Source: Halorubrum salinum (lineage in GTDB: Archaea; Halobacteriota; Halobacteria; Halobacteriales; Haloferacaceae). From it: a stretch of 64,000 nt of DNA. The translations under genes were made by a program, and so were the position numbers. Positions 1 through 64,000 of this stretch are shown here, piece after piece; within the stretch, counting starts at the first letter, position 1; every line of letters starts with the position of its first letter. Below the pieces are notes generated by a model, which had not been told where the DNA came from, searched no databases, and saw nothing but the letters and a program-made list of their open reading frames with translations. The stretch lies in NCBI RefSeq assembly GCF_024494575.1, contig NZ_JANHDO010000002.1:434001-498000 (forward strand), given 5' to 3'.

Positions 1-135
1 GGCGGTCCGCGGGTCCGCTCGCCGCTCTCGCGGCTCTCCGAGGAGCGCCGCGGTCAGCTCCGTGACCTGCTCGCCGAGTACGAGACGAGCGAGCCGGGGG
101 CGGTCGACGTCCCCGCCGTCGGAGGCGCGGAATGA
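1..135 (+). CDS. dapA: 4-hydroxy-tetrahydrodipicolinate synthase, C-terminal end (partial)
   Basis: This is the last 44 codons of a gene that begins left of the window. The reading frame open from base 1 ends in TGA at 133-135 and carries the motif PVRSPLSRLSEE, like the C-terminal helix of archaeal DapA. The stop overlaps the dapB ATG (ATGA), so the two are probably translationally coupled. DapA condenses aspartate semialdehyde with pyruvate, the first committed step of lysine/DAP synthesis. The identity rests on the short tail and on the five dap/lys genes that follow; the catalytic Lys is outside the window. Confidence 0.75.
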   Translation, partial: GGPRVRSPLSRLSEERRGQLRDLLAEYETSEPGAVDVPAVGGAE

Positions 136-944
136 GCGGCCCCGAACCGCCGCTCCGCGTCGCCGTCACCGGCGCGGGCGGCCGGATGGGACGGGAGGTG
201 ATCGAGGCCGCGATCGACCGCGAGGGCGTCGCGGTCGCGGTCGCGGTGAACCGCTCGCCGATGGAGCCCGTCGCGGGCGTCGAGGTCCGCGACGCGGCCG
301 ACCTCCCCGAACTGATCGCGGGCGACCGCGGCGAGGAGGGCGACGCCCCCGACGTCCTCGTCGACTTCACCGGTCCCGCCTCGGCGGTCGCGTACGCCGA
401 GGCGTGCGCCGACGCCGGCGTCCCGATGGTCACCGGCACGACCGGGTTCGAGGGCGGTCAGCTGGACAGCCTCCGCGCCGCGGGCGACGCGGTCCCGGTG
501 CTCAAGGCGTCGAACTTCGCGCGCGGCGTCGCCGCGCTCCGCCGGGCGGTCCGCGAGGCCGCGGCCGCGCTCCCCGGCTACGACGTGGAGCTGACGGAGA
601 CGCACCACAACGGGAAGCGCGACGCACCCTCGGGCACCGCGAAGTCGATCCTCGACGACGTGGAGTCGGTCCGCGACGACCTCGACCGGCGCGTCCACGG
701 CCGCGAGGGCGACACGCCGCGCGAGGCTGGCGATATCGGCGTCCACGCCCGGCGCGCGGGCGACGTGACCGGCGAACACGAGGTGCTCTTCGCCGGCAAC
801 CGGGAGTCGATCGAACTCACGCACCGCGCCGGCGACCGCGGCGTGTTCGCCGAGGGGGCGCTCGACGCCGCCGTATGGCTCGCCGGCCGCGACCCGGGCC
901 GGTACGACTTCGGGGACGTGCTCGACGCGGGGGACGACGCGTGA
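132..944 (+). CDS. dapB: 4-hydroxy-tetrahydrodipicolinate reductase
   Basis: NAD(P)H-dependent reductase of the DAP/lysine pathway, 270 aa, the usual length for DapB. The N-terminal Rossmann fold has the nucleotide loop GAGGRMG at residues 14-20. The C-terminal substrate domain has the signature ETHHNGKRDAPSGT, with the catalytic His pair near 158-159 and Lys near 162. The ATG overlaps the dapA stop by 4 bp, which fixes the start. A 76-bp gap with its own TATA-like box separates it from dapD, so part of the downstream operon may have a second promoter. Cytoplasmic. Confidence 0.96.
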   Translation: MSGPEPPLRVAVTGAGGRMGREVIEAAIDREGVAVAVAVNRSPMEPVAGVEVRDAADLPELIAGDRGEEGDAPDVLVDFTGPASAVAYAEACADAGVPMVTGTTGFEGGQLDSLRAAGDAVPVLKASNFARGVAALRRAVREAAAALPGYDVELTETHHNGKRDAPSGTAKSILDDVESVRDDLDRRVHGREGDTPREAGDIGVHARRAGDVTGEHEVLFAGNRESIELTHRAGDRGVFAEGALDAAVWLAGRDPGRYDFGDVLDAGDDA

Positions 945-988
945 GCCCGCCGCGGGTGCCGCCACGACCGCCGGCCCCACACCGACGG

Positions 989-996
989 GTAAATAC
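989..996 (+). promoter_or_regulatory. TATA-like promoter element before dapD
   Basis: The sequence GTAAATAC lies about 28 bp before the dapD ATG, the spacing expected for a leaderless haloarchaeal transcript. It is one of the few A/T-rich spots in an otherwise very GC-rich gap. It suggests that dapD-lysA-dapF-dapE can also be transcribed separately from dapAB. Confidence 0.5.
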
Positions 997-1020
997 CGAC
1001 CCTCGCCCACGTACCACGCA

Positions 1021-1860
1021 ATGACGCTCCGATCCGACGTATCCGATCTGTGGAACCGCTATCAGGACGGGCTGACGGCCGCCGACGCGACCGCCGAGGA
1101 CGCGGACACGCTCGACGCGTTCCTCGAAGCGCTGGAGGCCGGCGAGGTGCGCGCCGCCGAGAAGACCGGCGACGACGTGACCTCGTGGGAGGCCAACGAG
1201 TGGGTCAAGCGCGGCATCCTGCTCAACTTCGGGCTGCGCGCGACCGAGCCCCGCGAGTACGGGGACGTGCGCTACCACGACGTGCTCCCGCTGCGCGACA
1301 CCGCCGACCTCGGCGAGCGCGGCACGCGGAACACGCCCGACGGGACCGCGATCCGCCGGGGCGCGTACCTCGGCAGCGACTGCATCATGATGAGCCCCTC
1401 GTTCGTCAACGTGGGCGCGCACGTCGGCGACGGCACGCTCGTCGACTCCTGTGACACGGTCGGCTCCTGCGCGCAGCTCGGCGCGAACGTCAAGCTCGGC
1501 GCGAACACCCTGATCGGCGGCGTCCTCGAACCCGTCGAGGACGCGCCGGTGATAATCGAGGACGGCGTCTCGCTCGGCGCGGGCTGTCGCGTCACTTCGG
1601 GCTTCCGCGTCGGCGAGGACTCGATCGTCGGCGAGAACACCCTGCTCACCCCCCGGATCCCCGTCTACGATCTCGTCGAGGAAGAGGTACTCTACGGCCA
1701 CCTCCCCGCCGAGCGCCGGGCGTTCACCCGCATGGTCGAGTCGTCCGTCGGCGACCACGACCTGTTCGAGGGCGGCGCGTACAAGCCCGCGGTCGTCGCC
1801 ACGCACGTCGAGGAGGAGACGCTTGAGGCGACGCAGCGCGAGGACGCGCTCCGAGAATGA
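1021..1860 (+). CDS. dapD: 2,3,4,5-tetrahydropyridine-2,6-dicarboxylate N-succinyltransferase
   Basis: Acyltransferase that succinylates tetrahydrodipicolinate from succinyl-CoA, the step that commits to the succinylase branch of DAP synthesis. The protein is 279 aa, as usual for DapD. A left-handed beta-helix of hexapeptide repeats spans roughly residues 120-225 (repeats such as VGAHVGDGTLVDS, LGANVKLGANTLIGG and LGAGCRV). The stop overlaps the lysA ATG by 4 bp. The presence of DapE downstream supports succinyl rather than acetyl specificity, although the donor is inferred from family and context. Confidence 0.94.
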   Translation: MTLRSDVSDLWNRYQDGLTAADATAEDADTLDAFLEALEAGEVRAAEKTGDDVTSWEANEWVKRGILLNFGLRATEPREYGDVRYHDVLPLRDTADLGERGTRNTPDGTAIRRGAYLGSDCIMMSPSFVNVGAHVGDGTLVDSCDTVGSCAQLGANVKLGANTLIGGVLEPVEDAPVIIEDGVSLGAGCRVTSGFRVGEDSIVGENTLLTPRIPVYDLVEEEVLYGHLPAERRAFTRMVESSVGDHDLFEGGAYKPAVVATHVEEETLEATQREDALRE

Positions 1861-3281
1861 GCGACGTCGGTTCCGACCGCGGCTCCGGCGACCGGGCGGC
1901 GAGCGACGCCGACGGCTCGGGGACGGCTGGCGACGCTCGCTCCGGCGGCCCCGCGGTCCGCCGCGTGTCCGACTGGGACGGCGAGGGGCTCCGGTCGATC
2001 GCGGCCGTCCACGACACCCCGCTGTACGTCCAGGACCTCGACCGCGTCCGCGAGAACTGCGCGCGCCTCCGGGACGCCTTCCCGGACGCCGACGTGCGCT
2101 ACGCGGTGAAGGCGCACACCGGCCGCGCCGTGCTCGAAACGGTTCGCGACGCCGGGCTCGACGCGGAGTGCGCCTCGGCCGGCGAACTCGACCGGGCGCT
2201 CGCGGCGGGCTTCGACGGCGACCGGCTCCACTACACCGCGGTCAACCCGCCCGCGCGCGACCTCGACTACGTCGCCGGCGTCGCCGAGGCGGAGCCCGAC
2301 CTGACGGTCACGGTCGGGGCGGTCGACACCCTCGACCGGCTCGCCGACCGCGGCTACGACGGCCGGGTCTGTCTGCGCGTGAACCCCGGCGTCGGTGCCG
2401 GCCACCACGCGAAGGTGACGACCGGCGGCGCGGCGAAGTTCGGGATACCCTACGACCGCGCCGCCGACGCGGCCCGCGAGGCCGCAGACCGCTTCGAGGT
2501 GGTCGGGATCCACGCCCACGCCGGCTCCGGGATCGACTCCGACCAGTTGGACAGCCACCGCGAGCTCGTCTCCCGGATGGGTGAGCTGGCCCGAGAGCTT
2601 ACGGCCCCGGACGCGACGGTCGCCGACGTCGACGCCGCCAGACCCCGCGCGCTCGACATCGAGTACGTCGACGTCGGCGGCGGGTTCGGCGTCCCCTACG
2701 AGGAGGACGCGCCGCCGCTCGACCTCCCCGCGGTCGCCGACGCGACCCGCGAGGCGGTCGCGCCGCTCCCCGATGGCGTCGACCTCGCGATAGAGCCCGG
2801 ACGGTACGTCGTCGCCGACGCCGGCGTCCTCCTGACGCGGGTGAACACGGTGAAGCCGACGCCGGACGAGCGCGTCGTCGGCGTCGACGCCGGGATGACG
2901 GACCTCCTGCGTCCGGCGATGTACGACGCGTACCACCCGATCTGCAACCTCGGCGGAGCCGACGGCGAGCCGGCCCCGGCGGATCGGGCGACCGCGCCCG
3001 TCACCGTCGCCGGCCCGATCTGCGAGACCGGGGACACGTTCGCCGCGGACCGGTCGCTCGCCGACCCCGCGCGGGGCGACGTCCTCGCGATCGGGGTCGC
3101 CGGCGCGTACGGGTACGAGATGGCGAGCCAGTACAACTCGCGGCCGCGGCCCGCGGAGGTCGCGCTGGCCGACGGGACGGCGCGGCTCGTCCGCCGCCGC
3201 GAGACCCTCGCGGACCTCACGGCGGTCGAACGAGACCTGCCCCGGTCGAGCGATTCCGACGCGCCGGAGGTGGACCGATGA
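1857..3281 (+). CDS. lysA: diaminopimelate decarboxylase
   Basis: PLP enzyme that decarboxylates meso-DAP to L-lysine, the last pathway step. 474 aa, somewhat longer than the usual 400-440 because of an acidic, low-complexity N-terminus of about 35 residues. The fold-III alanine-racemase barrel carries the PLP lysine in VRYAVKAHTG (K85), then HAHAGSG, EPGRYVVADAG, the substrate motif GPICETGDT and the C-terminal GAYGYEMASQYNSRPRP motif with its active-site Tyr. The start overlaps dapD and the stop overlaps dapF, both by 4 bp. Confidence 0.96.
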   Translation: MSDVGSDRGSGDRAASDADGSGTAGDARSGGPAVRRVSDWDGEGLRSIAAVHDTPLYVQDLDRVRENCARLRDAFPDADVRYAVKAHTGRAVLETVRDAGLDAECASAGELDRALAAGFDGDRLHYTAVNPPARDLDYVAGVAEAEPDLTVTVGAVDTLDRLADRGYDGRVCLRVNPGVGAGHHAKVTTGGAAKFGIPYDRAADAAREAADRFEVVGIHAHAGSGIDSDQLDSHRELVSRMGELARELTAPDATVADVDAARPRALDIEYVDVGGGFGVPYEEDAPPLDLPAVADATREAVAPLPDGVDLAIEPGRYVVADAGVLLTRVNTVKPTPDERVVGVDAGMTDLLRPAMYDAYHPICNLGGADGEPAPADRATAPVTVAGPICETGDTFAADRSLADPARGDVLAIGVAGAYGYEMASQYNSRPRPAEVALADGTARLVRRRETLADLTAVERDLPRSSDSDAPEVDR

Positions 3282-4270
3282 GCGCTCACGCCGTCCCCGT
3301 GGAGAAGTACCACGGGACGGGCAACGACTTCCTCGTCGTCGACGCGGACGCCCACACCGTCGGCGACCGCGCGGCGTTCGCCCGCGCGCACTGCGACCGC
3401 GAGACGGGCGTGACGGTCGACGCCGCCGTCGGTGACGGGTCCGTCCCGTCGAGCGCGACCGGTCGCCGCGGTGCCGACGGCGTCCTCTTCTTGAGCGTCG
3501 AGGAGCGGTTCGACCCGACCCGCGTCGTGATGACGCTCGTCCAGCCGGACGGCTCGACCGCGTCGATGTGCGGCAACGGCGCGCGGGTCGTCGCCCGCTG
3601 GGCGCACGACCGGACGGGCGACCGCGAGTTCATGATCGACACGCAGGCGGGAACGCGCCACGCCACCGTGACCGACGACGCGAGCGCGGCCACCATCGAG
3701 ATGGGCGTGCCGACGTTCGACCCGGTCCGAGTCCCCGTCGCCCGCGAGGGCGACCGCGCCGGCGAGCCGCTTATCGACGAGCCCGTCGCGGGACTGTCCG
3801 TCACCGCCGTCAACACCGGCGTCCCGCACGCGGTCGCGTTCGTCGACGGCGGCCGCGACGACCCGGACGGGATCGACAGCTACGACCTCGATTCGATCGC
3901 GCCCCCGGTGCGCCACGCCGACGTGTTCCCGGAGGGCGCGAACGTGAACCTCGCGGCCGTCGTCGACGACGGCAGTGGCGGTGACGGCACTGGCGACGGC
4001 ACCGATGGTGACAGCGACGAGGGGGGGACGGCGGTCATCGACCAGCGGACCTTCGAGCGCGGCGTCGAGGGCGAGACGCAGTCGTGCGGCACCGGCGCGG
4101 TCGCCGTCGTCGCCGCGGCGCGCCGGCTCGGACTGATCGCGGGCGAATCGGCCGTGAGCCGGCCGCCGGGCGGGGACCTCGAAATCGTCGTTCCGGACGC
4201 CGGACACGCGACCCTCACCGGCCCCGTCGCCCACGAGTTCAGCGGGACGCTCCCGGTGGACCCGCGATGA
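3278..4270 (+). CDS. dapF: diaminopimelate epimerase
   Basis: PLP-independent epimerase converting LL-DAP to meso-DAP. The two catalytic cysteines are visible: C98 in SMCGNGAR and C270 in QSCGTGA, each in one half of the pseudo-symmetric fold. At 330 aa it is longer than the bacterial enzyme (about 275 aa). The excess comes from a Val/Ser/Ala-rich loop near residues 45-62 and a Gly/Asp-rich insertion near 231-251, probably surface loops adapted to high salt. It is embedded in the operon with 4-bp overlaps on both sides. Confidence 0.96.
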   Translation: MSAHAVPVEKYHGTGNDFLVVDADAHTVGDRAAFARAHCDRETGVTVDAAVGDGSVPSSATGRRGADGVLFLSVEERFDPTRVVMTLVQPDGSTASMCGNGARVVARWAHDRTGDREFMIDTQAGTRHATVTDDASAATIEMGVPTFDPVRVPVAREGDRAGEPLIDEPVAGLSVTAVNTGVPHAVAFVDGGRDDPDGIDSYDLDSIAPPVRHADVFPEGANVNLAAVVDDGSGGDGTGDGTDGDSDEGGTAVIDQRTFERGVEGETQSCGTGAVAVVAAARRLGLIAGESAVSRPPGGDLEIVVPDAGHATLTGPVAHEFSGTLPVDPR

Positions 4271-5484
4271 GCGGTGGTCCGGGACCGGGATCCGCCGACG
4301 CGGACCCGTTCGATCCGGTCGCGTTCCTCGAAGAAGCGGTGCAGATCCCCTCGCACGAGTCGGTCGACTCGATGCGGTCGTTCGTCGTCGAGACGCTCGA
4401 CTCGCACGGCGTCGACACCGCGGTCGTCGCGGACGGCTGCGTCGTCGCCGAGAAGGCGTCTCCCGCGCCCGCCCGCGGCCCGCACCTCGCGTTGAACACG
4501 CACCTCGACACGGTGACGCCGCACGTCCCATTCGACCGCGGACCGGCGGTCGAGGGCGAGCGCGGCCACGGGGGCGAGCGCCCGGACGAGGTGATCCGCG
4601 GCCGCGGATCGTGCGACGCGAAGGGGCCGCTCGCGGCGCTTCTGGCCGGTTTTCTCGCCGCCGAGCCGGCGCGGGGGCGGCTCACGCTCGCGCTCACGCC
4701 CGACGAGGAGTCGCTCTCGCTCGGGGCCGCGGCGCTGACGGGAACGCTGCCGGGGAGCGATCCGCACCTCGACGCCGACCTGTACCTCGTCGGCGAACCC
4801 ACCGGCCTCGACGCCTGCACCGCGGCCAAGGGACGGTTCCAGGGGACCGTCGAGCTGTCGGGCGTCGCGGCACACGCCGCGGAGTTCGCGGGGGCGAACG
4901 CGGTGGCGGCCGCCGAGGGCGCGCTCGCGGCGATCCGGACGTTCGACGACGACGCCACGGACCACCCGCAGCTCGGCGCGCCGAAGCTCACGCCGACCGT
5001 CATCGCCGGCGGCGACGCGACGAATCAGGTGCCCGCCGACTGCTCGATCACGGTCGACCGCCGGAGCGTGCCGCCGGAGACGGCCGAGGGATTCCGGTCG
5101 TCGCTCGCCGCCGCCGTCCGCGCGGCGGTCCCCGACGACGTCGGCGTCGACGTGGCGCTCACCGACCGCGAGTCGCCCTTCTTCGAGGCGTTCTCGACGG
5201 ACACCGAGCACGAACTCGTCGACGCGGTCGCGGGCGCAGCGCGGGCGGCGGGCGACGACGCGGGACTCTCGCCGGACCGCGGCGGCGCGGTGCGGCCGTT
5301 CGGCGCGGCGACGGAGGCGTCGTACTTCGCGCCCGCGCCGACGGTCGTGTTCGGCCCCGGCGACCTGGCGGACGAGACGGGCGCGGTCGCCCACGCCGAG
5401 CGCGAGTACGTCCGGGTTCGAGAGGTCGAAGCGGCCGCAGAGTCAGTCGAGCGGTCGGTCGCGGCGCTCCTCGGGTCGCGGTAG
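4267..5484 (+). CDS. dapE: succinyl-diaminopimelate desuccinylase (M20 family)
   Basis: Zinc metallohydrolase of the M20 family that removes succinate from N-succinyl-LL-DAP. It is 405 aa from the ATG that overlaps dapF by 4 bp; the frame is open further upstream but those codons are inside dapF. Metal and catalytic residues are visible: HLDT (H79, D81), GSCDAKG (D117), the DEE motif at 146-148, and a dimerisation lid beginning at KGRFQGTVELSG. M20 enzymes differ in substrate (DapE, LysK, ArgE), so the assignment depends on the operon. The aminotransferase DapC is not encoded nearby. Confidence 0.88.
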   Translation: MSGGPGPGSADADPFDPVAFLEEAVQIPSHESVDSMRSFVVETLDSHGVDTAVVADGCVVAEKASPAPARGPHLALNTHLDTVTPHVPFDRGPAVEGERGHGGERPDEVIRGRGSCDAKGPLAALLAGFLAAEPARGRLTLALTPDEESLSLGAAALTGTLPGSDPHLDADLYLVGEPTGLDACTAAKGRFQGTVELSGVAAHAAEFAGANAVAAAEGALAAIRTFDDDATDHPQLGAPKLTPTVIAGGDATNQVPADCSITVDRRSVPPETAEGFRSSLAAAVRAAVPDDVGVDVALTDRESPFFEAFSTDTEHELVDAVAGAARAAGDDAGLSPDRGGAVRPFGAATEASYFAPAPTVVFGPGDLADETGAVAHAEREYVRVREVEAAAESVERSVAALLGSR

Positions 5485-5521
5485 GCGACAGGGTCGCGAC
5501 AACGATACGGATCGACGCCGG

Positions 5522-6019
5522 CTACAGCAGGAACGTCTCTTCTTCTTCGGCGAGGTCGACGAACTCGTCTGCGGCCTCGATCAGTTCGTCGGCGGCGGAG
5601 TTGCCGAACCCCATCGCCTCGACGCGCACGCCCTCGTGGCGGAGATGCGTGCAGAGGCGCGCGAAGTCGCCGTCGCCGGTACAGATCACGACGGTGTCGA
5701 CGTGGCTCGCGAGCGAGACGGCGTCGAGGCTCATCCCGAGGTCCCAGTCGGCCTTCTTCGACCCGTCGGCGAACGTCTTGATGTCCTTGATCTTCGTCTC
5801 GAAGCCGATCTCGCGGAGGGCCTCGAAGAAGCTCTCCTCCTCGGGCGAGTCGGCGCGGATCACGTACGCGATGGCGCGGATGAGCGCCCGGTCGGCGACG
5901 GCCTCCTCCAGCAGGCCGGAGTAGTCGATGTTCCGAGAGTAGACGCTCTGTGCTGAGTGATACAGGTTCTGTGAATCCGCGAGTACCGCGACGCGCTGGT
6001 CGGGATGGACCTCGTTCAT
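5522..6019 (-). CDS. NYN-domain (PIN-like) ribonuclease, LabA/DUF88 type
   Basis: 165 aa, essentially one NYN domain. The acidic active-site set is present: D15 in LADSQN, D91 and D93 in KADWDLGMSLDA with D99 behind, and GDGDF at 115-119. Proteins of this family are metal-dependent RNases or RNA-binding regulators; the substrate here is unknown. The tail is very acidic (EEEETFLL). It is divergent from the substrate-binding lipoprotein gene at 6190 and convergent with dapE, so it is a single-gene unit. Confidence 0.85.
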   Translation of the reverse strand: MNEVHPDQRVAVLADSQNLYHSAQSVYSRNIDYSGLLEEAVADRALIRAIAYVIRADSPEEESFFEALREIGFETKIKDIKTFADGSKKADWDLGMSLDAVSLASHVDTVVICTGDGDFARLCTHLRHEGVRVEAMGFGNSAADELIEAADEFVDLAEEEETFLL

Positions 6020-6160
6020 ACCGGCGTTTCCACGCGACGGGTTACGGCTTTTGGGATCTGTGGCGCGTCGCTCGGCGTCGGTCGCGTCTGGAGGTAGTCA
6101 CGTCCGGAGGCGGTCGCGTCTCCGTCCGCGAGGACGTCTCTCCGTCGCGTATCTGAACCG

Positions 6161-6170
6161 TTTTATATAC
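6161..6170 (+). promoter_or_regulatory. strong TATA box before the ABC substrate-binding gene
   Basis: TTTTATATAC centred about 25 bp before the ATG at 6190. It is close to the haloarchaeal TATA consensus and implies a leaderless or nearly leaderless mRNA. The rest of the 170-bp divergent region with the NYN gene shows no clear operator. Confidence 0.6.
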
Positions 6171-6189
6171 ATGTGCGCTGAGTGAGCGA

Positions 6190-8085
6190 ATGAGACGTGA
6201 ACGCGGCGGTGTGGGCGCAGATCGCGGAGTTGGACGACGGCGGTACCTCTCGACGCTTTCGGGCGGCGCGGCGGCGGCCCTCGCGGGCTGTTCGAGCCTC
6301 GGATTCGGCGCGGCCGACGCCGACACGGCGACGTACGCGACGGCCGTCACGGAGCCGATCGAGACCCTCAACCCGATATACAACGCCGGGAACGCCGGCG
6401 GCAACGCGATCGCTCGCGTGATCGATCCCGGGTACGCGTTCGACGGCGACGACGAGTTCGTCCCCCTGCTGTACGACCTGTCCAGCGACGACGGCCGCGA
6501 GTGGACGCTCCGGCTGCGCGACGGGCTGCGATTCAGCGACCCGTACGGGCCCGTGACCGCGGACGACCTCGCGTACCTCGTCCGCGAGGTCCACCAGCGC
6601 GACTGGGCGGCGTCGCCGGCGGCGGCCCACTGGCGGGGCGTCTCGCTCTCGGTCGTCGATGCGCGCACGCTTCGCGTCCGACTCCCGCGACCGCGACTGC
6701 TGTGGCCCGAGAGCTACGAGCCGCTCGTGTATCCCGTTCCACGGGCCCTCCTCGAACCGTACGTCGAGTCGCGTGACGCCGACGGGCTCCGCACGGATCG
6801 GACGCTCGCTCACCTCGGGTTCGCGGGGAACCTCGGCCCGTACGTTCTCGACGAGTGGCGACCGGGAGAGGTCGTTCGGTTCACCCGCAACGACCGGTAC
6901 TACCTCGGCGTAGCCGAGGCCGACTCGCCGGACGGAGCGGTCTCGTCGGCGTTCGACGGCGCTCCGCACTTCGACGCCGCGGCGGTTCGCGTGCTCCCCG
7001 ACCGCGCGGCCCGCCTCGACGCGTTCGACGCGGGCGCGATCGACAGCGCGGCGATTCCGCCCGACCGAGTCGGCGCGTACCGCGACGACGGCGGAGTCAC
7101 GATCGACCGCGTTCCGCAGGCGCACGCCGAGCGTATCGCGGTCAACATGCGCGACAACGGGTGGACCGCGGGACCCGGAAACCTGTTCAGACACCGCTCG
7201 TTTCGGCAGGCGCTGTCCGCCGCGATCGACGCGGACGCGCTCGTCGAGTCGGCGTTTCGGGGCGCGGCCACCCCACAGTTCACGTGGCAGCCGCCGTTCG
7301 CCGAGTTCCACCCGCCGGAGGACGCGCTCCCCCGCTTCGGATCCGGCGACCGGCACGGCCGCGGGTACGCCCGCGACCTCGCGCGGCGAGCGTTCGACCG
7401 GTCGACGCACGACTACGGGTTCGACGGCGACGACATGCTCACGCCGGACGGCGACCGCGTCTCGCTGGGTCTGTACCGCCGCGAGGACGCCGAGAGCCGC
7501 CGGGTCGCTGCCTTCGTCGCCGACGAGCTCGACGCGAACCTCGGCATCGACGTGGCCGTCGAGGGGACCACCCGCGAGCGCTTCGCGTCTGCGCACTACG
7601 CGGTCGACGACCGACCGAGACCGGAGCGCGACGCCGACGGCGACCTCGCCGCCGTGCCGGACGCGCTGGTCGACGAAGTGCGGAGCGAACGGGTCGCGTG
7701 GACGCGGCCGACGGCGGTCAATCCCGGTCCTCGGAGCGTCACCGGAGACGCTCCGTGGGACATGGAAGTCGTGTTCCGGTCGAACACGCATCCGCGGGAC
7801 CCGCTCGCCACCGCAGCGCGCTTCGACGGGGCGACCGCGCCGTACAACGCCGTCGGGTACTACCCCGAGTTCGACGCCGCGGCGCTCTTCGAGCGCGCTC
7901 GTAGCGCGTCCGATCGAGCGGCGCTCGCCGCGACGCTTTCCGAGCTCTTCACCGCGATCGCGCGGGCGCAACCGTACGTGACGTTGGCGTTTCCGGACGC
8001 CACGATCGGCTACCGCACCGGGCTCTCCGGGCCGATCGAGCGGTTCTCGAACGGATGGGACCGAGCGGCGTGGCGGTACGTGTGA
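6190..8085 (+). CDS. ABC transporter substrate-binding lipoprotein, peptide/nickel type (SBP family 5)
   Basis: 631-aa extracellular binding protein. The N-terminus has a twin-arginine signal (RRRYLST at 16-22), a short hydrophobic stretch and a lipobox with Cys at residue 34 (LAGC), so it is Tat-exported and lipid-anchored. The body matches DppA/OppA-like family 5 (AVTEPIETLNPIYN; PVTADDLAYLVREV; NLGPYVLDEW). Ligand is unknown: oligopeptides and nickel complexes are both possible. The permease and ATPase genes usually paired with this family are not adjacent; the next gene is convergent, so it is an orphan or acts with a distant transporter. Confidence 0.85.
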   Translation: MRRERGGVGADRGVGRRRYLSTLSGGAAAALAGCSSLGFGAADADTATYATAVTEPIETLNPIYNAGNAGGNAIARVIDPGYAFDGDDEFVPLLYDLSSDDGREWTLRLRDGLRFSDPYGPVTADDLAYLVREVHQRDWAASPAAAHWRGVSLSVVDARTLRVRLPRPRLLWPESYEPLVYPVPRALLEPYVESRDADGLRTDRTLAHLGFAGNLGPYVLDEWRPGEVVRFTRNDRYYLGVAEADSPDGAVSSAFDGAPHFDAAAVRVLPDRAARLDAFDAGAIDSAAIPPDRVGAYRDDGGVTIDRVPQAHAERIAVNMRDNGWTAGPGNLFRHRSFRQALSAAIDADALVESAFRGAATPQFTWQPPFAEFHPPEDALPRFGSGDRHGRGYARDLARRAFDRSTHDYGFDGDDMLTPDGDRVSLGLYRREDAESRRVAAFVADELDANLGIDVAVEGTTRERFASAHYAVDDRPRPERDADGDLAAVPDALVDEVRSERVAWTRPTAVNPGPRSVTGDAPWDMEVVFRSNTHPRDPLATAARFDGATAPYNAVGYYPEFDAAALFERARSASDRAALAATLSELFTAIARAQPYVTLAFPDATIGYRTGLSGPIERFSNGWDRAAWRYV

Positions 8086-8089
8086 CCGG

Positions 8090-8842
8090 TCACCGGAACG
8101 CGATAGACCCGAGATCGACCGATCGAGGCCTGTCGCCCGTCTCGTCTGTGGACTCCGAGATCTCGACTCCAGAGGTCGACTCACCGGCGAGCGCCACGGT
8201 CGCCCCGACCGAAAGCGGGGCGACGAGTCCCGCGGCCACCGCCCGCGGGTCCGAGAGATCCCCGCCGAACGCCACGCGCGACCCGGCGGTCAGGTCGTGT
8301 TTCTCGATCACCGTCGCGGCCGCGTCGAGGAGCGCACCGTGCGAGACGTCACCGTCTCCCGCGTCTCTGTCCCCCCCACCGTCGTCCGCGCCGCAGATCA
8401 CCGCATCGTCCGGGGCCACCGAACTCGGCGGAGTCGCCGGGTTTTCGCTCCACAGCTCCTGTTCCCAGTGAGTCGTCTCCGGACGCTCCGGCGGGCCGCC
8501 GAACGCGACGAGGTTCGTCCCCGGTCTCGGGTCGACCCCCGGCTCGTCGTCGACGGCCACGAGCACGACGCGATCGCCGGCGGCGATTCCCGCTACCGGA
8601 TCGAACCGAACCGGCGCGCCGAGGCGGGCGGCACCGAGAAACGCGAGCGTGGCGTGCCACTCGGGGGCGGGATCGACGGCGACGACCGACTCCTCGCGTG
8701 CGCCGAGGTAGCGCAACACGTTCGCCGCCTTGTACGCGTTGGTGATCAGGTCGTGGTACGTGCGCTCGCGGCCGTCGGCCGTGACGAGCGCCGTGTCGCG
8801 GCTCCGCCGGTCGCGTGCGAGAAGGTCGCCGACGACGTCCAT
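8090..8842 (-). CDS. short acyl-CoA synthetase/AMP-ligase-like protein without P-loop
   Basis: 250 aa. The first about 85 residues resemble the start of an ANL adenylating enzyme (LVTADGRERTYHDLITNAYKAANVL; HATLAFLGAARLGAPVRFDP). A second piece near 170-215 resembles the region after the AMP-binding loop (LTAGSRVAFGGDL; GLVAPLSVGATVAL). The loop itself, normally Ser/Thr/Gly-rich and ending in Lys, is replaced by an acidic stretch (GADDGGGDRDAGDGD), and the whole C-terminal half of a normal 500-600-aa ligase is missing. Adenylation looks unlikely; a binding or regulatory role is inferred. The frame is clean, so it is not obviously a recent pseudogene. Confidence 0.6.
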   Translation of the reverse strand: MDVVGDLLARDRRSRDTALVTADGRERTYHDLITNAYKAANVLRYLGAREESVVAVDPAPEWHATLAFLGAARLGAPVRFDPVAGIAAGDRVVLVAVDDEPGVDPRPGTNLVAFGGPPERPETTHWEQELWSENPATPPSSVAPDDAVICGADDGGGDRDAGDGDVSHGALLDAAATVIEKHDLTAGSRVAFGGDLSDPRAVAAGLVAPLSVGATVALAGESTSGVEISESTDETGDRPRSVDLGSIAFR

Positions 8843-8897
8843 GTCCGAGTCCAGACGGGGGAGCGATAAAAGCGCGCGGCTCCGCGCAGTTTGCGTC

Positions 8898-10016
8898 TCA
8901 CACGTCGAACTGCTCGAACTCGTCCATCGTCATGTCGGCGTAGTTGACGAGCCAGTCTTCCGCCGGCGAGTCCGGCCGGACGTAGACGTACACGTAGTCA
9001 CCGTCGAGCACCGTGCTCACGCCGAGCTGCTCGTCTTTGATGACGCGCTTGTTGGTGTCGATGGCGACGTCGACGAGCCCCTCTAGGTCGTCGACGAGGA
9101 CCGTCGCCTCGTACTCCCGCTCCGAGGGGAACGTCCCGCGCGTGATCCACTCGGAGAACTCCTGTTCCTGCTGGTGGACGTGGAGTATCTCGCGCTCGTC
9201 CGGCGAGAGGTCGACGAGTCCGCGGCGGCGAGCGACCAGCAGGCCGCCCGTCCCGGCGAGCCCGACGACGAACACGAGCACCGACCCGACCGCTTCGACC
9301 CCGCTGGGTTCGACCACGCGCTCGACGGTGTCGGTCCGCTGGCCGCTCTCGTCTATCGTCTCGGTTTCGAGGACGCGAAGCGTCTGCTGGGTGACCGTGA
9401 TCGGCATCGCGCTCTCGTAGGTGGCGCTCACGTCTCGACCGGACAGCGTGCCCTCGACGCTCGACGCGGCGACGACCCGGATCTCGATAGTACCGGCGGC
9501 GCCGAGCTGACGTTCGATCGTGTCGATGTTCGCGAAGACCTCGTCGATGTCGACAGTCGCGTCGACGGTGTGGTTCCCGTCCGCGGTGAGTCCGTCGGCG
9601 CTCCCGCTCGCGAGGGGTTCCGCGTACTGCCAGAGGACGTCTTCCCCCTCGACGCCGCGGTACACGAGACGGACGTCGGTCGTCACGTCGACCGCGCCCT
9701 CGGAGGCGGTGTGTGCGTACCTGTAGGTCACGTCGAGCTCCTCCGCGAGGTTCACGTAGTACACCGGCCGGTTCCGGACGCGCTCGCCCTCCTCGAACAC
9801 CAGCGAGTCGTTGACGACGACGGAGCTGTGATCGAACGCGGTCGACTCGGTCCACTGGCCGACGGTCACCGACTCCCGCTCGACGTCCGGGTTCGCGTGG
9901 ACCTGATAGCTCCACCACCCGCCGACGGCCGCGAGAAGCACCGCCGCGATCAAAAGCACCGAGAGCCACTGTTCGAGGAACGCCCGGACCCGTATCGACC
10001 GATCGACGTCGCTCAC
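8898..10016 (-). CDS. DUF5305-type membrane protein
   Basis: 372 aa with two membrane segments: near residues 16-34 (LSVLLIAAVLLAAVGGWWSY) and near 240-262 (VGSVLVFVVGLAGTGGLLVA). Between them is an exported beta-rich domain (about 200 aa, many Val/Thr/Tyr), and behind is a cytosolic tail of about 105 aa. This layout matches haloarchaeal DUF5305 proteins, which are often found with signal-peptidase-like or envelope genes. No enzymatic motif is visible. It sits on the minus strand between the degenerate AMP-ligase and the RecA-like protein, with a gap of about 100 bp upstream, so cotranscription is possible. Confidence 0.6.
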   Translation of the reverse strand: MSDVDRSIRVRAFLEQWLSVLLIAAVLLAAVGGWWSYQVHANPDVERESVTVGQWTESTAFDHSSVVVNDSLVFEEGERVRNRPVYYVNLAEELDVTYRYAHTASEGAVDVTTDVRLVYRGVEGEDVLWQYAEPLASGSADGLTADGNHTVDATVDIDEVFANIDTIERQLGAAGTIEIRVVAASSVEGTLSGRDVSATYESAMPITVTQQTLRVLETETIDESGQRTDTVERVVEPSGVEAVGSVLVFVVGLAGTGGLLVARRRGLVDLSPDEREILHVHQQEQEFSEWITRGTFPSEREYEATVLVDDLEGLVDVAIDTNKRVIKDEQLGVSTVLDGDYVYVYVRPDSPAEDWLVNYADMTMDEFEQFDV

Positions 10017-10119
10017 GGGCGCCCTCCACGAGGAGCGGTCGGTCGAGTCCGGGACGCACGTCGCTCCCGCGCCGTGGACGCTCCCCGCTCCCGCGTCGGC
10101 CGTCGACGACGGCGAGCGG

Positions 10120-11292
10120 TCATTCGGTGTGCACTCCGGTCGAGTCGACGGCGACGACGTCGTCGAAGAGCGGTTTGAGCGTGTTCAGGTCCTGTCGGCT
10201 CCCGGCCGTCGGATCCGCGTGGAAGTGCGAGACAGCCCCGCCGCCGTGGAGCGTGTTGAGAAGCACGTGCAGGAATCGGAACGTGCTCTTCACGTCTCGG
10301 TAGTTCAACACCACGTTAAGCGAGTCGAGACAGAACGCGACCGGTCGGTCGTCGTCGGCCCAGTCCTCCACCCTCCCGGAGACGACTATTCCCAGCCGGG
10401 TGATGTCGTTCGGGTTCGTGATCCGGACGGTGTCGACGACGTCGTCGACGGAGGCCGGCACCGACTGGCTGTAGCCGATCGCGATCAGCGTGAACCGGTC
10501 TGCGCCCTCCGCGATCCGCGCCAGCCGATCCGGGTCGAGCTCCTGATATCGGACGAGAAGCACCCTCGGGGCCGCCCCGGTTCCCTCGAGTCCGAGGAGT
10601 TCGTGACAGACGTGTTCCGCGTGCCCGTCCTGGGATTCCGCCTGTACGAGCACGCTCGTTCCGGGGTCGGCGTCGACGGGAAGCCCGCTCTCACCGCCGG
10701 CGTCGGGGCTCCGATCGCGTCCGTCGCGAGCCGCGCCGTCCGCCGCCGGCCCCGAGCCGTCTGCGCCGCCGGATCCGGGCGGGCCGCTGTCGGCTGCGGT
10801 CCCGCCGTCGTCGTCGCGGTCCCAGACCCGTCCGCCGCGGTCGCGAGACCGCCCGCCCGCCCGCGTGTCGGTCGATCCCGTGTCGGTGTCGGCCGCCTCG
10901 GTCGCCCCGCGCGTCTCGGCACCCCCTCCGCTATTTCCGTCCGCGTCGGCGGCCGCCGTCGACCACTCCCACTCGTCTGATTCGGCCGTCGGATCGCCCC
11001 GGTCGTGGCGCGCTGACGAGTCGCCTCCTTCAGGGGTCCCGTCTCCGCCGATCCGGTCGGAGCTACCGTTCGGGCCCGGACCGCCGTCCGGATCGGAGCC
11101 GCCGTTCGAGTCGAGCGACGGCCCGCCCGCCGAACCTGCGCCTGACGGGCCGCTCCGACCGTCGTCGGACGGCGACGTCCCCTCGATATCGTCCAGCCGC
11201 GCTCGGAGCGACCTGAACCGCGAAGACCGGTCGGTCTCGGAGTCCCCCGTGTCTGTCGCCGACTCGGTGTCGTTCGATCCGGAGTCGCTCAT
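10120..11292 (-). CDS. DUF7504-like RecA/KaiC-fold protein with degenerate P-loop
   Basis: 390 aa in two parts. Residues 1 to about 200 are disordered, very rich in Ser, Gly and Asp. The C-terminal about 190 residues look like a haloarchaeal RecA/KaiC-related fold: beta strands LLVRYQ, FTLIAIGYS, LGIVVSG and CLDSLNVVLNY (Walker B-like), then HVLLNTLHGGGAVSHFHADP. Where a Walker A loop is expected the sequence is VLVQAESQDGHAEHV, without the Gly-Lys-Thr needed for ATP binding. Proteins of this type are frequent near haloarchaeal transcription factors, but their function is not established. Divergent from the coiled-coil gene at 11513. Confidence 0.55.
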   Translation of the reverse strand: MSDSGSNDTESATDTGDSETDRSSRFRSLRARLDDIEGTSPSDDGRSGPSGAGSAGGPSLDSNGGSDPDGGPGPNGSSDRIGGDGTPEGGDSSARHDRGDPTAESDEWEWSTAAADADGNSGGGAETRGATEAADTDTGSTDTRAGGRSRDRGGRVWDRDDDGGTAADSGPPGSGGADGSGPAADGAARDGRDRSPDAGGESGLPVDADPGTSVLVQAESQDGHAEHVCHELLGLEGTGAAPRVLLVRYQELDPDRLARIAEGADRFTLIAIGYSQSVPASVDDVVDTVRITNPNDITRLGIVVSGRVEDWADDDRPVAFCLDSLNVVLNYRDVKSTFRFLHVLLNTLHGGGAVSHFHADPTAGSRQDLNTLKPLFDDVVAVDSTGVHTE

Positions 11293-11479
11293 CGACGGAA
11301 CGACGGCGTCGACGCGGCGTGCCGCGGCCGCGTTCGACCTGATGTCCCGGTTTCCGGAAGCGGTGGTTCAGCGGAGGGCCCGTCCACCGCTCGCTGCGAC
11401 TGCTGCATTCTCTAAATTCTAGTCATTTCAGAGTAAAAAAACTATCGCACGGCGTCGGTCACTGCTCGTCCCGACACAA

Positions 11480-11488
11480 CGGTTAACC
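11480..11488 (+). promoter_or_regulatory. TATA-like element GGTTAACC before the coiled-coil gene
   Basis: A palindromic GGTTAACC lies about 28 bp before the GTG start at 11513. The 220-bp divergent region (11293-11512) also has an A/T-rich patch at about 11410-11445 with a run of seven A, the best candidate for the promoter of the minus-strand gene. No other structure is evident there. Confidence 0.4.
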
Positions 11489-11512
11489 TGCTGGATACGC
11501 AACTGTACGCCT

Positions 11513-12625
11513 GTGTCAGACTCTTGGGAAGCGGACGAGCCGGAGTCGATCGACGTCGACACCTTCCAAGAGTGGCTTCACCACACGGCCGAATCCCGCG
11601 ACCTCGACGAGGGCGAGCTGTTAGACCGGCTCGTCTCCGCCTACTGGGTCCTCGACGAGATGAGCGACGTCGTCCCCGACACGCCCGCCGGCGGCCCCGG
11701 GACGCCGGCGGCGTCGAACGAAGACGTTCCCCCGGGATGGCGCTCGTCGAACCGTCACAGCCCCGCCGACGGGGGTCACGGCCCCGACGACCCCGCCACG
11801 TCCCCGTGGCCCGCAGCCGACGACTCGACGGACGGCAGCGCCGAGCCAACGGGTGAGAACGCCGATCGCGACGACGCGTCGCGTTCCGGCGGCGACGGTT
11901 CCTCCCCGCCCTCCGACGCCGACGACACGCCCGGAGACGACCCCGTCACGGCCGAGATCCGAGAGCTTCGCGACTCGCTCCAGACGCAACTCGACCTGGT
12001 CCAAACCGTCACGGAGCTCCGTCGGCAGGTGTCCGACCTGTCCCTCGACGTCGAACACCAGCGGTCGAGACAGGACGGCTTCACGGACCGCATCACCGAC
12101 GACATCACGCGTCTCAACCGCCGGGTCGAACGCCTCGACGAGGCGGTCGACGGCGACGCTCTCGGTCGGCGTCTCGACGCCGTCGAACAGGCGCTCGACG
12201 AGTTCGATTCGACACACGACGAGTTCGAGGCGTGGGTGGACCGCGAGTTCGACGAGATCGAAGCGCTGTTCGAGCGGTTGATCGACCTGACCGACGACCT
12301 CGACGACCGCCTCAGCGACGTCGAGCGGTCGACCGACACCGTCGAAGAGATAGCGTCCGCGCGTCGCGGCCTCGCCGAGCTACGCCGCGAGGCGATCGAC
12401 CACGGGATCGATCGGGGGACCTGCGCCCACTGCGAGTCGTCCGTCGACCTCTCGATGCTCACCGATCCCGTCTGTCCCGCCTGTGGTCGCTCGTTCACCG
12501 ACCTCGCGCCCGGCCGCTGGTGGAACCCGTTCTCGACCGCGACGCTTCACACCGGAGCGGACACGCAGGACGCGGTCACCGACGCCGATCCGACCCACCC
12601 CCGAGATATCGTCGACGGACGCTGA
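11513..12625 (+). CDS. coiled-coil protein with C-terminal zinc ribbon
   Basis: 370 aa from a GTG start placed by a TATA-like box. Residues 1-50 form a conserved-looking acidic helical head (VDTFQEWLHHTAESRDLDEGE). A disordered Pro/Asp/Ser linker follows to about 140. From about 145 to 290 there is a heptad-type coiled coil (LRDSLQTQLDLVQTVTELRRQ; RRLDAVEQALDEF; ALFERLIDLTDDLDDRL). A zinc ribbon with two CxxC knuckles (CAHC and CPAC) lies near residues 304-327, then a WWNPF tail. It resembles haloarchaeal proteins annotated only as hypothetical. A scaffolding or DNA-associated role is a guess. Confidence 0.6.
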   Translation: MSDSWEADEPESIDVDTFQEWLHHTAESRDLDEGELLDRLVSAYWVLDEMSDVVPDTPAGGPGTPAASNEDVPPGWRSSNRHSPADGGHGPDDPATSPWPAADDSTDGSAEPTGENADRDDASRSGGDGSSPPSDADDTPGDDPVTAEIRELRDSLQTQLDLVQTVTELRRQVSDLSLDVEHQRSRQDGFTDRITDDITRLNRRVERLDEAVDGDALGRRLDAVEQALDEFDSTHDEFEAWVDREFDEIEALFERLIDLTDDLDDRLSDVERSTDTVEEIASARRGLAELRREAIDHGIDRGTCAHCESSVDLSMLTDPVCPACGRSFTDLAPGRWWNPFSTATLHTGADTQDAVTDADPTHPRDIVDGR

Positions 12626-12682
12626 ACCGCCGGTACGCCGCCGTCTCGTGGCGCGCTCTCTTCGGCTCTGCGCTACGCGGCG

Positions 12683-13219
12683 TCAGACCAGTTCGGCGGT
12701 CCGCAGCCCCGCGACGATCACCGTGGCGTTGTACACGGAGACGACGGCGAACACCGCCGACGGGAGCCCGTAGCCGGCCAGTCGGACGAGCGGGGCGAGG
12801 TGGCCGTCACGGCGACGGAGCGAGACGGCGACGGCGGCGGCTTCGGTGATAACGGTGATCCCGACGACGATACCGAACGAGCTGACGATCAGCCCGGTGT
12901 CGACGCCGACACGCGCCATCACCGCGCTCGCGACGGGGTTGGCCTCGTACACCGCCGGGACGAATCGAAGGCCGACGCCGGTGGTGAGCGCGTCCGCCAG
13001 CTTCGTCGCCGTCAACAGCGCGATCCCGGACAGACAGAGCACGCTGCGGCCGAACCGACGATCATCCGCCGGGTGACCGGCCCCGCGGCCCCGCACCGCG
13101 GCGCGCGGCTCGACCGACCGGGTGGGACTCGAACGCGCCCGACGTCTCTCGGACCCCGCGCGGCGACCGACACCGGTCGCCTCGTCGCGCGGCCGTCGAT
13201 CAGTCCCCTGTTTCGACAT
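12683..13219 (-). CDS. DUF5658-like four-helix membrane protein
   Basis: About 178 aa from the ATG at 13219; an in-frame start at 13243 would add 8 residues. A basic, low-complexity N-terminus of about 60 residues precedes hydrophobic segments starting near SVLCLSGIALLTATKLADALTT, then TGLIVSSFGIVVGITVITEAA, and LVRLAGYGLPSAVFAVVSVYNA. The K-x-x-D-x-x-T-T motif in the first helix and YEANPV in the first loop are typical of DUF5658 membrane proteins. Function is unknown. It lies between the coiled-coil gene (convergent) and the tRNA-Gln gene (divergent). Confidence 0.6.
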   Translation of the reverse strand: MSKQGTDRRPRDEATGVGRRAGSERRRARSSPTRSVEPRAAVRGRGAGHPADDRRFGRSVLCLSGIALLTATKLADALTTGVGLRFVPAVYEANPVASAVMARVGVDTGLIVSSFGIVVGITVITEAAAVAVSLRRRDGHLAPLVRLAGYGLPSAVFAVVSVYNATVIVAGLRTAELV

Positions 13220-13361
13220 CTCACTCGACACGTTTAGTTTCAACTCACATAGCTGTGTGGTGTGGTATCATGAACAGGGTGACAAGCCAGCGAAAAACAA
13301 CATCGTGTACCAGTCAGCGAAAAGTAACCTACTTGAGTGCGCACGGGCAATCTCCCATCGC

Positions 13362-13434
13362 AGTCCCGTGGTGTAGTGGCCAATCATAATGGCCTTTGGA
13401 GCCATTGACGGCGGTTCGAATCCGCCCGGGACTA
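13362..13434 (+). tRNA. tRNA-Gln (anticodon UUG)
   Basis: 73 nt, CCA not encoded. The acceptor stem AGTCCCG pairs with CGGGACT, with discriminator A. The anticodon arm is ATGGC-CTTTGGA-GCCAT, so the loop gives U33 and anticodon TTG (Gln, CAA/CAG). The T arm has the standard GGTTCGAATCC core. No intron. An A/T-rich element (AAAGTAACCTACTT, about 13320-13335) lies 27-40 bp upstream and probably is the promoter. Archaea charge this tRNA indirectly through Glu-tRNA-Gln amidotransferase. Confidence 0.93.
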
Positions 13435-13534
13435 TTCCGTGCGGACGGCGTGAGCACGAACAGTCCCAACGCCGGATTCGAAGCAGGGAACGGAACGAAG
13501 CGGAGTGACCGCGGTTCGAATCCGCCCGGGACTA
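13411..13534 (+). repeat. direct repeat of the tRNA-Gln 3' end, period 100 bp
   Basis: The last 24 nt of the tRNA (13411-13434, T arm, acceptor strand and discriminator) recur exactly at 13511-13534. Beyond the exact core the two copies stay similar for about 40 bp more (shared blocks such as ACAGTC-CAACGC), so the unit is a degenerate 100-bp tandem duplication. The second copy has no 5' half and cannot fold as a tRNA. It may be an att-type scar of an integrated element or a decayed tandem tRNA copy. No integrase is in the window. Confidence 0.8.
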
Positions 13535-13673
13535 CTTTTCGGGAACGACGTGACCAGGGACAGTCACAACGCGGAGTCGAGTCCGGACGCCGAACGGTTC
13601 GACCCCACTGAGCGAGACGCCGGTCGCCTCCGCCATGTATGTCATTTTTTACCATGCAGTTCGTGGGGTGGAT

Positions 13674-14144
13674 ATGGATCCGAGCCAGTACCGCGACGCG
13701 GTCGCTGCGAACCGACGCAAACACGGCTTCGACGCGGTCGACGACGAGACGAACGGGTTCGGCCCGATGTGGGAGACACGCGACGACGACGCGTCCATCG
13801 GCGACGTCGTCGTACTGGCGACGGTCGTCGACGATTCCGACCTCGATAAGCGAGCGATCACCGCGCGGACGGACGAGTTCCGAGACGTGCTCATCGACCG
13901 TATCGACGGGCAGCCGGGGCCGACGACGCCGCTCGGCTACGTCGTGTTCCCGGTGGCCGACCCCGACCCGTCGATCGTCGACGCCGCGCAGTCCTACACC
14001 GTCGCGCGACGGCGAACGAACGTGTTCCCGCTGGTGTACGACTGCGCGAGCGAACGGCTCCACCGACACGAGGTCCCGCGGCTGAAGGGCCGGGGGATCT
14101 ACCGCCGGCAGGCGGACGACGCGGGGCGGCTGTTCGACGTCTGA
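13674..14144 (+). CDS. conserved haloarchaeal hypothetical protein
   Basis: 156 aa from the ATG at 13674. An in-frame ATG at 13635 would add 13 hydrophobic residues, but the T-rich stretch CATTTTTTACC at 13643-13653 fits a promoter element for the downstream start. The protein is soluble, acidic, without recognised motif; blocks such as IGDVVVLATVVDDSDLDKRAI and TPLGYVVFPVAD suggest a compact alpha/beta domain, followed by a basic tail (RLKGRGIYRRQ). I cannot assign a function. It stands alone, downstream of the tRNA repeat and convergent with the actin operon. Confidence 0.6.
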   Translation: MDPSQYRDAVAANRRKHGFDAVDDETNGFGPMWETRDDDASIGDVVVLATVVDDSDLDKRAITARTDEFRDVLIDRIDGQPGPTTPLGYVVFPVADPDPSIVDAAQSYTVARRRTNVFPLVYDCASERLHRHEVPRLKGRGIYRRQADDAGRLFDV

Positions 14145-14230
14145 CCCCGCAGACCGCGGCGACGTCTCCGGAGCGTGCCGGCGGCGGCTAACGGTCTATC
14201 GCTCGCATCGAAAATCCGATCGCGGCGGTC

Positions 14231-15283
14231 TCAGACCAGCCGCTCTGCGATCCGGGCCGCGCCCTCGGCGGCCGCGGTCGCGGGGTCGTCGGGCGAGACG
14301 ACCTCGACGTCGCGGTCGAGCTCCGCCGAGAGCCGCTTCTCGAACTCCTCTGTGAGCCCCGGGATGCACGCCATGCCGCCGGTGGCGGCGATAGGACGGC
14401 CTAACGCGAGTTGGTACGGCTTCATGTGGTCGTTCGCGAGCTCCGGCAGGAACTCGTTGGCGACGACGTCGACCGCCTCGTCGATGTACCGGTCGACCGG
14501 CTCGCGCACGCCGCGGTCGACGGTGAACTCGTGGCTCCCGCCGCCGGGCTGCTGGATCACGTCCGTGAACGGCTCGAAGTCGTACACGTCCGCGTGCTCC
14601 TCCTTGTATTCGCGAGCGGTCGTTCGGTCGATGTGGACGCGGCCCTGGCTCTCCTCCTCGACGGCGGCGACGATCCGCCGGTCGACCTCGTTGCCCGTCA
14701 CCGAGCCGGTCGAGAACGGGGAGAGCTGCTCGCCGCGCCGGTAGGCGCACGCCTCCATCGTGGTCGAACCCATGTTGACGGAGAGGAACACCTCGTCTAT
14801 CGCGTCGAGTCCGTCGCCGTAGGCGGGGATCGAACCACAGAGCGACTCGGGGAAGCTCCGCGCTTCGATCTGGCCGATCGACGACCCCTCGATCACCGAC
14901 GTGAGGTTCTCGACGCCCTCCTCGTTGTCGATGGTCGGCACCGCGTAGACGACGGCGCTCTCCTCGGGCACGTCGTGAGCGTCCACGACCGCCTCGAAGA
15001 ACCGCTCCGCGTCCGCGACGCTCTCCTCGTCCTCGGGGAGCCCCGACCGGAGCATAAAGCGCACCGTGTCCGGGTACTCGACCGCCGCCTCCTCGCCGAA
15101 CAGCACCTTCTCTTCGCCGGTGATGGCGTCCTCGTAGGTCGCCAGACAGGTGAGTATGGAGTGGCGCTCGCGGCCGCCCCGTCCGTCGGGGACGTCGAGC
15201 ACCGTTCGGGTACTGCCGAGTTTCACTCCCACCGCTACCGATTCGTCCGATTCGTTGATGTCCGTGGATTCGTCGTCGCTCAT
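14231..15283 (-). CDS. salactin-like actin/MreB-superfamily ATPase
   Basis: 350 aa with the actin/Hsp70 nucleotide fold. Phosphate-1 loop: VGVKLGSTRTVLDVP near residues 17-30. Phosphate-2 loop: VNMGSTTMEACAYRRG in the middle. Adenosine loop: ATGGMACIPGLTEEFEKRL near 308-326. This fits the haloarchaeal actin homologue salactin, which forms dynamically unstable filaments in Halobacterium, better than bacterial MreB; orthology is from memory and not tested. Its ATG overlaps the stop of the upstream FlaD/E-domain gene by 4 bp, so the two are probably coupled. Likely a cytoplasmic filament; role in this organism unknown. Confidence 0.65.
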   Translation of the reverse strand: MSDDESTDINESDESVAVGVKLGSTRTVLDVPDGRGGRERHSILTCLATYEDAITGEEKVLFGEEAAVEYPDTVRFMLRSGLPEDEESVADAERFFEAVVDAHDVPEESAVVYAVPTIDNEEGVENLTSVIEGSSIGQIEARSFPESLCGSIPAYGDGLDAIDEVFLSVNMGSTTMEACAYRRGEQLSPFSTGSVTGNEVDRRIVAAVEEESQGRVHIDRTTAREYKEEHADVYDFEPFTDVIQQPGGGSHEFTVDRGVREPVDRYIDEAVDVVANEFLPELANDHMKPYQLALGRPIAATGGMACIPGLTEEFEKRLSAELDRDVEVVSPDDPATAAAEGAARIAERLV

Positions 15284-15780
15284 GATTCACTCGCACACGA
15301 AGCGATCCGGACGATGGAGACGAGGCTGATCCGGTGGTCTGCGGGGAGGAAAGCCCGGTCGTACCGCGGTGCGTCGAACCCCTCCAGCCGACGCGTCAGC
15401 GCGTCGACCGCGTCGGGGTCGATCCACCCGAGTTCGGCGTAGTACGACAGCGCGTCGCGGCTCCGCAGGTGGCCGCCGACGTCGACGAGGTAGCCGAGCC
15501 ACTCGCCGAGTTCGTGTTCCGCCTCCGGCGAGGCCGGCACCGACCGCAGGTACGGGCGGTCTCCGGCGTCGTCGGGCCGAGGTCCGTCGGCGGACAGCCG
15601 CCGTCCTCGCTGACGCTGGAGCAGCTCGGTGAACGCGGCCGAGCGGGCGGCTTGCTCCGCTCGGTTCCGGTTCGGCTGACGAAGCGGCCGCTCCCGAGCC
15701 GCCTCGTCTGCGTCGACCCGCGGTGCGCCCGCGATCTGACGCAGCTCCCGTACGTCGTATCTCCGTGGATTCAGACTCAT
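15280..15780 (-). CDS. archaellum FlaD/E-domain protein
   Basis: 166 aa. The N-terminal 70 residues are basic and probably disordered (RRYDVRELRQIAGAP). The C-terminal half matches the FlaD/FlaE domain of archaellum accessory proteins: YLRSVPASPEAEHELGEWLG, YLVDVGGHLRSRDALSYYAE, LGWIDPDAVDALTRRLEGF. In archaella, FlaC/D/E form the cytoplasmic ring that links the motor to chemotaxis. Here there is no other archaellum gene; instead it is the first gene of an operon with the actin homologue, so it may be an adaptor for that filament. An A/T-rich element (GATATATGATAG near 15830) could be its promoter. Confidence 0.65.
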   Translation of the reverse strand: MSLNPRRYDVRELRQIAGAPRVDADEAARERPLRQPNRNRAEQAARSAAFTELLQRQRGRRLSADGPRPDDAGDRPYLRSVPASPEAEHELGEWLGYLVDVGGHLRSRDALSYYAELGWIDPDAVDALTRRLEGFDAPRYDRAFLPADHRISLVSIVRIASCASES

Positions 15781-15879
15781 ATTCCGTCCGTCGTTCGCGT
15801 CCGTACTCCCGACATCACGACGGCGATATATGATAGTTGCTCCGCAGTTATCACCCGTGAGAAAAAATCCCGGTCGGAC

Positions 15880-16410
15880 TCACTCCTCGTCGGCCCACGG
15901 TAGGGGCTCCGTACACCAGTGACAGAAGTCGAGGTCGGCGTCCGTCTCCTTCCCGCAGTGCGGACACTCGACCTCCGCCGGCTCGTCGCTCGACCCGGTG
16001 ACGGCTGCGACGGGAGACGGCGATCCGCTGGCCTCATCGCCGGCACCGTCGGTTTCGTCCGCGCTCGCGGCGCGTCGGCGGATCGCTTCGACGGTGGCGT
16101 CGGTTCGCTCTCTCGCGGCGGCGTCGGCGCGCCCGACGACGTACGCGTCGATCGCCGACAGCCCGTACAGGAGGACGATGGACACCGTGACGTCGGTCGG
16201 GAGCGACGCGGCGGCCTCGGCGGCCTCCGCCGGGGCGGTTATCGACCCCCCGACGGTCACGTCGTAGAACGCGAAAAGCGCCACGCCGCCGGCGACGATA
16301 GTCAGGTGCCACAGCAGCGCCCGTCCCCATCGGCGCAAGACGAGGTGGCCGAGGCCCGGAAACAGCATCGCCAGGGCGGCGGCGAGGAGGGGGCGCAACT
16401 GGTTTCGCAT
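15880..16410 (-). CDS. membrane protein with C-terminal zinc ribbon
   Basis: 176 aa from the ATG at 16410; the open frame extends far upstream but only as antisense to pantoate kinase. The N-terminus has hydrophobic segments (LAAALAMLFPGLGHLVL, ALLWHLTIVAGGVALFAFYDV, VSIVLLYGLSAIDAYVVGRA), a charged linker (110-145), and a zinc ribbon with CPHCG and CHWC near the end. This layout is common in haloarchaeal proteins of unknown function (DUF7575-like zinc ribbon). The PG-LGHLVLRRWGRALL segment resembles small TM2-type membrane modules. Divergent from panto-kinase across 135 bp. Confidence 0.65.
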   Translation of the reverse strand: MRNQLRPLLAAALAMLFPGLGHLVLRRWGRALLWHLTIVAGGVALFAFYDVTVGGSITAPAEAAEAAASLPTDVTVSIVLLYGLSAIDAYVVGRADAAARERTDATVEAIRRRAASADETDGAGDEASGSPSPVAAVTGSSDEPAEVECPHCGKETDADLDFCHWCTEPLPWADEE

Positions 16411-16515
16411 ACGCCGGCAGTTCGTGTGGACCCTACTTACCGCCTGCGGTGTCCGTTTCGCGTCGCGTGGTCGCGTGGTCGCGTTTCGTCTCCCGCGTCG
16501 CCGCGGATAACAACC

Positions 16516-16521
16516 GTTAAT
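16516..16521 (+). promoter_or_regulatory. TATA-like element before pantoate kinase
   Basis: GTTAAT in the context CAACCGTTAATCG, centred about 27 bp before the ATG at 16546, supports that start and a leaderless message. Confidence 0.45.
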
Positions 16522-16545
16522 CGACACCCGCGCTTCGGGCGGAGC

Positions 16546-17394
16546 ATGAGCAGGCAGCGGGCGACCGCGTTCGTCCCCGGACACGTCACGGCCTTCTTCA
16601 GCGCGCACCCGCACGACCGACCGGCGGTCGCCGGGTCGCGAGGCGCGGGCGTGACGCTGACTGACGGGGTCACAGTCAGCGTGTCGGCGGCCGCCGGAGA
16701 CGACGGCACGCGGCTCCTCGACGGCGACGCCGGTGCGATCGGTGCGGTCGACGACGTGCTCGACGCGCTCTCCGTCCCCGCCGTGGACGTCGACGTCGAG
16801 ACCGACCTCCCGATCGGCGCCGGCTTCGGCGTGTCCGGCGCGGCCGCCTTGGGGGCCGCCCTCGCGGCGAACCGGGCCTTCGACTGCGGTCGCTCGGAGA
16901 ACGAACTCGTCCGCCTCGCCCACGAGGCGGAAGTCGATCGGGGCACCGGCCTCGGCGACGTGGTCGCGCAGGCGCGCGGCGGCGTCCCGATCCGGCTCGA
17001 ACCGGGCGCGCCGGGGATCGGCGCGCTCGACGGGATCCCCGCCGACGCTCGGGTCGAATACGTCACCTTCGGCGAGCTGTCGACGGAGGCGGTGCTCGGC
17101 GGCGACACGACCGCGCTGTCCGCCGCCGGCGAGACCGCCCTCGACCGGCTCCGCGCCGACCCGCGGCTCCCGACCATGATGGCCGCGGCCCGCGGATTCG
17201 CGCGCTCGGCCGACCTCCTCGTGCCCGAGGTCGAGGCCGCGGTCGACGCGGTCGAGGCGGCGGGCGGCGAGGCCGCGATGGCGATGCTCGGTCGGACCGT
17301 CTTCGCGCTCGGGACCGGGCTGTCCGACGCCGGATACGACCCCGACGCGTGTCGGGTCCATCCGGCCGGCGCGCGGCTCGTCGGCGGTCGGTGA
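16546..17394 (+). CDS. pantoate kinase (archaeal GHMP family)
   Basis: 282 aa GHMP-family kinase. The ATP loop is PIGAGFGVSGAAALGAAL near residues 88-105, and the N-terminal FVPGHVTAFF and the C-terminal ATG-like LGRTVFALGTGL motifs match archaeal pantoate kinase (PoK). PoK phosphorylates pantoate to 4-phosphopantoate, which phosphopantothenate synthetase then couples to beta-alanine; this replaces the bacterial PanC/PanK route to coenzyme A. The start is chosen at ATG 16546 because the conserved N-terminus begins there and a TATA element precedes it. The partner synthetase is not in this window. Confidence 0.85.
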   Translation: MSRQRATAFVPGHVTAFFSAHPHDRPAVAGSRGAGVTLTDGVTVSVSAAAGDDGTRLLDGDAGAIGAVDDVLDALSVPAVDVDVETDLPIGAGFGVSGAAALGAALAANRAFDCGRSENELVRLAHEAEVDRGTGLGDVVAQARGGVPIRLEPGAPGIGALDGIPADARVEYVTFGELSTEAVLGGDTTALSAAGETALDRLRADPRLPTMMAAARGFARSADLLVPEVEAAVDAVEAAGGEAAMAMLGRTVFALGTGLSDAGYDPDACRVHPAGARLVGGR

Positions 17395-17400
17395 CGAGGC

Positions 17401-17464
17401 GATCGACTGACGCGCCGCCGTCGACGAGGAGTCGATCGACTGACGCGCCGCCGTCGACGAGGAG
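17401..17464. repeat. two-copy tandem repeat upstream of ffh
   Basis: A 31-bp unit starting GATCGACTGACGCGCCGCCG occurs at 17401-17431 and identically at 17434-17464 (period 33). It fills most of the 143-bp gap between pantoate kinase and ffh. A truncated further match (GGCGGTCGACG) follows. It contains GTCGAC-type palindromes but no clear promoter; the ffh TATA box lies 40 bp downstream. Confidence 0.85.
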
Positions 17465-17505
17465 GCGGTCGACGGGACGGGCGGACGCCGCCGCCGACGA
17501 ACAAA

Positions 17506-17513
17506 GCTTTACC
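17506..17513 (+). promoter_or_regulatory. TATA box of ffh
   Basis: GCTTTACC in the context ACAAAGCTTTACCGC, about 28 bp before the ffh ATG. Confidence 0.5.
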
Positions 17514-17537
17514 GCGTCGCCCGCCTAGCTCCGGCAA

Positions 17538-18932
17538 ATGGTACTCGACGACCTCGGAAGCTCCCTGCGGGGCAGCCTCGACAAGCTCCAAGGGAAACGC
17601 CGGCTCGAAGAGAGCGACGTCGAGGAGATCGTCAAAGAGATCCAGCGATCGTTGCTTTCCGCCGACGTCGACGTCTCCCTCGTGATGGAGCTGTCCGACT
17701 CGATCAAGGCCCGCGCGCTCGACGAGGAGCCGCCGGGCGGCACCACGGCGCGCGACCACGTCCTCAAGATCGTCTACGAGGAGATGGTCGAGCTAGTCGG
17801 CGACTCTACCGAGCTTCCCCTCGAAAACCAGACGATACTGCTCGCCGGCCTTCAGGGGTCGGGGAAGACCACGTCCGCCGCCAAGATGGCGTGGTGGTTC
17901 TCGAAGAAGGGGCTCCGTCCCGCGGTGATCCAGACCGACACCTTCCGGCCGGGCGCGTACGACCAGGCCAAACAGATGTGCGAGCGCGCCGAGGTCGACT
18001 TCTACGGCGACCCCGACAACGACGACCCCGTCGATATCGCGCGGACGGGACTGGAGGAGACCCAAGACGCCGACGTGCACATCGTCGACACGGCCGGGCG
18101 ACACGCGCTCGAAGACGATCTGATCGCCGAGATCGAAGAGATCGAGTCGGCGGTCGACCCCGACCGCTCCCTGCTCGTCCTCGACGCCGCGATCGGACAG
18201 GGGGCCAAAGACCAGGCCCGCCAGTTCGAGGAGTCGATCGGCATCGAGGGCGTGATGATCACCAAGCTCGACGGGACCGCGAAGGGTGGCGGCGCGCTCA
18301 CCGCGGTCAACGAGACCGACTCTTCCATCGCCTTCCTCGGGACGGGCGAGACGGTTCAGGACATCGAGCGGTTCGAGCCCTCCGGGTTCATCTCGCGGCT
18401 GCTCGGGATGGGCGACCTCAAGCAGCTCTCCGAGCGCGTCGAGCGCGCGATGCAGGAGGCCACGGAGGAGGACGACGACTGGGACCCCGAGGACATGCTT
18501 CAGGGCGAGTTCACCCTGAAAGACATGAAAAAGCAGATGGACGCGATGAACCGGATGGGGCCCTTAGACCAGGTGATGGACATGATCCCCGGCATGGGCG
18601 GCGGGATGATGGACCAGCTTCCGGACGACGCGATGGACGTCACCCAGGACCGCATGCGGCGGTTCGAGCGCATCATGGACTCGATGACCGATGAGGAACT
18701 GGAGAACCCCCGCGTCGTCGGCCAGTCGCGCGTCGAGCGGATCGCCCGCGGTTCCGGCACGGACGCGGAGACGGTCCAGCAGCTCTTAGAGCAGCACTCG
18801 ATGATGGAACAGACCATCGGCCAGTTCCAGGGGATGGGCGAGGGCGACATGCAGCGCATGATGAAGAAGATGGGCGGCGACGGCGGCGGCGGTCTCGGCG
18901 ACATGATGGGCGGCGGGAAGGGACCGTTTTAG
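17538..18932 (+). CDS. ffh: signal recognition particle protein SRP54
   Basis: 464-aa SRP GTPase that binds 7S RNA and signal sequences and delivers ribosomes to FtsY. Domain order: N helical bundle (1-85), G domain with Walker [16 protein letters not shown] (about 98-112), [17 protein letters not shown] and [11 protein letters not shown], then the methionine-rich M domain from about 300 ([39 protein letters not shown]). The tail is Gly/Met-rich. Length and motifs are standard. Cytoplasmic, acting at the membrane with FtsY, which is not in this window. Confidence 0.97.
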
Positions 18933-18949
18933 ACGACCGTCGTCCGCCG

Positions 18950-18954
18950 TTTTT
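18950..18954 (+). terminator. possible T-tract terminator after ffh
   Basis: Run of five T after a GC-rich stretch, 18 bp past the ffh stop in the convergent gap with the Cmi4-like gene. Archaeal terminators are T-runs without strict hairpins, so this is plausible but weak. Confidence 0.3.
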
Positions 18955-18967
18955 CACGTGGCGTACG

Positions 18968-19597
18968 TCACAACGAGACGTCCGTCTCGATGTCCTCCGT
19001 CGCCTCTTCGAGCCCGTCCTCGCGGGCGTCGGCGGCGTGTGACCCCTCGATCTCGGCGTCGGTGAGGAGGTCGCGGAACTCGTCGCGGAACCGGTCGTTC
19101 GCGCGGGTGGAGGTCAGGTCGACGCGGGCGACCCGAGCGTACCTCGCGACGGTGTCGGGGTCGGCGTCGAGCGCCTCCGTGCACTCGACTATCGACCGCC
19201 CCGCGGCCGTCAGCCGCTTCACGTCCCCGTACGCGAACGCGTCCCCGTCGACCTCGCGGTCCCGATCGCAGACGAGGTGGAGGTCCAACCGGGCGTCTCG
19301 GACGGCCTCGGGATCGGGTTCGCTCGCCTCGTCGCCTCCGAGGCGGGCCGCGATCGCCTCGTCGTCCGGTTCCTCGAAGCGAGCGCGCGCGATCCGCGCG
19401 TAGGTCGCGTCGTCGAGGTCGGTCGAGAAGCCGTACCGATCGCGCATCGCCGCGACCAGTTCACGGACGCGCTCGTCTGCCGCCGCCGCGTCGCGGTCGG
19501 TGAGGCTCCCGCGTCCGGCCGCCTGTCGTTCGGTGACGGTCTCCGCGCCGGTGGTCTCGACGAAGATGTCGCGGAGATCGGAGGTCTTCTCGTCCAT
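18968..19597 (-). CDS. conditioned medium-induced protein 4-like (Cmi4)
   Basis: 209-aa acidic soluble protein. The start MDEKTSDLRDIFVETTGAET and the internal block FSTDLDDATYARIARARFEEPDDEAIAARLG resemble the haloarchaeal family named conditioned medium-induced protein 4, reported as induced late in growth by culture supernatant. The sequence looks like several short helix-turn-helix-type repeats (YARIARARF; TVARYARVARVDL), so a DNA-binding or regulatory role is possible, but no function is established. It is convergent with ffh and divergent from bioY. Confidence 0.6.
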   Translation of the reverse strand: MDEKTSDLRDIFVETTGAETVTERQAAGRGSLTDRDAAAADERVRELVAAMRDRYGFSTDLDDATYARIARARFEEPDDEAIAARLGGDEASEPDPEAVRDARLDLHLVCDRDREVDGDAFAYGDVKRLTAAGRSIVECTEALDADPDTVARYARVARVDLTSTRANDRFRDEFRDLLTDAEIEGSHAADAREDGLEEATEDIETDVSL

Positions 19598-19682
19598 GGG
19601 CGGGAGACAACGCGCTCACCGCACATAAGCCTCGCGTCCGCGTCCGCCGGTCCGTGGACGTGGTTCGCAACCCCCGTCGCGT

Positions 19683-19714
19683 TCGTCAACCAATATATTC
19701 AAGTCGGTTTACGA
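19683..19714 (+). promoter_or_regulatory. BirA-like biotin operator overlapping the bioY promoter
   Basis: Half-sites TCGTCAACC (19683-19691) and GGTTTACGA (19706-19714) are separated by exactly 14 bp. This matches the biotin operator known across bacteria and archaea (TTGTAAACC, 14-15 bp, GGTTTACAA) at 7 of 9 and 8 of 9 positions. The spacer holds the TATA-like box AATATATT (19692-19699), 29-36 bp before the bioY ATG. A repressor bound here would block TBP, so biotin-dependent repression by an HTH-BirA is inferred. Confidence 0.7.
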
Positions 19715-19727
19715 GCGTGTCACGGCC

Positions 19728-20309
19728 ATGGCAACGAACACGGAGTCCGTCGATCTCGTCGGCGACGAGGCCGCGACGAACCTCGCGCGCGCGGCGCTCT
19801 TCGCCGCGCTCGTCGGCGCGTTCGCGTACGTCACGTTCCCGAACCCCGTCTCGCCCGTCTCGGTGACGCTGCAGGTGCTCGGCGTGTTCCTCGCCGGGAT
19901 CTACCTCGGTCCGGTGTGGGGGGCGGCGTCGCTCGTCTTGTACCTCGCGGCCGGCGCGCTCGGCGCGCCCGTGTTCCAAGGGGGCTCCGCCGGCGTCGGC
20001 CAGTTGGTCGGTCAGTCCGCCGGCTACCTCTGGTCGTACCCGCTCGCCGCGGCGGTCGTCGGCGCGGTCGTCCACCGCGGGATCACGCTCCGCGACCTCG
20101 ATACGGTCGGCCTCCCCTCCCTCGTCGGCGCGATGTTCCTCGGAACCCTCGTCATCTACGCGCTCGGCGTCGCGGGCCTCGCGCTCGTGCTCTCTCTGGG
20201 TCCCGTCGAGGCGGTGACGGTCGGCGCGGTCGCGTTCCTCCCCGCGGAGGCCCTGAAGATCGCCGCCGCGGTCGGGATCGTCAGGTCCGACGCGGTCGCG
20301 GCCGCGTGA
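19728..20309 (+). CDS. bioY: biotin transporter S component BioY
   Basis: 193-aa membrane protein with about six hydrophobic helices, the usual size for BioY. The family motif is visible in the first third: SPVSVTLQVLGVFLAGIYLGP, GAPVFQGGSAGVGQLVGQS and AGYLWSYPLAA. BioY binds biotin and, with the EcfA ATPase and EcfT transmembrane protein encoded next, forms an energy-coupling-factor importer in the cytoplasmic membrane. The gene lies behind a BirA-like operator, which independently supports biotin as the ligand. Confidence 0.93.
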   Translation: MATNTESVDLVGDEAATNLARAALFAALVGAFAYVTFPNPVSPVSVTLQVLGVFLAGIYLGPVWGAASLVLYLAAGALGAPVFQGGSAGVGQLVGQSAGYLWSYPLAAAVVGAVVHRGITLRDLDTVGLPSLVGAMFLGTLVIYALGVAGLALVLSLGPVEAVTVGAVAFLPAEALKIAAAVGIVRSDAVAAA

Positions 20310-20340
20310 CCGACGCCGTGATCGAGCGTTCGGTGAGTCC

Positions 20341-21099
20341 ATGATCGACGTCGACGGCGTCACCTGCCGGTACGGCGGGACGCGAGGACGCGCCGACGGC
20401 GACGCCGGAGCGGCCGCCGACGGCGTCGTCGCCGTCGACGACGTCTCGCTCCGGATCGGCGACGGCGAGTTCGTCGTCGTCGCGGGCGCGAACGGTTCCG
20501 GAAAGACGACGCTCGTTCGGACGTTCAACGGCCTCGTCGATCCGGACGCGGGAACGGTCGCGGTCAACGGGACGCCGGTCGACGCGGACCTCGTCGCGGC
20601 CCGGACCGCGGTCGGGATGGTGTTTCAGGAGCCCCGCGACCAGCTGGTCGCGTCGACGGTCGGCGCCGACGTCGCCTTCGGCCCGGAGAATCTCGGCTAC
20701 GCGCGCGCGGAGATCGACCGCCGGGTCGCCGACGCGCTCGCGGCCGTGAACATGACCGGCCGGGGGGACGACCGGATCGGTTCGCTCTCCGGGGGCGAAC
20801 GCGAACGCGTCGCGATCGCGGGCGCGCTCGCGATGGATCCGGACCACCTCGTCTTGGACGAGCCGTTCACCGGGCTCGACGACCCCGCGCGGCGGGCCGT
20901 CCTCGGGCGGCTCCGCGACCTCCACGCGGCCGGGACGAGCGTGATCGCCGTCACCCACGACCTCCGCGACGTGCTCGACCTCGCCGACCGCGTCGTGGGG
21001 CTCGCCGACGGGCGGGTCGTCGTCGACGCCCCGCCGGCGGAGGCGGTCGCGGCCCTCCCCGACCTGGGCGTGCGGGTGCCGGCGGGGTTCGAGCGGTGA
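20341..21099 (+). CDS. ECF transporter ATPase for biotin (BioM/EcfA)
   Basis: 252-aa ABC ATPase. Walker A GANGSGKTT at 49-57, Q-loop FQEPRDQL, signature LSGGERERVAIAGAL, Walker B HLVLDEPFTG and switch VTHDLRDV. The FQEPRDQLVA motif is typical of ECF-type ATPases. A 12-15 residue Gly/Ala/Asp insertion follows the first strand. It lies 31 bp after bioY and overlaps the ecfT start by 4 bp. A single ATPase gene implies a homodimer, as in bacterial BioMNY. Confidence 0.92.
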   Translation: MIDVDGVTCRYGGTRGRADGDAGAAADGVVAVDDVSLRIGDGEFVVVAGANGSGKTTLVRTFNGLVDPDAGTVAVNGTPVDADLVAARTAVGMVFQEPRDQLVASTVGADVAFGPENLGYARAEIDRRVADALAAVNMTGRGDDRIGSLSGGERERVAIAGALAMDPDHLVLDEPFTGLDDPARRAVLGRLRDLHAAGTSVIAVTHDLRDVLDLADRVVGLADGRVVVDAPPAEAVAALPDLGVRVPAGFER

Positions 21100-21809
21100 C
21101 CCTCGCGTACGTCCCCGACGACACCGCGGCCCACCGGCTCGACCCCCGCACGAAGCTGTGGTTTCAGATCGCGTTCGCGGCCGCCGCGTACGCGTACACC
21201 ACGCCGCGCGGGCTCGCGGCCCTCACGCTCCTCGGGGTCGGGTCGCTGCGACTGGCCGGCGGCGGCCTCCGGGACCTCTGGAGCTACCGCGCCGCGTTCC
21301 CGGTGCTCGCGGTCGCCCCCGTCGTCGCCGGCGTGACGCTCGGATCGCCGTGGCTCCGCCCCGGCCGCGCGGTCGACACGGCGCTCGCGAGCTACCGGGT
21401 GCTCCTGATCCTCGTGGTCGCCGCCGGCTACGTCCGATCGACGCCGGTCCGGGAGTCGCGGGCGGCGATCCAGCACGCGGTGCCCGGCCGCCCCGGCCAG
21501 TTCCTCGGTGCCGGCGTCGCGCTCGTGTTCCGTTTTCTCCCGCTGCTCCGGCGCGACCTGACGGCGGCGCGAGAGGCGGTCAGCGCGCGCGGTGGAGCCG
21601 AGCGCGCGGTGACGGACCGGATCCGGATCGTCGCGACCGCCGGGATCAATCGGGCGTTCGGGCGGGCCGACCGGCTCGGCACCGCGCTCGCCGCCCGGTG
21701 TTTCGCGTGGAATCCGACGCTCCCGCGGCTCGCGTTCGGTCGGACCGACGTGCCGGTGCTAGCCGCGAGCGCGCTTCTCGCGGCCGCGACGGTCTGGCGG
21801 GTCGTCTGA
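21096..21809 (+). CDS. ECF transporter transmembrane protein (BioN/EcfT)
   Basis: 237-aa membrane protein of the EcfT/CbiQ family. The N-terminal DPRTKLWFQIAFAAAAYAYT block is a family hallmark. The coupling-helix motifs that dock on the ATPases are partly visible: a region around FRFLPLLRRDLTAAREAVSARG and AFGRADRLGTALAARCF. About five transmembrane helices. The start GTG/ATG overlaps the ATPase stop. Together with bioY and the ATPase it completes a biotin importer. Confidence 0.9.
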   Translation: MTLAYVPDDTAAHRLDPRTKLWFQIAFAAAAYAYTTPRGLAALTLLGVGSLRLAGGGLRDLWSYRAAFPVLAVAPVVAGVTLGSPWLRPGRAVDTALASYRVLLILVVAAGYVRSTPVRESRAAIQHAVPGRPGQFLGAGVALVFRFLPLLRRDLTAAREAVSARGGAERAVTDRIRIVATAGINRAFGRADRLGTALAARCFAWNPTLPRLAFGRTDVPVLAASALLAAATVWRVV

Positions 21810-21864
21810 CTCGGTCGCGGGCCGATACCGACCGATCGAACCGATCGCCCGACGGCGCACCAAG

Positions 21865-21871
21865 GTTTAAC
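21865..21871 (+). promoter_or_regulatory. TATA box before the Fe-S oxidoreductase gene
   Basis: GTTTAAC in the context AAGGTTTAACCCC, about 28 bp before the ATG at 21896. Confidence 0.5.
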
Positions 21872-21895
21872 CCCGCCCGATCCGGGTGATCGATC

Positions 21896-24103
21896 ATGGT
21901 ACCGATGCAGGCGGCCACCCGCGAGACCTTCTGGACGATCGGTCCGGTGGGGAAAGCGGCGTTCTACTGGCTCGCCGCGGTCGCGATCGCCGTGTTCTGC
22001 TACGGCGTCTACGCGCGGTTCGCGGCGTACGCGCGCGGGGACGCAGACCCGCGAGACCGCCTGTCCGGCCTCCCGACCCGGACGCTCGCGGCGACGAGGA
22101 CGGTGCTCTCCAACGAGAACCAGTTCGACGGAGACCGCTACGCCGGGGTGATGCACACGTTCGTGCTGTGGGGCTTCCTCGTCCTGCTGGTCGCGACGAC
22201 GGTTCTCGGGGTCGACATCGACGTGTACCGTCCCCTCGCGGGCGAGTCGTTCTGGGTCGGTGAGTTCTATCTGGTCTATCAGTTCGCGGTCGACGCGTTC
22301 GGCCTGTTGTTCGTGGTCGGCGTCGCCATGGCGATCGCCCGCCGGTACCGCGATCGCGACGGGCGGCTGTGGGGGAAACACACCTCGCGCGAGGACGACG
22401 CGTTCGTCTGGATCCTCTTTCTGCTCGGCGTCGGCGGGTTCGCCCTCGAAGCGATCGGGATCGTCGGCCAGCCGGCGCGCGCGGGCGAGACCGTGAGCTT
22501 CGTCGGGATGGCGCTCGCGACCGGGCTGGAGACGGCCGGGCTCACGCCCGCGGGCGCGGAGGCGCTCTACGGCGTCGCCTGGTGGAGCCACTCGATTCTC
22601 GCGTTCGCGTTCGTCGCGTGGATCCCCTACGCCAAGCCGTTCCACATGATCTCGTCGTTCGCGAACGTCGTCGCCCGCGACGAGCGGGCCGGCGCGCGGC
22701 TCCCGAACGTCCCCGCCGACCTCGATCACACCAACGCCGAGTCGATCGAGGACTTCACCTGGAAGGAGCTGCTCGACGGCGACGCCTGCACGAAGTGCGG
22801 TCGGTGCACCGACGCCTGCCCGGCCGACACGGTGGGGCGGGACCTCGACCCCCGCGACGTGATCCTCGACCTGAAGGCGTACCGCGAGTCGGTGACGGAC
22901 GATCCGGTGGCCGGATCGCGCGGCGGGGGATCGGTCGCGACCGACGGGGGAGTCGCGAGCGCCGACGGCGGCGCGGGAGGCTCCGCCTCCGACGGCGGGA
23001 CCGTCCCAATCGTCGCCGAGGAGGGCGGGGTGGTCGCGGCCGAGTCGATGGAGTCCTGCATGTCCTGTCTCGCCTGCATGGACGCCTGCCCGGTCGACAT
23101 CGAGCATCTCACCTCCTTCACCCGGATGAACCGCCAGCTCGTCGACGAGGGGGCGGTCGACTCGAACATCCAAGACGTCTTCCAGGACGTGATGCGGACG
23201 GGCAACGCCTTCGGCGAGCCGCAGGCGACGCGAGGCGACTGGACGGACGACCTCGACGACGTAACCGTCGCGGACGCCCGCGAGGAGCCGGTGGAGTACC
23301 TCTGGTACGTCGGCGACTACCCGAGCTTCGACGACCGGAACAAGCGGGTCGCCCGCGCGCTCGCCCGGCTCTTCGACGAGGCGGACGTGTCGTTCGGTGT
23401 TCTCTTCGACGACGAGAAGACCGACGGCAACGACGTTCGCCGGCTCGGCGAGGAGTTCCTCTACCTCGAACTCGCGGGCCATCACGTCGAGACGTTCGCC
23501 GACTGCGAGTTCGAGAACGTCGTCTGTACGGACCCGCACTCGTACAACACCATCAGAAACGAGTACCCCGAGGTCGACTTCGCGGAGTTCGCGGACGACC
23601 CGATGATGCCGTTCGACCGAGAGGAGCCGTGGAACCCCGAGGAGGAGATCGGCGTGTTCCACTGGACGCAGGTGGTCGAGCGGCTGGTGAGTGAGGGACG
23701 GCTCGGGCTCTCCGGCGACGCGCTCGACTACGCGGTCACCTACCACGACCCCTGTCACCTCGGGCGGTACAACGACGAGTACGAGGCTCCCCGCGAGCTG
23801 ATACGCGCGACCGGCGCGGAGCTGTACGAGATGCCGCGCTCGCGCGCGGACTCGTTCTGCTGTGGCGGCGGCGGGGGCGGACTGTGGACCGAACACGACG
23901 AGGCGGTCAAGCCGAGCGAGGAGCGGCTCCGCGAGGCGGTCGAAGACACCGCCGCGGGCGACGCGATAGAGAAGTTCGTCGTCGCCTGTCCGATGTGTAC
24001 GACGATGTTCGAAGACGGGCGCAAGACCGGAGGCTTCGAGGCGGACGTCGAGATCGTCGACGTCGCGGAGCTGCTGATCGAGGCGGTGGAGGCGGAGACG
24101 TAG
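21896..24103 (+). CDS. membrane Fe-S oxidoreductase, EtfD/EMO-like (ETF:menaquinone oxidoreductase)
   Basis: 735 aa. Residues 1-260 form a cytochrome-b-like membrane domain with five or six helices (VMHTFVLWGFLVLLVATTV; AWWSHSILAFAFVAWIPYAKPFHM, with likely haem His). Then two 4Fe-4S motifs: CTKCGRCTDACP (C298-C308) and CMSCLACMDACP (C388-C398), separated by a low-complexity Gly/Asp linker. The C-terminal part is a HdrD-type CCG domain (CHLGRYND and SFCCGGGGGGLW). This order matches proteins that pass electrons from electron-transfer flavoprotein to menaquinone. HdrDE- or DsrMK-like roles are alternatives; ETF genes are not in the window. Confidence 0.78.
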   Translation: MVPMQAATRETFWTIGPVGKAAFYWLAAVAIAVFCYGVYARFAAYARGDADPRDRLSGLPTRTLAATRTVLSNENQFDGDRYAGVMHTFVLWGFLVLLVATTVLGVDIDVYRPLAGESFWVGEFYLVYQFAVDAFGLLFVVGVAMAIARRYRDRDGRLWGKHTSREDDAFVWILFLLGVGGFALEAIGIVGQPARAGETVSFVGMALATGLETAGLTPAGAEALYGVAWWSHSILAFAFVAWIPYAKPFHMISSFANVVARDERAGARLPNVPADLDHTNAESIEDFTWKELLDGDACTKCGRCTDACPADTVGRDLDPRDVILDLKAYRESVTDDPVAGSRGGGSVATDGGVASADGGAGGSASDGGTVPIVAEEGGVVAAESMESCMSCLACMDACPVDIEHLTSFTRMNRQLVDEGAVDSNIQDVFQDVMRTGNAFGEPQATRGDWTDDLDDVTVADAREEPVEYLWYVGDYPSFDDRNKRVARALARLFDEADVSFGVLFDDEKTDGNDVRRLGEEFLYLELAGHHVETFADCEFENVVCTDPHSYNTIRNEYPEVDFAEFADDPMMPFDREEPWNPEEEIGVFHWTQVVERLVSEGRLGLSGDALDYAVTYHDPCHLGRYNDEYEAPRELIRATGAELYEMPRSRADSFCCGGGGGGLWTEHDEAVKPSEERLREAVEDTAAGDAIEKFVVACPMCTTMFEDGRKTGGFEADVEIVDVAELLIEAVEAET

Positions 24104-24108
24104 CGGTC

Positions 24109-24435
24109 TCAGAACTCCTGGGAGTCTCGCGGCGTCGACTGCGGTGTCGCCTCGACCGCGTCGTCGACCCGGCGGAGCAGCTCGCGGCCCGGGGCGCGGT
24201 CACGTACCGGGGCGTCGCCGAGGTACTCGACGAGCGCGTCACGGAGGAGTTCGGCGCCGTCCGCACCGAGCGCGCGGTCGCGCTCGATCCGACGGATCGG
24301 CCGACACTGCTCGGGAGCGTCGTCGCCGGCGTCGGCCGCGGCCGCGCCCGCGTCGAGCAGCGCGGCGTGGGCTACCCACGCCTCCTCGCGGGAGAGCGAG
24401 ACGGCGATCCGGTTCCCGTTCGTCGAGGGGGGCAT
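24109..24435 (-). CDS. small haloarchaeal hypothetical protein (DUF7853-like)
   Basis: 108 aa, acidic. The N-terminus NRIAVSLSREEAWVAHAALLDAG looks like a strand followed by a helix and is of a type seen in small haloarchaeal proteins; the middle repeats Arg/Glu helices and the C-terminus is low complexity. It ends 6 bp from the Fe-S gene (convergent). No function can be assigned, and the possibility of a spurious frame in GC-rich DNA is reduced but not excluded by the clean conserved-looking start. Confidence 0.5.
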   Translation of the reverse strand: MPPSTNGNRIAVSLSREEAWVAHAALLDAGAAAADAGDDAPEQCRPIRRIERDRALGADGAELLRDALVEYLGDAPVRDRAPGRELLRRVDDAVEATPQSTPRDSQEF

Positions 24436-24554
24436 CGTCCCGGTCTTCGCACGGAGGGTCTTAAAAATACGCCCGCGATCTCGGCCGGTGACGCGGTGTC
24501 GACGACGCGGACGGGTCGGTCCGTTCCGGCGGGATCCCGTTTCGCTCTCGGCCG

Positions 24555-24660
24555 ATCTGATTATATATTACTATATAGAAAACATATGGGTCCATATACC
24601 AACCGAACGGTACGGTTCGGCCCATACCGCTCATAGCATACTACTTAACCGAAACTCGCC
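24555..24660 (+). promoter_or_regulatory. AT-rich control region of the pst operon
   Basis: A strikingly A/T-rich stretch in GC-rich DNA. It holds the run TTATATATTACTATATAGAA (24561-24580), the palindrome ATATGG-GT-CCATAT (24584-24597), the inverted repeat CCGAAC-GGTACG-GTTCGG (24603-24620), and a likely TATA element TACTTAACC (24642-24650) 25 bp before pstS. Phosphate-starvation promoters of haloarchaea are known to need upstream elements, so these are candidates for phosphate-responsive operators. Which repeat is bound, and by what, is inference. Confidence 0.6.
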
Positions 24661-24669
24661 CACGGTCGG

Positions 24670-25671
24670 ATGATGGCAGCAAGCCACGACGCGGACACCG
24701 AGGGGATCACTCGTCGGAAATCGCTCGCGACGCTCGCCGGTGCGGGGGCGCTCGCGCTCGCGGGCTGTACGCAGAGCACGGGAGACGGCGGTGACGGCGG
24801 GTCGGACTCGCTCTCCGGCTCGATCAACATCGCCGGATCCTCGACCGTGTTCCCGCTGATGAGCGCGATCGCGGAGGACTTCGCCGAGGACTACCCGGAC
24901 GTCTCCATCGACATCAGCTCCACCGGGTCCGGCGGCGGGTTCTCGAACTTCTTCTGCGTCGGTGAGACCGACTTCAACAACGCGAGCCGGCCCATCCAGC
25001 CGGAGGAAGAACAGCTGTGTTCGGACAACGGCGTCGAGTACGTCGAACTGGTCGCGGCGACGGACGCGCTCACGGTCGTCGTCAACCCCGAGGCGGACTG
25101 GATCGACTCGCTCACGACCGAGGAACTGGCGATGATCTGGGAGGCCGACGCCGTCGAGACCTGGGACGAGGTTCGCGACGAGTTCCCCAACGAGGAGATA
25201 AACCGGTTCGGTGCCGCAGACACCTCCGGGACGTACGACTACTTCATCGAGGCGATCCTCGGCGAGCGCGGCCACACCAGCGACTATCAGGCGACAGAAC
25301 AGGACAACACGATCGCACAGGGCGTGAGCGGGAGCGAGTACGCTATCGGCTACTTCGGCTTCTCCTACTACTACCAGAACCCCGACCAGCTCAAGGCGCT
25401 CGGGATCGACGACGGCGACGGCCCCGTCGAGCCGAGCCTCGAAACCGCCTCGAACGGCGAGTACACGCCGCTCTCGCGGCCGCTTTTCACCTATCCGTCG
25501 ATCTCCTCGCTCGGCAACGAACACGTCGCCGAGTTCGCGCGCTACTTCGTCGAGCAGACGACGAACGAGGACCTCGTCGCCGGCGACGTGGGGTACGTTC
25601 CCGCGACCGAGGAGATCCAAGAAGAGCAGATGCAGACGCTCGAAGACGCGATCGAACAGGCGCAGGGCTAA
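24670..25671 (+). CDS. pstS: phosphate-binding lipoprotein PstS
   Basis: 333-aa substrate-binding protein. Twin-arginine signal ITRRKSLATLAG, hydrophobic stretch, and lipobox with Cys at about residue 33 (LAGCTQ). The mature part has the PstS phosphate-loop pattern: INIAGSSTVFPLMSAIAED, SSTGSGGGFSNFFCVGETDFNNASR and DTSGTYDYF. It delivers phosphate to the PstCA channel outside the cytoplasmic membrane. Two adjacent ATGs start the frame (24670, 24673). First gene of pstSCAB. Confidence 0.95.
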   Translation: MMAASHDADTEGITRRKSLATLAGAGALALAGCTQSTGDGGDGGSDSLSGSINIAGSSTVFPLMSAIAEDFAEDYPDVSIDISSTGSGGGFSNFFCVGETDFNNASRPIQPEEEQLCSDNGVEYVELVAATDALTVVVNPEADWIDSLTTEELAMIWEADAVETWDEVRDEFPNEEINRFGAADTSGTYDYFIEAILGERGHTSDYQATEQDNTIAQGVSGSEYAIGYFGFSYYYQNPDQLKALGIDDGDGPVEPSLETASNGEYTPLSRPLFTYPSISSLGNEHVAEFARYFVEQTTNEDLVAGDVGYVPATEEIQEEQMQTLEDAIEQAQG

Positions 25672-25727
25672 CCCCGCGTCATGAACCGGTGTATTGATTT
25701 ACGACAGCGTGCGATACCCCACTGGTT

Positions 25728-26702
25728 GTGACAGATAGTACCGAAAGCCCCGATCTCCAGCGCCGGAGCGGGCTCAGGCGATTGAAAGAGGGGACGTACG
25801 GCGGTCTCTTCGCCGCGTGTGCCGCGGCCACCCTGCTCACGACGGTCGCGATCTTCGTGACGCTGCTGTCGGACGCAGTGGTGTTCTTCCAAGAGATACC
25901 GATCGCCGAGTTCCTCACCGGCACCAACTGGAGCCCGAACCCGGCCGGCGGCGGGCAGGCGTTCGGCATCATCCCGCTTTTGATCGGCACGCTCGTCGTG
26001 ACGATCACGGCGGCGGTCATCGCGCTTCCCGTCGGGACGCTGACGGCGATCTACCTCAGCGAGTACGCGACCCCCAACGCGCGCTCGATCCTGAAGCCGC
26101 TCTTGGAGATCCTCGCCGGCATCCCGACGGTCGTGTACGGGTACTTCGCGCTGGTGTATATCACGCCGGCGTTGAAGGCGACGCTGTTCCCCGAGATGAG
26201 CACCTTCAACGCACTGTCGGCGTCGATCATGGTCGGGATCATGACGATCCCGATGGTGTCGTCGATCTCGGAGGACGCGATGAGCGCCGTCCCGGACGAA
26301 CTTCGACAGGCAGGCTACGGCCTCGGCGCGACGAAGTTCGAGGTGTCGACGGGAATCGTCGTCCCCGCGTCGGTCTCCGGGATCGCCTCCTCGTACATCC
26401 TCGCCGTCTCGCGGGCGATCGGCGAGACGATGATCGTCGTCGTCGCGATGGGCGCACAGGCGCGGATGCCGGCCGTCCGGGAGGCGGCCTTCGGAATTCC
26501 GTACATCAACCCCGCGGACATCCTGCTTGAGTCGGGGATGACGATCACCGTCGCGATGGTGCAGATCGCCGGCGGCGACCTCACCGGCGGGACGATCCCG
26601 TACGACTCCATGTTCGCGCTCGGACTCACGCTGTTCGTGGTGACGCTCGTAATGAACGTGCTCAGTGATATCATCGCGGAACGCTACCGGGAGGAGTACT
26701 GA
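25728..26702 (+). CDS. pstC: phosphate ABC transporter permease PstC
   Basis: 324 aa from a GTG start, 57 bp after pstS. About six transmembrane helices with the binding-protein-dependent permease core: IIPLLIGTLVVTITAAVIALP, the EAA-type coupling loop around ELRQAGYGLGATKFEV and SRAIGETMIVVVAMGAQ. The size is normal for PstC. It overlaps pstA by one base. Forms the channel with PstA in the cytoplasmic membrane. Confidence 0.95.
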   Translation: MTDSTESPDLQRRSGLRRLKEGTYGGLFAACAAATLLTTVAIFVTLLSDAVVFFQEIPIAEFLTGTNWSPNPAGGGQAFGIIPLLIGTLVVTITAAVIALPVGTLTAIYLSEYATPNARSILKPLLEILAGIPTVVYGYFALVYITPALKATLFPEMSTFNALSASIMVGIMTIPMVSSISEDAMSAVPDELRQAGYGLGATKFEVSTGIVVPASVSGIASSYILAVSRAIGETMIVVVAMGAQARMPAVREAAFGIPYINPADILLESGMTITVAMVQIAGGDLTGGTIPYDSMFALGLTLFVVTLVMNVLSDIIAERYREEY

Positions 26703-28468
26703 TGGCGACGGACAACGCGACCGGCGGCGGGTTCGGCGAGGTGAGCCGGCTCCGAGGGATCGCCTTCGAGTACCTCTCTCTCGGCGCGAGCGTCGCCGGC
26801 CTCGTCGCGCTCGGCGTGCTCTTGGTGTACGTCGCGATCGACGCCTTCGATCTGGCGAACGCTAGCCCGGAGTGGCTGTTGACGTACTTCCTCACGCTCG
26901 TCGTCCCGTTCCTCGGATTCTGCCTGTACAGCGCCGGCGACCCCGCTATCACCCGCCGCGCGCTCGGCGCGCTCGGCGGCGGTCTCGTCGCCGTCGCGGC
27001 GCTTTTCACCGCGATCGAGGCGTTCGTCGTCGATATCCCGCGGCTCTCCTGGCAGCTCGCGTACCTCTTCGTCGTCGTCGCACCGGTCACCGGATACCTC
27101 ACGTACGTCGGCAGCCGGGGACGCGTCGGCGCGGTCGGCTTCGGACTGCTCGGGCGGCTCGTCGGAGGAGTCGCGGTCGGACTTGCCGTCGGGACCCTGT
27201 TTCTGGTGTTCGACGAACTGGTGTGGTTCCTCGCGTACACGCTCGGCGTCCTCCCGGCCGCCGGACTGTACGCGTACGGCCGCTGGCGCGACGCGGACCG
27301 GGCGGCGAGCGCCGCGCTCCCGGTCGGACTCGTCGGCGTCGTCGCCGCGGTGTTCCTCCGCGGCGTGATCGCGACGTACCCGTCGGATCTCATCATCTAC
27401 CTCTGGACGCTCGCGGTCCCGATCGCGGCGGTCGGCGCGCTCGTCGTCGCCGGGCGCGGGAGCCGGACGGCGGCGGCCGCGGCCGGCGGCGTTCCGCTCG
27501 CCGTCGCGACCGCAACCGGATTCCTCGCGGGCGGCCTCGGCGTTCCCGGGCCGACCGCGCTGATCGTGCTCGCCGTGACCGGCGTGCCGACGGCCGTGTA
27601 CGTCCACCGCGTGATCGACGGCGGAGAGGGAGTGGTCGGCCTCGGATTACCCCTCCTCATCGCCGCCGGCGTGATCGCCGGGGCGCTCGTCGTCGAGGCG
27701 TGGGGCGTGCCCGCGCCCGACCCGTGGCTCGACGTCTCGTACGTCACCGAGGCTCCCTCCCGGACGCCGGAAGAAGCGGGGCTGTACCCGGCCATCGTCG
27801 GCTCCGTGATCATCATCGCGCTCGTCGCGGTGTTGTCGTTCGTCCTCGGCGTCGGCACCTCGATATTCCTCGAGGAGTACACGGCGGGAAGCGGGCTCGT
27901 CGGATCGCTGACTCGGCTGTTGCAGGTCAACATCGCGAACCTCGCCGCGATTCCCTCGGTCGTCTACGGCCTGCTCGGGCTCGGGCTGTTCGCGAACCTG
28001 CTCGGCCTCGGATTCGGGACGGCCGTGACGGCTTCGCTGACGCTGTCGCTTCTCATCTTACCGATCACGATCATCTCGGCACAGGAGGCGATCCGCTCCG
28101 TCCCGGACGACCTCCGGCGCGGGTCCGACGCGATGGGCGCGACGCGGTGGCAGACGACGAAGAACGTCGTCCTGCCCGAGGCGTTCCCCGGTATCCTCAC
28201 CGGGACGATCCTCGCGCTCGGACGGGCGATCGGCGAGACCGCGCCGCTCATCATGATCGGTGCGGCGACGACCGTGTTCAGTGCGCCGAGCAGCCTCTTC
28301 AACCGATTCAGCGCGATGCCGATGCAGATCTACGCGTGGGCCGGCTTCCCGCAGGCGGAGTTCCGCTACGGTGTCGTCGCCGCGGGCGTCATCACGCTTT
28401 TGATCATCCTCATCGGCATGAACGGTACGGCGATACTGCTTCGGAACCGCGCGGAGCGAGGGAACTAA
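26702..28468 (+). CDS. pstA: phosphate ABC transporter permease PstA with extended N-terminal membrane domain
   Basis: 588 aa, about twice the bacterial length. Residues from about 350 carry the normal PstA permease: [49 protein letters not shown], the coupling loop [20 protein letters not shown] and [16 protein letters not shown]. The first about 330 residues form roughly eight to ten additional hydrophobic helices with no channel motif. Long PstA proteins occur in other haloarchaea; the role of the extra domain is unknown. Stop is one base before the pstB ATG region. Confidence 0.92.
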
Positions 28469-28469
28469 C

Positions 28470-29300
28470 ATGAGTAACACACCAACGAGCGATTCGCTCA
28501 TCACGACCGACGTACAGACCGAGTCGACCGACCGATCGGCCGTTTCCGGCGCGACCGCCGTCGCCGCGCGCGACCTCAACGTCTACTACGGCGACGAACA
28601 GGCGATAGACGACGTTTCGATAGAGATCCCGGAAAAGCGGGTGACCGCGCTCATCGGCCCGTCCGGCTGCGGGAAGTCCACGTTCCTCCGGTGTATCAAC
28701 CGGATGAACGACATGATCGACGTCTGTCGGGTCGAGGGCGACGTTGAGTTCGGCGGCAAGAACGTGTACGACGACGACGTCGACCCCGTCGCCTTACGCC
28801 GGAAGATCGGCATGGTGTTCCAGAAGCCGAACCCGTTCCCGAAGTCGATCCGCGACAACGTCGCGTACGGACTCGAGATACAGGGCTTCGACGGCGACGT
28901 CGACGCGCGCGTCGAGGAGTCCCTGAAGGGCGCGGCGCTGTGGGACGAGGTGAAAGACCAACTCGACTCCTCCGGGCTCGATCTGTCGGGCGGCCAACAA
29001 CAGCGCCTCTGTATCGCCCGCGCCATCGCGCCGGACCCGGAGGTCATCCTGATGGACGAGCCGACATCGGCGCTCGACCCCGTCGCCGCCTCGAAGATCG
29101 AGGACCTCATCGACGACCTAGCGGAGGAGTACACCGTCATCATCGTCACGCACAACATGCAGCAGGCGGCGCGCATCTCCGATAGGACCGCGGTGTTCCT
29201 CACCGGCGGTCGCCTCGTCGAGTACGACGACACCACCAAAATCTTCGAGGACCCGGAAGAACAGCGCGTCGAAGACTACATCACCGGCAAGTTCGGGTAG
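28470..29300 (+). CDS. pstB: phosphate ABC transporter ATPase PstB
   Basis: 276-aa ABC ATPase. Walker [21 protein letters not shown]-loop [13 protein letters not shown], signature [14 protein letters not shown], Walker [14 protein letters not shown] and switch [13 protein letters not shown]; the NRMND and PNPFPKS stretches are diagnostic for PstB. An N-terminal Ser/Thr-rich extension of about 30 residues is haloarchaeal. Last gene of the operon: no phoU follows, the next gene being convergent. Confidence 0.96.
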
Positions 29301-29344
29301 CGTCACTAGCGGCGTCGCGGCCGGCGGGCGCGGTTCGAACCGTG

Positions 29345-29350
29345 TTTTTT
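29345..29350 (+). terminator. T6 terminator after pstB
   Basis: Six consecutive T, 45 bp past the pstB stop, in the convergent gap before the VOC gene, following a short inverted repeat-like GGTTCGAACC segment. It is a plausible end for the pst transcript. Confidence 0.45.
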
Positions 29351-29357
29351 CCGCTTC

Positions 29358-30302
29358 TCATTCGGTTCGGATTCGGACCTCGATACCGTCGGCGTCGGTG
29401 AGCGCGATCCCGCCGTCTGTCTCGTCGACGGCGAACTCGGTCTCATCGGCCGCAGCGGCCGCGACCGCGTCGAGCCTCTCTCGTACCGCCGCGAGCGCGG
29501 CCGCGTCGGGGACCACGACCTCGAACCAGTCGAGCCCGCGGCCCGTCGCCGGGGTCGTCCGCCCGCGCCACGTGTTCGCGCCGACGTGGTGGTGGTAGCC
29601 GTCGGCCGCGACGAACCGCACGTCCGGGGCCGACTGCCGGACCTCGAACCCGAGTCCGTCGACGTAGGCGGACTCGAACGCGGGGAGCGAGGCGACTTCG
29701 AGGTGGACGTGTCCAACGTCGGTACCGGGCGGAACGCGGTCGGCCGGGACGGAACCGTCACCCGCCCCGTCGTCGCCCTCGGCGGCCGCGTCACCGTCGG
29801 CCGTTGGGGCGTCACCTCCCGTTTCCGCCGCCGCGGCGACGGCGTCGATGTCGAGCGGCTCGGTCGTCATCGCGACGGAGCCGTCCGCCGCGGTCGGCCA
29901 CGCCTCGCGGGGGCGGTCGCGGTAGATCTCGACCCCGTTCCCCTCGGGGTCCGCGAGGTACAGCGCCTCGCTGACGCCGTGGTCTGACGCGCCGTCCAGC
30001 CGCCACCGGTCTCGAACCCGCGCCAGCGCCTCGCCGAGCGCGGCCCGGGTCGGGACGCGGAACGCTGCGTGGAACAGCCCGGCGTCGGTCGCGCTCCGGT
30101 CCGGGCCGTCGGGATCGCGCCGGAGGCCGAGAAGCGGCGTCTCGCCGATGCCGAGGACGGTCTCGTCGCTGTCGCGGTCCAGCACCGCCAGTCCGATCAC
30201 GTCGCGGTAGAACGCGGTCGTCTCGTCGAGGTCGGCCACGCGGAGCGCGACCCGACCGATCCGCGCGTCGTGGAGGTGGCCGCCGCCGTCGTCTGCACTC
30301 AT
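29358..30302 (-). CDS. glyoxalase/dioxygenase-superfamily (VOC) protein with two VOC modules
   Basis: 314 aa. The first vicinal-oxygen-chelate module (about 10-150) has HDARIGRVALRVADLDETTAFYRDVIGLAV, LFHAAFRVPTRAALGE and HGVSEALYLADPEGNGVEIYRDRP; the second (about 195-314) has VGHVHLEVASLPAFESAYVDGLGF, YHHHVGANTW and IEVRIRTE. Metal ligands H/E are partly conserved. The layout matches bicupin-like 2,3-dioxygenases (CatE type), but many haloarchaeal VOC proteins have no known substrate. An acidic linker joins the modules. Single-gene unit convergent with pstB. Confidence 0.75.
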   Translation of the reverse strand: MSADDGGGHLHDARIGRVALRVADLDETTAFYRDVIGLAVLDRDSDETVLGIGETPLLGLRRDPDGPDRSATDAGLFHAAFRVPTRAALGEALARVRDRWRLDGASDHGVSEALYLADPEGNGVEIYRDRPREAWPTAADGSVAMTTEPLDIDAVAAAAETGGDAPTADGDAAAEGDDGAGDGSVPADRVPPGTDVGHVHLEVASLPAFESAYVDGLGFEVRQSAPDVRFVAADGYHHHVGANTWRGRTTPATGRGLDWFEVVVPDAAALAAVRERLDAVAAAAADETEFAVDETDGGIALTDADGIEVRIRTE

Positions 30303-30427
30303 CTCTGACGGTGTTTAGGGGCGCTCGCGCGATCAATGCGTCGATACCGGCGCGACCGCCCGCCGGCGGCCGGGCTATGTCCCGAACATCCGTTAGAGTC
30401 AAAACGGCACGCGACGCAGTGGTGACC

Positions 30428-30847
30428 ATGAGCGTCGAACAGGAGGAGCGGGCCATCCGCTGTCTGGTGGCGAAGGTCGGGCTCGACGGCCACGACCGCG
30501 GTGCACACGTGATCGCGCGGGCGTTCCGCGACGCCGGCTTCGAGGTCGTCTACTCCGGGCTCCACCGCGCACCGGAGGACATCGTTCAGGCGGCGGTCCA
30601 AGAGGACGTCGACGTGCTCGGCATCTCCATCCTCTCGGGCGCGCACAACACCCTCGTGCCGAAGGTGATAGACGGGCTCAAGGAGTACGACGCGTTCGAG
30701 GACACCCTCGTCTTGGTCGGCGGGATCATCCCGGACGACGACGAGGCGGAACTCAAGCAGCTGGGCGTCGCGGAGGTGTTCGGTCCCGGTACCCCGATGG
30801 AGGAGACGATCGAGTTCATCCGGAACAACGTCTCGGAGCGAGCGTAG
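30428..30847 (+). CDS. methylmalonyl-CoA mutase B12-binding subunit
   Basis: 139-aa stand-alone cobalamin domain. The adenosylcobalamin motif DGHDRGAHVIARAFRDAGFE contains the lower-ligand His at residue 22, followed by GISILSGAHNTL and VGGIIPDDD. In many archaea the mutase is split into a catalytic alpha chain and this small chain; the alpha chain is not in the window. The ATG at 30428 is chosen because the conserved domain starts there; the frame is open further upstream. It is followed without gap by the MeaB-type chaperone, which supports the assignment. It may serve propionyl-CoA use or another acyl-CoA mutase. Confidence 0.88.
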   Translation: MSVEQEERAIRCLVAKVGLDGHDRGAHVIARAFRDAGFEVVYSGLHRAPEDIVQAAVQEDVDVLGISILSGAHNTLVPKVIDGLKEYDAFEDTLVLVGGIIPDDDEAELKQLGVAEVFGPGTPMEETIEFIRNNVSERA

Positions 30848-31984
30848 ATGGACGGGTCCGCAGCCACCGCGCTCAGCGACGCGGACGCCGACCTCGTCGA
30901 AGAGCTGCTCTCCGGGAGCCACCGCGCGCTCGCCCGCGTCATCACCCGGATCGAGAACCGCTCGACGGGCCACCGCGGGATCGTCTCGCGGCTCCACGAA
31001 CACACCGGCGGCGCGGACGTGATCGGGATCACGGGCTCGCCCGGCGCGGGCAAGTCGACGCTCGTGGACAAGCTCGCGGCCGCCTACCGCGACCGCGGCG
31101 ACACGGTCGGCGTCGTGGCGGTCGACCCCTCCTCGCCGTACACCGGCGGCGCGGTGCTCGGCGACCGGATTCGGATGGGGTCGAACGTCGGCGACATGGA
31201 CGTGTTCTTCCGGTCGATGAGCGCGCGCGGCCAGCTCGGCGGCCTCTCGATGGCGACCGCGGACGCGGTGAAGGCGCTCGACGCCTTCGGGAAGGACGTG
31301 GTGATAGTCGAGACGGTCGGGGCCGGCCAGAACGAGATCGACATCGTCCGCACCGCCGACACCGTGGCCGTGCTCGTCCAGCCCGGCTCCGGCGACGACA
31401 TCCAGACGCTGAAGGCAGGTATCTTGGAGATCGGCGACGTCTTCGTCGTCAACAAAGCCGACATGGACGGGGCGGAACGCACCCTCGCGGAGCTGGAGGA
31501 GATGGTCCACAGGCGCGAGAGCCCGACTGCGGGACTGGACACGGGTCACCACGGGTTCGACGCGCCGACCCACCCGGACGACGAGAGTGACGGCGGTGGG
31601 GTAGACGACGCCGACGGTTCCGGCGAGGGCGACGACGCGTCAGACGCCGAATGGACGCCCGACGTGACTCGGACCGTCGCGAACACGGGCGAGGGGGTCG
31701 AGGACCTGATCGCGACGTTCGACGCCCACGCGCGGCACCTCCGCGAGTCCGGCGAGATCGAGGAGACGAAACGCCTGCGCTACGCCGAGGAGATCCGGAC
31801 GTTGGTCCGCGCCGACGTGGGCACGCTCGCCAGCGGGGAGATAGAGCGGCACGGCGGTATCGACGCCCTGGCGGAGGCGGTCCGACGGCGAGAGACCGAC
31901 CCGTACACCGTCGCGGCCGAGGTCGTCGCCCCGATAGAGGCGTGCGTGGAGCGTGCCGAGCGCGACGGGAACGAGACCGAGTGA
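30848..31984 (+). CDS. meaB: methylmalonyl Co-A mutase-associated GTPase MeaB
   Basis: 378-aa G3E-type GTPase that loads and protects the B12 cofactor of acyl-CoA mutases. Walker A GSPGAGKST at 63-71, VAVDPSSPYTGGAVLGDR, the DxxGxxx-type ETVGAGQNEID region and NKAD base motif. It starts directly after the mutase subunit stop. A strongly acidic, low-complexity insertion of about 40 residues (around 233-275, Asp/Gly/Ser rich) lies behind the NKAD motif and makes it longer than bacterial MeaB (about 330 aa). Confidence 0.92.
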   Translation: MDGSAATALSDADADLVEELLSGSHRALARVITRIENRSTGHRGIVSRLHEHTGGADVIGITGSPGAGKSTLVDKLAAAYRDRGDTVGVVAVDPSSPYTGGAVLGDRIRMGSNVGDMDVFFRSMSARGQLGGLSMATADAVKALDAFGKDVVIVETVGAGQNEIDIVRTADTVAVLVQPGSGDDIQTLKAGILEIGDVFVVNKADMDGAERTLAELEEMVHRRESPTAGLDTGHHGFDAPTHPDDESDGGGVDDADGSGEGDDASDAEWTPDVTRTVANTGEGVEDLIATFDAHARHLRESGEIEETKRLRYAEEIRTLVRADVGTLASGEIERHGGIDALAEAVRRRETDPYTVAAEVVAPIEACVERAERDGNETE

Positions 31985-32019
31985 GTCCGCACGAATCGCG
32001 TCTGTCGCTCGGCCACCGA

Positions 32020-32026
32020 GTATAAG
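32020..32026 (+). promoter_or_regulatory. TATA box before the alpha/beta hydrolase
   Basis: GTATAAG, about 27 bp before the ATG at 32051. Confidence 0.5.
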
Positions 32027-32050
32027 TCGCCCGCGAACCAACAGTTTTCC

Positions 32051-33004
32051 ATGCGACTCAGGAACCTCGCCGGCGGTCTCCTCCTCGGTACCGGCGCGCT
32101 CGCCGCGCTCAACACCGGTCTCCGCTACGAAGGCGAACTGGAATCTCCGCTCGACGGCGACGACGGAACGTTCCGCTGGCGCGGGATGGACGTGGCGTAC
32201 ACCGAGGCCGGCGACCCCGACGACCCCGACCTGATACTGCTCCACGGCGTCAACGCCGCCGGGTCGTCGGGCGAGTGGCGCGCGGTGTTCGACGACCTCG
32301 CGGCCGACTACCACGTCGTGGCTCCGGACTTCCCCGGGTTCGGTCGGTCCGACCGTCCGCCGCTGCGGTACTCCGCGGCGCTGTACGAGGACTTCGTCCG
32401 CGACTTCCTCGCCGACTTCGCAGAGCCCGCCGTCGTCGCCTCGTCGCTGTCGGCGGCGTACGCGGCGCGCGCGGTCGACGCCGACGACCCGACCGCGGAC
32501 GTGTCCGTCCGCGGGTTCGTCACCGTCTGCCCCACGACGGTTGCCGGGCCGAGCCCACCGAAGTCGTGGCTGCGCGAGCTGCTGCGGTCGCCGGTGCTCG
32601 GCGACGCCCTGTTCAACCTCATCGTCTCGAAGCCGTCGATCCGGTATTTCAACGCCGACCACGGCTACGACGATCCGACGAACCCGAGCGAGGAGTGGAC
32701 CGACTACGAGTGGCGGACGAGCCACGTCGAGAACGCCCGGTTCGCCCCCGCCTCGTTCGTCTCCGGGTACCTCAACAGCGACCTCGATCTGGCGGCCGCG
32801 TTCGCCGCGATGGAGACGCCGCCCACGATCGTGTGGGGTCGCGAGGCGGAGGTGAGCCCGCTGTCGAACGGGCGCGACCTCGCCGACGCCGCGGACGCTC
32901 GTCTCGTCGTCTTCGACCGGGCCAAGCTGCTCCCGCACGTCGAGCACCCCGATCGGTTCGTCGAGACGGTAGAGGAGGCGCTCGTCGCGGGGGCGACGGC
33001 GTAG
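32051..33004 (+). CDS. alpha/beta-hydrolase-fold protein
   Basis: 317 aa. A hydrophobic N-terminus (LAGGLLLGTGALAALNTG) suggests membrane anchoring or a non-cleaved signal. The fold starts with the oxyanion region LILLHGVNAAGSSGEW and VVAPDFPGFGRSDRPPL. The nucleophile elbow reads VVASSLSAAYA: the Ser is present but both flanking glycines of GxSxG are replaced. The acid may be in WGREAEVSP and the catalytic His in LLPHVEHPDRFVE near the end. Substrate unknown. Single gene with its own TATA box. Confidence 0.8.
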   Translation: MRLRNLAGGLLLGTGALAALNTGLRYEGELESPLDGDDGTFRWRGMDVAYTEAGDPDDPDLILLHGVNAAGSSGEWRAVFDDLAADYHVVAPDFPGFGRSDRPPLRYSAALYEDFVRDFLADFAEPAVVASSLSAAYAARAVDADDPTADVSVRGFVTVCPTTVAGPSPPKSWLRELLRSPVLGDALFNLIVSKPSIRYFNADHGYDDPTNPSEEWTDYEWRTSHVENARFAPASFVSGYLNSDLDLAAAFAAMETPPTIVWGREAEVSPLSNGRDLADAADARLVVFDRAKLLPHVEHPDRFVETVEEALVAGATA

Positions 33005-33073
33005 CGCGACCTGCGGGCGGCGGACGCGGATCTCCCGCCGCGTGCTATCAGATCTGAGCATTGGGAAGCAACC

Positions 33074-33080
33074 GGTATAT
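33074..33080 (+). promoter_or_regulatory. TATA box that sets the start of the receiver-PAS gene
   Basis: GGTATAT, 26 bp before ATG 33103. It lies inside the longer open frame that begins at 33061, which favours the downstream start. Confidence 0.5.
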
Positions 33081-33102
33081 CCGCGGGTCGGCAACCGTCG
33101 AT

Positions 33103-33888
33103 ATGACCGTATCGTCTCACCGAGTGCTCTGTGTCGACGACGAGCCGGGGCTCGCAGCGCTCGTCGCGACGCACCTCGAACGCGACGACGGGATCGACTA
33201 CGAGGCCGTCGCGGAGACGGATCCCGAGAGCGCGCTGGACCGGATCGAGTCGGAGCCGTTCGACTGCGTCGTCAGCGACTACGACATGCCCGGATACACC
33301 GGGATCGAACTGCTCTCGGCGGCGAGGGAGAGCCGTCCCAGCCTCCCGTTCCTGCTGTTCTCGGCGAGGGATCCGGACGCCATCGCCGCGGAGATGATCC
33401 GCGCCGGCGTCAGCGACTACGTCCGCAAGCGCGGCGGTGCCGACGGATATACGGCGCTTCTGCGTCGGGTCGGCCGCGCGGTCGACCGCGACGGCGGGCG
33501 CTTCGAGTCGGGGTCGGACGGGATCTCTCCGGCCGACTCCGGTCTGGAGGGCGACGTGGCGCTCGACAGGGTCTGCACCGTGAGCCCCGACGGCACGTTC
33601 GAGTTCGTCGGTGATGAGTACGGCGCGCTGTACGGCTACGAGCCGGACGAACTCGTCGGCGAGCAGTGGCAGCGGCTACATCCGGACGCGGAGGTCGAAC
33701 ACATCCGCACCCACATCCTCCCGGCCGTCGAGGAGGGCGAGCGCTGGACCGGGACGAGCACCGGGCTCCGCGCCGACGGGACGACGTTCGCCGAGTCGAA
33801 GATGGTGACCACGACGAGCGAAGACCGGATCGTGATCGCCGTCTCACCGTTCGACGAGGTCGTCGGTGGTTCCCTCGCGAGCGACTGA
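33103..33888 (+). CDS. response regulator receiver-PAS protein
   Basis: 261 aa. Receiver domain 1-120 with acidic pair D12-D13 (VLCVDDEPG), phosphoacceptor Asp at 59 (VVSDYDMPGYTG) and the switch segment LLFSARDPD; the C-terminal KR/K region reads YVRKRGG. A PAS domain follows from about 145 (TFEFVGDEYGALYGYEPDEL, ending IAVSPFDEV). There is no histidine kinase or DNA-binding output, typical of haloarchaeal two-component proteins that act by protein contact. Its cognate kinase is not adjacent. The receiver is similar in style to that of the hybrid kinase at the right edge. Confidence 0.85.
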   Translation: MTVSSHRVLCVDDEPGLAALVATHLERDDGIDYEAVAETDPESALDRIESEPFDCVVSDYDMPGYTGIELLSAARESRPSLPFLLFSARDPDAIAAEMIRAGVSDYVRKRGGADGYTALLRRVGRAVDRDGGRFESGSDGISPADSGLEGDVALDRVCTVSPDGTFEFVGDEYGALYGYEPDELVGEQWQRLHPDAEVEHIRTHILPAVEEGERWTGTSTGLRADGTTFAESKMVTTTSEDRIVIAVSPFDEVVGGSLASD

Positions 33889-33941
33889 TGCTAGTCTCGT
33901 GAGTCGGCCGCTCCGAACTCCGTGAGTCGATCGCCCCGAGC

Positions 33942-33979
33942 CGAACGATGCGTCCCGACCCAAGACGAACGATGCGTCC
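33942..33979. repeat. short direct repeat upstream of ncsA
   Basis: CGAACGATGCGTCC occurs at 33942-33955 and 33966-33979 (period 24). It fills the gap between the receiver-PAS gene and ncsA. It could be a regulator site or chance duplication. Confidence 0.6.
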
Positions 33980-34021
33980 GCCCCGAAACGGGTATCCCCG
34001 CGCGTCTGCAACCCGGCACCG

Positions 34022-35044
34022 ATGGAGTGTGACAAGTGCGGGGCGGACGCGATCCACCACGCCGCCTACTCCGGGGCGCATCTCTGTGGCGAGCACCTCC
34101 GCCGGTCGGTCGAGAAGCGCGTGAAACGCCGGGTCCGCGAGGACGGACTGCTCGATCCGGACGCCACGCCCGACGACCCCGACCGGTGGGTGATCGGCCT
34201 CTCGGGCGGGAAAGACAGCGTCGCGCTCACGCAGATTCTGGACGACGTGTTCGGGCAGGACCCTCGCGTCGAGATGCTGGCGTTAACGATCCACGAGGGG
34301 ATCGAGGGGTACCGCGACGCCAGCCTCGACGCCTGCGTCGAACTGGCCGAGGACCTCTCGCTGCGCCACGAGGTCGTCTCCTACGAGGAGGAGTTCGGCG
34401 TTCAGATGGACGACGTGGTCGAGAGCGACCCAGAGAACATGGCCGCCTGCGCGTACTGCGGCGTGTTCCGCCGCGACCTGCTCGAAACCTACGCCGCGGA
34501 GTTCGACGCCGACAAGCTGCTCACCGGCCACAACCTCGACGACGAGGCTCAGACGGCGATGATGAACTTCCTCGAAGGCGACGTCCGACAGGTGGCGAAA
34601 CACTTCGACGCCTCGCTCGGCCCGTTCGACGAGCGCGAGGGGACGGACGAGTTCGTCCCGCGCGCCAAGCCGCTGCGCGACGTGCCCGAAAAGGAGATCG
34701 CACTGTACTGTCACGTCCGCGACCTCCCGACGCACATGGCGGAGTGTCCCCACGCCGAGGAGGCGTACCGAGGCGAGATCCAGTCGACGATCCACGAGCT
34801 AGAGGAGAACCACCCCGGCGCGCGCCACTCGATCATGGCGGGCTACGAGGAGCTGTCGGCGCTCGCGGCCGAGGCGTATCGCGGGAGCGGGGAGGGAGAG
34901 TCGACCGGCGACGGCGAACGCGACGCGGAGGACGGAACCGTCTCTTCTCCCGACCTCTCCGAGTGCGAGCGCTGCGGCTCGAAGACGAGCCGCGACGTGT
35001 GCCGGAAGTGCCGGCTGCTGGCGTCGATCGAGGCGGCGACCTGA
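34022..35044 (+). CDS. ncsA: tRNA 2-thiolation protein NcsA (TtuA/Ncs6-like)
   Basis: 340 aa adenylyltransferase/thiotransferase that thiolates U34 of tRNA Lys/Glu/Gln with SAMP-type ubiquitin-like sulfur carriers. An N-terminal zinc knuckle (CDKCG, LCGEH), PP-loop SGGKDS at 61-66, catalytic cysteines CAYC (143, 146), the tRNA-binding block GHNLDDEAQTAMMNFLEGD, MAECPHAEEAYRG, and a C-terminal zinc ribbon (CERCG, CRKC). An acidic linker precedes the last ribbon. In Haloferax this gene lies beside ftsZ2, from memory; here about 8 kb separates the two. Confidence 0.9.
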   Translation: MECDKCGADAIHHAAYSGAHLCGEHLRRSVEKRVKRRVREDGLLDPDATPDDPDRWVIGLSGGKDSVALTQILDDVFGQDPRVEMLALTIHEGIEGYRDASLDACVELAEDLSLRHEVVSYEEEFGVQMDDVVESDPENMAACAYCGVFRRDLLETYAAEFDADKLLTGHNLDDEAQTAMMNFLEGDVRQVAKHFDASLGPFDEREGTDEFVPRAKPLRDVPEKEIALYCHVRDLPTHMAECPHAEEAYRGEIQSTIHELEENHPGARHSIMAGYEELSALAAEAYRGSGEGESTGDGERDAEDGTVSSPDLSECERCGSKTSRDVCRKCRLLASIEAAT

Positions 35045-35063
35045 CTCAGTCGTCGATCGGACC

Positions 35064-35121
35064 GACCAGCGCCCGGATCACGTCTTACCGCGGCTCCGAG
35101 TCGACCAGCCCGCGAATCACG
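35064..35121. repeat. imperfect direct repeat in the ncsA/methyltransferase gap
   Basis: GACCAGCGCCCGGATCACG (35064-35082) and GACCAGCCCGCGAATCACG (35103-35121) differ at a few positions, period 39. On the minus strand both read as similar short peptides (VIRALVG, VIRGLVD) ending soon in stops. It looks like the decayed, duplicated tail of a gene. Confidence 0.5.
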
Positions 35122-36166
35122 CCCCGCCGTCGACGCGGCCGAGCAGATCGAGTTGGTGCGTGAGATAGACGAGTTCTCCGGCGTCGACCTGCTCGCGACG
35201 ATCGCGGAGCCACGCGTCGAGGTCGGCCGCGGAGAGGTCGACCGCCTCCGTCTCGCCTGTTCTCTGTCGCTTTCCTTCCCGCCGCTCTGCGGCGATCACC
35301 TCGCCGACCGCCTCCTCGACGGTGTCGAGGATGTGCCGGAGGAAGAACGCCTCGTCGCCGGGATAACCGTCTCCGCTGTCGCCGGGGCGCACCACCCAGT
35401 CGGAGCCGGCGACGCCGAGGAGCGTCGACTCGTCGGCCTCGCGTAACCGTCCGAGCGCGTCCCCGCCGGCGCGGCTGTTCCCCCCCGGCTTCTCGTCCAT
35501 GTGCCGGTGGTACAGCCGCTCGACCGCTCGGTCGTCGGGACGGGACGGGCGGAAGCGCGTCCCACCGTCGAAGGTGATCGGGAAGTAGTACGTGCCACCG
35601 GGCGCGAGCGCGCCGAGCAACGGGTCGAGCCGATCGAGCCCGAGCACGTCGAGAAGCGCCGTGCCGATCACGGCGTCCCACTCCCCGAGGGTCGATTCGG
35701 CGTAGTCGACGGCGTCGGCCGCGACGGGCTCGACTTCGACGGTGCGCGTCGGCGACTCGACGACGAACGCACCCCCGTCTGCGGCCGAATCACCGTCCGC
35801 GGACGGACCGGCGTCGACGACCGACACGTCGGACCTCCCGGCCGCCCACTCGCAGAGGAAGGGGCCGAGCCCGTCGAGCGTGTCGCCGTCGCGGTCGACG
35901 GCGACGTATCTGGTCCGTCCCGGCGGGAGCACCTCCCAGTCGATCAGCCGAGCGATCATGGTCCCGACGCCGGCTCCGACCTCCAGAACCCGGAGGGGAC
36001 CGGACGCGCGCGCGGACCGTTCCGTCTCCGTCGCGCGCTCGGTCCGGTGCGCTCCCGTCGCGCGCTCGGCCAGCCGCTCGCGGAGCAGCCCGACGAGCCG
36101 CCGGTCGAGCGCCCGGTCGTCGACGGACCGCTTCGCTCGGAGGTACCGCCGGAACGACCCCGTCAC
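35117..36166 (-). CDS. class I SAM-dependent methyltransferase-like protein
   Basis: 349 aa from a GTG at 36166 that overlaps the glycosyltransferase stop (GTGA). The N-terminal 60 residues are helical and basic (FRRYLRAKRSVDDRALDRRL). The SAM loop is VLEVGAGVGTMIARL near 75-88, with YVAVDRDGDTLDGL behind it, and GEWDAVIGTALLDVLGLDRL and LLGALAPGGTYYFPITFDG as later strands. An acidic insertion (DAGPSADGDSAADGG) interrupts the fold. The C-terminal 100 residues are helical, family-specific. Methyl acceptor unknown. Last gene of a three-gene coupled operon with PTPS and GT4. Confidence 0.75.
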   Translation of the reverse strand: MTGSFRRYLRAKRSVDDRALDRRLVGLLRERLAERATGAHRTERATETERSARASGPLRVLEVGAGVGTMIARLIDWEVLPPGRTRYVAVDRDGDTLDGLGPFLCEWAAGRSDVSVVDAGPSADGDSAADGGAFVVESPTRTVEVEPVAADAVDYAESTLGEWDAVIGTALLDVLGLDRLDPLLGALAPGGTYYFPITFDGGTRFRPSRPDDRAVERLYHRHMDEKPGGNSRAGGDALGRLREADESTLLGVAGSDWVVRPGDSGDGYPGDEAFFLRHILDTVEEAVGEVIAAERREGKRQRTGETEAVDLSAADLDAWLRDRREQVDAGELVYLTHQLDLLGRVDGGA

Positions 36167-37299
36167 GTCGGAACCTCCGCGGCCGGCGGGTTCCGGCGGT
36201 CCGTCACGTCCCCCTCGGCGACGGCCGCGAGGTGTCGCCGGACCCGCGCCGTCGTCTCTCTCCAGTCCGGGTGCCGCTCGTACCGCCGTCTGGCGGCTCG
36301 ACTCATCTCGGCCAGCCGGTCCGGATCGCTCGCGAGCGCGTCGAGGGCGTCGGCGACCCCTCCCCGGTCGTCGGGGGTGATTAGGAACCCGGTCTCTCCG
36401 TCCGTGACGACGTCGCTCGCGCCGCCGGCGCGCGAGGCGACGGCCGGCAGGCCGAACGCCATCCCCTCCAGATAGACGATCCCGAACCCCTCGTACCGAG
36501 AGGGGACGGAGAGGACGTGGCTCTCCCGCAGCGTCGCCGCCAGCTCGTCGTCCGAGAGCCGCCCGGCGAACCGGACGCGCTCCCCGAGCCCCCGTCGGTC
36601 GACGAGCCGGCGCACCTCGGCGACGTGTCCCTCGTCGACCGCTCGGCCGACGACGGTGAGATCGATCTCGGCGTCCGCGGCGGCGACCCCCTCGACCAGC
36701 GTGTCGAGCCCCTTCCGCGGCGCGAGATTCCCGACGAACGCGACTCGAAGCGGGCGCTCGGCCGCGCGGTCGGCGATCCGATCTGCGAGCGCCCCTCGGT
36801 CGTCGCCGCCGGCGGAATCGCCGAGGCCGTCCGGCCCCTCGAACCGGTCGCCGGCTGGCGGCGCGACCACCGCGGCGTCCGGGTCGACGCCGAGGTCCGT
36901 CACCGCCTCGCGGGTGGCCGCGCTGTTGCAGACGACGCCGTCGAGCGTGTCGAGGTACCGTCGCTCGATCGATCGATACAGCGGCGAGAGCCGCCGCGGC
37001 TCGCTGGCGCGCAGGTGGTGAACGATACCCACGATCGGGTACGACAGGGCGCGATTGTGCCGCCACAGCGACGGGTGTGCGAGCTCGTCTTGCAGCATCA
37101 CGTCGACGTCGACGCGGAGGCGATCCCGGAACCGGGGAGAGAGGCCGTCGAGCAGCCCGCGCGGGTACGAGGGCCACGGGAGTTCGATCACCTCGACTTC
37201 GTCTCCCCACCGCCGGAGTTCTTCGACGACCTTCCGGTCGTAGCGGAACCCTCCCGACCGCTCGTCGAGGCTCCCGTACAGCGTGAGGCCGACCTTCAT
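36163..37299 (-). CDS. family 4 glycosyltransferase
   Basis: 378 aa, GT-B fold. Start at ATG 37299 overlaps the PTPS stop by 4 bp. N-terminal acceptor half: MKVGLTLYGSLDERSGGFRYD, then VGIVHHLRA and VVCNSAATREAVTDLG. C-terminal donor half: RVAFVGNLAPRKGLDTLVEGV, VRFAGRLSDDEL and the nucleotide-sugar motif PSRYEGFGIVYLEGMAFGLP with the two Glu of the EX7E pattern. It probably transfers a sugar to a small molecule, lipid or protein; the PTPS and methyltransferase partners make a glycosylated pterin an interesting possibility but not a demonstrated one. Confidence 0.87.
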   Translation of the reverse strand: MKVGLTLYGSLDERSGGFRYDRKVVEELRRWGDEVEVIELPWPSYPRGLLDGLSPRFRDRLRVDVDVMLQDELAHPSLWRHNRALSYPIVGIVHHLRASEPRRLSPLYRSIERRYLDTLDGVVCNSAATREAVTDLGVDPDAAVVAPPAGDRFEGPDGLGDSAGGDDRGALADRIADRAAERPLRVAFVGNLAPRKGLDTLVEGVAAADAEIDLTVVGRAVDEGHVAEVRRLVDRRGLGERVRFAGRLSDDELAATLRESHVLSVPSRYEGFGIVYLEGMAFGLPAVASRAGGASDVVTDGETGFLITPDDRGGVADALDALASDPDRLAEMSRAARRRYERHPDWRETTARVRRHLAAVAEGDVTDRRNPPAAEVPT

Positions 37300-37673
37300 A
37301 CGGGCGCGTCGTACGTCGCCGCGGCGTCGTCGTCTTCCCACACGGTCACCGCCAGCTCGCGCACGGTGTCGTCGGTCACGGCCGCGGTCACGCGCTCGAA
37401 GACGACGCGGGCGAAGCGCTCGACGCTCGGGTTGTGTCCCTCGAACTCGGGGAGGTCGTTGAGCAGCGCGTCGCGGTAGCGGTCGGCGACCCCGGCGAGT
37501 GCGGCGTCCGCGTCGTCGATGTCGACGAGGTAGCCGTGCTCGTTCAGCGCGGGGCCGCGGAACGTGAGCTTCACCTCGAAGTGATGCGAGTGCGGGACGC
37601 TCTCCGGTCCCCCGTCGACGACCGTGAGGTAGTGCTGGGCCACGAAGTCGGTCGTGACCGTCGTCGCGTACAT
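37296..37673 (-). CDS. 6-pyruvoyl-tetrahydropterin synthase-family protein (Glu in place of catalytic Cys)
   Basis: 125 aa from ATG 37673; a TATA-like CTTTAGG about 27 bp upstream supports this start over 37697. The T-fold PTPS/QueD signature is present: zinc His in FVAQHYL, then PESVPHSHHFEVKLTFRG, NEHGYLVDIDD, GHNPSVERFARVVFERV and the catalytic-Glu-like VTVWEDDDA. In QueD/PTPS a Cys sits four residues before the HxH pair; here that residue is Glu (ESVPHSH), the pattern of PTPS-III proteins that form 6-hydroxymethyl-dihydropterin. First gene of an operon coupled to a glycosyltransferase and methyltransferase. Confidence 0.82.
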   Translation of the reverse strand: MYATTVTTDFVAQHYLTVVDGGPESVPHSHHFEVKLTFRGPALNEHGYLVDIDDADAALAGVADRYRDALLNDLPEFEGHNPSVERFARVVFERVTAAVTDDTVRELAVTVWEDDDAAATYDAPV

Positions 37674-37743
37674 GACCCGACCCACGGACGCGACCAACCT
37701 AAAGCCGGAGGGCTGCGGAAGGACGTTCGGCGTGTCGGTCCGG

Positions 37744-38634
37744 TCACAGATATCCGAGCGCGCGAAGCCGGTCTCGCTCCGTCTCGCCGTCCCCGTGAAC
37801 CCGCGACACCGGCAGGGGTTCCGGCGGCGCGAGCGCCGGCTCGCGCGTCCCCTCGTCTTCGCCCTCGACCGTCGCCCACGGGACCGCGAGCAGCGCGGGG
37901 ACCGGCGCGTACATCGGGTGGCCGTACAGCCCCCACTCGCCGAAACAATTCCCGTGGTCGGCGGTGACCGCGATCCGGCCGTCGACGTTTCTCGCGAGCG
38001 CCGCGACCTCGCCGAGGACGTGTCGGAGGTTCGCCTCGTAGGCGTCCCACACGCGGTCGGCCTCCACCTCGCCGCGCCGGAGCAGCACCCACGGGTTTCC
38101 CTCGTTGCTCTCCTCGCCGGTCCGCGCCAGTCCGTCGTCGCCGGCGATCGGGTCCGGAACGAACGGGTGGTGCGGCTGCATGTAGTGTGCGACGAGCCGG
38201 TCGGGGTCGCGGGCGCGGGCGAGCGCGATCGCCCGGTCGGTCACGGCCGCGGCCGGCACGGTTCCCACCTCTGTGTCCCACGCGTACTTCCAGACCTCGT
38301 CGAGCGCGGCGAACGCGTCCGCCTCCAGATACCGGTCCGTCCACGTGTTCCCGGTGACCATGGCGGTCTGCGCGGTCTCCGGGTGTCCCTCGAACGTCTT
38401 CTCTAACCACTCCGAGGAGGAACTGCCCACGGACCGGACCGTCTCGACGGGGCCGAGGAAGTCGTACTCGGACGCCACGGACCGGAGCAGGTCGACCCGG
38501 CAGGCGTCGAGCACGACCAGCACGTCCCACTCGCGCTCGAAGACGTTCGTCCCGTAGGAGAGCCGCCGGGCGACCGCCTGCAGGGCGCGGAGGGCGGCGG
38601 TGCCGAGGCGGCTCATCCCGGGCTCTCGGTGCAC
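37744..38634 (-). CDS. alkaline-phosphatase/sulfatase-superfamily protein
   Basis: 296 aa if GTG 38634 is used; a TATA-like ACTAAACC 27 bp upstream favours it over ATG 38616. The fold begins with WDVLVVLDACRVDLLRSVA, where metal-binding Asp and a Cys or Ser/Thr nucleophile are expected; here the residues are DACR. Later motifs: VTGNTWTDRYL, DRLVAHYMQPHHPFVPDP and the metal site VTADHGNCFGEWGLYGHP. Related haloarchaeal proteins are annotated as sulfatase-like or phosphoglyceromutase-like; substrate unknown. It is divergent from the fusion gene at 38709. Confidence 0.75.
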   Translation of the reverse strand: MHREPGMSRLGTAALRALQAVARRLSYGTNVFEREWDVLVVLDACRVDLLRSVASEYDFLGPVETVRSVGSSSSEWLEKTFEGHPETAQTAMVTGNTWTDRYLEADAFAALDEVWKYAWDTEVGTVPAAAVTDRAIALARARDPDRLVAHYMQPHHPFVPDPIAGDDGLARTGEESNEGNPWVLLRRGEVEADRVWDAYEANLRHVLGEVAALARNVDGRIAVTADHGNCFGEWGLYGHPMYAPVPALLAVPWATVEGEDEGTREPALAPPEPLPVSRVHGDGETERDRLRALGYL

Positions 38635-38708
38635 GGGCGCCGTACGGGACGCGACGACTAAACCGCACCGCCGGCCGGGGCCGACGGAGCGACCGCCGGG
38701 ACACCTAT

Positions 38709-40751
38709 GTGGCTCGGCTCCCCGGTACGATCGTGAACTGCCTGTTCGTGGGCGCGGGCGCGATCGCCGAGGAGTACGCCGCGGGGCTGTCCGAGAGCGA
38801 CCTCTCGATCGCCGGCGTCGTCGACCTCGACGCCGACCGCGCCGCCGCGCTCGCTACCGCGTACGGTGACCGCCGCGACGCCGACGACGCGGCCGTCCCC
38901 GCCTTCACCGACGTCGACGCGGCGCTTTCGGCGGTCGACGCGCCGCTCGTCGTGAACCTGACGAGCCACGCCGCGCACGCGTCCGTGACGCGGACCGCGC
39001 TCGCGGCCGACCGCCACGTCTACTCGCAGAAGCCGCTCGCGCTCGACGCCGACGAGGCCGACGAACTCCTCGCGCTCGCGCGTCGGCGCGGGCTCGCGCT
39101 CGGCTGTGCGCCGGACACGCCGCGCGGACCGTCACAGCGCCGCGCGGGGCGACTGCTCGCCGACGGCCGGCTCGGCCCCGTCCGACTGGGGTACGCCCAC
39201 GCGCACGTCGGCCGGGTCACCGACTGGCACGACCGCCCGGATTCGTTCCTAGAGATCGGCCCGCTGTACGACGGGGCGGTGTACCCGCTCACGCTCCTCG
39301 TCTCGTGGTTCGGTCCCGTCGACCGGGTGCGGGTCGCCGACGCCCTCGACGTCTGGCCCGAGCGGGAGGAGCGCCGCCCGTCGGTCCCCAGCCACGTCGA
39401 GGCGACGCTGTCGTTCGCGGCCGGGCCGACGGTGCGGCTCACCGCCAGCTTCTACGCGCCCCACCGCGCCCGCGAGTTCTACGGGCTGGAACTGCACGGC
39501 GACGACGGCTCGCTGTATCTCAGGGGAACGGGTGCGATGTCGACCGATCGCGACGACGTCCGCTTCGGGCGAGTCGGCCGCGAGTACGTGAGCGCGCCGC
39601 CGCAACACCCCGAGAGCCCGTACGCGTACGTGGACGCCGTCGAGCGGCTCGCGGCGAGCGTCGCGGCCGGCGACCCCTCTCGCGAGACCGGTCGCCGGGG
39701 GGCACACGTCGTCGCCGTCTGCAACGCGATCGAGGCCGCCGCCGACGAGGGCGGACCGGTCCTCGTCGACGACCGCGGCGCGGCCGCGGACCCGCCGGCG
39801 GCACCGGTCGTCTCCCCGCCGCGCGAGGATGGGTCTGCGCGCGGAGGCGACGGCGCGAGCGCCCTGCGACTCCCGCCGATCGGCTTCGGCTGCTCGCGCT
39901 ACCGCGACGGCGAGTACGTCGACCGGGCGGACTCGATAGCGACCGCGCTCGATTCGGGCTACCGCCTGCTCGACACCGCGGAGCTGTACGGCAACGAGCA
40001 CCGGATCGGTGACGCGCTCGCCGCCCCCGGCGCGCCGGACCGCGAGCGGGTCTTCCTGCTCGGGAAGCCGTGGCGCACGAACCACCGTCGCGAGAACATG
40101 CTCGCCGCATGCGAGGGGAGCCTCGCCGACCTCGGGGTCGACGCGTTCGACTGCTACGCGCTCCACTGGCCGACCGCGCTCGCGCACACCGGCGAGCTGC
40201 GCCGACTCGCCGAACTGTCTCCCGAGCGTCAGGAGGCGCTCGCGTTTCCGGAGGACGCCGACGGCGACCCGGACACCGCGGACGTGTCTCTCGCAGAGGC
40301 GTGGCGGAACCTAGAGGCGGTCCGCGAGCGGGGGCTGACGCGGACGATCGGGCTCTGTAACGTCTCCGCGGACCAACTGGAGACGGTCTTGGAGACGGGG
40401 AGCGTCGACCCCGCGCTCGTGCAGGTGGAGCGCCATCCGTACCTCCCGCGAGACGACCTCGTCTCGCGCTGTCACGACCGCGGGATCCGAGTCGTCGCTC
40501 ACTCGCCGCTGTCCGCGCCGGGGCTCCTCGACGAGCCCGCTCTGGCCGAGATCGCCGCGGATCGGGACCTTTCACCCGCCGGCGTCGCGCTCGCGTGGCA
40601 CGTCTCTCGGGGGGTGGTTCCCATCCCGTCGAGCACCACCGAGGCGCACATCGTCGACAACGCGGCCGCGGCGGCAGAGCGGCTGACGCCCGACGAACTC
40701 GCCCGCGTCGACGCGCTCTCCGACCCCGAGTTCGACCCGCGCGGGGGGTGA
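38709..40751 (+). CDS. Gfo/Idh/MocA oxidoreductase fused to aldo/keto reductase
   Basis: 680 aa, two enzymes in one chain. Residues 1 to about 345 are a Gfo/Idh/MocA dehydrogenase: Rossmann loop CLFVGAGAIAEEYAAG, then YSQKPLALDADEADELLALA and a beta-sheet half (HVEATLSFAAGPTVRLTASFYAPH). A low-complexity linker to about 395 follows. Residues about 395-680 are an aldo/keto reductase: IGFGCSRYRDGEYVDRADSI, the catalytic Tyr in LDTAELYGNEHRIGDAL, LLGKPW, Tyr/His region CYALHWPTALAH, and NADPH motif VVPIPSSTTEAHIVDNAAA. Start GTG 38709, or GTG 38733 behind a TATA-like CCTATGTGG. Substrate is probably a sugar or polyol; unknown. Confidence 0.82.
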   Translation: MARLPGTIVNCLFVGAGAIAEEYAAGLSESDLSIAGVVDLDADRAAALATAYGDRRDADDAAVPAFTDVDAALSAVDAPLVVNLTSHAAHASVTRTALAADRHVYSQKPLALDADEADELLALARRRGLALGCAPDTPRGPSQRRAGRLLADGRLGPVRLGYAHAHVGRVTDWHDRPDSFLEIGPLYDGAVYPLTLLVSWFGPVDRVRVADALDVWPEREERRPSVPSHVEATLSFAAGPTVRLTASFYAPHRAREFYGLELHGDDGSLYLRGTGAMSTDRDDVRFGRVGREYVSAPPQHPESPYAYVDAVERLAASVAAGDPSRETGRRGAHVVAVCNAIEAAADEGGPVLVDDRGAAADPPAAPVVSPPREDGSARGGDGASALRLPPIGFGCSRYRDGEYVDRADSIATALDSGYRLLDTAELYGNEHRIGDALAAPGAPDRERVFLLGKPWRTNHRRENMLAACEGSLADLGVDAFDCYALHWPTALAHTGELRRLAELSPERQEALAFPEDADGDPDTADVSLAEAWRNLEAVRERGLTRTIGLCNVSADQLETVLETGSVDPALVQVERHPYLPRDDLVSRCHDRGIRVVAHSPLSAPGLLDEPALAEIAADRDLSPAGVALAWHVSRGVVPIPSSTTEAHIVDNAAAAAERLTPDELARVDALSDPEFDPRGG

Positions 40752-40792
40752 CCGGTGGGCCGCGGTGGCGCTCGCGCCGCCGGTACGTCCAG

Positions 40793-40800
40793 TATACCTA
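40793..40800 (+). promoter_or_regulatory. TATA box before the small membrane protein
   Basis: TATACCTA in the context CCAGTATACCTATG, about 28 bp before ATG 40826. Confidence 0.5.
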
Positions 40801-40825
40801 TGTGAGTGAGGGACATGGATGTCGT

Positions 40826-41212
40826 ATGGCGACGACTACATCACAACAGCCGACCGCCGGCGTCGAGTCGTTGAACGGCCTCCACTGGGTGGGGATCCTC
40901 GCGGCTCTGGTCTCCGCGGCCGTCCACCTCCTCTTGGGCGCGCGGATGGTCCCCTCGGCGCTCGGGATCAGCTTCGTCCTCGCCGGGTTCGGGTTCCTCG
41001 GCGGGATCGTCCTCTTGGTTCGCGGGTACCGCCGCCGGGCGCTGTACGGGGTCGGCATCGCGTTCACGCTCGTGCAGATACTCCTATGGTACGTCGTCAA
41101 CTTCGCCGGCGGCGGTCGGGCGTTTCCCGCGGACGTGGGGACGCTCGGCGCGGTCGACAAGCTCGCACAGGTCGTGTTGGTGGCGGTGCTCGTCGTCCTG
41201 CTGCGTCGGTAG
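40826..41212 (+). CDS. four-helix membrane protein (DUF7475-like)
   Basis: 128 aa, almost wholly hydrophobic: LHWVGILAALVSAAVHLLLG, ALGISFVLAGFGFLGGIVLLV, ALYGVGIAFTLVQILLWYVVN and KLAQVVLVAVLVVLL. It has four transmembrane helices and a Gln/Thr-rich N-terminus; it resembles a common haloarchaeal family without assigned function. The start is ATG 40826, positioned by a TATA box; an in-frame open region further upstream has no promoter. It is followed after 2 bp by the phosphatidyltransferase, so they are one operon. Confidence 0.72.
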   Translation: MATTTSQQPTAGVESLNGLHWVGILAALVSAAVHLLLGARMVPSALGISFVLAGFGFLGGIVLLVRGYRRRALYGVGIAFTLVQILLWYVVNFAGGGRAFPADVGTLGAVDKLAQVVLVAVLVVLLRR

Positions 41213-41214
41213 TC

Positions 41215-42063
41215 GTGTCGGACCGAACCTCCCGGCGAGCGCTCGGCGGCCGAGTCGGCGGCGGCTCCGCGGCGCTCGCGGGACTGATCTTTCCGCCGCT
41301 TTCCGGCGTCGCGCTCGCGGTCACCCTGTCGACGGCGTTCCCGGCGACAGGCCGTTTGGGCGTCCCGCCGGCGGCCGTCGCCGGGCTCTGTCTGGCGGGC
41401 CAGCTCTGGTACGTCGCGTTCGGACTCGGCGGCGTCGACGCGGTCCGAACGCCCGCGGACGAATCGACGGACGGGTCGACAGAGCGCGGCGACGGTCCCC
41501 GCCTTTTCGGCCTCGCGAACGGCGTGACGCTCGTCCGCGGCGCGCTCTACGCCGCCGTCGCCGGCCTCGCCGTCGCGTCCCCCGACGCGGGCGTCGCGTG
41601 GGTCGCGGCGACGGGATACGGCGTCGGCGTCCTCTTCGACGGGCTCGACGGGCGCGTCGCCAGAACGATCGGGACCGAGACAGACATCGGGAGACGTCTC
41701 GACATGGCGTACGACACGTTCGGGTTCGTCGCGGCACCGCTCGTCGCGGTCGCCTGGGGGATCCTCCCCGTCTGGTACCTCTCTCTTTCCGCCGCGCGCT
41801 ACGTCTTCCGCGGGGCCGTCGGGCTGCGCCGCGCCCGTGGCCGCCCGGTCTTCGACCTCCCCGACAGCGACCTCGGTAAGTACCTGGCGGGCGTACAGAT
41901 GATCTTCCTCACCGTCGCGCTCGTCCCCGCCGCGCCGGATCACCTCGTCCGGGCGGCCGCGCCGGTCGTCCTCGCGCCCTCGCTCGGCGTGTTCGCTCGC
42001 GACTACCTCGTCGTCAGCGGACGGGTGTCGCGCCGCGCCGTGACCCTCGGCGGCCCGGAGTAG
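41215..42063 (+). CDS. CDP-alcohol phosphatidyltransferase-family protein
   Basis: 282 aa from GTG 41215, 2 bp after the membrane protein. The CDP-OH motif DGxxAR(8)GxxxDxxxD is complete: DGRVAR at 145-150, G159, D163, D167 (GRRLDMAYD). Around six helices, with an N-terminal pair not usual for the minimal family and an internal hydrophilic loop (DESTDGSTERGDG). Enzymes of this family attach inositol, glycerol or serine to CDP-archaeol; which alcohol is used here is unknown. The neighbourhood with a sugar oxidoreductase, GT and phosphatase-like protein suggests modified polar lipid or glycoconjugate synthesis. Confidence 0.85.
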   Translation: MSDRTSRRALGGRVGGGSAALAGLIFPPLSGVALAVTLSTAFPATGRLGVPPAAVAGLCLAGQLWYVAFGLGGVDAVRTPADESTDGSTERGDGPRLFGLANGVTLVRGALYAAVAGLAVASPDAGVAWVAATGYGVGVLFDGLDGRVARTIGTETDIGRRLDMAYDTFGFVAAPLVAVAWGILPVWYLSLSAARYVFRGAVGLRRARGRPVFDLPDSDLGKYLAGVQMIFLTVALVPAAPDHLVRAAAPVVLAPSLGVFARDYLVVSGRVSRRAVTLGGPE

Positions 42064-42108
42064 GCCCCCGGCGCGGGACCGAACCGCTCGCGCCGCGCTC
42101 GTCGCCCG

Positions 42109-43107
42109 TCACGACTCGCCGTACTCTAAGATTACCTGTACCGCGTCGTCGGACCGCGCGTCGAGAAGTTCGTAGGCCTCCGGTGCGCGCTCGAACGGGA
42201 TCCGATGCGTGATCAGCGCGTCGGCGTCGATCCGATCGAGCCAGCCGAGCGCCTCGTCCATCCGGCGCTCGCGGTCCCACCGCCCCCGCAGCGACGGACT
42301 GATAGTCGACACCTGACTGGAGATCAGGTCGATCCGGTCGCGGTGGAACCGCCCGCCGAGATCGACCGGCGCGCGCTTCGCGCCGTACCACGAGCCGACG
42401 ACGATCCGCGAGTCGTAGCCGACGGCACCGATCGCGTCGTCGAGCGTGCTCGGCCGTCCGGACAGTTCGATCGCGAGGTCCGCGTCGGAGACCGCGTCGC
42501 CGACGGCTTTCGGCGTCTCAGTCCGGTCGGCACCCATACCGACGGCGAGGTCGCGCCGGCGCTCGACGGGATCGACCACGACGAGCGAGGAGAGCGGGAA
42601 CGACGCGAGCAGCCGGGTGACACAGAGGCCGATGACGCCGGCCCCGAAGACGACGACCCGCTCGCCGAGCCGCGGGGCCGCGTCGAGGACGAGATTCGTC
42701 GCCGTCTCGACGGACGGGAGGAGCGCGCCGACCGCGGGTTCGGTCCCGTCGGGAAGCGCGACCACGTCGTCGGGTTCGGCCACGAACCGCGTCTGGTGCG
42801 GGACGAACCCGAACACCGACCGGCCGAGCCAGTCCGCGTCGACGTCCTCACCGACCGCGTCGACGACGCCGCTCGCGGCGTAGCCGTACCGGAGCGGATA
42901 CGAGAACTCCCCGTCGAGCGCGTCGAGCGTCTCGTCGACGGGCACGTCCGACGGCGTCTGGTCCCGGTAGACGAGCAGCTCCGTGCCGGCGCTTATCGCC
43001 GACGCACGCGTGTCCACGCGGAGTTCGTCGGCGGTCGGATCCCCGACGTCGGCCTCGCGGACCTCGACCGCCTTCGGTCCCGTGAACGCGAGCGCGGCGT
43101 CCGTCAT
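42109..43107 (-). CDS. medium-chain dehydrogenase/reductase lacking zinc ligands
   Basis: 332 aa from ATG 43107 (an open frame to 43191 lacks conserved residues). MDR fold: GroES-like N-terminal part (VDTRASAISAGTELLVYRDQ; YPLRYGYAASGVVDAVGED), Rossmann loop VVFGAGVIGLCVTRLLA, and a C-terminal lid. The catalytic-zinc residues of alcohol dehydrogenases are absent: the CGxCGTD position reads AISAGTE, and GHE reads GYA; no structural-zinc cysteine cluster. It resembles the BchC-like branch. Substrate unknown; annotated in related genomes as zinc-binding dehydrogenase, a name not supported by these residues. Confidence 0.8.
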   Translation of the reverse strand: MTDAALAFTGPKAVEVREADVGDPTADELRVDTRASAISAGTELLVYRDQTPSDVPVDETLDALDGEFSYPLRYGYAASGVVDAVGEDVDADWLGRSVFGFVPHQTRFVAEPDDVVALPDGTEPAVGALLPSVETATNLVLDAAPRLGERVVVFGAGVIGLCVTRLLASFPLSSLVVVDPVERRRDLAVGMGADRTETPKAVGDAVSDADLAIELSGRPSTLDDAIGAVGYDSRIVVGSWYGAKRAPVDLGGRFHRDRIDLISSQVSTISPSLRGRWDRERRMDEALGWLDRIDADALITHRIPFERAPEAYELLDARSDDAVQVILEYGES

Positions 43108-43242
43108 CGGTACACTACTCGGTGCAGGGTGCGGTCGGTGGTCGGTCGGTTCCACACCGGCCGAGGCGACTGGAGAGTCGACACGTGACACCGCTAGGCT
43201 CGCGCGATGTTAAGTCCTCGCGCCCGTCGCGCGACGAACTAC

Positions 43243-43247
43243 AAAAA
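43243..43247 (-). terminator. T5 terminator after ftsZ2
   Basis: Five A on the plus strand, read as TTTTT on the minus strand, about 27 bp beyond the ftsZ2 stop. Confidence 0.35.
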
Positions 43248-43273
43248 GTGGTGACCGTCGAAGCGAGTCGAAC

Positions 43274-44491
43274 TCAGCGGATGACGTCGAGGCCGTTGTT
43301 CTTCTCGACGGGTTCGCTGCCGCCGTCGGACTCCCACGCGCCGCGTTCGCCGCCGGAGGCGGCCGCGCCGCCCGCGGAACCGCTCGCCTCTGCCGCACGG
43401 GAGCGCGAGTCGCCGAGGTCCTCGCCGTTGACCGCGGCACGGGACTTGTCGGCCTGCTTCTGCGTGGAGGGGCCGAGCACCTGCGCGCTCTGAACGCCCG
43501 TCATGATCGCCATGACGCGGACCTTCCCCTTGTACTCGTCCTGAATACGCGCGCCCCAGATGACGTTGGCGCTCGCCTCAAGCCGCTCCGTGATGTTGTT
43601 CGCGATTCCCTCGGCCTCCTTCAGCGTCAGGTCCGGGCCGCCCGTGATGTGGACGAGCCCGCCGCTCGCGCCGCGGTAGTCGACGTCCAAGAGCGGGTGG
43701 TTCATCGCGTCGTTGACCACCTCTTGGGTCTTGTTCTTGTCTTGGGTCTCGCCCACGAGCATCACCGCGACGCCGCCCTGATTCATGATGGTCGACATGT
43801 CGGCGTAGTCGAGGTTGATGAGCGAGGGCTGGGTGATCGTCTCCGAGATCCCCTTCACGGTCTCGGCGATGATCTGGTCCATCACCGAGAACGCCTTCCC
43901 GATCGGCAGGTTGGGCACGTAATCGAGGAGCCGGTTGTTGTCGAGGACGATGATCGAGTCGGCCTCGTTGCGGAGGTCCTCTAACCCCTCCTCGGCTTTC
44001 ACCGTGCGGGCTCGCTCGACGTTGAACGGCGTCGACACCATCCCGACGACGATAGCGCCCTGATCTTTCGCGATCTTCGAGACGACGGGGGCCGCGCCGG
44101 TCCCCGTGCCGCCGCCCATCCCGGCCGTGACGAAGACGAGGTCGGCGTCGCCGAGCACCTCTTTTATCGTCCCTTGGGCCATCTCGGTCGCGCGCTCGCC
44201 CATCTTGGGGTCGCCACCGGCACCGAGCCCCTGCGTGAGCGACTTGCCCACGAGGATCTTGGTGTCGGCCTCGATCATCTTGAGGTGCTGTTTGTCGGTG
44301 TTGATCGCGACCGTGTCCGCGCCGTCGACGCCGATGTTGTACAGACGGTTGATCGTGTTGTTTCCGGCACCGCCGGCACCGACGATGACGATCCGGGGGT
44401 CCCCGAACTCGTCGTCGTCGTCCATGCTGGCGTCCATCTCGCGCTTCTCCGCCTCCGCGTTGTCGAGGGCCTCTTGAACGAGATCTTGCAT
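43274..44491 (-). CDS. ftsZ2: cell division protein FtsZ2
   Basis: 405-aa tubulin-superfamily GTPase that forms the division ring. N-terminal [20 protein letters not shown] extension, then T1 loop GAGGAGNNT at 38-46, T3 [21 protein letters not shown], the tubulin signature GGGTGTG at 126-132, T7-like [21 protein letters not shown], and a C-terminal disordered tail after [15 protein letters not shown]. The N-terminus and its small RHH neighbour identify the FtsZ2 paralogue, which in Haloferax is required for constriction. Expected partners FtsZ1 and SepF are elsewhere. Encoded 4 bp after the RHH gene, hence cotranscribed. Confidence 0.93.
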
Positions 44492-44495
44492 CAGT

Positions 44496-44675
44496 TTACA
44501 CCTTCGCCCAGTTGCGGTTGCGGCTGCGCTCCTCGTGCTCGCCGTCCTGTTCGTTCAACATGTCGCGGACGGCAGAGCGGATCGCCTCGCTCCGATTCGG
44601 GAACTCCCCCGTCTCGACCATCTGTTCGACCTCGTCGATCTGCTGTTTCGGGATTCGTAGTGTCACACGCTCCAT
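44496..44675 (-). CDS. 59-aa ribbon-helix-helix (CopG-type) regulator upstream of ftsZ2
   Basis: A complete 60-codon frame: ATG at 44675, TAA at 44496-44498. The protein starts [19 protein letters not shown], a typical RHH strand and first helix, followed by [19 protein letters not shown], the second helix with the SEAIR motif, and a charged tail ([14 protein letters not shown]). Such proteins dimerise and read short inverted repeats with the antiparallel strand. It lies 4 bp before ftsZ2 and behind a region with repeated GTAAGAC/GTCTTAC, so autoregulation of the operon is inferred. Confidence 0.88.
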
Positions 44676-44688
44676 TGGTATTCCCCCG

Positions 44689-44842
44689 GTAAGACGGCAG
44701 GCACGCGACGCGTGTGTCTTACAGCGACGAATCGCCCGACTGCGAGGTCTTCCCCCGCCCCGGACGGCCGCTGTAAGACGACCGTCTTACGCAGTCGTAT
44801 CCACCGATGCTAGGCTTATAAAACTACCGCCGGACGTAAGAC
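44689..44842 (-). promoter_or_regulatory. RHH-ftsZ2 promoter with five GTAAGAC/GTCTTAC half-sites
   Basis: The heptamer GTAAGAC or its complement occurs at 44689-44695, 44716-44722, 44773-44779, 44784-44790 and 44836-44842. The middle two form the inverted repeat GTAAGAC-GACC-GTCTTAC. On the minus strand a TATA box TTTTATAAG (44814-44823) predicts transcription start near 44792, directly at this repeat, with one half-site upstream of the TATA box. The first two sites flank CACGCG-A-CGCGTG and could form a hairpin in the roughly 115-nt leader. The RHH protein is the obvious candidate ligand. Confidence 0.75.
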
Positions 44843-44892
44843 ACGAGGCGAAAACGCCGGGATTCGGGCGTATACGAGCGTCTGGAGTGTGA

Positions 44893-45471
44893 TCACCGAT
44901 CGTTCAACACGTCCGCCGCCGGGGTCCGACGGCCACATCCGGGACAAAACGCCCAGTCGGTCCGGAGCTCGTCACCGCACTCACAGAACGCTCGGTGCGA
45001 CTGCTTTTCACCACAGTTCGGGCAGTAAACGTGGTCAGAGGGTACGTTTTCGCCACATCCGCCACAGACGTTTTCCCGTGTTTGCACGTCGGGATCGCCC
45101 GGCGTCTTACGCGTTTCCGACTCGGCGTCTGTCGCCGTCTCCCGTGTCACACGCGCGTCGCCGTCTTCGGCATTGTTGGCGTCGAGTGTGACGTTTACGT
45201 TGATCTCACCGGCGTTTCCGGGCGTATACGCGCGGTCGCCGGGCCGATCGCCGAGCCGGTCGTCTAACGCGGCGTCGAGGCGGTCGGCGATGAGGTCGTC
45301 TATCCGGTCCGCCACCGCGGCGTCCAGCGTGGCGTCCGACGCGTCGGACGCGGAATCCGCGTCTCCGAGGTGCGTCCGGAGGGCCTCCCGCATCACCTCG
45401 CTCTTAGAGGCGTCACACGCTTCCAGCCGCTCGACGAGGTCGTCGTCGGCCCGGAAGGTGATCTTGCTCAT
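44893..45471 (-). CDS. ribbon-helix-helix protein with C-terminal double zinc ribbon
   Basis: 192 aa from ATG 45471 (the open frame reaches 45498, but the conserved RHH begins at MSKITFRADDD and a TATA-like AAGTTTCTT on the minus strand at about 45496-45505 fits). RHH domain 1-45 (LVERLEACDASKSEVMREALRTHL), an acidic helical linker with Asp/Ala repeats (ALDDRLGDRPGD) and, from about 135, two zinc ribbons (CGGCG, CPNCG, CECG, CPGCG). A transcription regulator or nucleic-acid-binding adaptor is likely. It lies upstream of the RHH-ftsZ2 operon on the same strand, separated by the repeated-operator region. Confidence 0.75.
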   Translation of the reverse strand: MSKITFRADDDLVERLEACDASKSEVMREALRTHLGDADSASDASDATLDAAVADRIDDLIADRLDAALDDRLGDRPGDRAYTPGNAGEINVNVTLDANNAEDGDARVTRETATDAESETRKTPGDPDVQTRENVCGGCGENVPSDHVYCPNCGEKQSHRAFCECGDELRTDWAFCPGCGRRTPAADVLNDR

Positions 45472-45795
45472 ATCCCGGAGATATCGGTCATGGTACAAGA
45501 AACTTCCCCTGACGTCTGTCCCGCGTCAGACTCGTTTCAGCCGCGCGAAACATCGGTCAGGCGACCGGATCGCGTCCGAGCGTGTGGCACGCGTCGTCGC
45601 CAATGAGCGTCCAATAATCAGATATCTGGTACGTGTCTCACTGTGTGAGACGGGCCACCGGCAGTGTGGAATCACCTGACCTGCCGTGCGGCGGGTGTCT
45701 GTTCCGATCCGCCGTGAGTCATCGTTGCTCATGCGGTGTGATCACACATGTGTCTGACGCAGATTTATACGGCCCGCGTGGGCATACGTGAGTAT
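45472..45795. promoter_or_regulatory. 324-bp divergent control region with two perfect palindromes
   Basis: This gap between the RHH-zinc-ribbon gene and the smc operon holds no gene. It has the inverted repeat GTCTCAC-TGT-GTGAGAC (45635-45651), the 12-bp palindrome GTGTGATCACAC (45736-45747), and a TATA box GATTTATAC (45773-45781 region) just upstream of the coiled-coil gene start at 45796. The rest is unremarkable GC-rich sequence. The repeats are candidate operators; the neighbouring RHH protein is a candidate ligand. Confidence 0.6.
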
Positions 45796-46224
45796 ATGAG
45801 CAATCGCGTCGAGGATCTCGAACGGCAGGTCTCGGAACTTCAGGCAGCGGTCAACGGGCTCACCGAAGAGCTCGTGGAGATGAAAGAGCGCGTCAGACAA
45901 CTGGAGGACGCACAGAGCGCGCCCGCCGACACGGCGGCGACCGAAGCGACCGCAGAAGCGCCCGATCCGGAGCCCGCAGACGAGGAGGCGGACGCCGACG
46001 CCGACGCAGACGCCGACGGCGAGCGGCGGACCCACTCGGACGACCACGTCGAGGTCGTAGAGCGCACCGGCGACGAGACCGCGTCCCCCGAATCGGCCGC
46101 AGACGACGCCGGCGACGACGTGGTCGTCCCCGAACAGGAGGCGACGACGCCGGACGCCGCGACCGATTCGGAGACCGACACGGACGACGAGGCGGAGTCG
46201 GACAGCGACATCATCGTCGCGTAA
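45796..46224 (+). CDS. small coiled-coil protein preceding smc (DUF7518-like)
   Basis: 142 aa from ATG 45796, chosen because a TATA box lies 20-25 bp upstream. Residues 1-38 are a leucine-zipper-like coil (VEDLERQVSELQAAVNGLTEELVEMKERVRQLED). The remaining 100 residues are extremely acidic and probably disordered, with Asp-Ala repeats (ADADADADADGE). Related haloarchaeal proteins are known only as bZIP-like hypotheticals. It is 21 bp before smc on the same strand, so it is probably cotranscribed and may be a partner of the condensin, which is inference. Confidence 0.65.
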   Translation: MSNRVEDLERQVSELQAAVNGLTEELVEMKERVRQLEDAQSAPADTAATEATAEAPDPEPADEEADADADADADGERRTHSDDHVEVVERTGDETASPESAADDAGDDVVVPEQEATTPDAATDSETDTDDEAESDSDIIVA

Positions 46225-46245
46225 GCCGACGTCACACCGCGACAC

Positions 46246-49200
46246 ATGCACATCACTGAAGTCGTTTTGGACGGGTTCAAGAGCTTCGGGCGAACGACGA
46301 GGATCCCCTTTTATGACGACTTCACCGTCGTCACGGGGCCGAACGGCTCCGGCAAGTCGAACATCATCGACGGCGTCCTCTTCGCGCTCGGACTGGCGCG
46401 CACCCGCGGGATCAGAGCCCAGAAGCTCACCGACCTCATCTACAACCCCGGCCACGACGGCGACGAGGAGGCCGACGGGCCGAGCGAGGCCTCGGTGACG
46501 GTGGTGCTCTCGAACGAGGACGGGACGCTGGATCGCTCGCAGGTCGTCTCCGCGGCCGGCACGGAGAACGTCGGTGACGTCTCCGAGATCACGATCAAAC
46601 GTCGCGTCAAGGAGACGGAGGACAACTACTACTCGTACTACTACCTCAACGGCCGGTCGGTGAACCTCTCCGACGTCCAAGACCTGCTCGCGGCCGCGGG
46701 CGTCACGCCGGAGGGGTACAACGTCGTGATGCAGGGGGACGTAACGGAGATCATCAACATGACTCCCTACCAGCGGCGGGGGATCATCGACGAGATCGCG
46801 GGCGTCGCCGAGTTCGACGAAAAGAAGGAGGCCGCCTACGAGGAACTCGACACGGTCGAAGACCGGATCGGCGAGGCGGACCTCCGGATCGGCGAGAAAC
46901 AAGACCGGCTCGACCGGCTCGAAGACGAGCGCGAGACCGCCCTCCAGTATCAGGAGTTCCGCGACGAGCTAGCGGAGTACCGCGGCTACCTGAAAGCCTC
47001 CGAGTTAGAGGAGAAACGCGAGACGCTCGCGGACGTCGAGAGCGACATCGACGACGCCGAAGCCGAGCTCGACGACCGCAGAGACGAGCTCGACGCGAAA
47101 CAGGGGAAGCTCACGCGGTTGGAGGGGGATCTCGCCGACCTCAACCGCGAGATCGAGACCAAAGGCGAGGACGAACAGATCGAGATCCGCTCGGAGATAG
47201 AGGAGATCAAAGGCGAGATCTCGCGGCTCGAAGACAAAATCGAGACGGGAGAAGAGCGCGCGGCCGACGCGGAGACCGAGCGTCGCGACGCGTTCGTCCA
47301 GATCGACCGAAAAGAGGAGACGATAGACGACCTCGACGCCGAGATCCGCGAGGTGAAAGTCGAGAAGGCGTCGGTCAAATCGGAGATCGCGACGAAGCGC
47401 TCAGAGCTGGCGGACGTGGAGGCCGAAATCGAGGGCGCAGACACCGAGTTCGACGAGCTGAAATCCGAGCTGTCCGACAAAAAAGAGCGCGTCGAGTCGC
47501 TGCGCGAGGAGAAAAACGAGCTGCAACGCGAGAAGGATCGGCTCCTCGACGAGGCCCGCCGGCGCTCGAACGCGGTGAGCGAGACGCGCGAGGAGTTAGA
47601 GGAGGCCCGCGAGTCGATCCCGGAGCGGAAAGCGCGCATCTCGGAGCTGCACAGCGAACTCGATAAGGCACAAAAGAACCAGTCGACCATCGAAGACGGG
47701 GTCGCGGACCTGTTCGCGGAGAAGGCCGAGGTCAGCGAACGGCTGGAAGAGGTGGAGGCCGACCTCCGCGAGAAGCAGAACGAGTACGCGAAACTGGAGG
47801 CGGCGGCGGACGAGCGCGGTGACGCCTCGTGGCCCCGCGCGGTGACCGAGGTAAAAAACGGCGGCATCGACGGCGTTCACGGCGCGGTCGGCGAGCTCGG
47901 ATCAGTGGACGCGGAGTACGCCGAGGCCTGCGAGACGGCCGCTGGCGGGCGGCTCGCGAACGTCGTCGTCGACGACGACGGGGTCGGGTCGACGTGTATC
48001 GACTACCTCAAGCGGCGGAACGCCGGCCGCGCGACGTTCCTGCCGATCACGAAGATGGACGATCGGGGACTCCCCAGAAAGCCCTCCCAACCCGGCGTCG
48101 TCGACTTCGCGCGAAACCTCGTCGAGTACGACGCCGCCTACGAGTCGATCTTCTCGTACGTGCTCGGCTCGACGCTCGTCGTCGAGGACATGGCGACCGC
48201 CCGCGAGCTGATGGGAGACTACCGGATGGTGACGCTCGACGGCGACTTAGTCGAGAAGTCCGGCGCGATGACCGGCGGCTCCGGCGGCGGCTCCCGCTAC
48301 TCGTTCACCAAGTCCGGCGGCGGCAAGCTCGAACGGCTCGCGGCGGAGATATCCGAGTTAGAAGACGAGCGACAGTCGCTGCAGACCGAAATCGACGGGC
48401 TGGAAAGCGACATCGACGACGCCCGCGACCGGAAGGCGGACGCCGCGGAGCGCGTCCGGTCGCTCGAGGCCGACGTGGAGCGCGCCGAAGACGAACTCGC
48501 GGAGGCGAAATCGCGGATCGACGAGTTGGAGACGGAACTCGACGACCTGGAGGCGGAACGCGAGTCCGTCGACGAGCAGATGAGCGATCTCGACAGCGAG
48601 ATCGACGGCCTCGACGCCGAGATCGACGAGGTGGAGTCTTCGATCGCGGAGATCGAAGGCGAACTCGCCGACTCGAAGATCCCGGAGCTCTCCGAGCGCG
48701 CCGACGAGATCCGCGCCGAGATCGACGACCTCGAAGACCGGATGGGGTCGCTCGACGGCCGACAGAACGAACTGGAGTTAGAGAAGGGGTACGCCGAGGA
48801 CGCGCTCGACGATCTCCACGACACGGTCGAAGAGGCGCAAAACCGGAAGGCGGACGCCGAGGAGGCGGTCGCCGAGCACGAGACGGCCATCGAAGAGAAA
48901 GAGGCCGTTCTCGAAGAGAAACGCGAGGCGATAGCGGACCTAGAGGAGGAGCTGACCGAACTGAAGGCGGAGCGCGAGGACCTCCGCGAGGCGATCACGG
49001 AGGCGACCCGCGAGCGCGACGAACAGCAGTCCCGCGTCGCGGACGCGGAGTCGACGCTGGAGAACCTCACCGACCGCCGCGACCGGCTGGAGTGGGAGAT
49101 CGACGAGCTGGAGTCACAGGTCGGCGCGTACGACCCCGAAGAGATACCCGACCTCGACGAGGTCGAGTCGCGGATCGAGGAGCTGGAGTCTGAGATGGAA

Positions 49201-49824
49201 GCGTTAGAGCCGGTGAACATGCTCGCGATAGACGAGTACGACGAGGTCGAGGAGGCGCTCGATCGGCTCCAGGAGCGTCGCGACGTGCTCGTCGAGGAGC
49301 GCGACGGGATCGAAGAGCGCATCGAGGGGTACGAGGCGGAGAAGAAACGGACGTTCATGGAGACGTTCGAGTCGATAAACGACCACTTCGAGGACATCTT
49401 CGCGCGCCTGTCGGCCGGCAGCGGCGAACTCCTCTTGGAGAACCCGGAGGACCCGTTCGAGGAGGGACTGACGATGAAAGCGCAGCCGGCGGACAAGCCA
49501 GTCCAGCGGCTCGACGCGATGAGCGGCGGCGAGAAGTCGCTGACCGCCCTCTCGTTCATCTTCGCGGTCCAGCGGCACAACCCGGCCCCCTTCTACGCGC
49601 TCGACGAGATCGACGCGTTCCTCGACGCGGTCAACGCAGAGCGCGTCGGCGAGATGATAGAGGAGCTGGCCGCGGACGCGCAGTTCGTCGTCGTCGGCCA
49701 CCGCTCTGCGCTCTTGGAGCGCTCCGACCGCGCCATCGGCGTCACCATGCAGGGCGACAACCTCTCCGCCGTGACCGGGATGCAGTTCGGCGACGGCGAC
49801 GAGGAGGTGACCGCGGATGACTGA
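46246..49824 (+). CDS. smc: chromosome segregation protein SMC
   Basis: 1192-aa condensin ATPase. Walker A GPNGSGKS at 31-38 in the N-terminal head, long coiled coils about 170-510 and 680-1010, hinge about 520-665 (GGIDGVHGAVGELGSVDAEYA; VTLDGDLVEKSGAMTGGSGGG), C-terminal head with signature LDAMSGGEKSLTALSF (S1093) and Walker B FYALDEIDAFLD (D1120, E1121). Coils are rich in Glu/Asp and Arg. Length is normal. Overlaps scpA by 8 bp. The complex organises and segregates the nucleoid; ScpB is not encoded beside it. Confidence 0.96.
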   Translation: MHITEVVLDGFKSFGRTTRIPFYDDFTVVTGPNGSGKSNIIDGVLFALGLARTRGIRAQKLTDLIYNPGHDGDEEADGPSEASVTVVLSNEDGTLDRSQVVSAAGTENVGDVSEITIKRRVKETEDNYYSYYYLNGRSVNLSDVQDLLAAAGVTPEGYNVVMQGDVTEIINMTPYQRRGIIDEIAGVAEFDEKKEAAYEELDTVEDRIGEADLRIGEKQDRLDRLEDERETALQYQEFRDELAEYRGYLKASELEEKRETLADVESDIDDAEAELDDRRDELDAKQGKLTRLEGDLADLNREIETKGEDEQIEIRSEIEEIKGEISRLEDKIETGEERAADAETERRDAFVQIDRKEETIDDLDAEIREVKVEKASVKSEIATKRSELADVEAEIEGADTEFDELKSELSDKKERVESLREEKNELQREKDRLLDEARRRSNAVSETREELEEARESIPERKARISELHSELDKAQKNQSTIEDGVADLFAEKAEVSERLEEVEADLREKQNEYAKLEAAADERGDASWPRAVTEVKNGGIDGVHGAVGELGSVDAEYAEACETAAGGRLANVVVDDDGVGSTCIDYLKRRNAGRATFLPITKMDDRGLPRKPSQPGVVDFARNLVEYDAAYESIFSYVLGSTLVVEDMATARELMGDYRMVTLDGDLVEKSGAMTGGSGGGSRYSFTKSGGGKLERLAAEISELEDERQSLQTEIDGLESDIDDARDRKADAAERVRSLEADVERAEDELAEAKSRIDELETELDDLEAERESVDEQMSDLDSEIDGLDAEIDEVESSIAEIEGELADSKIPELSERADEIRAEIDDLEDRMGSLDGRQNELELEKGYAEDALDDLHDTVEEAQNRKADAEEAVAEHETAIEEKEAVLEEKREAIADLEEELTELKAEREDLREAITEATRERDEQQSRVADAESTLENLTDRRDRLEWEIDELESQVGAYDPEEIPDLDEVESRIEELESEMEALEPVNMLAIDEYDEVEEALDRLQERRDVLVEERDGIEERIEGYEAEKKRTFMETFESINDHFEDIFARLSAGSGELLLENPEDPFEEGLTMKAQPADKPVQRLDAMSGGEKSLTALSFIFAVQRHNPAPFYALDEIDAFLDAVNAERVGEMIEELAADAQFVVVGHRSALLERSDRAIGVTMQGDNLSAVTGMQFGDGDEEVTADD

Positions 49825-50773
49825 CGACGGCGCGGCCGACGCCGGCGCGAGCGGCGGCGTTCCCGACCTCGACCTGACGAGCGAGCGCGACGGCGGCCGT
49901 GGGGGCGACGGCCCCGCGTTCGGCGGCGGAGACGACTCCACCCCGCCGGGCGACGGCGGCGCTGCCGAGGCGGACGACGACGAGGTCGAACCCGTCGAAC
50001 TGCTCGTCCAACTCGCCGAGGAGGGGGAGATCGAGCCGTGGGACATCGACATCGTACAGGTGACGGACGCGTTCTTGGACCGGCTCGACGAGACGGACCT
50101 TCGGACCACCGGCCGCGCGCTGTTCTACGCCAGCGTCCTCCTGCGGATGAAAAGCGACGGAATGTTGTCTGACGACGACGGCGAGGACGCCGAGCCTGAG
50201 CCGGAGCCGTGGGAACGCGCGATGGAGGGCGGCGCGCCGGACCCCGCCGACGGCGATTTCGATCCGGTCGACGAGCTGGAAGCCGAGATCGACCGGCGGC
50301 TCGACCGCAAGAGCACTCGGGGGTCGCCGGAGACGCTCGACGAGCTCGTCCGAGAGCTTCGGGAGGCCGAGCGCGGCTCGTGGTGGAAACAGTCCCGCGA
50401 GTACGACACCTCCGACTCGCCGAGCGGCTACGCCCGCGGCACGCAGACGCTCGACTACCACACGGGCGACGAGTTCCGTCGGGACGGCGAGCCGACCGCG
50501 GGAGAGGCGACCGACCGCACCCACGACGAGGACATAGAGGAAGTCATCGTGGAGATCGACAACGCCCTCCGGACCCACTTCGACCGCGGCCGCACGGAGG
50601 TGTTGTTCGCGGAGATCGAGACGGCCGGCGGCCGCCCGTTCATGACGTACCTCGCGCTGCTTTTCATGGCACACCGCGGTACCGTCCGACTGCAACAGGA
50701 CGAACTGTTCGGCGACCTCTGGGTGAGAGACCCCGCGGCCACGACCGCCGACTCCGAGGCGGTCGCGGACTGA
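49817..50773 (+). CDS. scpA: segregation and condensation protein A
   Basis: 318-aa kleisin that bridges the SMC heads. An acidic, Gly-rich N-terminus of about 55 residues precedes the conserved VELLVQLAEEGEIEPWDIDIVQVTDAFLDRL block (residues 56-87) and GRALFYASVLLRMKSD. The C-terminal winged-helix domain contains VIVEIDNALRTHF, FAEIETAGGRPFMTYLALLFMAHRG and VRLQQDELFGDLWV. The middle is charged and variable. Starts inside the end of smc (8-bp overlap), as expected for an obligate complex. No scpB follows. Confidence 0.94.
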   Translation: MTDDGAADAGASGGVPDLDLTSERDGGRGGDGPAFGGGDDSTPPGDGGAAEADDDEVEPVELLVQLAEEGEIEPWDIDIVQVTDAFLDRLDETDLRTTGRALFYASVLLRMKSDGMLSDDDGEDAEPEPEPWERAMEGGAPDPADGDFDPVDELEAEIDRRLDRKSTRGSPETLDELVRELREAERGSWWKQSREYDTSDSPSGYARGTQTLDYHTGDEFRRDGEPTAGEATDRTHDEDIEEVIVEIDNALRTHFDRGRTEVLFAEIETAGGRPFMTYLALLFMAHRGTVRLQQDELFGDLWVRDPAATTADSEAVAD

Positions 50774-50855
50774 ACGAGAGGTCCGCGAGAGTCACGGCGC
50801 GTCCGACTGAGACAGGTCAACACGTTGATGTCGCTTCCGACAGAGGTGACTGACA

Positions 50856-52100
50856 GTGATCGAGTTCGCCGCCGCCAACCCGGCGCTCGCCGCCGTCGTC
50901 GCGGCGCTTTGGATCGCCCTCGCGTTGTACGGCGCGTCTGCCGCGTGGTGGCTCGTCGAGGCGACCGTGCTCGCGCGCGGGGGTGGCGTCGACCCCGAGG
51001 AGGTCGAGTGGGGGTACGACGACGTCCAAGTGCGGATCTTGACCATCGACGCCGAGCCGGTGGTACAGGCGACGGTGAACGCCGTCCCGGACGGGATCGA
51101 CGACGTCCGCGTGATCGCCGAGGCGGACATCGAAGTCGACGGCGCGGACGTCCACGTCGTCCCCGGCACCTTCGAGTGTGACGCGACGAACAAGGGCCGG
51201 GCGGTCGAGTGGGCGCGCCGACACGTCCCCTGCGACCGCGAGTACGTCCTCTACCTCGACGAGGACACGATCATGTCCGGCTTCGAGGGGCTCCCGGACG
51301 CCGACGTGGTCCAGTTCACGGAGAAACCGCTGTACACCGGCTCGCGGATCGCGTATCTGAGCGAGGTGTTCCGGGTCGGCTACCAGTACGAGCAGTTCGC
51401 GTTCCACCGGCTGCGATACCCGTTGTACGCGTGGGGCGGCGGCGTGGCGGTCCGGTCGTCGCTCGAACGCGAGATCACGTGGGACGTGGCGACGATCACG
51501 GAGGACACGAACTTCATCTGGCGGGCCGCGGACGAGGTCGGCGTCTCATTCGCCGTGCTCGACGTGCGGTTCCGCAATCAGGCTCCCCCGTCGCTGCGCG
51601 CGATGACGAAACAGCGCCGACGGTGGATCTCGGGCACGCGCGCCGACGGACACCTGCTCCCGCTCGCGTACCGGCCGCTGTACTACACGCGGATAATCGC
51701 GTGGGCGTTCTCACCGCTCGTTCCGCTTCTCGTGCTCGCGTCGCTCGTCTTCCCGGGCACCGCTCCCGGCATGGAGTGGTATCGGACCGCCTCGCTGGCG
51801 CTTTTCTGCATCCTGTTCGTCTACACGCTCGTCGGTGCGGCCGCATATGACAAACACCCGCTCACGTGGCCGCTGTACCTCCTCTTGACGCCCGTCGCCT
51901 TCCTCGCTCACTCGGCCGGGGCGCTGTGGGGCGTCGTCAGCCCCGTGACGACCTTCGAGGTGACGGAAAAGGTGACGCCGGACGTGATCGAATCCGTCCA
52001 CGAGTCGATGGAAGACGGCGCGCTCAGCGAGCACGACGGCGCAGAGCGGCTGATGCGCGAGGCGGACGAGGAGTTCACCTTCGACGTGTTCGACGACTAG
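50856..52100 (+). CDS. membrane-associated family 2 glycosyltransferase
   Basis: 414 aa from a GTG start. Hydrophobic helix at 12-32 (LAAVVAALWIALALYGASAAWW), then a cytosolic GT-A domain: RVIAEADIEVDG, ECDATNKGRAVEWA, the DxD-type YLDEDTIMSG (D135, D137), TITEDTNFIWRAA (TED) and acceptor motif KQRRRWISGTRADG (Q-x-x-R-W). Three or four C-terminal membrane helices (AWAFSPLVPLLVLASLVF; LTWPLYLLLTPVAFLAHSAG). This resembles cellulose-synthase/EgtA-type processive or polyprenyl glycosyltransferases (egghead-like). Acceptor unknown; probably envelope or lipid glycan. Not cotranscribed by overlap with scpA (82-bp gap). Confidence 0.8.
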   Translation: MIEFAAANPALAAVVAALWIALALYGASAAWWLVEATVLARGGGVDPEEVEWGYDDVQVRILTIDAEPVVQATVNAVPDGIDDVRVIAEADIEVDGADVHVVPGTFECDATNKGRAVEWARRHVPCDREYVLYLDEDTIMSGFEGLPDADVVQFTEKPLYTGSRIAYLSEVFRVGYQYEQFAFHRLRYPLYAWGGGVAVRSSLEREITWDVATITEDTNFIWRAADEVGVSFAVLDVRFRNQAPPSLRAMTKQRRRWISGTRADGHLLPLAYRPLYYTRIIAWAFSPLVPLLVLASLVFPGTAPGMEWYRTASLALFCILFVYTLVGAAAYDKHPLTWPLYLLLTPVAFLAHSAGALWGVVSPVTTFEVTEKVTPDVIESVHESMEDGALSEHDGAERLMREADEEFTFDVFDD

Positions 52101-52187
52101 CGCGCGGCCGCCGTCAGCGACCGCGGCCGCGGATCGCGCCGGTCTCCGTGCCCGCTCGGTTGCCGCTCGTTTCCGGCCACTCACCGC

Positions 52188-53747
52188 TCACTCGCCGTCG
52201 ATCCACGCGGAGAACCCGCCGTCGATGAGCGTCTCTGACTGCTTGTCGATGTACTCTCGCTGGGTGTCGGAGAGGGCGGTCTCGAAGTCGTCGCCGTCGT
52301 CGAGCCGCGCGCGGACGCGGTCGCGCTTCCAGCTCGCCGGCGTGGTGCGGTTCGCGACGCGCCACCGAAGCGGCGCGATCCACGCGGCCGCCTCGTCGTC
52401 CGCACAGCCCGCGGTCCGGAGCCCGGCCTCCGCGTGGTCGAGGATGTCGGCGAACAGCGCGTCGGTGTCCGTCGTTCGCTCGCCGTCGGGCCCGATCCAC
52501 TCGATGTCGGCGTCGAGTCCGTCGGCCACCGCGGCGTAGAAGTTGTCGCGTGCGGTCTCCCACTCCAACCCGATCACGGGGTGTTCGCGCTGCGGGAGCG
52601 CCTGCATCAGCCCGGCGAACGCGCTCTGGAACGCGATCGAGTCGCGGACCGTCGGCTGACCGGGAATCGGCCGGAACTCGATGCGGGCGTTCGCGGCGGA
52701 GCGGCTCGCGCCCTCGAAGACGGGACGGACCCACCGCCAGTAGCTCCCGTGTTTGGTCCGGAAGGTCGCGAACGCGTCGTCGAACCGGTCCGTCCCGTCG
52801 GACTCCGGCATCGGGATCAGCGTCTCGTCGCCGGCGATCCGGTCGACCGCGGTCTCCACGTCGTGGAACTCCCGCGGGAACCGGACCTTGTCCGCGTCGG
52901 TCCGGGCGTTGAGCACGGACTCGAACACGTGGATCCGGTTCTCGGTCGCCCCCTCCGCGAGCACGCGCTCGCCGTCCCAGTCGTCGTCGTACAGCTCCGG
53001 CGGGAAGAAGGGAGAGTTGACGCCGAGCGCGAGCAGCGGCCCGGCGATCCGGAGCGCGTACCGGAAGTGCCGCGGCAGCGTCGTCGCCTGCGCGACTTGG
53101 AAGTGCGGCTGGATCGAGGTGATGAGGCTCTCCGGCATCACCGTGTCGGCGGAAAGCGACACGCCCGGCGCGTCGACTGACACGTCCGTCGCGCCCGCGC
53201 CCTCGGTGTTGGCCATCGCGTGGTACCGGACCGAGTCGCTCATGTTGACCGCGACGGTCACCCCGTCGACGTCGACGCTGTCGGTGAGGTATCCCGCGGC
53301 CGTCTCGCCCGCCGGGGGGATGGTCCAGATCCCGTCTGAGACGAGCCGCATCCCCTCGACGCCGGCGGTGTTCTCGGCGGCCTCCAGCCGCGCGCGGACC
53401 TCCGCGAGTTGAGCCATCAGCCCGTGGTCCGAGAGGGGCTGCGGGCTCGTGGACATCTCCGCGTTGTGTAAGCCGAGCTCCTTTTCGAAGCCCATGAGCT
53501 CCAGCATTCGGCGCGGAACGCGCATCAGCGCGTAGTCGCCCGCGCGGGACTCCTCGCTCCACCGCCCGTCCGCGACGGCGTAAAACTCGTACTCGAAGCC
53601 GACGATCGACTGGTGGTTGTCGAACGAGCCGTCTCGAAGCTCCTGTTTGACGATCTCCGCCTCCTCCTCGGCGCGGGCGGCGAACTCGTCGGGGTCGACC
53701 GCGAGCGCCTCGCGGACGCCGTCGGCGAGGGCGGACTCGGTGCTCAT
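52188..53747 (-). CDS. glutamate-cysteine-ligase-like protein
   Basis: 519 aa from ATG 53747; the open frame runs much further upstream but only as antisense to DNA ligase. The N-terminal region has SIVGFEYEFYAVADGRW (the E-x-E metal pattern of glutamate-cysteine/carboxylate-amine ligases), LGLHNAEMSTSPQPLSDHG, then TSIQPHFQVAQATTLPRHF and NARIEFRPIPGQPTVRD with EFR-type ligands. This fold makes gamma-glutamyl peptides; gamma-glutamylcysteine is the main thiol of haloarchaea, but this protein is longer than the characterised haloarchaeal GshA, so the substrate is uncertain. Single-gene unit, divergent from DNA ligase. Confidence 0.65.
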   Translation of the reverse strand: MSTESALADGVREALAVDPDEFAARAEEEAEIVKQELRDGSFDNHQSIVGFEYEFYAVADGRWSEESRAGDYALMRVPRRMLELMGFEKELGLHNAEMSTSPQPLSDHGLMAQLAEVRARLEAAENTAGVEGMRLVSDGIWTIPPAGETAAGYLTDSVDVDGVTVAVNMSDSVRYHAMANTEGAGATDVSVDAPGVSLSADTVMPESLITSIQPHFQVAQATTLPRHFRYALRIAGPLLALGVNSPFFPPELYDDDWDGERVLAEGATENRIHVFESVLNARTDADKVRFPREFHDVETAVDRIAGDETLIPMPESDGTDRFDDAFATFRTKHGSYWRWVRPVFEGASRSAANARIEFRPIPGQPTVRDSIAFQSAFAGLMQALPQREHPVIGLEWETARDNFYAAVADGLDADIEWIGPDGERTTDTDALFADILDHAEAGLRTAGCADDEAAAWIAPLRWRVANRTTPASWKRDRVRARLDDGDDFETALSDTQREYIDKQSETLIDGGFSAWIDGE

Positions 53748-53870
53748 GCGACGGTCGACGGACCGCCCACCTAAAAAGGGCAACGGCCGATCGGCGGCGT
53801 GCGAGCGGTCACCACGCCCCGGCGTCCGACGTACCGGCGCGTTTTTGCCCGCCGATCGACGACTCGGCGC

Positions 53871-55868
53871 ATGGAGTTCGCCGCGTTCGCGGAGCGAGCC
53901 GAGCGGCTGGCCGACGAGCCGGGCGACATCGAGACGACGCTCGCGGTCGCCGAGCTGCTCGTCGCCGCGGGCGACGCATCCGGAGACGACGACGCGGGCG
54001 ACGGTATCGACGCAGACGACCTCTCCACGGTCGTCCGGTTCCTGCTCGGCAGCGTGTTCCCCGCCCACGACACGCGAACGCTGGACGTGGGGCCGGCCAT
54101 GTGCCGAGAGGCGCTCGCGAAGGCCGCCGGACCCAACGTCACCGCGGCCGACGTCGAAGACCGGCTCGCGGCCGAAGGCGAGATCGGCGCGGTCGCCGCC
54201 GACCTCGACCTCGGCGGGCAGCGCGGGCTCGCCGCGTTCGGCGGGGACAGCGAGCCCGGAGACGTCGGTCGCGACGCGCTCACCGTTCGCCAGGTCGACG
54301 CGGAGCTTCGATCGATCGCGGCCGCCGCGGGCGACGGCAGCGAGTCGCGCAAACTGGACGCGCTGTTCGGACTGTTCAACCGCTGTGGCCCGGCCGAGGC
54401 CAAGCTGCTCGCCCGCCTCGTGCTCGGGGAGATGCGACTCGGCGTCGGCGAGGGAACCGTCCGCGACGCGGTCGCGGAGGCGTTTCTCACGGCCGAGGGC
54501 GACGCGTCTGGCGACGCAGACGGCGAGGACACAGGGAGCGAGGAGCCGGCTCTGCGAGCCGACAGCGAGTCGGTCTCGGCCGTCGAGCGCGCCCTGCAGG
54601 TGACGAACGACTACGGACGCGTCGCCCGGCTCGCGCGCGACGAGGGGGTCGCGGGACTCCGGGAGGAACGCCTCGAAGTCGGTCGCCCGGTCCAGGCGAT
54701 GCTCGCGCAGGCGGGGACCGCGACCGACGCGGTCGAGTCGTTCGGCGAGGTCGCCGTCGAGACGAAGTTCGACGGCGCGCGGGTGCAGATACACTACGCG
54801 CCCGGCGGCGAACCCGGATCCGGCTCGACCGCGGACGGGACGGCCGACGCCGACGGGAGAGCCGACGCCGAACCCGACGGCCTCGGCCCCCGGGTCTACT
54901 CGCGCAACATGGACGACGTGACGGCCGCCCTCCCGGAGATCGCGGAGTACGTCGAATCGCGGGTCGACGCGCCGGTCATCCTCGACGGCGAGGTCGTCGC
55001 GGTCGACGACGACGGCGATCCGCTCCCCTTTCAGGAGGTGTTACGACGCTTCCGGCGGAAACACGAGGTCGACCGGATGCGTGAGGAGGTGCGGCTCCGG
55101 CTGCACGCGTTCGACTGCCTCCACGCCGACGGCACAGACCTCCTCGATTCGCCCCTCCGGGTCCGTCACGAGCGGCTCGTCGACGCGCTCCCGGACGCGG
55201 CCGCCGGCCTAGAGGTCGCGACCGACGCCGAGGCGATCGCGGCCGCCGAGCGAGCCGCGCTGGAGGCCGGCCACGAGGGCGTCATGCTGAAGAACCCCGA
55301 GTCGACGTACACGCCCGGCGACCGCGGCCGCGACTGGCTGAAGCGCAAGCCCGACGTGGAGACGCTCGACGCGGTCGTTGTGGGCGCGGAGTGGGGCGAG
55401 GGACGTCGCGCCGAGCAGTTCGGGACGTTCCTACTCGGGGTTCGTGACGAGTCGGGAGGGTCGGGTGAGTCGGGCGCGTCGGGCGCGTCGGGCCCCGCGG
55501 ACACCGACGTCACCGTCGAGACCGCGTCGACCAGCGGCTACGCGACCGTGGGAAAAGTCGCCACGGGCGTCACCGACGCGGAACTCGCAGATCTCACGGA
55601 ACGGCTGAAGCCGCACGTCGTCCGCGAGGAGGGGACGACGGTCGCGTTCGACCCGGCGCTCGTCGTCGAGGTCGGATACGAGGAGATCCAGCCGTCGCCG
55701 ACGTACTCGGCCGGCTACGCGCTCCGGTTCCCGCGGTTCGTGGGCGTCCGCGAGGACAAGAGCGTGGGCGACGCCGACTCGCTGGAGCGGGTGGAGCGGC
55801 TGGCGGGCGCGGATGGCGAGTCGGCTGACGATGCGGATGACGAGTCGGTCGATGACGCGGACGAGTGA
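53871..55868 (+). CDS. ligA: ATP-dependent DNA ligase
   Basis: 665 aa, replicative-type archaeal ligase. N-terminal DNA-binding domain (1-250: MEFAAFAERAERLADEPGDI), adenylation domain with motif I VETKFDGARVQIHY (catalytic Lys), RVYSRNMDDVT, VILDGEVVAVDDDG, EGVMLKNPESTYTPG and motif V DWLKRKPD; OB-fold after that, ending FPRFVGVREDK. Longer than the usual 560-600 aa because of acidic or Ser/Gly insertions: near 308-325, a 5 x 9-bp repeat region at 55451-55495, and an Asp/Glu tail. Start ATG 53871 is where homology begins. Divergent from the GCL-like gene. Confidence 0.93.
   Translation: MEFAAFAERAERLADEPGDIETTLAVAELLVAAGDASGDDDAGDGIDADDLSTVVRFLLGSVFPAHDTRTLDVGPAMCREALAKAAGPNVTAADVEDRLAAEGEIGAVAADLDLGGQRGLAAFGGDSEPGDVGRDALTVRQVDAELRSIAAAAGDGSESRKLDALFGLFNRCGPAEAKLLARLVLGEMRLGVGEGTVRDAVAEAFLTAEGDASGDADGEDTGSEEPALRADSESVSAVERALQVTNDYGRVARLARDEGVAGLREERLEVGRPVQAMLAQAGTATDAVESFGEVAVETKFDGARVQIHYAPGGEPGSGSTADGTADADGRADAEPDGLGPRVYSRNMDDVTAALPEIAEYVESRVDAPVILDGEVVAVDDDGDPLPFQEVLRRFRRKHEVDRMREEVRLRLHAFDCLHADGTDLLDSPLRVRHERLVDALPDAAAGLEVATDAEAIAAAERAALEAGHEGVMLKNPESTYTPGDRGRDWLKRKPDVETLDAVVVGAEWGEGRRAEQFGTFLLGVRDESGGSGESGASGASGPADTDVTVETASTSGYATVGKVATGVTDAELADLTERLKPHVVREEGTTVAFDPALVVEVGYEEIQPSPTYSAGYALRFPRFVGVREDKSVGDADSLERVERLAGADGESADDADDESVDDADE
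55451..55495 (+). repeat. five 9-bp tandem repeats inside the DNA ligase gene
   Basis: GTCGGGNNN is repeated five times without gap (third-position variants AGG, TGA, CGC, CGC, CCC). It encodes Ser-Gly-X triplets in a loop of the ligase OB domain. Multiples of three keep the frame, so the repeat number could vary between strains. Confidence 0.85.
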
Positions 55869-55923
55869 TCCGACCGAGACGCGCGATGGCCACGCTCAAG
55901 ACGGTCGGCGTCGGACTCACTCC

Positions 55924-56658
55924 ATGACCGTTCGATACGACGAGTTCACCGTCGAGTGGCTCGGCTACGCGACGGCGCGGCTGGAGGCCGCGGGCGGCCC
56001 GGTCGTCTACACCGACCCCGGCCGATACGGCGTCTTGGACGACTACTGGGCGCGCGACGGCGACCTCGTCGTCGTCACCCACGACCACCACTACGACCCC
56101 GCGGGAATCCGGTCCGTCGCCGCCGACCACGCGACGGTCGTGATCTACGACGCCGTCGACCCGGCCGGGATCGACCGCGACGTGGATCCGATCGAGTCGC
56201 TCGCGGCCGACTACGACGTGGTCCGCGTCGACGACGCGGCGCGCGTGGACGTCGACACCCCCGCCGGCGCGGTCACGTGCTGGTCCGTTCCGGCGCACAA
56301 CGACCCCGAGGGGCCGAACGCCGGCCCGAACGGCTCGGTGGTCCACCCGCCGGGGTTCGGCTGTGGCTTCCTCCTCTCCGTCGGCGGCCGAACCGTGTTC
56401 TGGCCCGGCGACTCCGACGCGCTCGACGGGTTCGCCGAGCTCGACGTCTCGATATTCCTCGCGAACATCGGCGGGGGCGGACTCGTCTCCGACCGCCGCG
56501 CGGCGGCCGACCTCGCCGAGGAGCTGGACCCCGATCTGGTCGTCCCGATCCACTACGACACCTTCGACCGACTCGAAGCCGACGGCGAGGCGTTCGCGGG
56601 CGACGTGGCCGCGCGGTCGATCCCGGTCGCGCTCGACGCGCGCTCGGCGAACCAGTAG
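55924..56658 (+). CDS. metallo-beta-lactamase-fold hydrolase, UlaG-like
   Basis: 244 aa from ATG 55924. The fold opens with FTVEWLGYATARLEAAGGPVVYTDPG, then the metal motif VVTHDHHYDPAGIRS (H-x-H-x-D-type; the second canonical His is replaced by the spacing HDHHYD). Further ligands: VPAHNDPEG, FWPGDSDALDGF and the C-terminal VVPIHYDTFDRL. It is of the group that includes L-ascorbate-6-phosphate lactonase UlaG and many unassigned archaeal proteins. Substrate unknown. Follows ligA after 55 bp. Confidence 0.82.
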   Translation: MTVRYDEFTVEWLGYATARLEAAGGPVVYTDPGRYGVLDDYWARDGDLVVVTHDHHYDPAGIRSVAADHATVVIYDAVDPAGIDRDVDPIESLAADYDVVRVDDAARVDVDTPAGAVTCWSVPAHNDPEGPNAGPNGSVVHPPGFGCGFLLSVGGRTVFWPGDSDALDGFAELDVSIFLANIGGGGLVSDRRAAADLAEELDPDLVVPIHYDTFDRLEADGEAFAGDVAARSIPVALDARSANQ

Positions 56659-56687
56659 GTCGCGTCGCCGTCTTTCGGGCTCCGATC

Positions 56688-57869
56688 TCAGTTCCGACGC
56701 GCTCGCAGCGCGACCGCGAGCGTCGCGAGCAGGGCGGCGACGACCCCGAAGCCGGGCGCGGCAGCGCCGGTCTCGTCCCCGTCGGAAGCCTCCGTTTCGC
56801 TCTCGTCCACCCCGTTCCCGTCCGCTCCGTTCTCGTCCGTCTCGCTCCCGTCCGCTCCGCTCCCGTCGTCATTCGTTTCCGCCTGCGCCTGCCGGTCCGC
56901 GATCGCGGTCGAGAGCGCCGTCGTCGTCTCGATCACGCTGCGCGGCGCGGGCTGGTTGAGGTAGTTCCGATCTAACACGACGTAGTTCCGCTCGACGCCC
57001 GCGGTCGTGCTCGCGTACGGCTCCTCGTCGAGGATCGGCGCGTCGGGATCGGTGACGATGATCAGCTCGGGGTCGGTCTGGAGGATCACTTCGTTCGACA
57101 GCTGCGGGTAGCCGTCTCCCTCCTCGGCGGCGACGTTGTCGACGCCGCCGACGCGCATGATCTCGTCGATGAACGTGTCGCCGCCGGCGACGAACCCGTC
57201 GCCGAGCGGGTACAGCGCCTTCGGCCGGTCGACGTCCGCGGTCCGCGCCTCCGCGTCCGCGACGGCCGCGGCCATCTCCTCGTTGGTCGCCGCCGCGGCC
57301 TCGCAGTTGCCGACCAGCCGACCGGTCGTCGTCGTCTTCGCCGCGATGTCGTCGACGCTCGTCGCCGCGGGGAAGTGGTAGACGGTGAGCCCCTGCTCGC
57401 GGAGGTCCGCGACCTGATCGGCGGAGGCGTTCGGGGCGAGCACGAGGTCCGGGTCCGCGTTCACGACCTTCTCGACGCTGACGCCGAGCCCCTCGGCCGA
57501 GACGTCCGTCTTCTCTCCGGCTCCGTCGAGGTACGCCGCGAACTGCGTCACGCCGACGACGCGGTCGCGCGCGCCGATCTCCCAGAGCGTCTGGGCGGCC
57601 GATGGGTTCACCGTCACGATCCGCTCGGGTCGCTCGTCGAGCGTGACCGTCGTCCCCGTCGCGTCAGTCAGTTCGACCGGGAATTCACACGCGTCGGTGG
57701 CTCCGCCGCCGGCCTGCAGCGCCGCACCGCCGGAAGCTGCGGCGGTAGCGGAGGCGGCGTGGTCGGCATGTGCTGCCGCTGGCTGGGCGTCCACGGGTGC
57801 GGCGGTGACGCCGCCGGCGATCGCGCTCGTCACGAGCAGGGCCGCGACGAAGACGGATGTGAGTCGCAT
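56688..57869 (-). CDS. btuF: corrinoid/iron-siderophore-type ABC substrate-binding protein with PGF-CTERM tail
   Basis: 393 aa from ATG 57869. Sec signal peptide (RLTSVFVAALLVTSAIAGGVTAAP), then a BtuF-type domain: VTVNPSAAQTLWEIGARDRVVGVTQ, PDLVLAPNASADQVADLREQG, VDNVAAEEGDGYPQLSNEVIL, PDLIIVTDPDAP-type block. The C-terminus is an acidic Glu/Asp/Gly linker, then APGFGVVAALLATLAVALRARRN, a PGF-CTERM-like motif processed by archaeosortase and lipid-linked. Divergent from btuC across 62 bp. Ligand could also be a siderophore or haem; vitamin B12 fits the B12-using genes in this window. Confidence 0.82.
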   Translation of the reverse strand: MRLTSVFVAALLVTSAIAGGVTAAPVDAQPAAAHADHAASATAAASGGAALQAGGGATDACEFPVELTDATGTTVTLDERPERIVTVNPSAAQTLWEIGARDRVVGVTQFAAYLDGAGEKTDVSAEGLGVSVEKVVNADPDLVLAPNASADQVADLREQGLTVYHFPAATSVDDIAAKTTTTGRLVGNCEAAAATNEEMAAAVADAEARTADVDRPKALYPLGDGFVAGGDTFIDEIMRVGGVDNVAAEEGDGYPQLSNEVILQTDPELIIVTDPDAPILDEEPYASTTAGVERNYVVLDRNYLNQPAPRSVIETTTALSTAIADRQAQAETNDDGSGADGSETDENGADGNGVDESETEASDGDETGAAAPGFGVVAALLATLAVALRARRN

Positions 57870-57894
57870 CGGATCGACGACGGCGCGCACCCAA

Positions 57895-57904
57895 TAAGTA
57901 CTTA
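57895..57904. promoter_or_regulatory. palindromic TATA element shared by btuF and btuCD
   Basis: The 10-bp perfect palindrome TAAGTACTTA sits in the 62-bp divergent gap, 28 bp before the btuC ATG (57932) and 26 bp before the btuF ATG (57869). Each direction therefore has the same TATA element at leaderless spacing, so both units may share one TBP site. Confidence 0.55.
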
Positions 57905-57931
57905 CCTACCACAAGTCTCCTTGGTGAACAG

Positions 57932-59074
57932 ATGCACGCGTGGACGCGATCGATGGCGTGGTCCGCGGCGCTCGCGGCGACGCTCGTCGCCGTGATGGTG
58001 GTGAGCGCCGCGATCGGTCCGGTCACCATCCCGCCTACGGAGGTGCTGAAGGCGGTCGTGAACGCGCTTGTCGTCCCCGTGGGCGTCGAGTTCACGTCAC
58101 TCGGCGGCGGGCCGCTGTTGCTGCCGGGCGTCGACGTCGCCTACCGCTCCCCGTTCGCCTTCCCCGTCGACGACGTCCACCGCCAGATCGTCGTCGGGGT
58201 GCGGCTCCCGCGGATCCTCTTGGCCGCGCTCGTCGGCTTCGCGCTCGCGGCCGCCGGAACCGTCATGCAGGGCTTCTTTCGCAACCCGATGGCGGACCCG
58301 TCGATCATCGGCGTCTCGTCGGGCGCGGCCACCGGCGCGGTCGCGTTCATCGTGTTTCCCGTCGCGGTCTCCGTCACCCTCCCTCTCCCGATCGTCGGCG
58401 CGGTCGACGTGGGCGTCTCGGACGGCACCGGGTTGAGCCTCTTCGCGTTCGTCGGCGCGCTCGCCGCCGCGTTCGGCGTCTACGCGATCGCGACCACTCG
58501 CGGTCGGACGCCGGTGGCGACCCTCCTCCTCGCCGGCGTCGCGGTCCAGACGTTCCTCGGCGCGGTGATCTCGTACCTCCAACTGCAAGCCGGCGAGTCG
58601 CTCCGCCGTATCGTCGCGTGGCTCATGGGTCACCTCTCGGGCGCCGCGTGGAGCGACGTGGCCGTCACCGCGGCCGTCGTCCCGCCGCTTTTCCTCCTGC
58701 TTCTCGCGTACGCTCGCGACCTCAACGTCCTGCTTCTCGGCGAAGAGGAGGCGCGCGGGCTCGGCATCGCCGTCGAACGCACGAAGCGAATCCTGCTCGG
58801 TGCCTCCGCGCTCATCACCGCCGCGGGGGTCGCCTTCGCCGGCGTGATCGGATTCGTCGGGCTGATCGTCCCGCACATGCTCCGGCTCGTGGTCGGCCCT
58901 GACCACCGCGTCCTGCTACCGACCGCGGCGCTCGCCGGCGGGTCGTTCCTCGTCGCCGCAGACACCGTGGCCCGCTCCGGGAGCACGGAGCTCCCGGTCG
59001 GCATCGTCACCGCCGCCGTCGGCGCGCCCTTCTTCGTCTACCTGCTCGTGAACCGGGAGGTGCACGAGCTTTGA
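57932..59074 (+). CDS. btuC: ABC transporter permease BtuC
   Basis: 380-aa FecCD/BtuC-type permease with about ten helices: SMAWSAALAATLVAVMVVSAA, VRLPRILLAALVGFALAAAG, MQGFFRNPMADPSIIGVSSGA (family hallmark), LLLAGVAVQTFLGAVISYLQ, LGEEEARGLGIAVERTKRILL (coupling loop) and FVGLIVPHMLRLVVGPDHR. Partner of the BtuD ATPase encoded with a 4-bp overlap and of the divergent binding protein. Confidence 0.9.
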   Translation: MHAWTRSMAWSAALAATLVAVMVVSAAIGPVTIPPTEVLKAVVNALVVPVGVEFTSLGGGPLLLPGVDVAYRSPFAFPVDDVHRQIVVGVRLPRILLAALVGFALAAAGTVMQGFFRNPMADPSIIGVSSGAATGAVAFIVFPVAVSVTLPLPIVGAVDVGVSDGTGLSLFAFVGALAAAFGVYAIATTRGRTPVATLLLAGVAVQTFLGAVISYLQLQAGESLRRIVAWLMGHLSGAAWSDVAVTAAVVPPLFLLLLAYARDLNVLLLGEEEARGLGIAVERTKRILLGASALITAAGVAFAGVIGFVGLIVPHMLRLVVGPDHRVLLPTAALAGGSFLVAADTVARSGSTELPVGIVTAAVGAPFFVYLLVNREVHEL

Positions 59075-60351
59075 GCCCCGGTGCCCCGGAGCCGTCCGAC
59101 CGCGACGCCCCGCTCGTCGACGTCGAAGACCTCGCCGTCGCCTTCGGTGACGTCTCCGTCGTCTCGGGCGTCGACCTCCGCGTCGACCGCGGCGACCTCG
59201 TCGGACTGGTCGGCCCGAACGGGGCCGGGAAGACCACGATCCTCCGGGCTATCAAGGGGACGATCACCCCGGACGCCGGTTCGGTCCGGCTCGACGGCGA
59301 GGCGGTCGCGGACCTCTCCGCGCGCCAGACCGGCCGCCGCGTCGCGAGCGTCCCCCAAGAGACGAACCTCGCGTTCGACTTCCGGGTGCGACACGTCGTG
59401 GAGATGGGTCGGACCCCTCACCTCGGGCGATTCGACGGCCACGGAGCCGACGACGAGCGCGCGGTCCGCGAGGCGATGGACGCCGCCGGCGTGTCTCGGT
59501 TCTCCGACCGGCCGATCACCGCGGTGTCCGGCGGCGAGCGACAGCGGGTGCTCCTCGCGCGGGCGCTGGCTCAAGAGACGCCCGCCCTGCTCCTCGATGA
59601 ACCCACCGCGAGTCTCGACGTGAACCACGCCGTCGAGACGCTCGAACTCGTCCGCGACCTCGTCGACGACGGGCGCGGCGCGCTCGCGGCGATCCACGAC
59701 CTCGACGCGGCCGCCCGGTACTGCGACGAACTCGTCGTCGTCGCGAACGGCGGCGTCCACGCCGCCGGGTCGCCGGAAGACGTGTTGACCGCGGAGACGC
59801 TGCGCGCGGCCTTCGACGCCGAGGCGTTCGTCGGCCGAAGTCCCGCGACCGGCGAGGCCGCGGTGACGGCGTTCGCCGCGGTCGACGCCGACGACCCCTC
59901 CGGAGAGACCGTGCAGTCCGGCACCCGCCGGATCCACGTCGTCGGGAGCGGCCGCGACGCGGCGAGGACGATCGCTCGACTCGCCGCCGCCGGTCACGAC
60001 TTGTCTGTCGGCGTCGTTCCCGCCGGCGACGCGGCCGCCGCGGTCGCCGCGGACGCTGGCGCGGCGGTCGTCTCCGCTCCGGCGTTCGAGCCGGTCGACG
60101 ACGAGACGCTGGAGGCCGCGGTCGCCCTCGCGAGCGAGGCAGACGTGACGGTCGCGGTCGGCGGGGATGCGGGACCGAACGCGCCCGTTCTCGCGGCCGC
60201 CGACCGCGTCGTCTCGGTCGACGGAGACGCGACCGACGAGGCGGTGCTGGCGGCGGTTCGCGAGTCCGGGTCCGAAAGCGGCGAGGGCGATCCGGAGACG
60301 GAGGGACGAGGACCGCCGATCGAACGCGGCGTGAGAGAAGCGATCGAGTGA
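59071..60351 (+). CDS. btuD: ABC transporter ATPase BtuD with C-terminal extension
   Basis: 426 aa from a TTG start at 59071, four bases before the btuC stop ends, so the start is decided by the overlap. The first 255 residues are an ABC ATPase: Walker A GPNGAGKTT, Q-loop VPQETNLAF, signature VSGGERQRVLLARAL, Walker B ALLLDEPTASLDV, switch AIHDLDAAARYCDE. The following about 150 residues (RRIHVVGSGRDAARTIARLA; GVVPAGDAAAAVAADAGAAVV) form a Rossmann-like domain absent from bacterial BtuD but typical of haloarchaeal ones; a regulatory or corrinoid-related role is unknown. Confidence 0.9.
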   Translation: MSPGAPEPSDRDAPLVDVEDLAVAFGDVSVVSGVDLRVDRGDLVGLVGPNGAGKTTILRAIKGTITPDAGSVRLDGEAVADLSARQTGRRVASVPQETNLAFDFRVRHVVEMGRTPHLGRFDGHGADDERAVREAMDAAGVSRFSDRPITAVSGGERQRVLLARALAQETPALLLDEPTASLDVNHAVETLELVRDLVDDGRGALAAIHDLDAAARYCDELVVVANGGVHAAGSPEDVLTAETLRAAFDAEAFVGRSPATGEAAVTAFAAVDADDPSGETVQSGTRRIHVVGSGRDAARTIARLAAAGHDLSVGVVPAGDAAAAVAADAGAAVVSAPAFEPVDDETLEAAVALASEADVTVAVGGDAGPNAPVLAAADRVVSVDGDATDEAVLAAVRESGSESGEGDPETEGRGPPIERGVREAIE

Positions 60352-60355
60352 CGCG

Positions 60356-61588
60356 CTACAGGAAGTGCTCGCGGGCGAAGGTGGCCAAAAGCGGGATGTC
60401 GTCGAGGTGAAGCAGCTTCGCCATCGCCCCGGTGTCGCCTTGATTCGCTTTTTCGAGCGTGTTCTCGTCGGTCGCGCGGAGGTCGCGCATGAACCGGTCG
60501 TACCGCTCGTTCGGCGCGAGGTACAGAAGGCGCGTGAGCATCAGCCGCGCTTTCATCCGCGGTGCGACGTCGCGGTGCCAGAGTCGCTCGTAGACGGCGA
60601 GGCTCTCCGCGTCGAGGCGGCGCTCGGAGTCGGTGAGGCAGCGGTCGACGGTGGCCGCGGCGGCGCGGGCCGACTTCATCCCCTTGTGGATCCCCTCGCC
60701 CCACAGCGGATCGATGGTGGGGACCGTGTCCCCGATCGCGAGGAAGCGGTCGGTGTGCATCTCGTCCGGCATCTGGATGTGGGCGGAGCCGCGGTGGACC
60801 TTCCCGTCGATCTGCTCGGCGTCGGCGAAGCGGGGGTCGCTGTCGACCCACTCGTTCAGGTAGCCGTCGACGGTCTGTCCCTCGTCTGCGAACTCGCGGT
60901 GACGGTCGTTCTGGATGTAACAGATGCCGACCTTCGCCGTGTCCTCGCCCGTGGCGAAGATCCACGAGTACCCCCCCGGGGCGATGTCGTGGTCGAGCCG
61001 GAGCATCATCGCCCGCCGCAGGTCGGCGTACTCCGGGTGGTTCATCTCGACGCCCTCCATCTCGTACTCGATCCCGATCGCCTGGTTCTCGCGTTCGAGA
61101 TCGACCACGTCGAGCGCGCTCGCGATCGGCGCGGCCGGCCCGGTCGCGTCGATCACGACCTCGGCGTAGACCTCCTCGTCGCCGTTGTACCTGACGCCCT
61201 CGACGACGCCGTCGTCGTCGAGGATCGGCCGCGAGACCCGCGCGTCGAACCGGTACTCCGCGCCGTTCTCCCGACCGTCCTCGACGAGGAACCGTTTGAA
61301 CTCCGCGAACTCCAACACCGCGCCGGGCTGGTAGCTCTCGTAGTAGCTGTTCGGCGACTCCAACACCACGTCGTCGGTGTACGACATCACCACGTCGTCG
61401 GGGATGCCGAACGCGGACATCATCGACGGGAAGGTGCCGGCGGTCGATTTGTTGCTCTGACGGGGGAACTCGGCCTCCGGCTCCGTTTCGAGGACGACGA
61501 CGTCGTAGCCGCGGGTCGCCAGATCGCGGGCGCACTGTGCCCCCGCCGGTCCAGCACCTGCGATCACGACGTCGTAGCGGTCAACCAT
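60356..61588 (-). CDS. geranylgeranyl reductase-family flavoprotein
   Basis: 410-aa FAD enzyme. Dinucleotide motif VVIAGAGPAGAQCARDLATRG (GAGPAG at 11-16), PRQSNKSTAGTFPSMMSAFG (FAD/substrate loop), VVIDATGPAAPIASALD, and the GGR signature RFLAIGDTVPTIDPLWGEGIHKGM. Archaeal geranylgeranyl reductases saturate the isoprenoid chains of archaeol lipids or related polyprenols; paralogues in haloarchaea may act on menaquinone, carotenoids or dolichol. Convergent with btuD (4-bp gap). The C-terminus (about 320-410) is helical. Confidence 0.85.
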   Translation of the reverse strand: MVDRYDVVIAGAGPAGAQCARDLATRGYDVVVLETEPEAEFPRQSNKSTAGTFPSMMSAFGIPDDVVMSYTDDVVLESPNSYYESYQPGAVLEFAEFKRFLVEDGRENGAEYRFDARVSRPILDDDGVVEGVRYNGDEEVYAEVVIDATGPAAPIASALDVVDLERENQAIGIEYEMEGVEMNHPEYADLRRAMMLRLDHDIAPGGYSWIFATGEDTAKVGICYIQNDRHREFADEGQTVDGYLNEWVDSDPRFADAEQIDGKVHRGSAHIQMPDEMHTDRFLAIGDTVPTIDPLWGEGIHKGMKSARAAAATVDRCLTDSERRLDAESLAVYERLWHRDVAPRMKARLMLTRLLYLAPNERYDRFMRDLRATDENTLEKANQGDTGAMAKLLHLDDIPLLATFAREHFL

Positions 61589-61703
61589 ATACCGGTGAAT
61601 ACGGACCCACGTAATTAGGCTTGCTGAAACCGGTCGTGACCGACCGCTGACCCCTCGCTACCGGCGTATTTTGGCCGAACAGAGAGGTCGGAATGCCCGC
61701 CGT

Positions 61704-64000
61704 TCATTCGCTCCCGACGACCGTCGCGCCCGAGACCTCGAACCGCGCTCCGCCCGACTCACCGGCGACCGCGTCGATCGACCACCCGTGCGCTTCGGCC
61801 ACTTCCCGCACGATCGTGAGCCCGAAGCCGGTTCCGTCGGGGTCCGTGGAGTAGCCCCCCTCGAACACGCGGTCTCGCTCGTCGGCACGGATTCCGACGC
61901 CGTCGTCTTCGATGAAAAATCCCGTCCGATCCGCGAGCGGTCCGACGGTGATCGACAGGGACGACCCGTCGGTCTCCGCCCTCTCGGCACGTCCGTGCTC
62001 GACGGCGTTCCGGAAGAGGTTCTCGAAGAGCTGTCGAAGCCGGCTCTCGTCGGCGTTGACCCGCGCGTCAGCCTCGACCGCGAGCGTCGCGTCACCGGTC
62101 TCGACCGTCCGCCACGCCGCCTCCGCCACGGCTTCGAGGCGAATCTCTTCTCGGTCCTCGACCGGCTTCCCTTCGCGCGCGACCGCGAGTAGATCGTCGA
62201 TGAGGACCTCCATGCGGTCGAGCGCGTTCGCGGCGTCGTCGAGCCGCGGGTCCTCACACGACTCCCTCGCGAGATCGAGGTTCCCGGCGGCCACGCGGAG
62301 CGGACTCCGCAGATCGTGGGAGACGAGGCTCGCGAACGCGTCGAGCCGCTCGTTCTGCCGTTCGAGTTCGCGCTCCCGCTCTTTTCGATCGCTGATATCG
62401 CGGATCACCCCGACGCGCGCGGCCCCGTCTTCCGACCCCGGAAGCGAGGTAAACCGGAGTTCGGCCGGTATCGTCTCGCCGTCTATCGTCCGGAAGTCGT
62501 ACTCGATCCGGGCGACGTCCTGGTCGCGTTGGGCCAGCGACTCGTACATCGCGGTCGTCTGTGCGATCACCTCGTCGCCGACGAGTTCGCGTATCGGTCT
62601 CCCGGTCAGCTCCTCGCGGCTCGCCCCCTTCATCTCCGCGTACGCGTCGTTGACGAAGTCGATCCGCCCCTCGTCGTCCAGCGTGTACACCGCGTCCGCG
62701 AGCGACTGAACGATCGTCTCGTACCGTTCGAGGTCGCGTTCGCGCGCGGCCCGCTCGCGGTTCCGGACCGCGCGGTGGACGATCTCCGCCACGTCGCTCG
62801 CGAACTCGACCTCGTCGTCGGTCCACTCGCGTCTCCCCCCGACGTGCTCGTGACAGACCATCCCGATCACGTCGCCGCCGGACCGGAGCGTCCCGTCGAG
62901 CAGCGCACCGACGTCCTGGTCCGCGAGGTAGTCCGCCAACTCGGCCGTTCGCGGGTCGCTCTCGGCGTCGTCGACGGCGACCGCGCGGTTCGTTTCGAGC
63001 GCCTCTAGGTACGTGGGGTGTTCGTCGATCCGCAACCGGGCTCCCGCGCCGTGTTCGCCGGCCTGACGGTCGTAGTCGCCGACGCAGTGAAGGACCCTTT
63101 CGGAAGTCTCCCCCTCCTCGATCGCCGGTTCGGGATCGGCCAACCAGACGTTGACGCGGTCGACGTCGAGCACCCGAGCGGTCGCCTCCGTGATCGTCCG
63201 GATCGCCGTCTCAAAGGAGCCGTCGGCCACCGCGTCGTCCGTGGCCAACCGGAGCAGCGTCTCCCGTTGCCGCCGCTGGCGCTGTCGCCGGCGCTTCGCG
63301 TCGGTCACGTCCACGCCGAACCCGGCGACTCGAACGACCGATCCCGTCTCGTCGCGGATCGGTTCGCCGCGGACCTCGACCCACCGCAGGGTGTCTTCAC
63401 TCGCCGTGACGCGGAACGTCAGCTCGACCGACTCGCCGGCTGTGAGCCGGTCCATGGCGTCTCGCACGCGTCCGCGGTCATCGGGATGGACGCCGTCGAG
63501 GAACGCGGTCGAATCCCTCTTCAGCTCGGCTATCGGCCGCTCCCACAGATCCTCGTAGGCGGCGCTCACGAACAGCAACTCGCCCCAGTCGGCGTCGAAG
63601 ACGAAGATGAGCTGATCGGTGTTGTCCGCGACCTCGACGAGCCGCTGTTCCGCGCGCCGACCGCGGAACTGCGATACGGCGTTCGTAACGCGGTTCGCGA
63701 GCAGTTCGTACTGCTCCGTGCCCGATTCCTTCTGGAGGTAGTCGGTCGCGCCGGCCCGGAGCGCCTCGCTCGCTACCGTCTCGGAACCCTTCCCCGTGAA
63801 CAGCACGAACGGGAGGTGCGGTCGGTCCTCACGGACGGCGCGGAGGAACTCGATCCCCGACCGTTCCGGCATGTCGTAATCGGACACCACGCAGTCGACG
63901 GTCGGTCCCTCGTCGAGCGCGTCGAGGCCCGCCGCGACCGACGCGACCGTCTCCACCGTGAACCGGTCGTCTATCCGCTCAAGGAAGGCCGCAGTGAGAT
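61704..64000 (-). CDS. hybrid sensor protein: receiver, PAS, GAF, PAS, histidine kinase (partial at right edge)
   Basis: The gene begins right of the window; 765 codons are visible, reading from residues LTAAFLERIDDRF at the edge. Order: end of a receiver domain (phosphoacceptor Asp in DCVVSDYDMPERSG; KES motif at YLQKESG), PAS 1 (LIFVFDADWGELLFVSAAYEDLW, then PAC WVEVRGEPI), GAF (TITEATARVLDVDRVNVWLAD), PAS 2 (ADAVYTLDDEGRIDFVNDAY), HisKA with phosphoacceptor His in LVSHDLRSPLRV, and HATPase (LFRNAVEHG; IEDDGVGI; GTGFGLTIVREV). Soluble, no membrane helices in view. Probably a stimulus sensor of the haloarchaeal receiver-PAS-kinase type. Confidence 0.92.
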   Translation of the reverse strand, partial: LTAAFLERIDDRFTVETVASVAAGLDALDEGPTVDCVVSDYDMPERSGIEFLRAVREDRPHLPFVLFTGKGSETVASEALRAGATDYLQKESGTEQYELLANRVTNAVSQFRGRRAEQRLVEVADNTDQLIFVFDADWGELLFVSAAYEDLWERPIAELKRDSTAFLDGVHPDDRGRVRDAMDRLTAGESVELTFRVTASEDTLRWVEVRGEPIRDETGSVVRVAGFGVDVTDAKRRRQRQRRQRETLLRLATDDAVADGSFETAIRTITEATARVLDVDRVNVWLADPEPAIEEGETSERVLHCVGDYDRQAGEHGAGARLRIDEHPTYLEALETNRAVAVDDAESDPRTAELADYLADQDVGALLDGTLRSGGDVIGMVCHEHVGGRREWTDDEVEFASDVAEIVHRAVRNRERAARERDLERYETIVQSLADAVYTLDDEGRIDFVNDAYAEMKGASREELTGRPIRELVGDEVIAQTTAMYESLAQRDQDVARIEYDFRTIDGETIPAELRFTSLPGSEDGAARVGVIRDISDRKERERELERQNERLDAFASLVSHDLRSPLRVAAGNLDLARESCEDPRLDDAANALDRMEVLIDDLLAVAREGKPVEDREEIRLEAVAEAAWRTVETGDATLAVEADARVNADESRLRQLFENLFRNAVEHGRAERAETDGSSLSITVGPLADRTGFFIEDDGVGIRADERDRVFEGGYSTDPDGTGFGLTIVREVAEAHGWSIDAVAGESGGARFEVSGATVVGSE

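Follow-up and report, generated by a model that had tools for sequence, protein, structure and literature searches.

Published signature motifs separate three types of PTPS, CxxxHGH in PTPS-I/QueD, CxxxxxHGH in PTPS-II and ExxHGH in PTPS-III (PMC5041015). The last type comprises folate/methanopterin enzymes from Plasmodium, bacteria and some archaea, in which a Glu near the zinc site replaces the Cys. The archaeal start of riboflavin synthesis employs ArfA, which is a GTP cyclohydrolase III (GCH III), followed by ArfB, with a creatininase fold, and ArfC, with a RibD_C fold. Archaeal GCH III releases FAPy. In Streptomyces coelicolor, SCO6650 is listed as "uncharacterized" in the PDB, and to our knowledge both SCO6650 and SCO6655 are known proteins without a known pathway. 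We found no description of the SCO6650-6655 region, of the haloarchaeal cluster reported here or of the cross-domain pattern in the openly accessible literature.

The window is the whole stretch of 64,000 nucleotides from Halorubrum salinum that was analysed. Three intact ORFs on its minus strand encode a PTPS-like protein, a glycosyltransferase and a methyltransferase, and they are joined by 4-base overlaps (ATGA for PTPS/GT4 and GTGA for GT4/MTase), exactly as an earlier sequence-only reading had described. The unit proposed in that reading, 35117-37673, is too small, since parts of the cluster reach 43107. The features are as follows.

35117..36166, minus strand: class I SAM-dependent methyltransferase (MTase), GTG start, 349 aa, the last gene of the operon
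36163..37299, minus strand: family 4 glycosyltransferase (GT4), ATG start, 378 aa, PF00534 at 1.5e-35
37296..37673, minus strand: PTPS-like protein of the T-fold family, ATG start, 125 aa, PF01242 at 1.6e-26
37744..38616, minus strand: AlkP/sulfatase-superfamily-like protein, weak PF00884, accessory
38733..40751, plus strand: fusion of Gfo/Idh/MocA and aldo/keto reductase (AKR) domains, PF01408 and PF00248, accessory, start picked by homology
40826..41212, plus strand: small membrane protein DUF7475, PF24287 at 5.9e-18, immediately upstream of the next gene
41215..42063, plus strand: CDP-alcohol phosphatidyltransferase, PF01066 at 4e-17
42109..43107, minus strand: ADH-like protein, a BchC-like relative of the medium-chain alcohol dehydrogenases without the GHE zinc motif

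The MTase itself matches no Pfam family, but carries VLEVGAGVGTM as its SAM motif, and homologues at the equivalent locus position match Methyltransf_25. The GT4 contains EGFGIVYLE (E-x7-E), and the CDP-alcohol phosphatidyltransferase has an intact motif, DGLDGRVAR..G..D..D, that agrees with the pattern D-x2-D-G-x2-A-R-x8-G-x3-D-x3-D. The ADH-like gene lies 4.4 kb from the PTPS gene on the same strand, shifted to the far side of the oxidoreductase fusion and phosphatidyltransferase genes. The cluster in the window contains no GCH III gene; the GCH III of this genome is encoded on contig 1. The description of the neighbouring protein as phosphatase/sulfatase-like calls for a correction, as its Sulfatase match is sub-threshold (0.005, and 2.4e-4 for an orthologue). 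The family has invariant D, H and TADHG-type residues. A profile search of the PDB with this protein gave no match, a profile comparison with rhizobial sulfatases gave no significance, and single-sequence AlphaFold returned a poor model (pLDDT 37).

Neighbourhoods were fetched across the class and from annotated plasmids, which yielded 64 haloarchaeal loci with the cluster PTPS. Counted within about 10 kb of the PTPS gene, so that genes placed elsewhere are missed, the partners were the ADH-like gene (59 loci, the most conserved partner), the MTase (52), the CDP-alcohol phosphatidyltransferase (43), a GT4 of the adjacent type (40), GCH III (22), the oxidoreductase fusion (20) and the AlkP-like protein (13). 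The ADH-like gene directly precedes PTPS in 46 of 59 loci, PTPS and GT4 are direct neighbours in 38 of the 40 loci holding both, and GT4 and MTase in 32 of 35, with a 4-base overlap in 25 of these. Of the 40 loci with DUF7475, 38 also have the phosphatidyltransferase, and these make up 38 of the 43 phosphatidyltransferase loci. Dozens of haloarchaeal loci repeat the order ADH-PTPS-GT4-MTase, and the distribution of the cluster is patchy and includes plasmids and megaplasmids. Just three of the haloarchaeal loci have creatininase, and no RibD_C, flippase or cytochrome b561 was detected in any. Gene content, gene order, conservation and catalytic motifs were all observed directly in these loci. 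The linkage of PTPS, GT4 and MTase is not due to chance, and the operon forms the centre of a more extensive conserved gene cluster, which is almost certainly a real unit. The sequence-only reading had omitted several components, namely the ADH-like protein, the CDP-alcohol phosphatidyltransferase and the GTP cyclohydrolases, and also the occurrence in bacteria.

The same order, ADH-PTPS-GT4-MTase, was identified in Streptomyces, Rhizobium, Agrobacterium, Peteryoungia, Neorhizobium, Methylosinus, Thiodictyon and Microbacterium, where sampling outside Streptomyces covered about ten plasmid records. All 65 full-length Streptomyces loci contain ADH, PTPS, GT4, MTase, CDP-alcohol phosphatidyltransferase, GTP cyclohydrolase II (GCH II) and creatininase. 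Three rhizobial plasmids combine the four core genes with GCH II, RibD_C and cytochrome b561, and also with a phosphatidyltransferase, a flippase-like protein and a sulfatase. Subsets of the genes were observed in Thiodictyon, Methylosinus, Microbacterium, Neorhizobium, Palleronia and a Rhodobacteraceae plasmid; in the last two the arrangement is ADH-PTPS-MTase, with GT4 not adjacent. An MTase occupies the equivalent place in the annotated bacterial loci. The bacterial proteins show 33-38% identity to the window ADH and 27-33% to the window GT4, and the similarity of the MTase is weak yet detectable. For the CDP-alcohol phosphatidyltransferase, the identity is 28-37% between the bacterial loci and haloarchaeal loci other than the window. 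The ADH-like proteins of haloarchaea and bacteria have 34 invariant columns in common, and the GHE zinc motif is absent in both. In the plasmid collection, the top bacterial matches of the haloarchaeal ADH were nearly all cluster records, with Nonomuraea and Rhodococcus as exceptions.

The loci of the SCO6650/SCO6655 orthologues in Streptomyces resemble the haloarchaeal cluster in the ADH-PTPS-GT4-MTase order and in the presence of the CDP-alcohol phosphatidyltransferase. They differ in two ways: proteins of the SCO6650 type lack the Cys and one of the zinc histidines, and the cyclohydrolase is a GCH II with a Met switch, whereas haloarchaea have the unrelated GCH III.

GCH III was located within about 10 kb of PTPS in 22 of the 64 haloarchaeal loci, as compared to about 0.5 expected if one or two GCH III copies per genome are assumed; the loci are related, and a formal probability is therefore not to be taken literally. 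Where GCH III and ADH are both present (21 loci), they always share a strand, and in 16 of these loci they are direct neighbours. No GCH III was found near the cluster in the other 42 loci, including the window. At least 12 genomes encode no GCH III besides the cluster copy, which is therefore presumably a working enzyme there and also feeds riboflavin synthesis.

In bacteria, GCH II is encoded in all 65 full Streptomyces loci and also in Rhizobium, Palleronia, Agrobacterium and Peteryoungia. Of the 76 GCH II proteins from bacterial loci, 75 have Met where E. coli has Tyr105, the reported FAPy switch of SCO6655; all 75 are from Streptomyces and have creatininase alongside. As Spoonamore et al. 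2006 are said to have found, SCO6655 with its Met120 releases FAPy, in which the formyl group is retained. Four GCH II proteins from outside Streptomyces (Rhizobium, Palleronia, Agrobacterium and Peteryoungia) have Tyr instead, with RibD_C alongside and not creatininase. This pattern would fit the view that FAPy-forming cyclohydrolases need a deformylase of the creatininase fold and that Tyr types do not, for a comparison that comprises few independent lineages and in which most haloarchaeal loci are without creatininase. The cluster creatininase is nearer to MftE than to ArfB. The resemblance to the archaeal riboflavin start is that GCH III, creatininase and RibD_C accompany the cluster in various taxa. 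The difference is that here they occur with PTPS, GT4, MTase and a lipid-type transferase, and neither lumazine synthase nor riboflavin synthase was seen in the annotated cluster loci.

The alignment with QueD placed the Glu of the window stretch PESVPHSH in the column of the catalytic Cys, in agreement with the replacement noted previously. The resulting ExxxHSH motif is present in the window protein and in 57 of 63 haloarchaeal homologues. The Asp-His of the catalytic triad is lost (QueD LDHHYLN aligned with YRDALLND), and all three putative zinc histidines, H14, H28 and H30, are kept. E85 and E113, the positions at which Glu residues hold the pteridine ring in PTPS enzymes, are invariant. 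The haloarchaeal members of the cluster retain the three zinc histidines and the ring-binding Glu positions. The bacterial members, at about 30% identity to them, have lost the Cys and one zinc His, and because of the missing zinc His the protein may be non-catalytic. The closest solved relative of the window protein is SCO6650 (PDB 3d7j), with 4.5e-6 in a single-sequence search. A profile search of the PDB gave 1.9e-42 for the same structure, but only the single-sequence match counts, because the profile already includes Streptomyces rows. In a large tree, haloarchaeal and bacterial cluster PTPS were located together on one side of a branch with 100/99 support that splits them from canonical QueD. 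In a reduced tree, the haloarchaeal, bacterial and QueD proteins formed three separate sets, which this tree cannot order; the PTPS trees are short and long-branched.

Could the window protein nevertheless be the QueD that serves archaeosine synthesis in its genome? It shares the PF01242 T-fold, the zinc histidines and the ring-binding Glu with QueD/PTPS-I and is the sole PF01242 protein encoded there. However, it scores 47.7 bits against the NCBIfam model TIGR03367 (QueD), for which the cut-off is 89.25, and lacks both CxxxHGH and Asp-His, which were present in 20 of 20 other-type haloarchaeal PTPS proteins sampled from genomes both with and without the cluster. A radical-SAM, QueE-like ORF is located directly beside 13 of these 20 canonical genes. 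Instead of queE or queC, the recurrent neighbours of the cluster PTPS across the 64 loci are ADH, GT4 and MTase. In the window's genome no QueE-like protein was found and the matches to QueC were weak PP-loop matches, so that a QueD role would be partnerless there. Moreover, 79 of 114 sampled haloarchaeal genomes with the cluster PTPS have one or more further PF01242 matches, and those sampled are canonical QueD. The haloarchaeal QueDs are thus a separate paralogue, and the grouping with QueD of queuosine/archaeosine loci, named in the sequence-only reading as an outcome that would refute its proposal, was not observed. Based on motif, score, tree, paralogue and partners we reject the QueD/archaeosine role, which is extremely improbable even for this one genome. 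The proposal that the protein is a PTPS-III producing 6-hydroxymethyl-dihydropterin for a modified folate or a halopterin agrees with the Glu in the Cys column and with the retained zinc histidines, and the Plasmodium PTPS likewise employs a Glu (PMC2229834). Yet the spacing is ExxxHSH and not ExxHGH, the catalytic Asp-His is absent (as judged from the alignment with QueD), and the genomic partners are different, indicating GCH II/III and not GCH I. No paper describing halopterins was found in the openly accessible literature. We reject the PTPS-III identity on motif and regard this proposal as very unlikely. The idea of a biosynthetic unit that is distinct from QueD and combines a pterin-type T-fold protein with glycosylation and methylation is supported, and the likeness to PTPS-III is not.

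We file the cluster with GTP-cyclohydrolase-initiated pteridine-type biosynthesis, as neither PTPS-I nor PTPS-III, and lean towards a cross-domain pathway that starts from GTP and diverges at the level of early riboflavin/pterin synthesis. The precursor is probably derived from GTP. We predict that it is FAPy, or FAPy without its formyl group, because two unrelated cyclohydrolases reported to release FAPy, archaeal GCH III and the Met-type GCH II of Streptomyces, adjoin the same core genes. Judging from co-location, a GTP cyclohydrolase would open the purine ring and so give a formamido- or diamino-pyrimidine ribotide, with the enzyme being GCH III in haloarchaea (encoded elsewhere in the window's genome) and GCH II in bacteria. 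Since the zinc and ring-binding residues are kept in haloarchaea, the PTPS-like T-fold protein may bind and rework the pyrimidine or pteridine, by a chemistry other than that of PTPS-I, II or III. From their families, the zinc-less dehydrogenase and the Gfo/Idh-AKR fusion would oxidise or reduce a side chain or sugar. GT4 would add a sugar, MTase a methyl group, and the CDP-alcohol phosphatidyltransferase would attach the product to a phospholipid. Because of these putative steps, the predicted product is a glycosylated, methylated and probably lipid-linked compound of pteridine or pyrimidine type. We infer the order of the steps and the lipid link with moderate confidence, the latter chiefly from one enzyme family. 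A lipid-linked pteridine in particular is possible, somewhat short of an even chance.

A different explanation of the same genes gives the PTPS-like protein no catalytic role, only that of a pterin sensor or scaffold, and has the cluster make a surface glycolipid without any GTP-derived part. GT4, the CDP-alcohol phosphatidyltransferase, the AlkP-like protein and the Gfo/Idh-AKR fusion would each suit glycolipid synthesis, and the loss of Cys and one zinc His in the bacterial members also favours this view. It is difficult to reconcile with the GTP cyclohydrolases of two unrelated folds that co-locate, together with creatininase or RibD_C, in both domains, and with the residues retained in the haloarchaeal PTPS, and we consider it doubtful. 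The patchy presence, including on plasmids and megaplasmids, and the tailoring by GT4 and MTase would also suit a diffusible glycosylated secondary metabolite of nucleoside or pyrimidine type, neither lipid-linked nor a cofactor. Such a product is unlikely in view of the CDP-alcohol phosphatidyltransferase, found in 43 of the 64 haloarchaeal loci and in most bacterial ones, and of the putative flippase LPG_synthase_TM in the rhizobial and Microbacterium clusters.

With the pathway from GTP as the preferred reading, we tentatively suggest that haloarchaea and bacteria have in common an undescribed class of membrane-anchored compounds made from FAPy: pteridines, or ring-opened pyrimidines, that bear a sugar and a methyl group and might serve as a lipid-soluble redox cofactor. 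That rhizobial clusters encode cytochrome b561 and a flippase would be consistent with this suggestion. What appeared as a three-gene curiosity is a widespread biosynthetic cluster of two domains with a specific candidate entry point, and the long-standing question of the role of SCO6650 and SCO6655 becomes directly testable in model Streptomyces and haloarchaea. A further consequence is that the annotation "6-carboxytetrahydropterin synthase" is carried by many proteins other than QueD.

The operon, comprising the methyltransferase, GT4 glycosyltransferase and PTPS-family genes, reads toward ncsA in a convergent arrangement, and no functional tie was seen between the two. The DUF7475 gene is tightly linked to the CDP-alcohol phosphatidyltransferase of the surrounding cluster in haloarchaea, as observed in 38 of the 43 loci that carry this transferase. 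The positions of the two genes in the window are:

34022-35044, ncsA, tRNA 2-thiolation (NF047749, 588 bits)
40826-41212, DUF7475, family with no assigned function

The QueD, QueE-like and true QueC proteins are apparently absent from the Halorubrum salinum genome, suggesting that its archaeosine may derive from salvage of preQ0. Some haloarchaea encode a further PTPS protein of the bacterial QueD type, with the motif CQNLHGH (sampled loci L187 of genome G131 and L189 of genome G128). In the tree, these proteins clustered with QueD of E. coli and not with haloarchaeal QueD.

On plasmid pAArc1-02 of Natrarchaeobaculum sulfurireducens (L214, 6243-9461), the cluster genes for GCH IIa and ADH give way to a short gene of unknown function and an IS5 transposase; no PTPS was found at this locus, which is a truncated or decayed cluster. 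On Haloarcula marismortui pNG700 (L216, 6001-6374), the cluster PTPS is broken, with a disrupted frame and no gene annotation, while the adjacent ADH, GT4 and methyltransferase genes are still annotated; the PTPS of its close relative H. sinaiiensis is intact (L027). The congeneric genome G038 contains two differing versions of the cluster (L044 and L045): one includes GCH III, and its PTPS is intact, and in the other, window-like version the PTPS reading frame is split in two.
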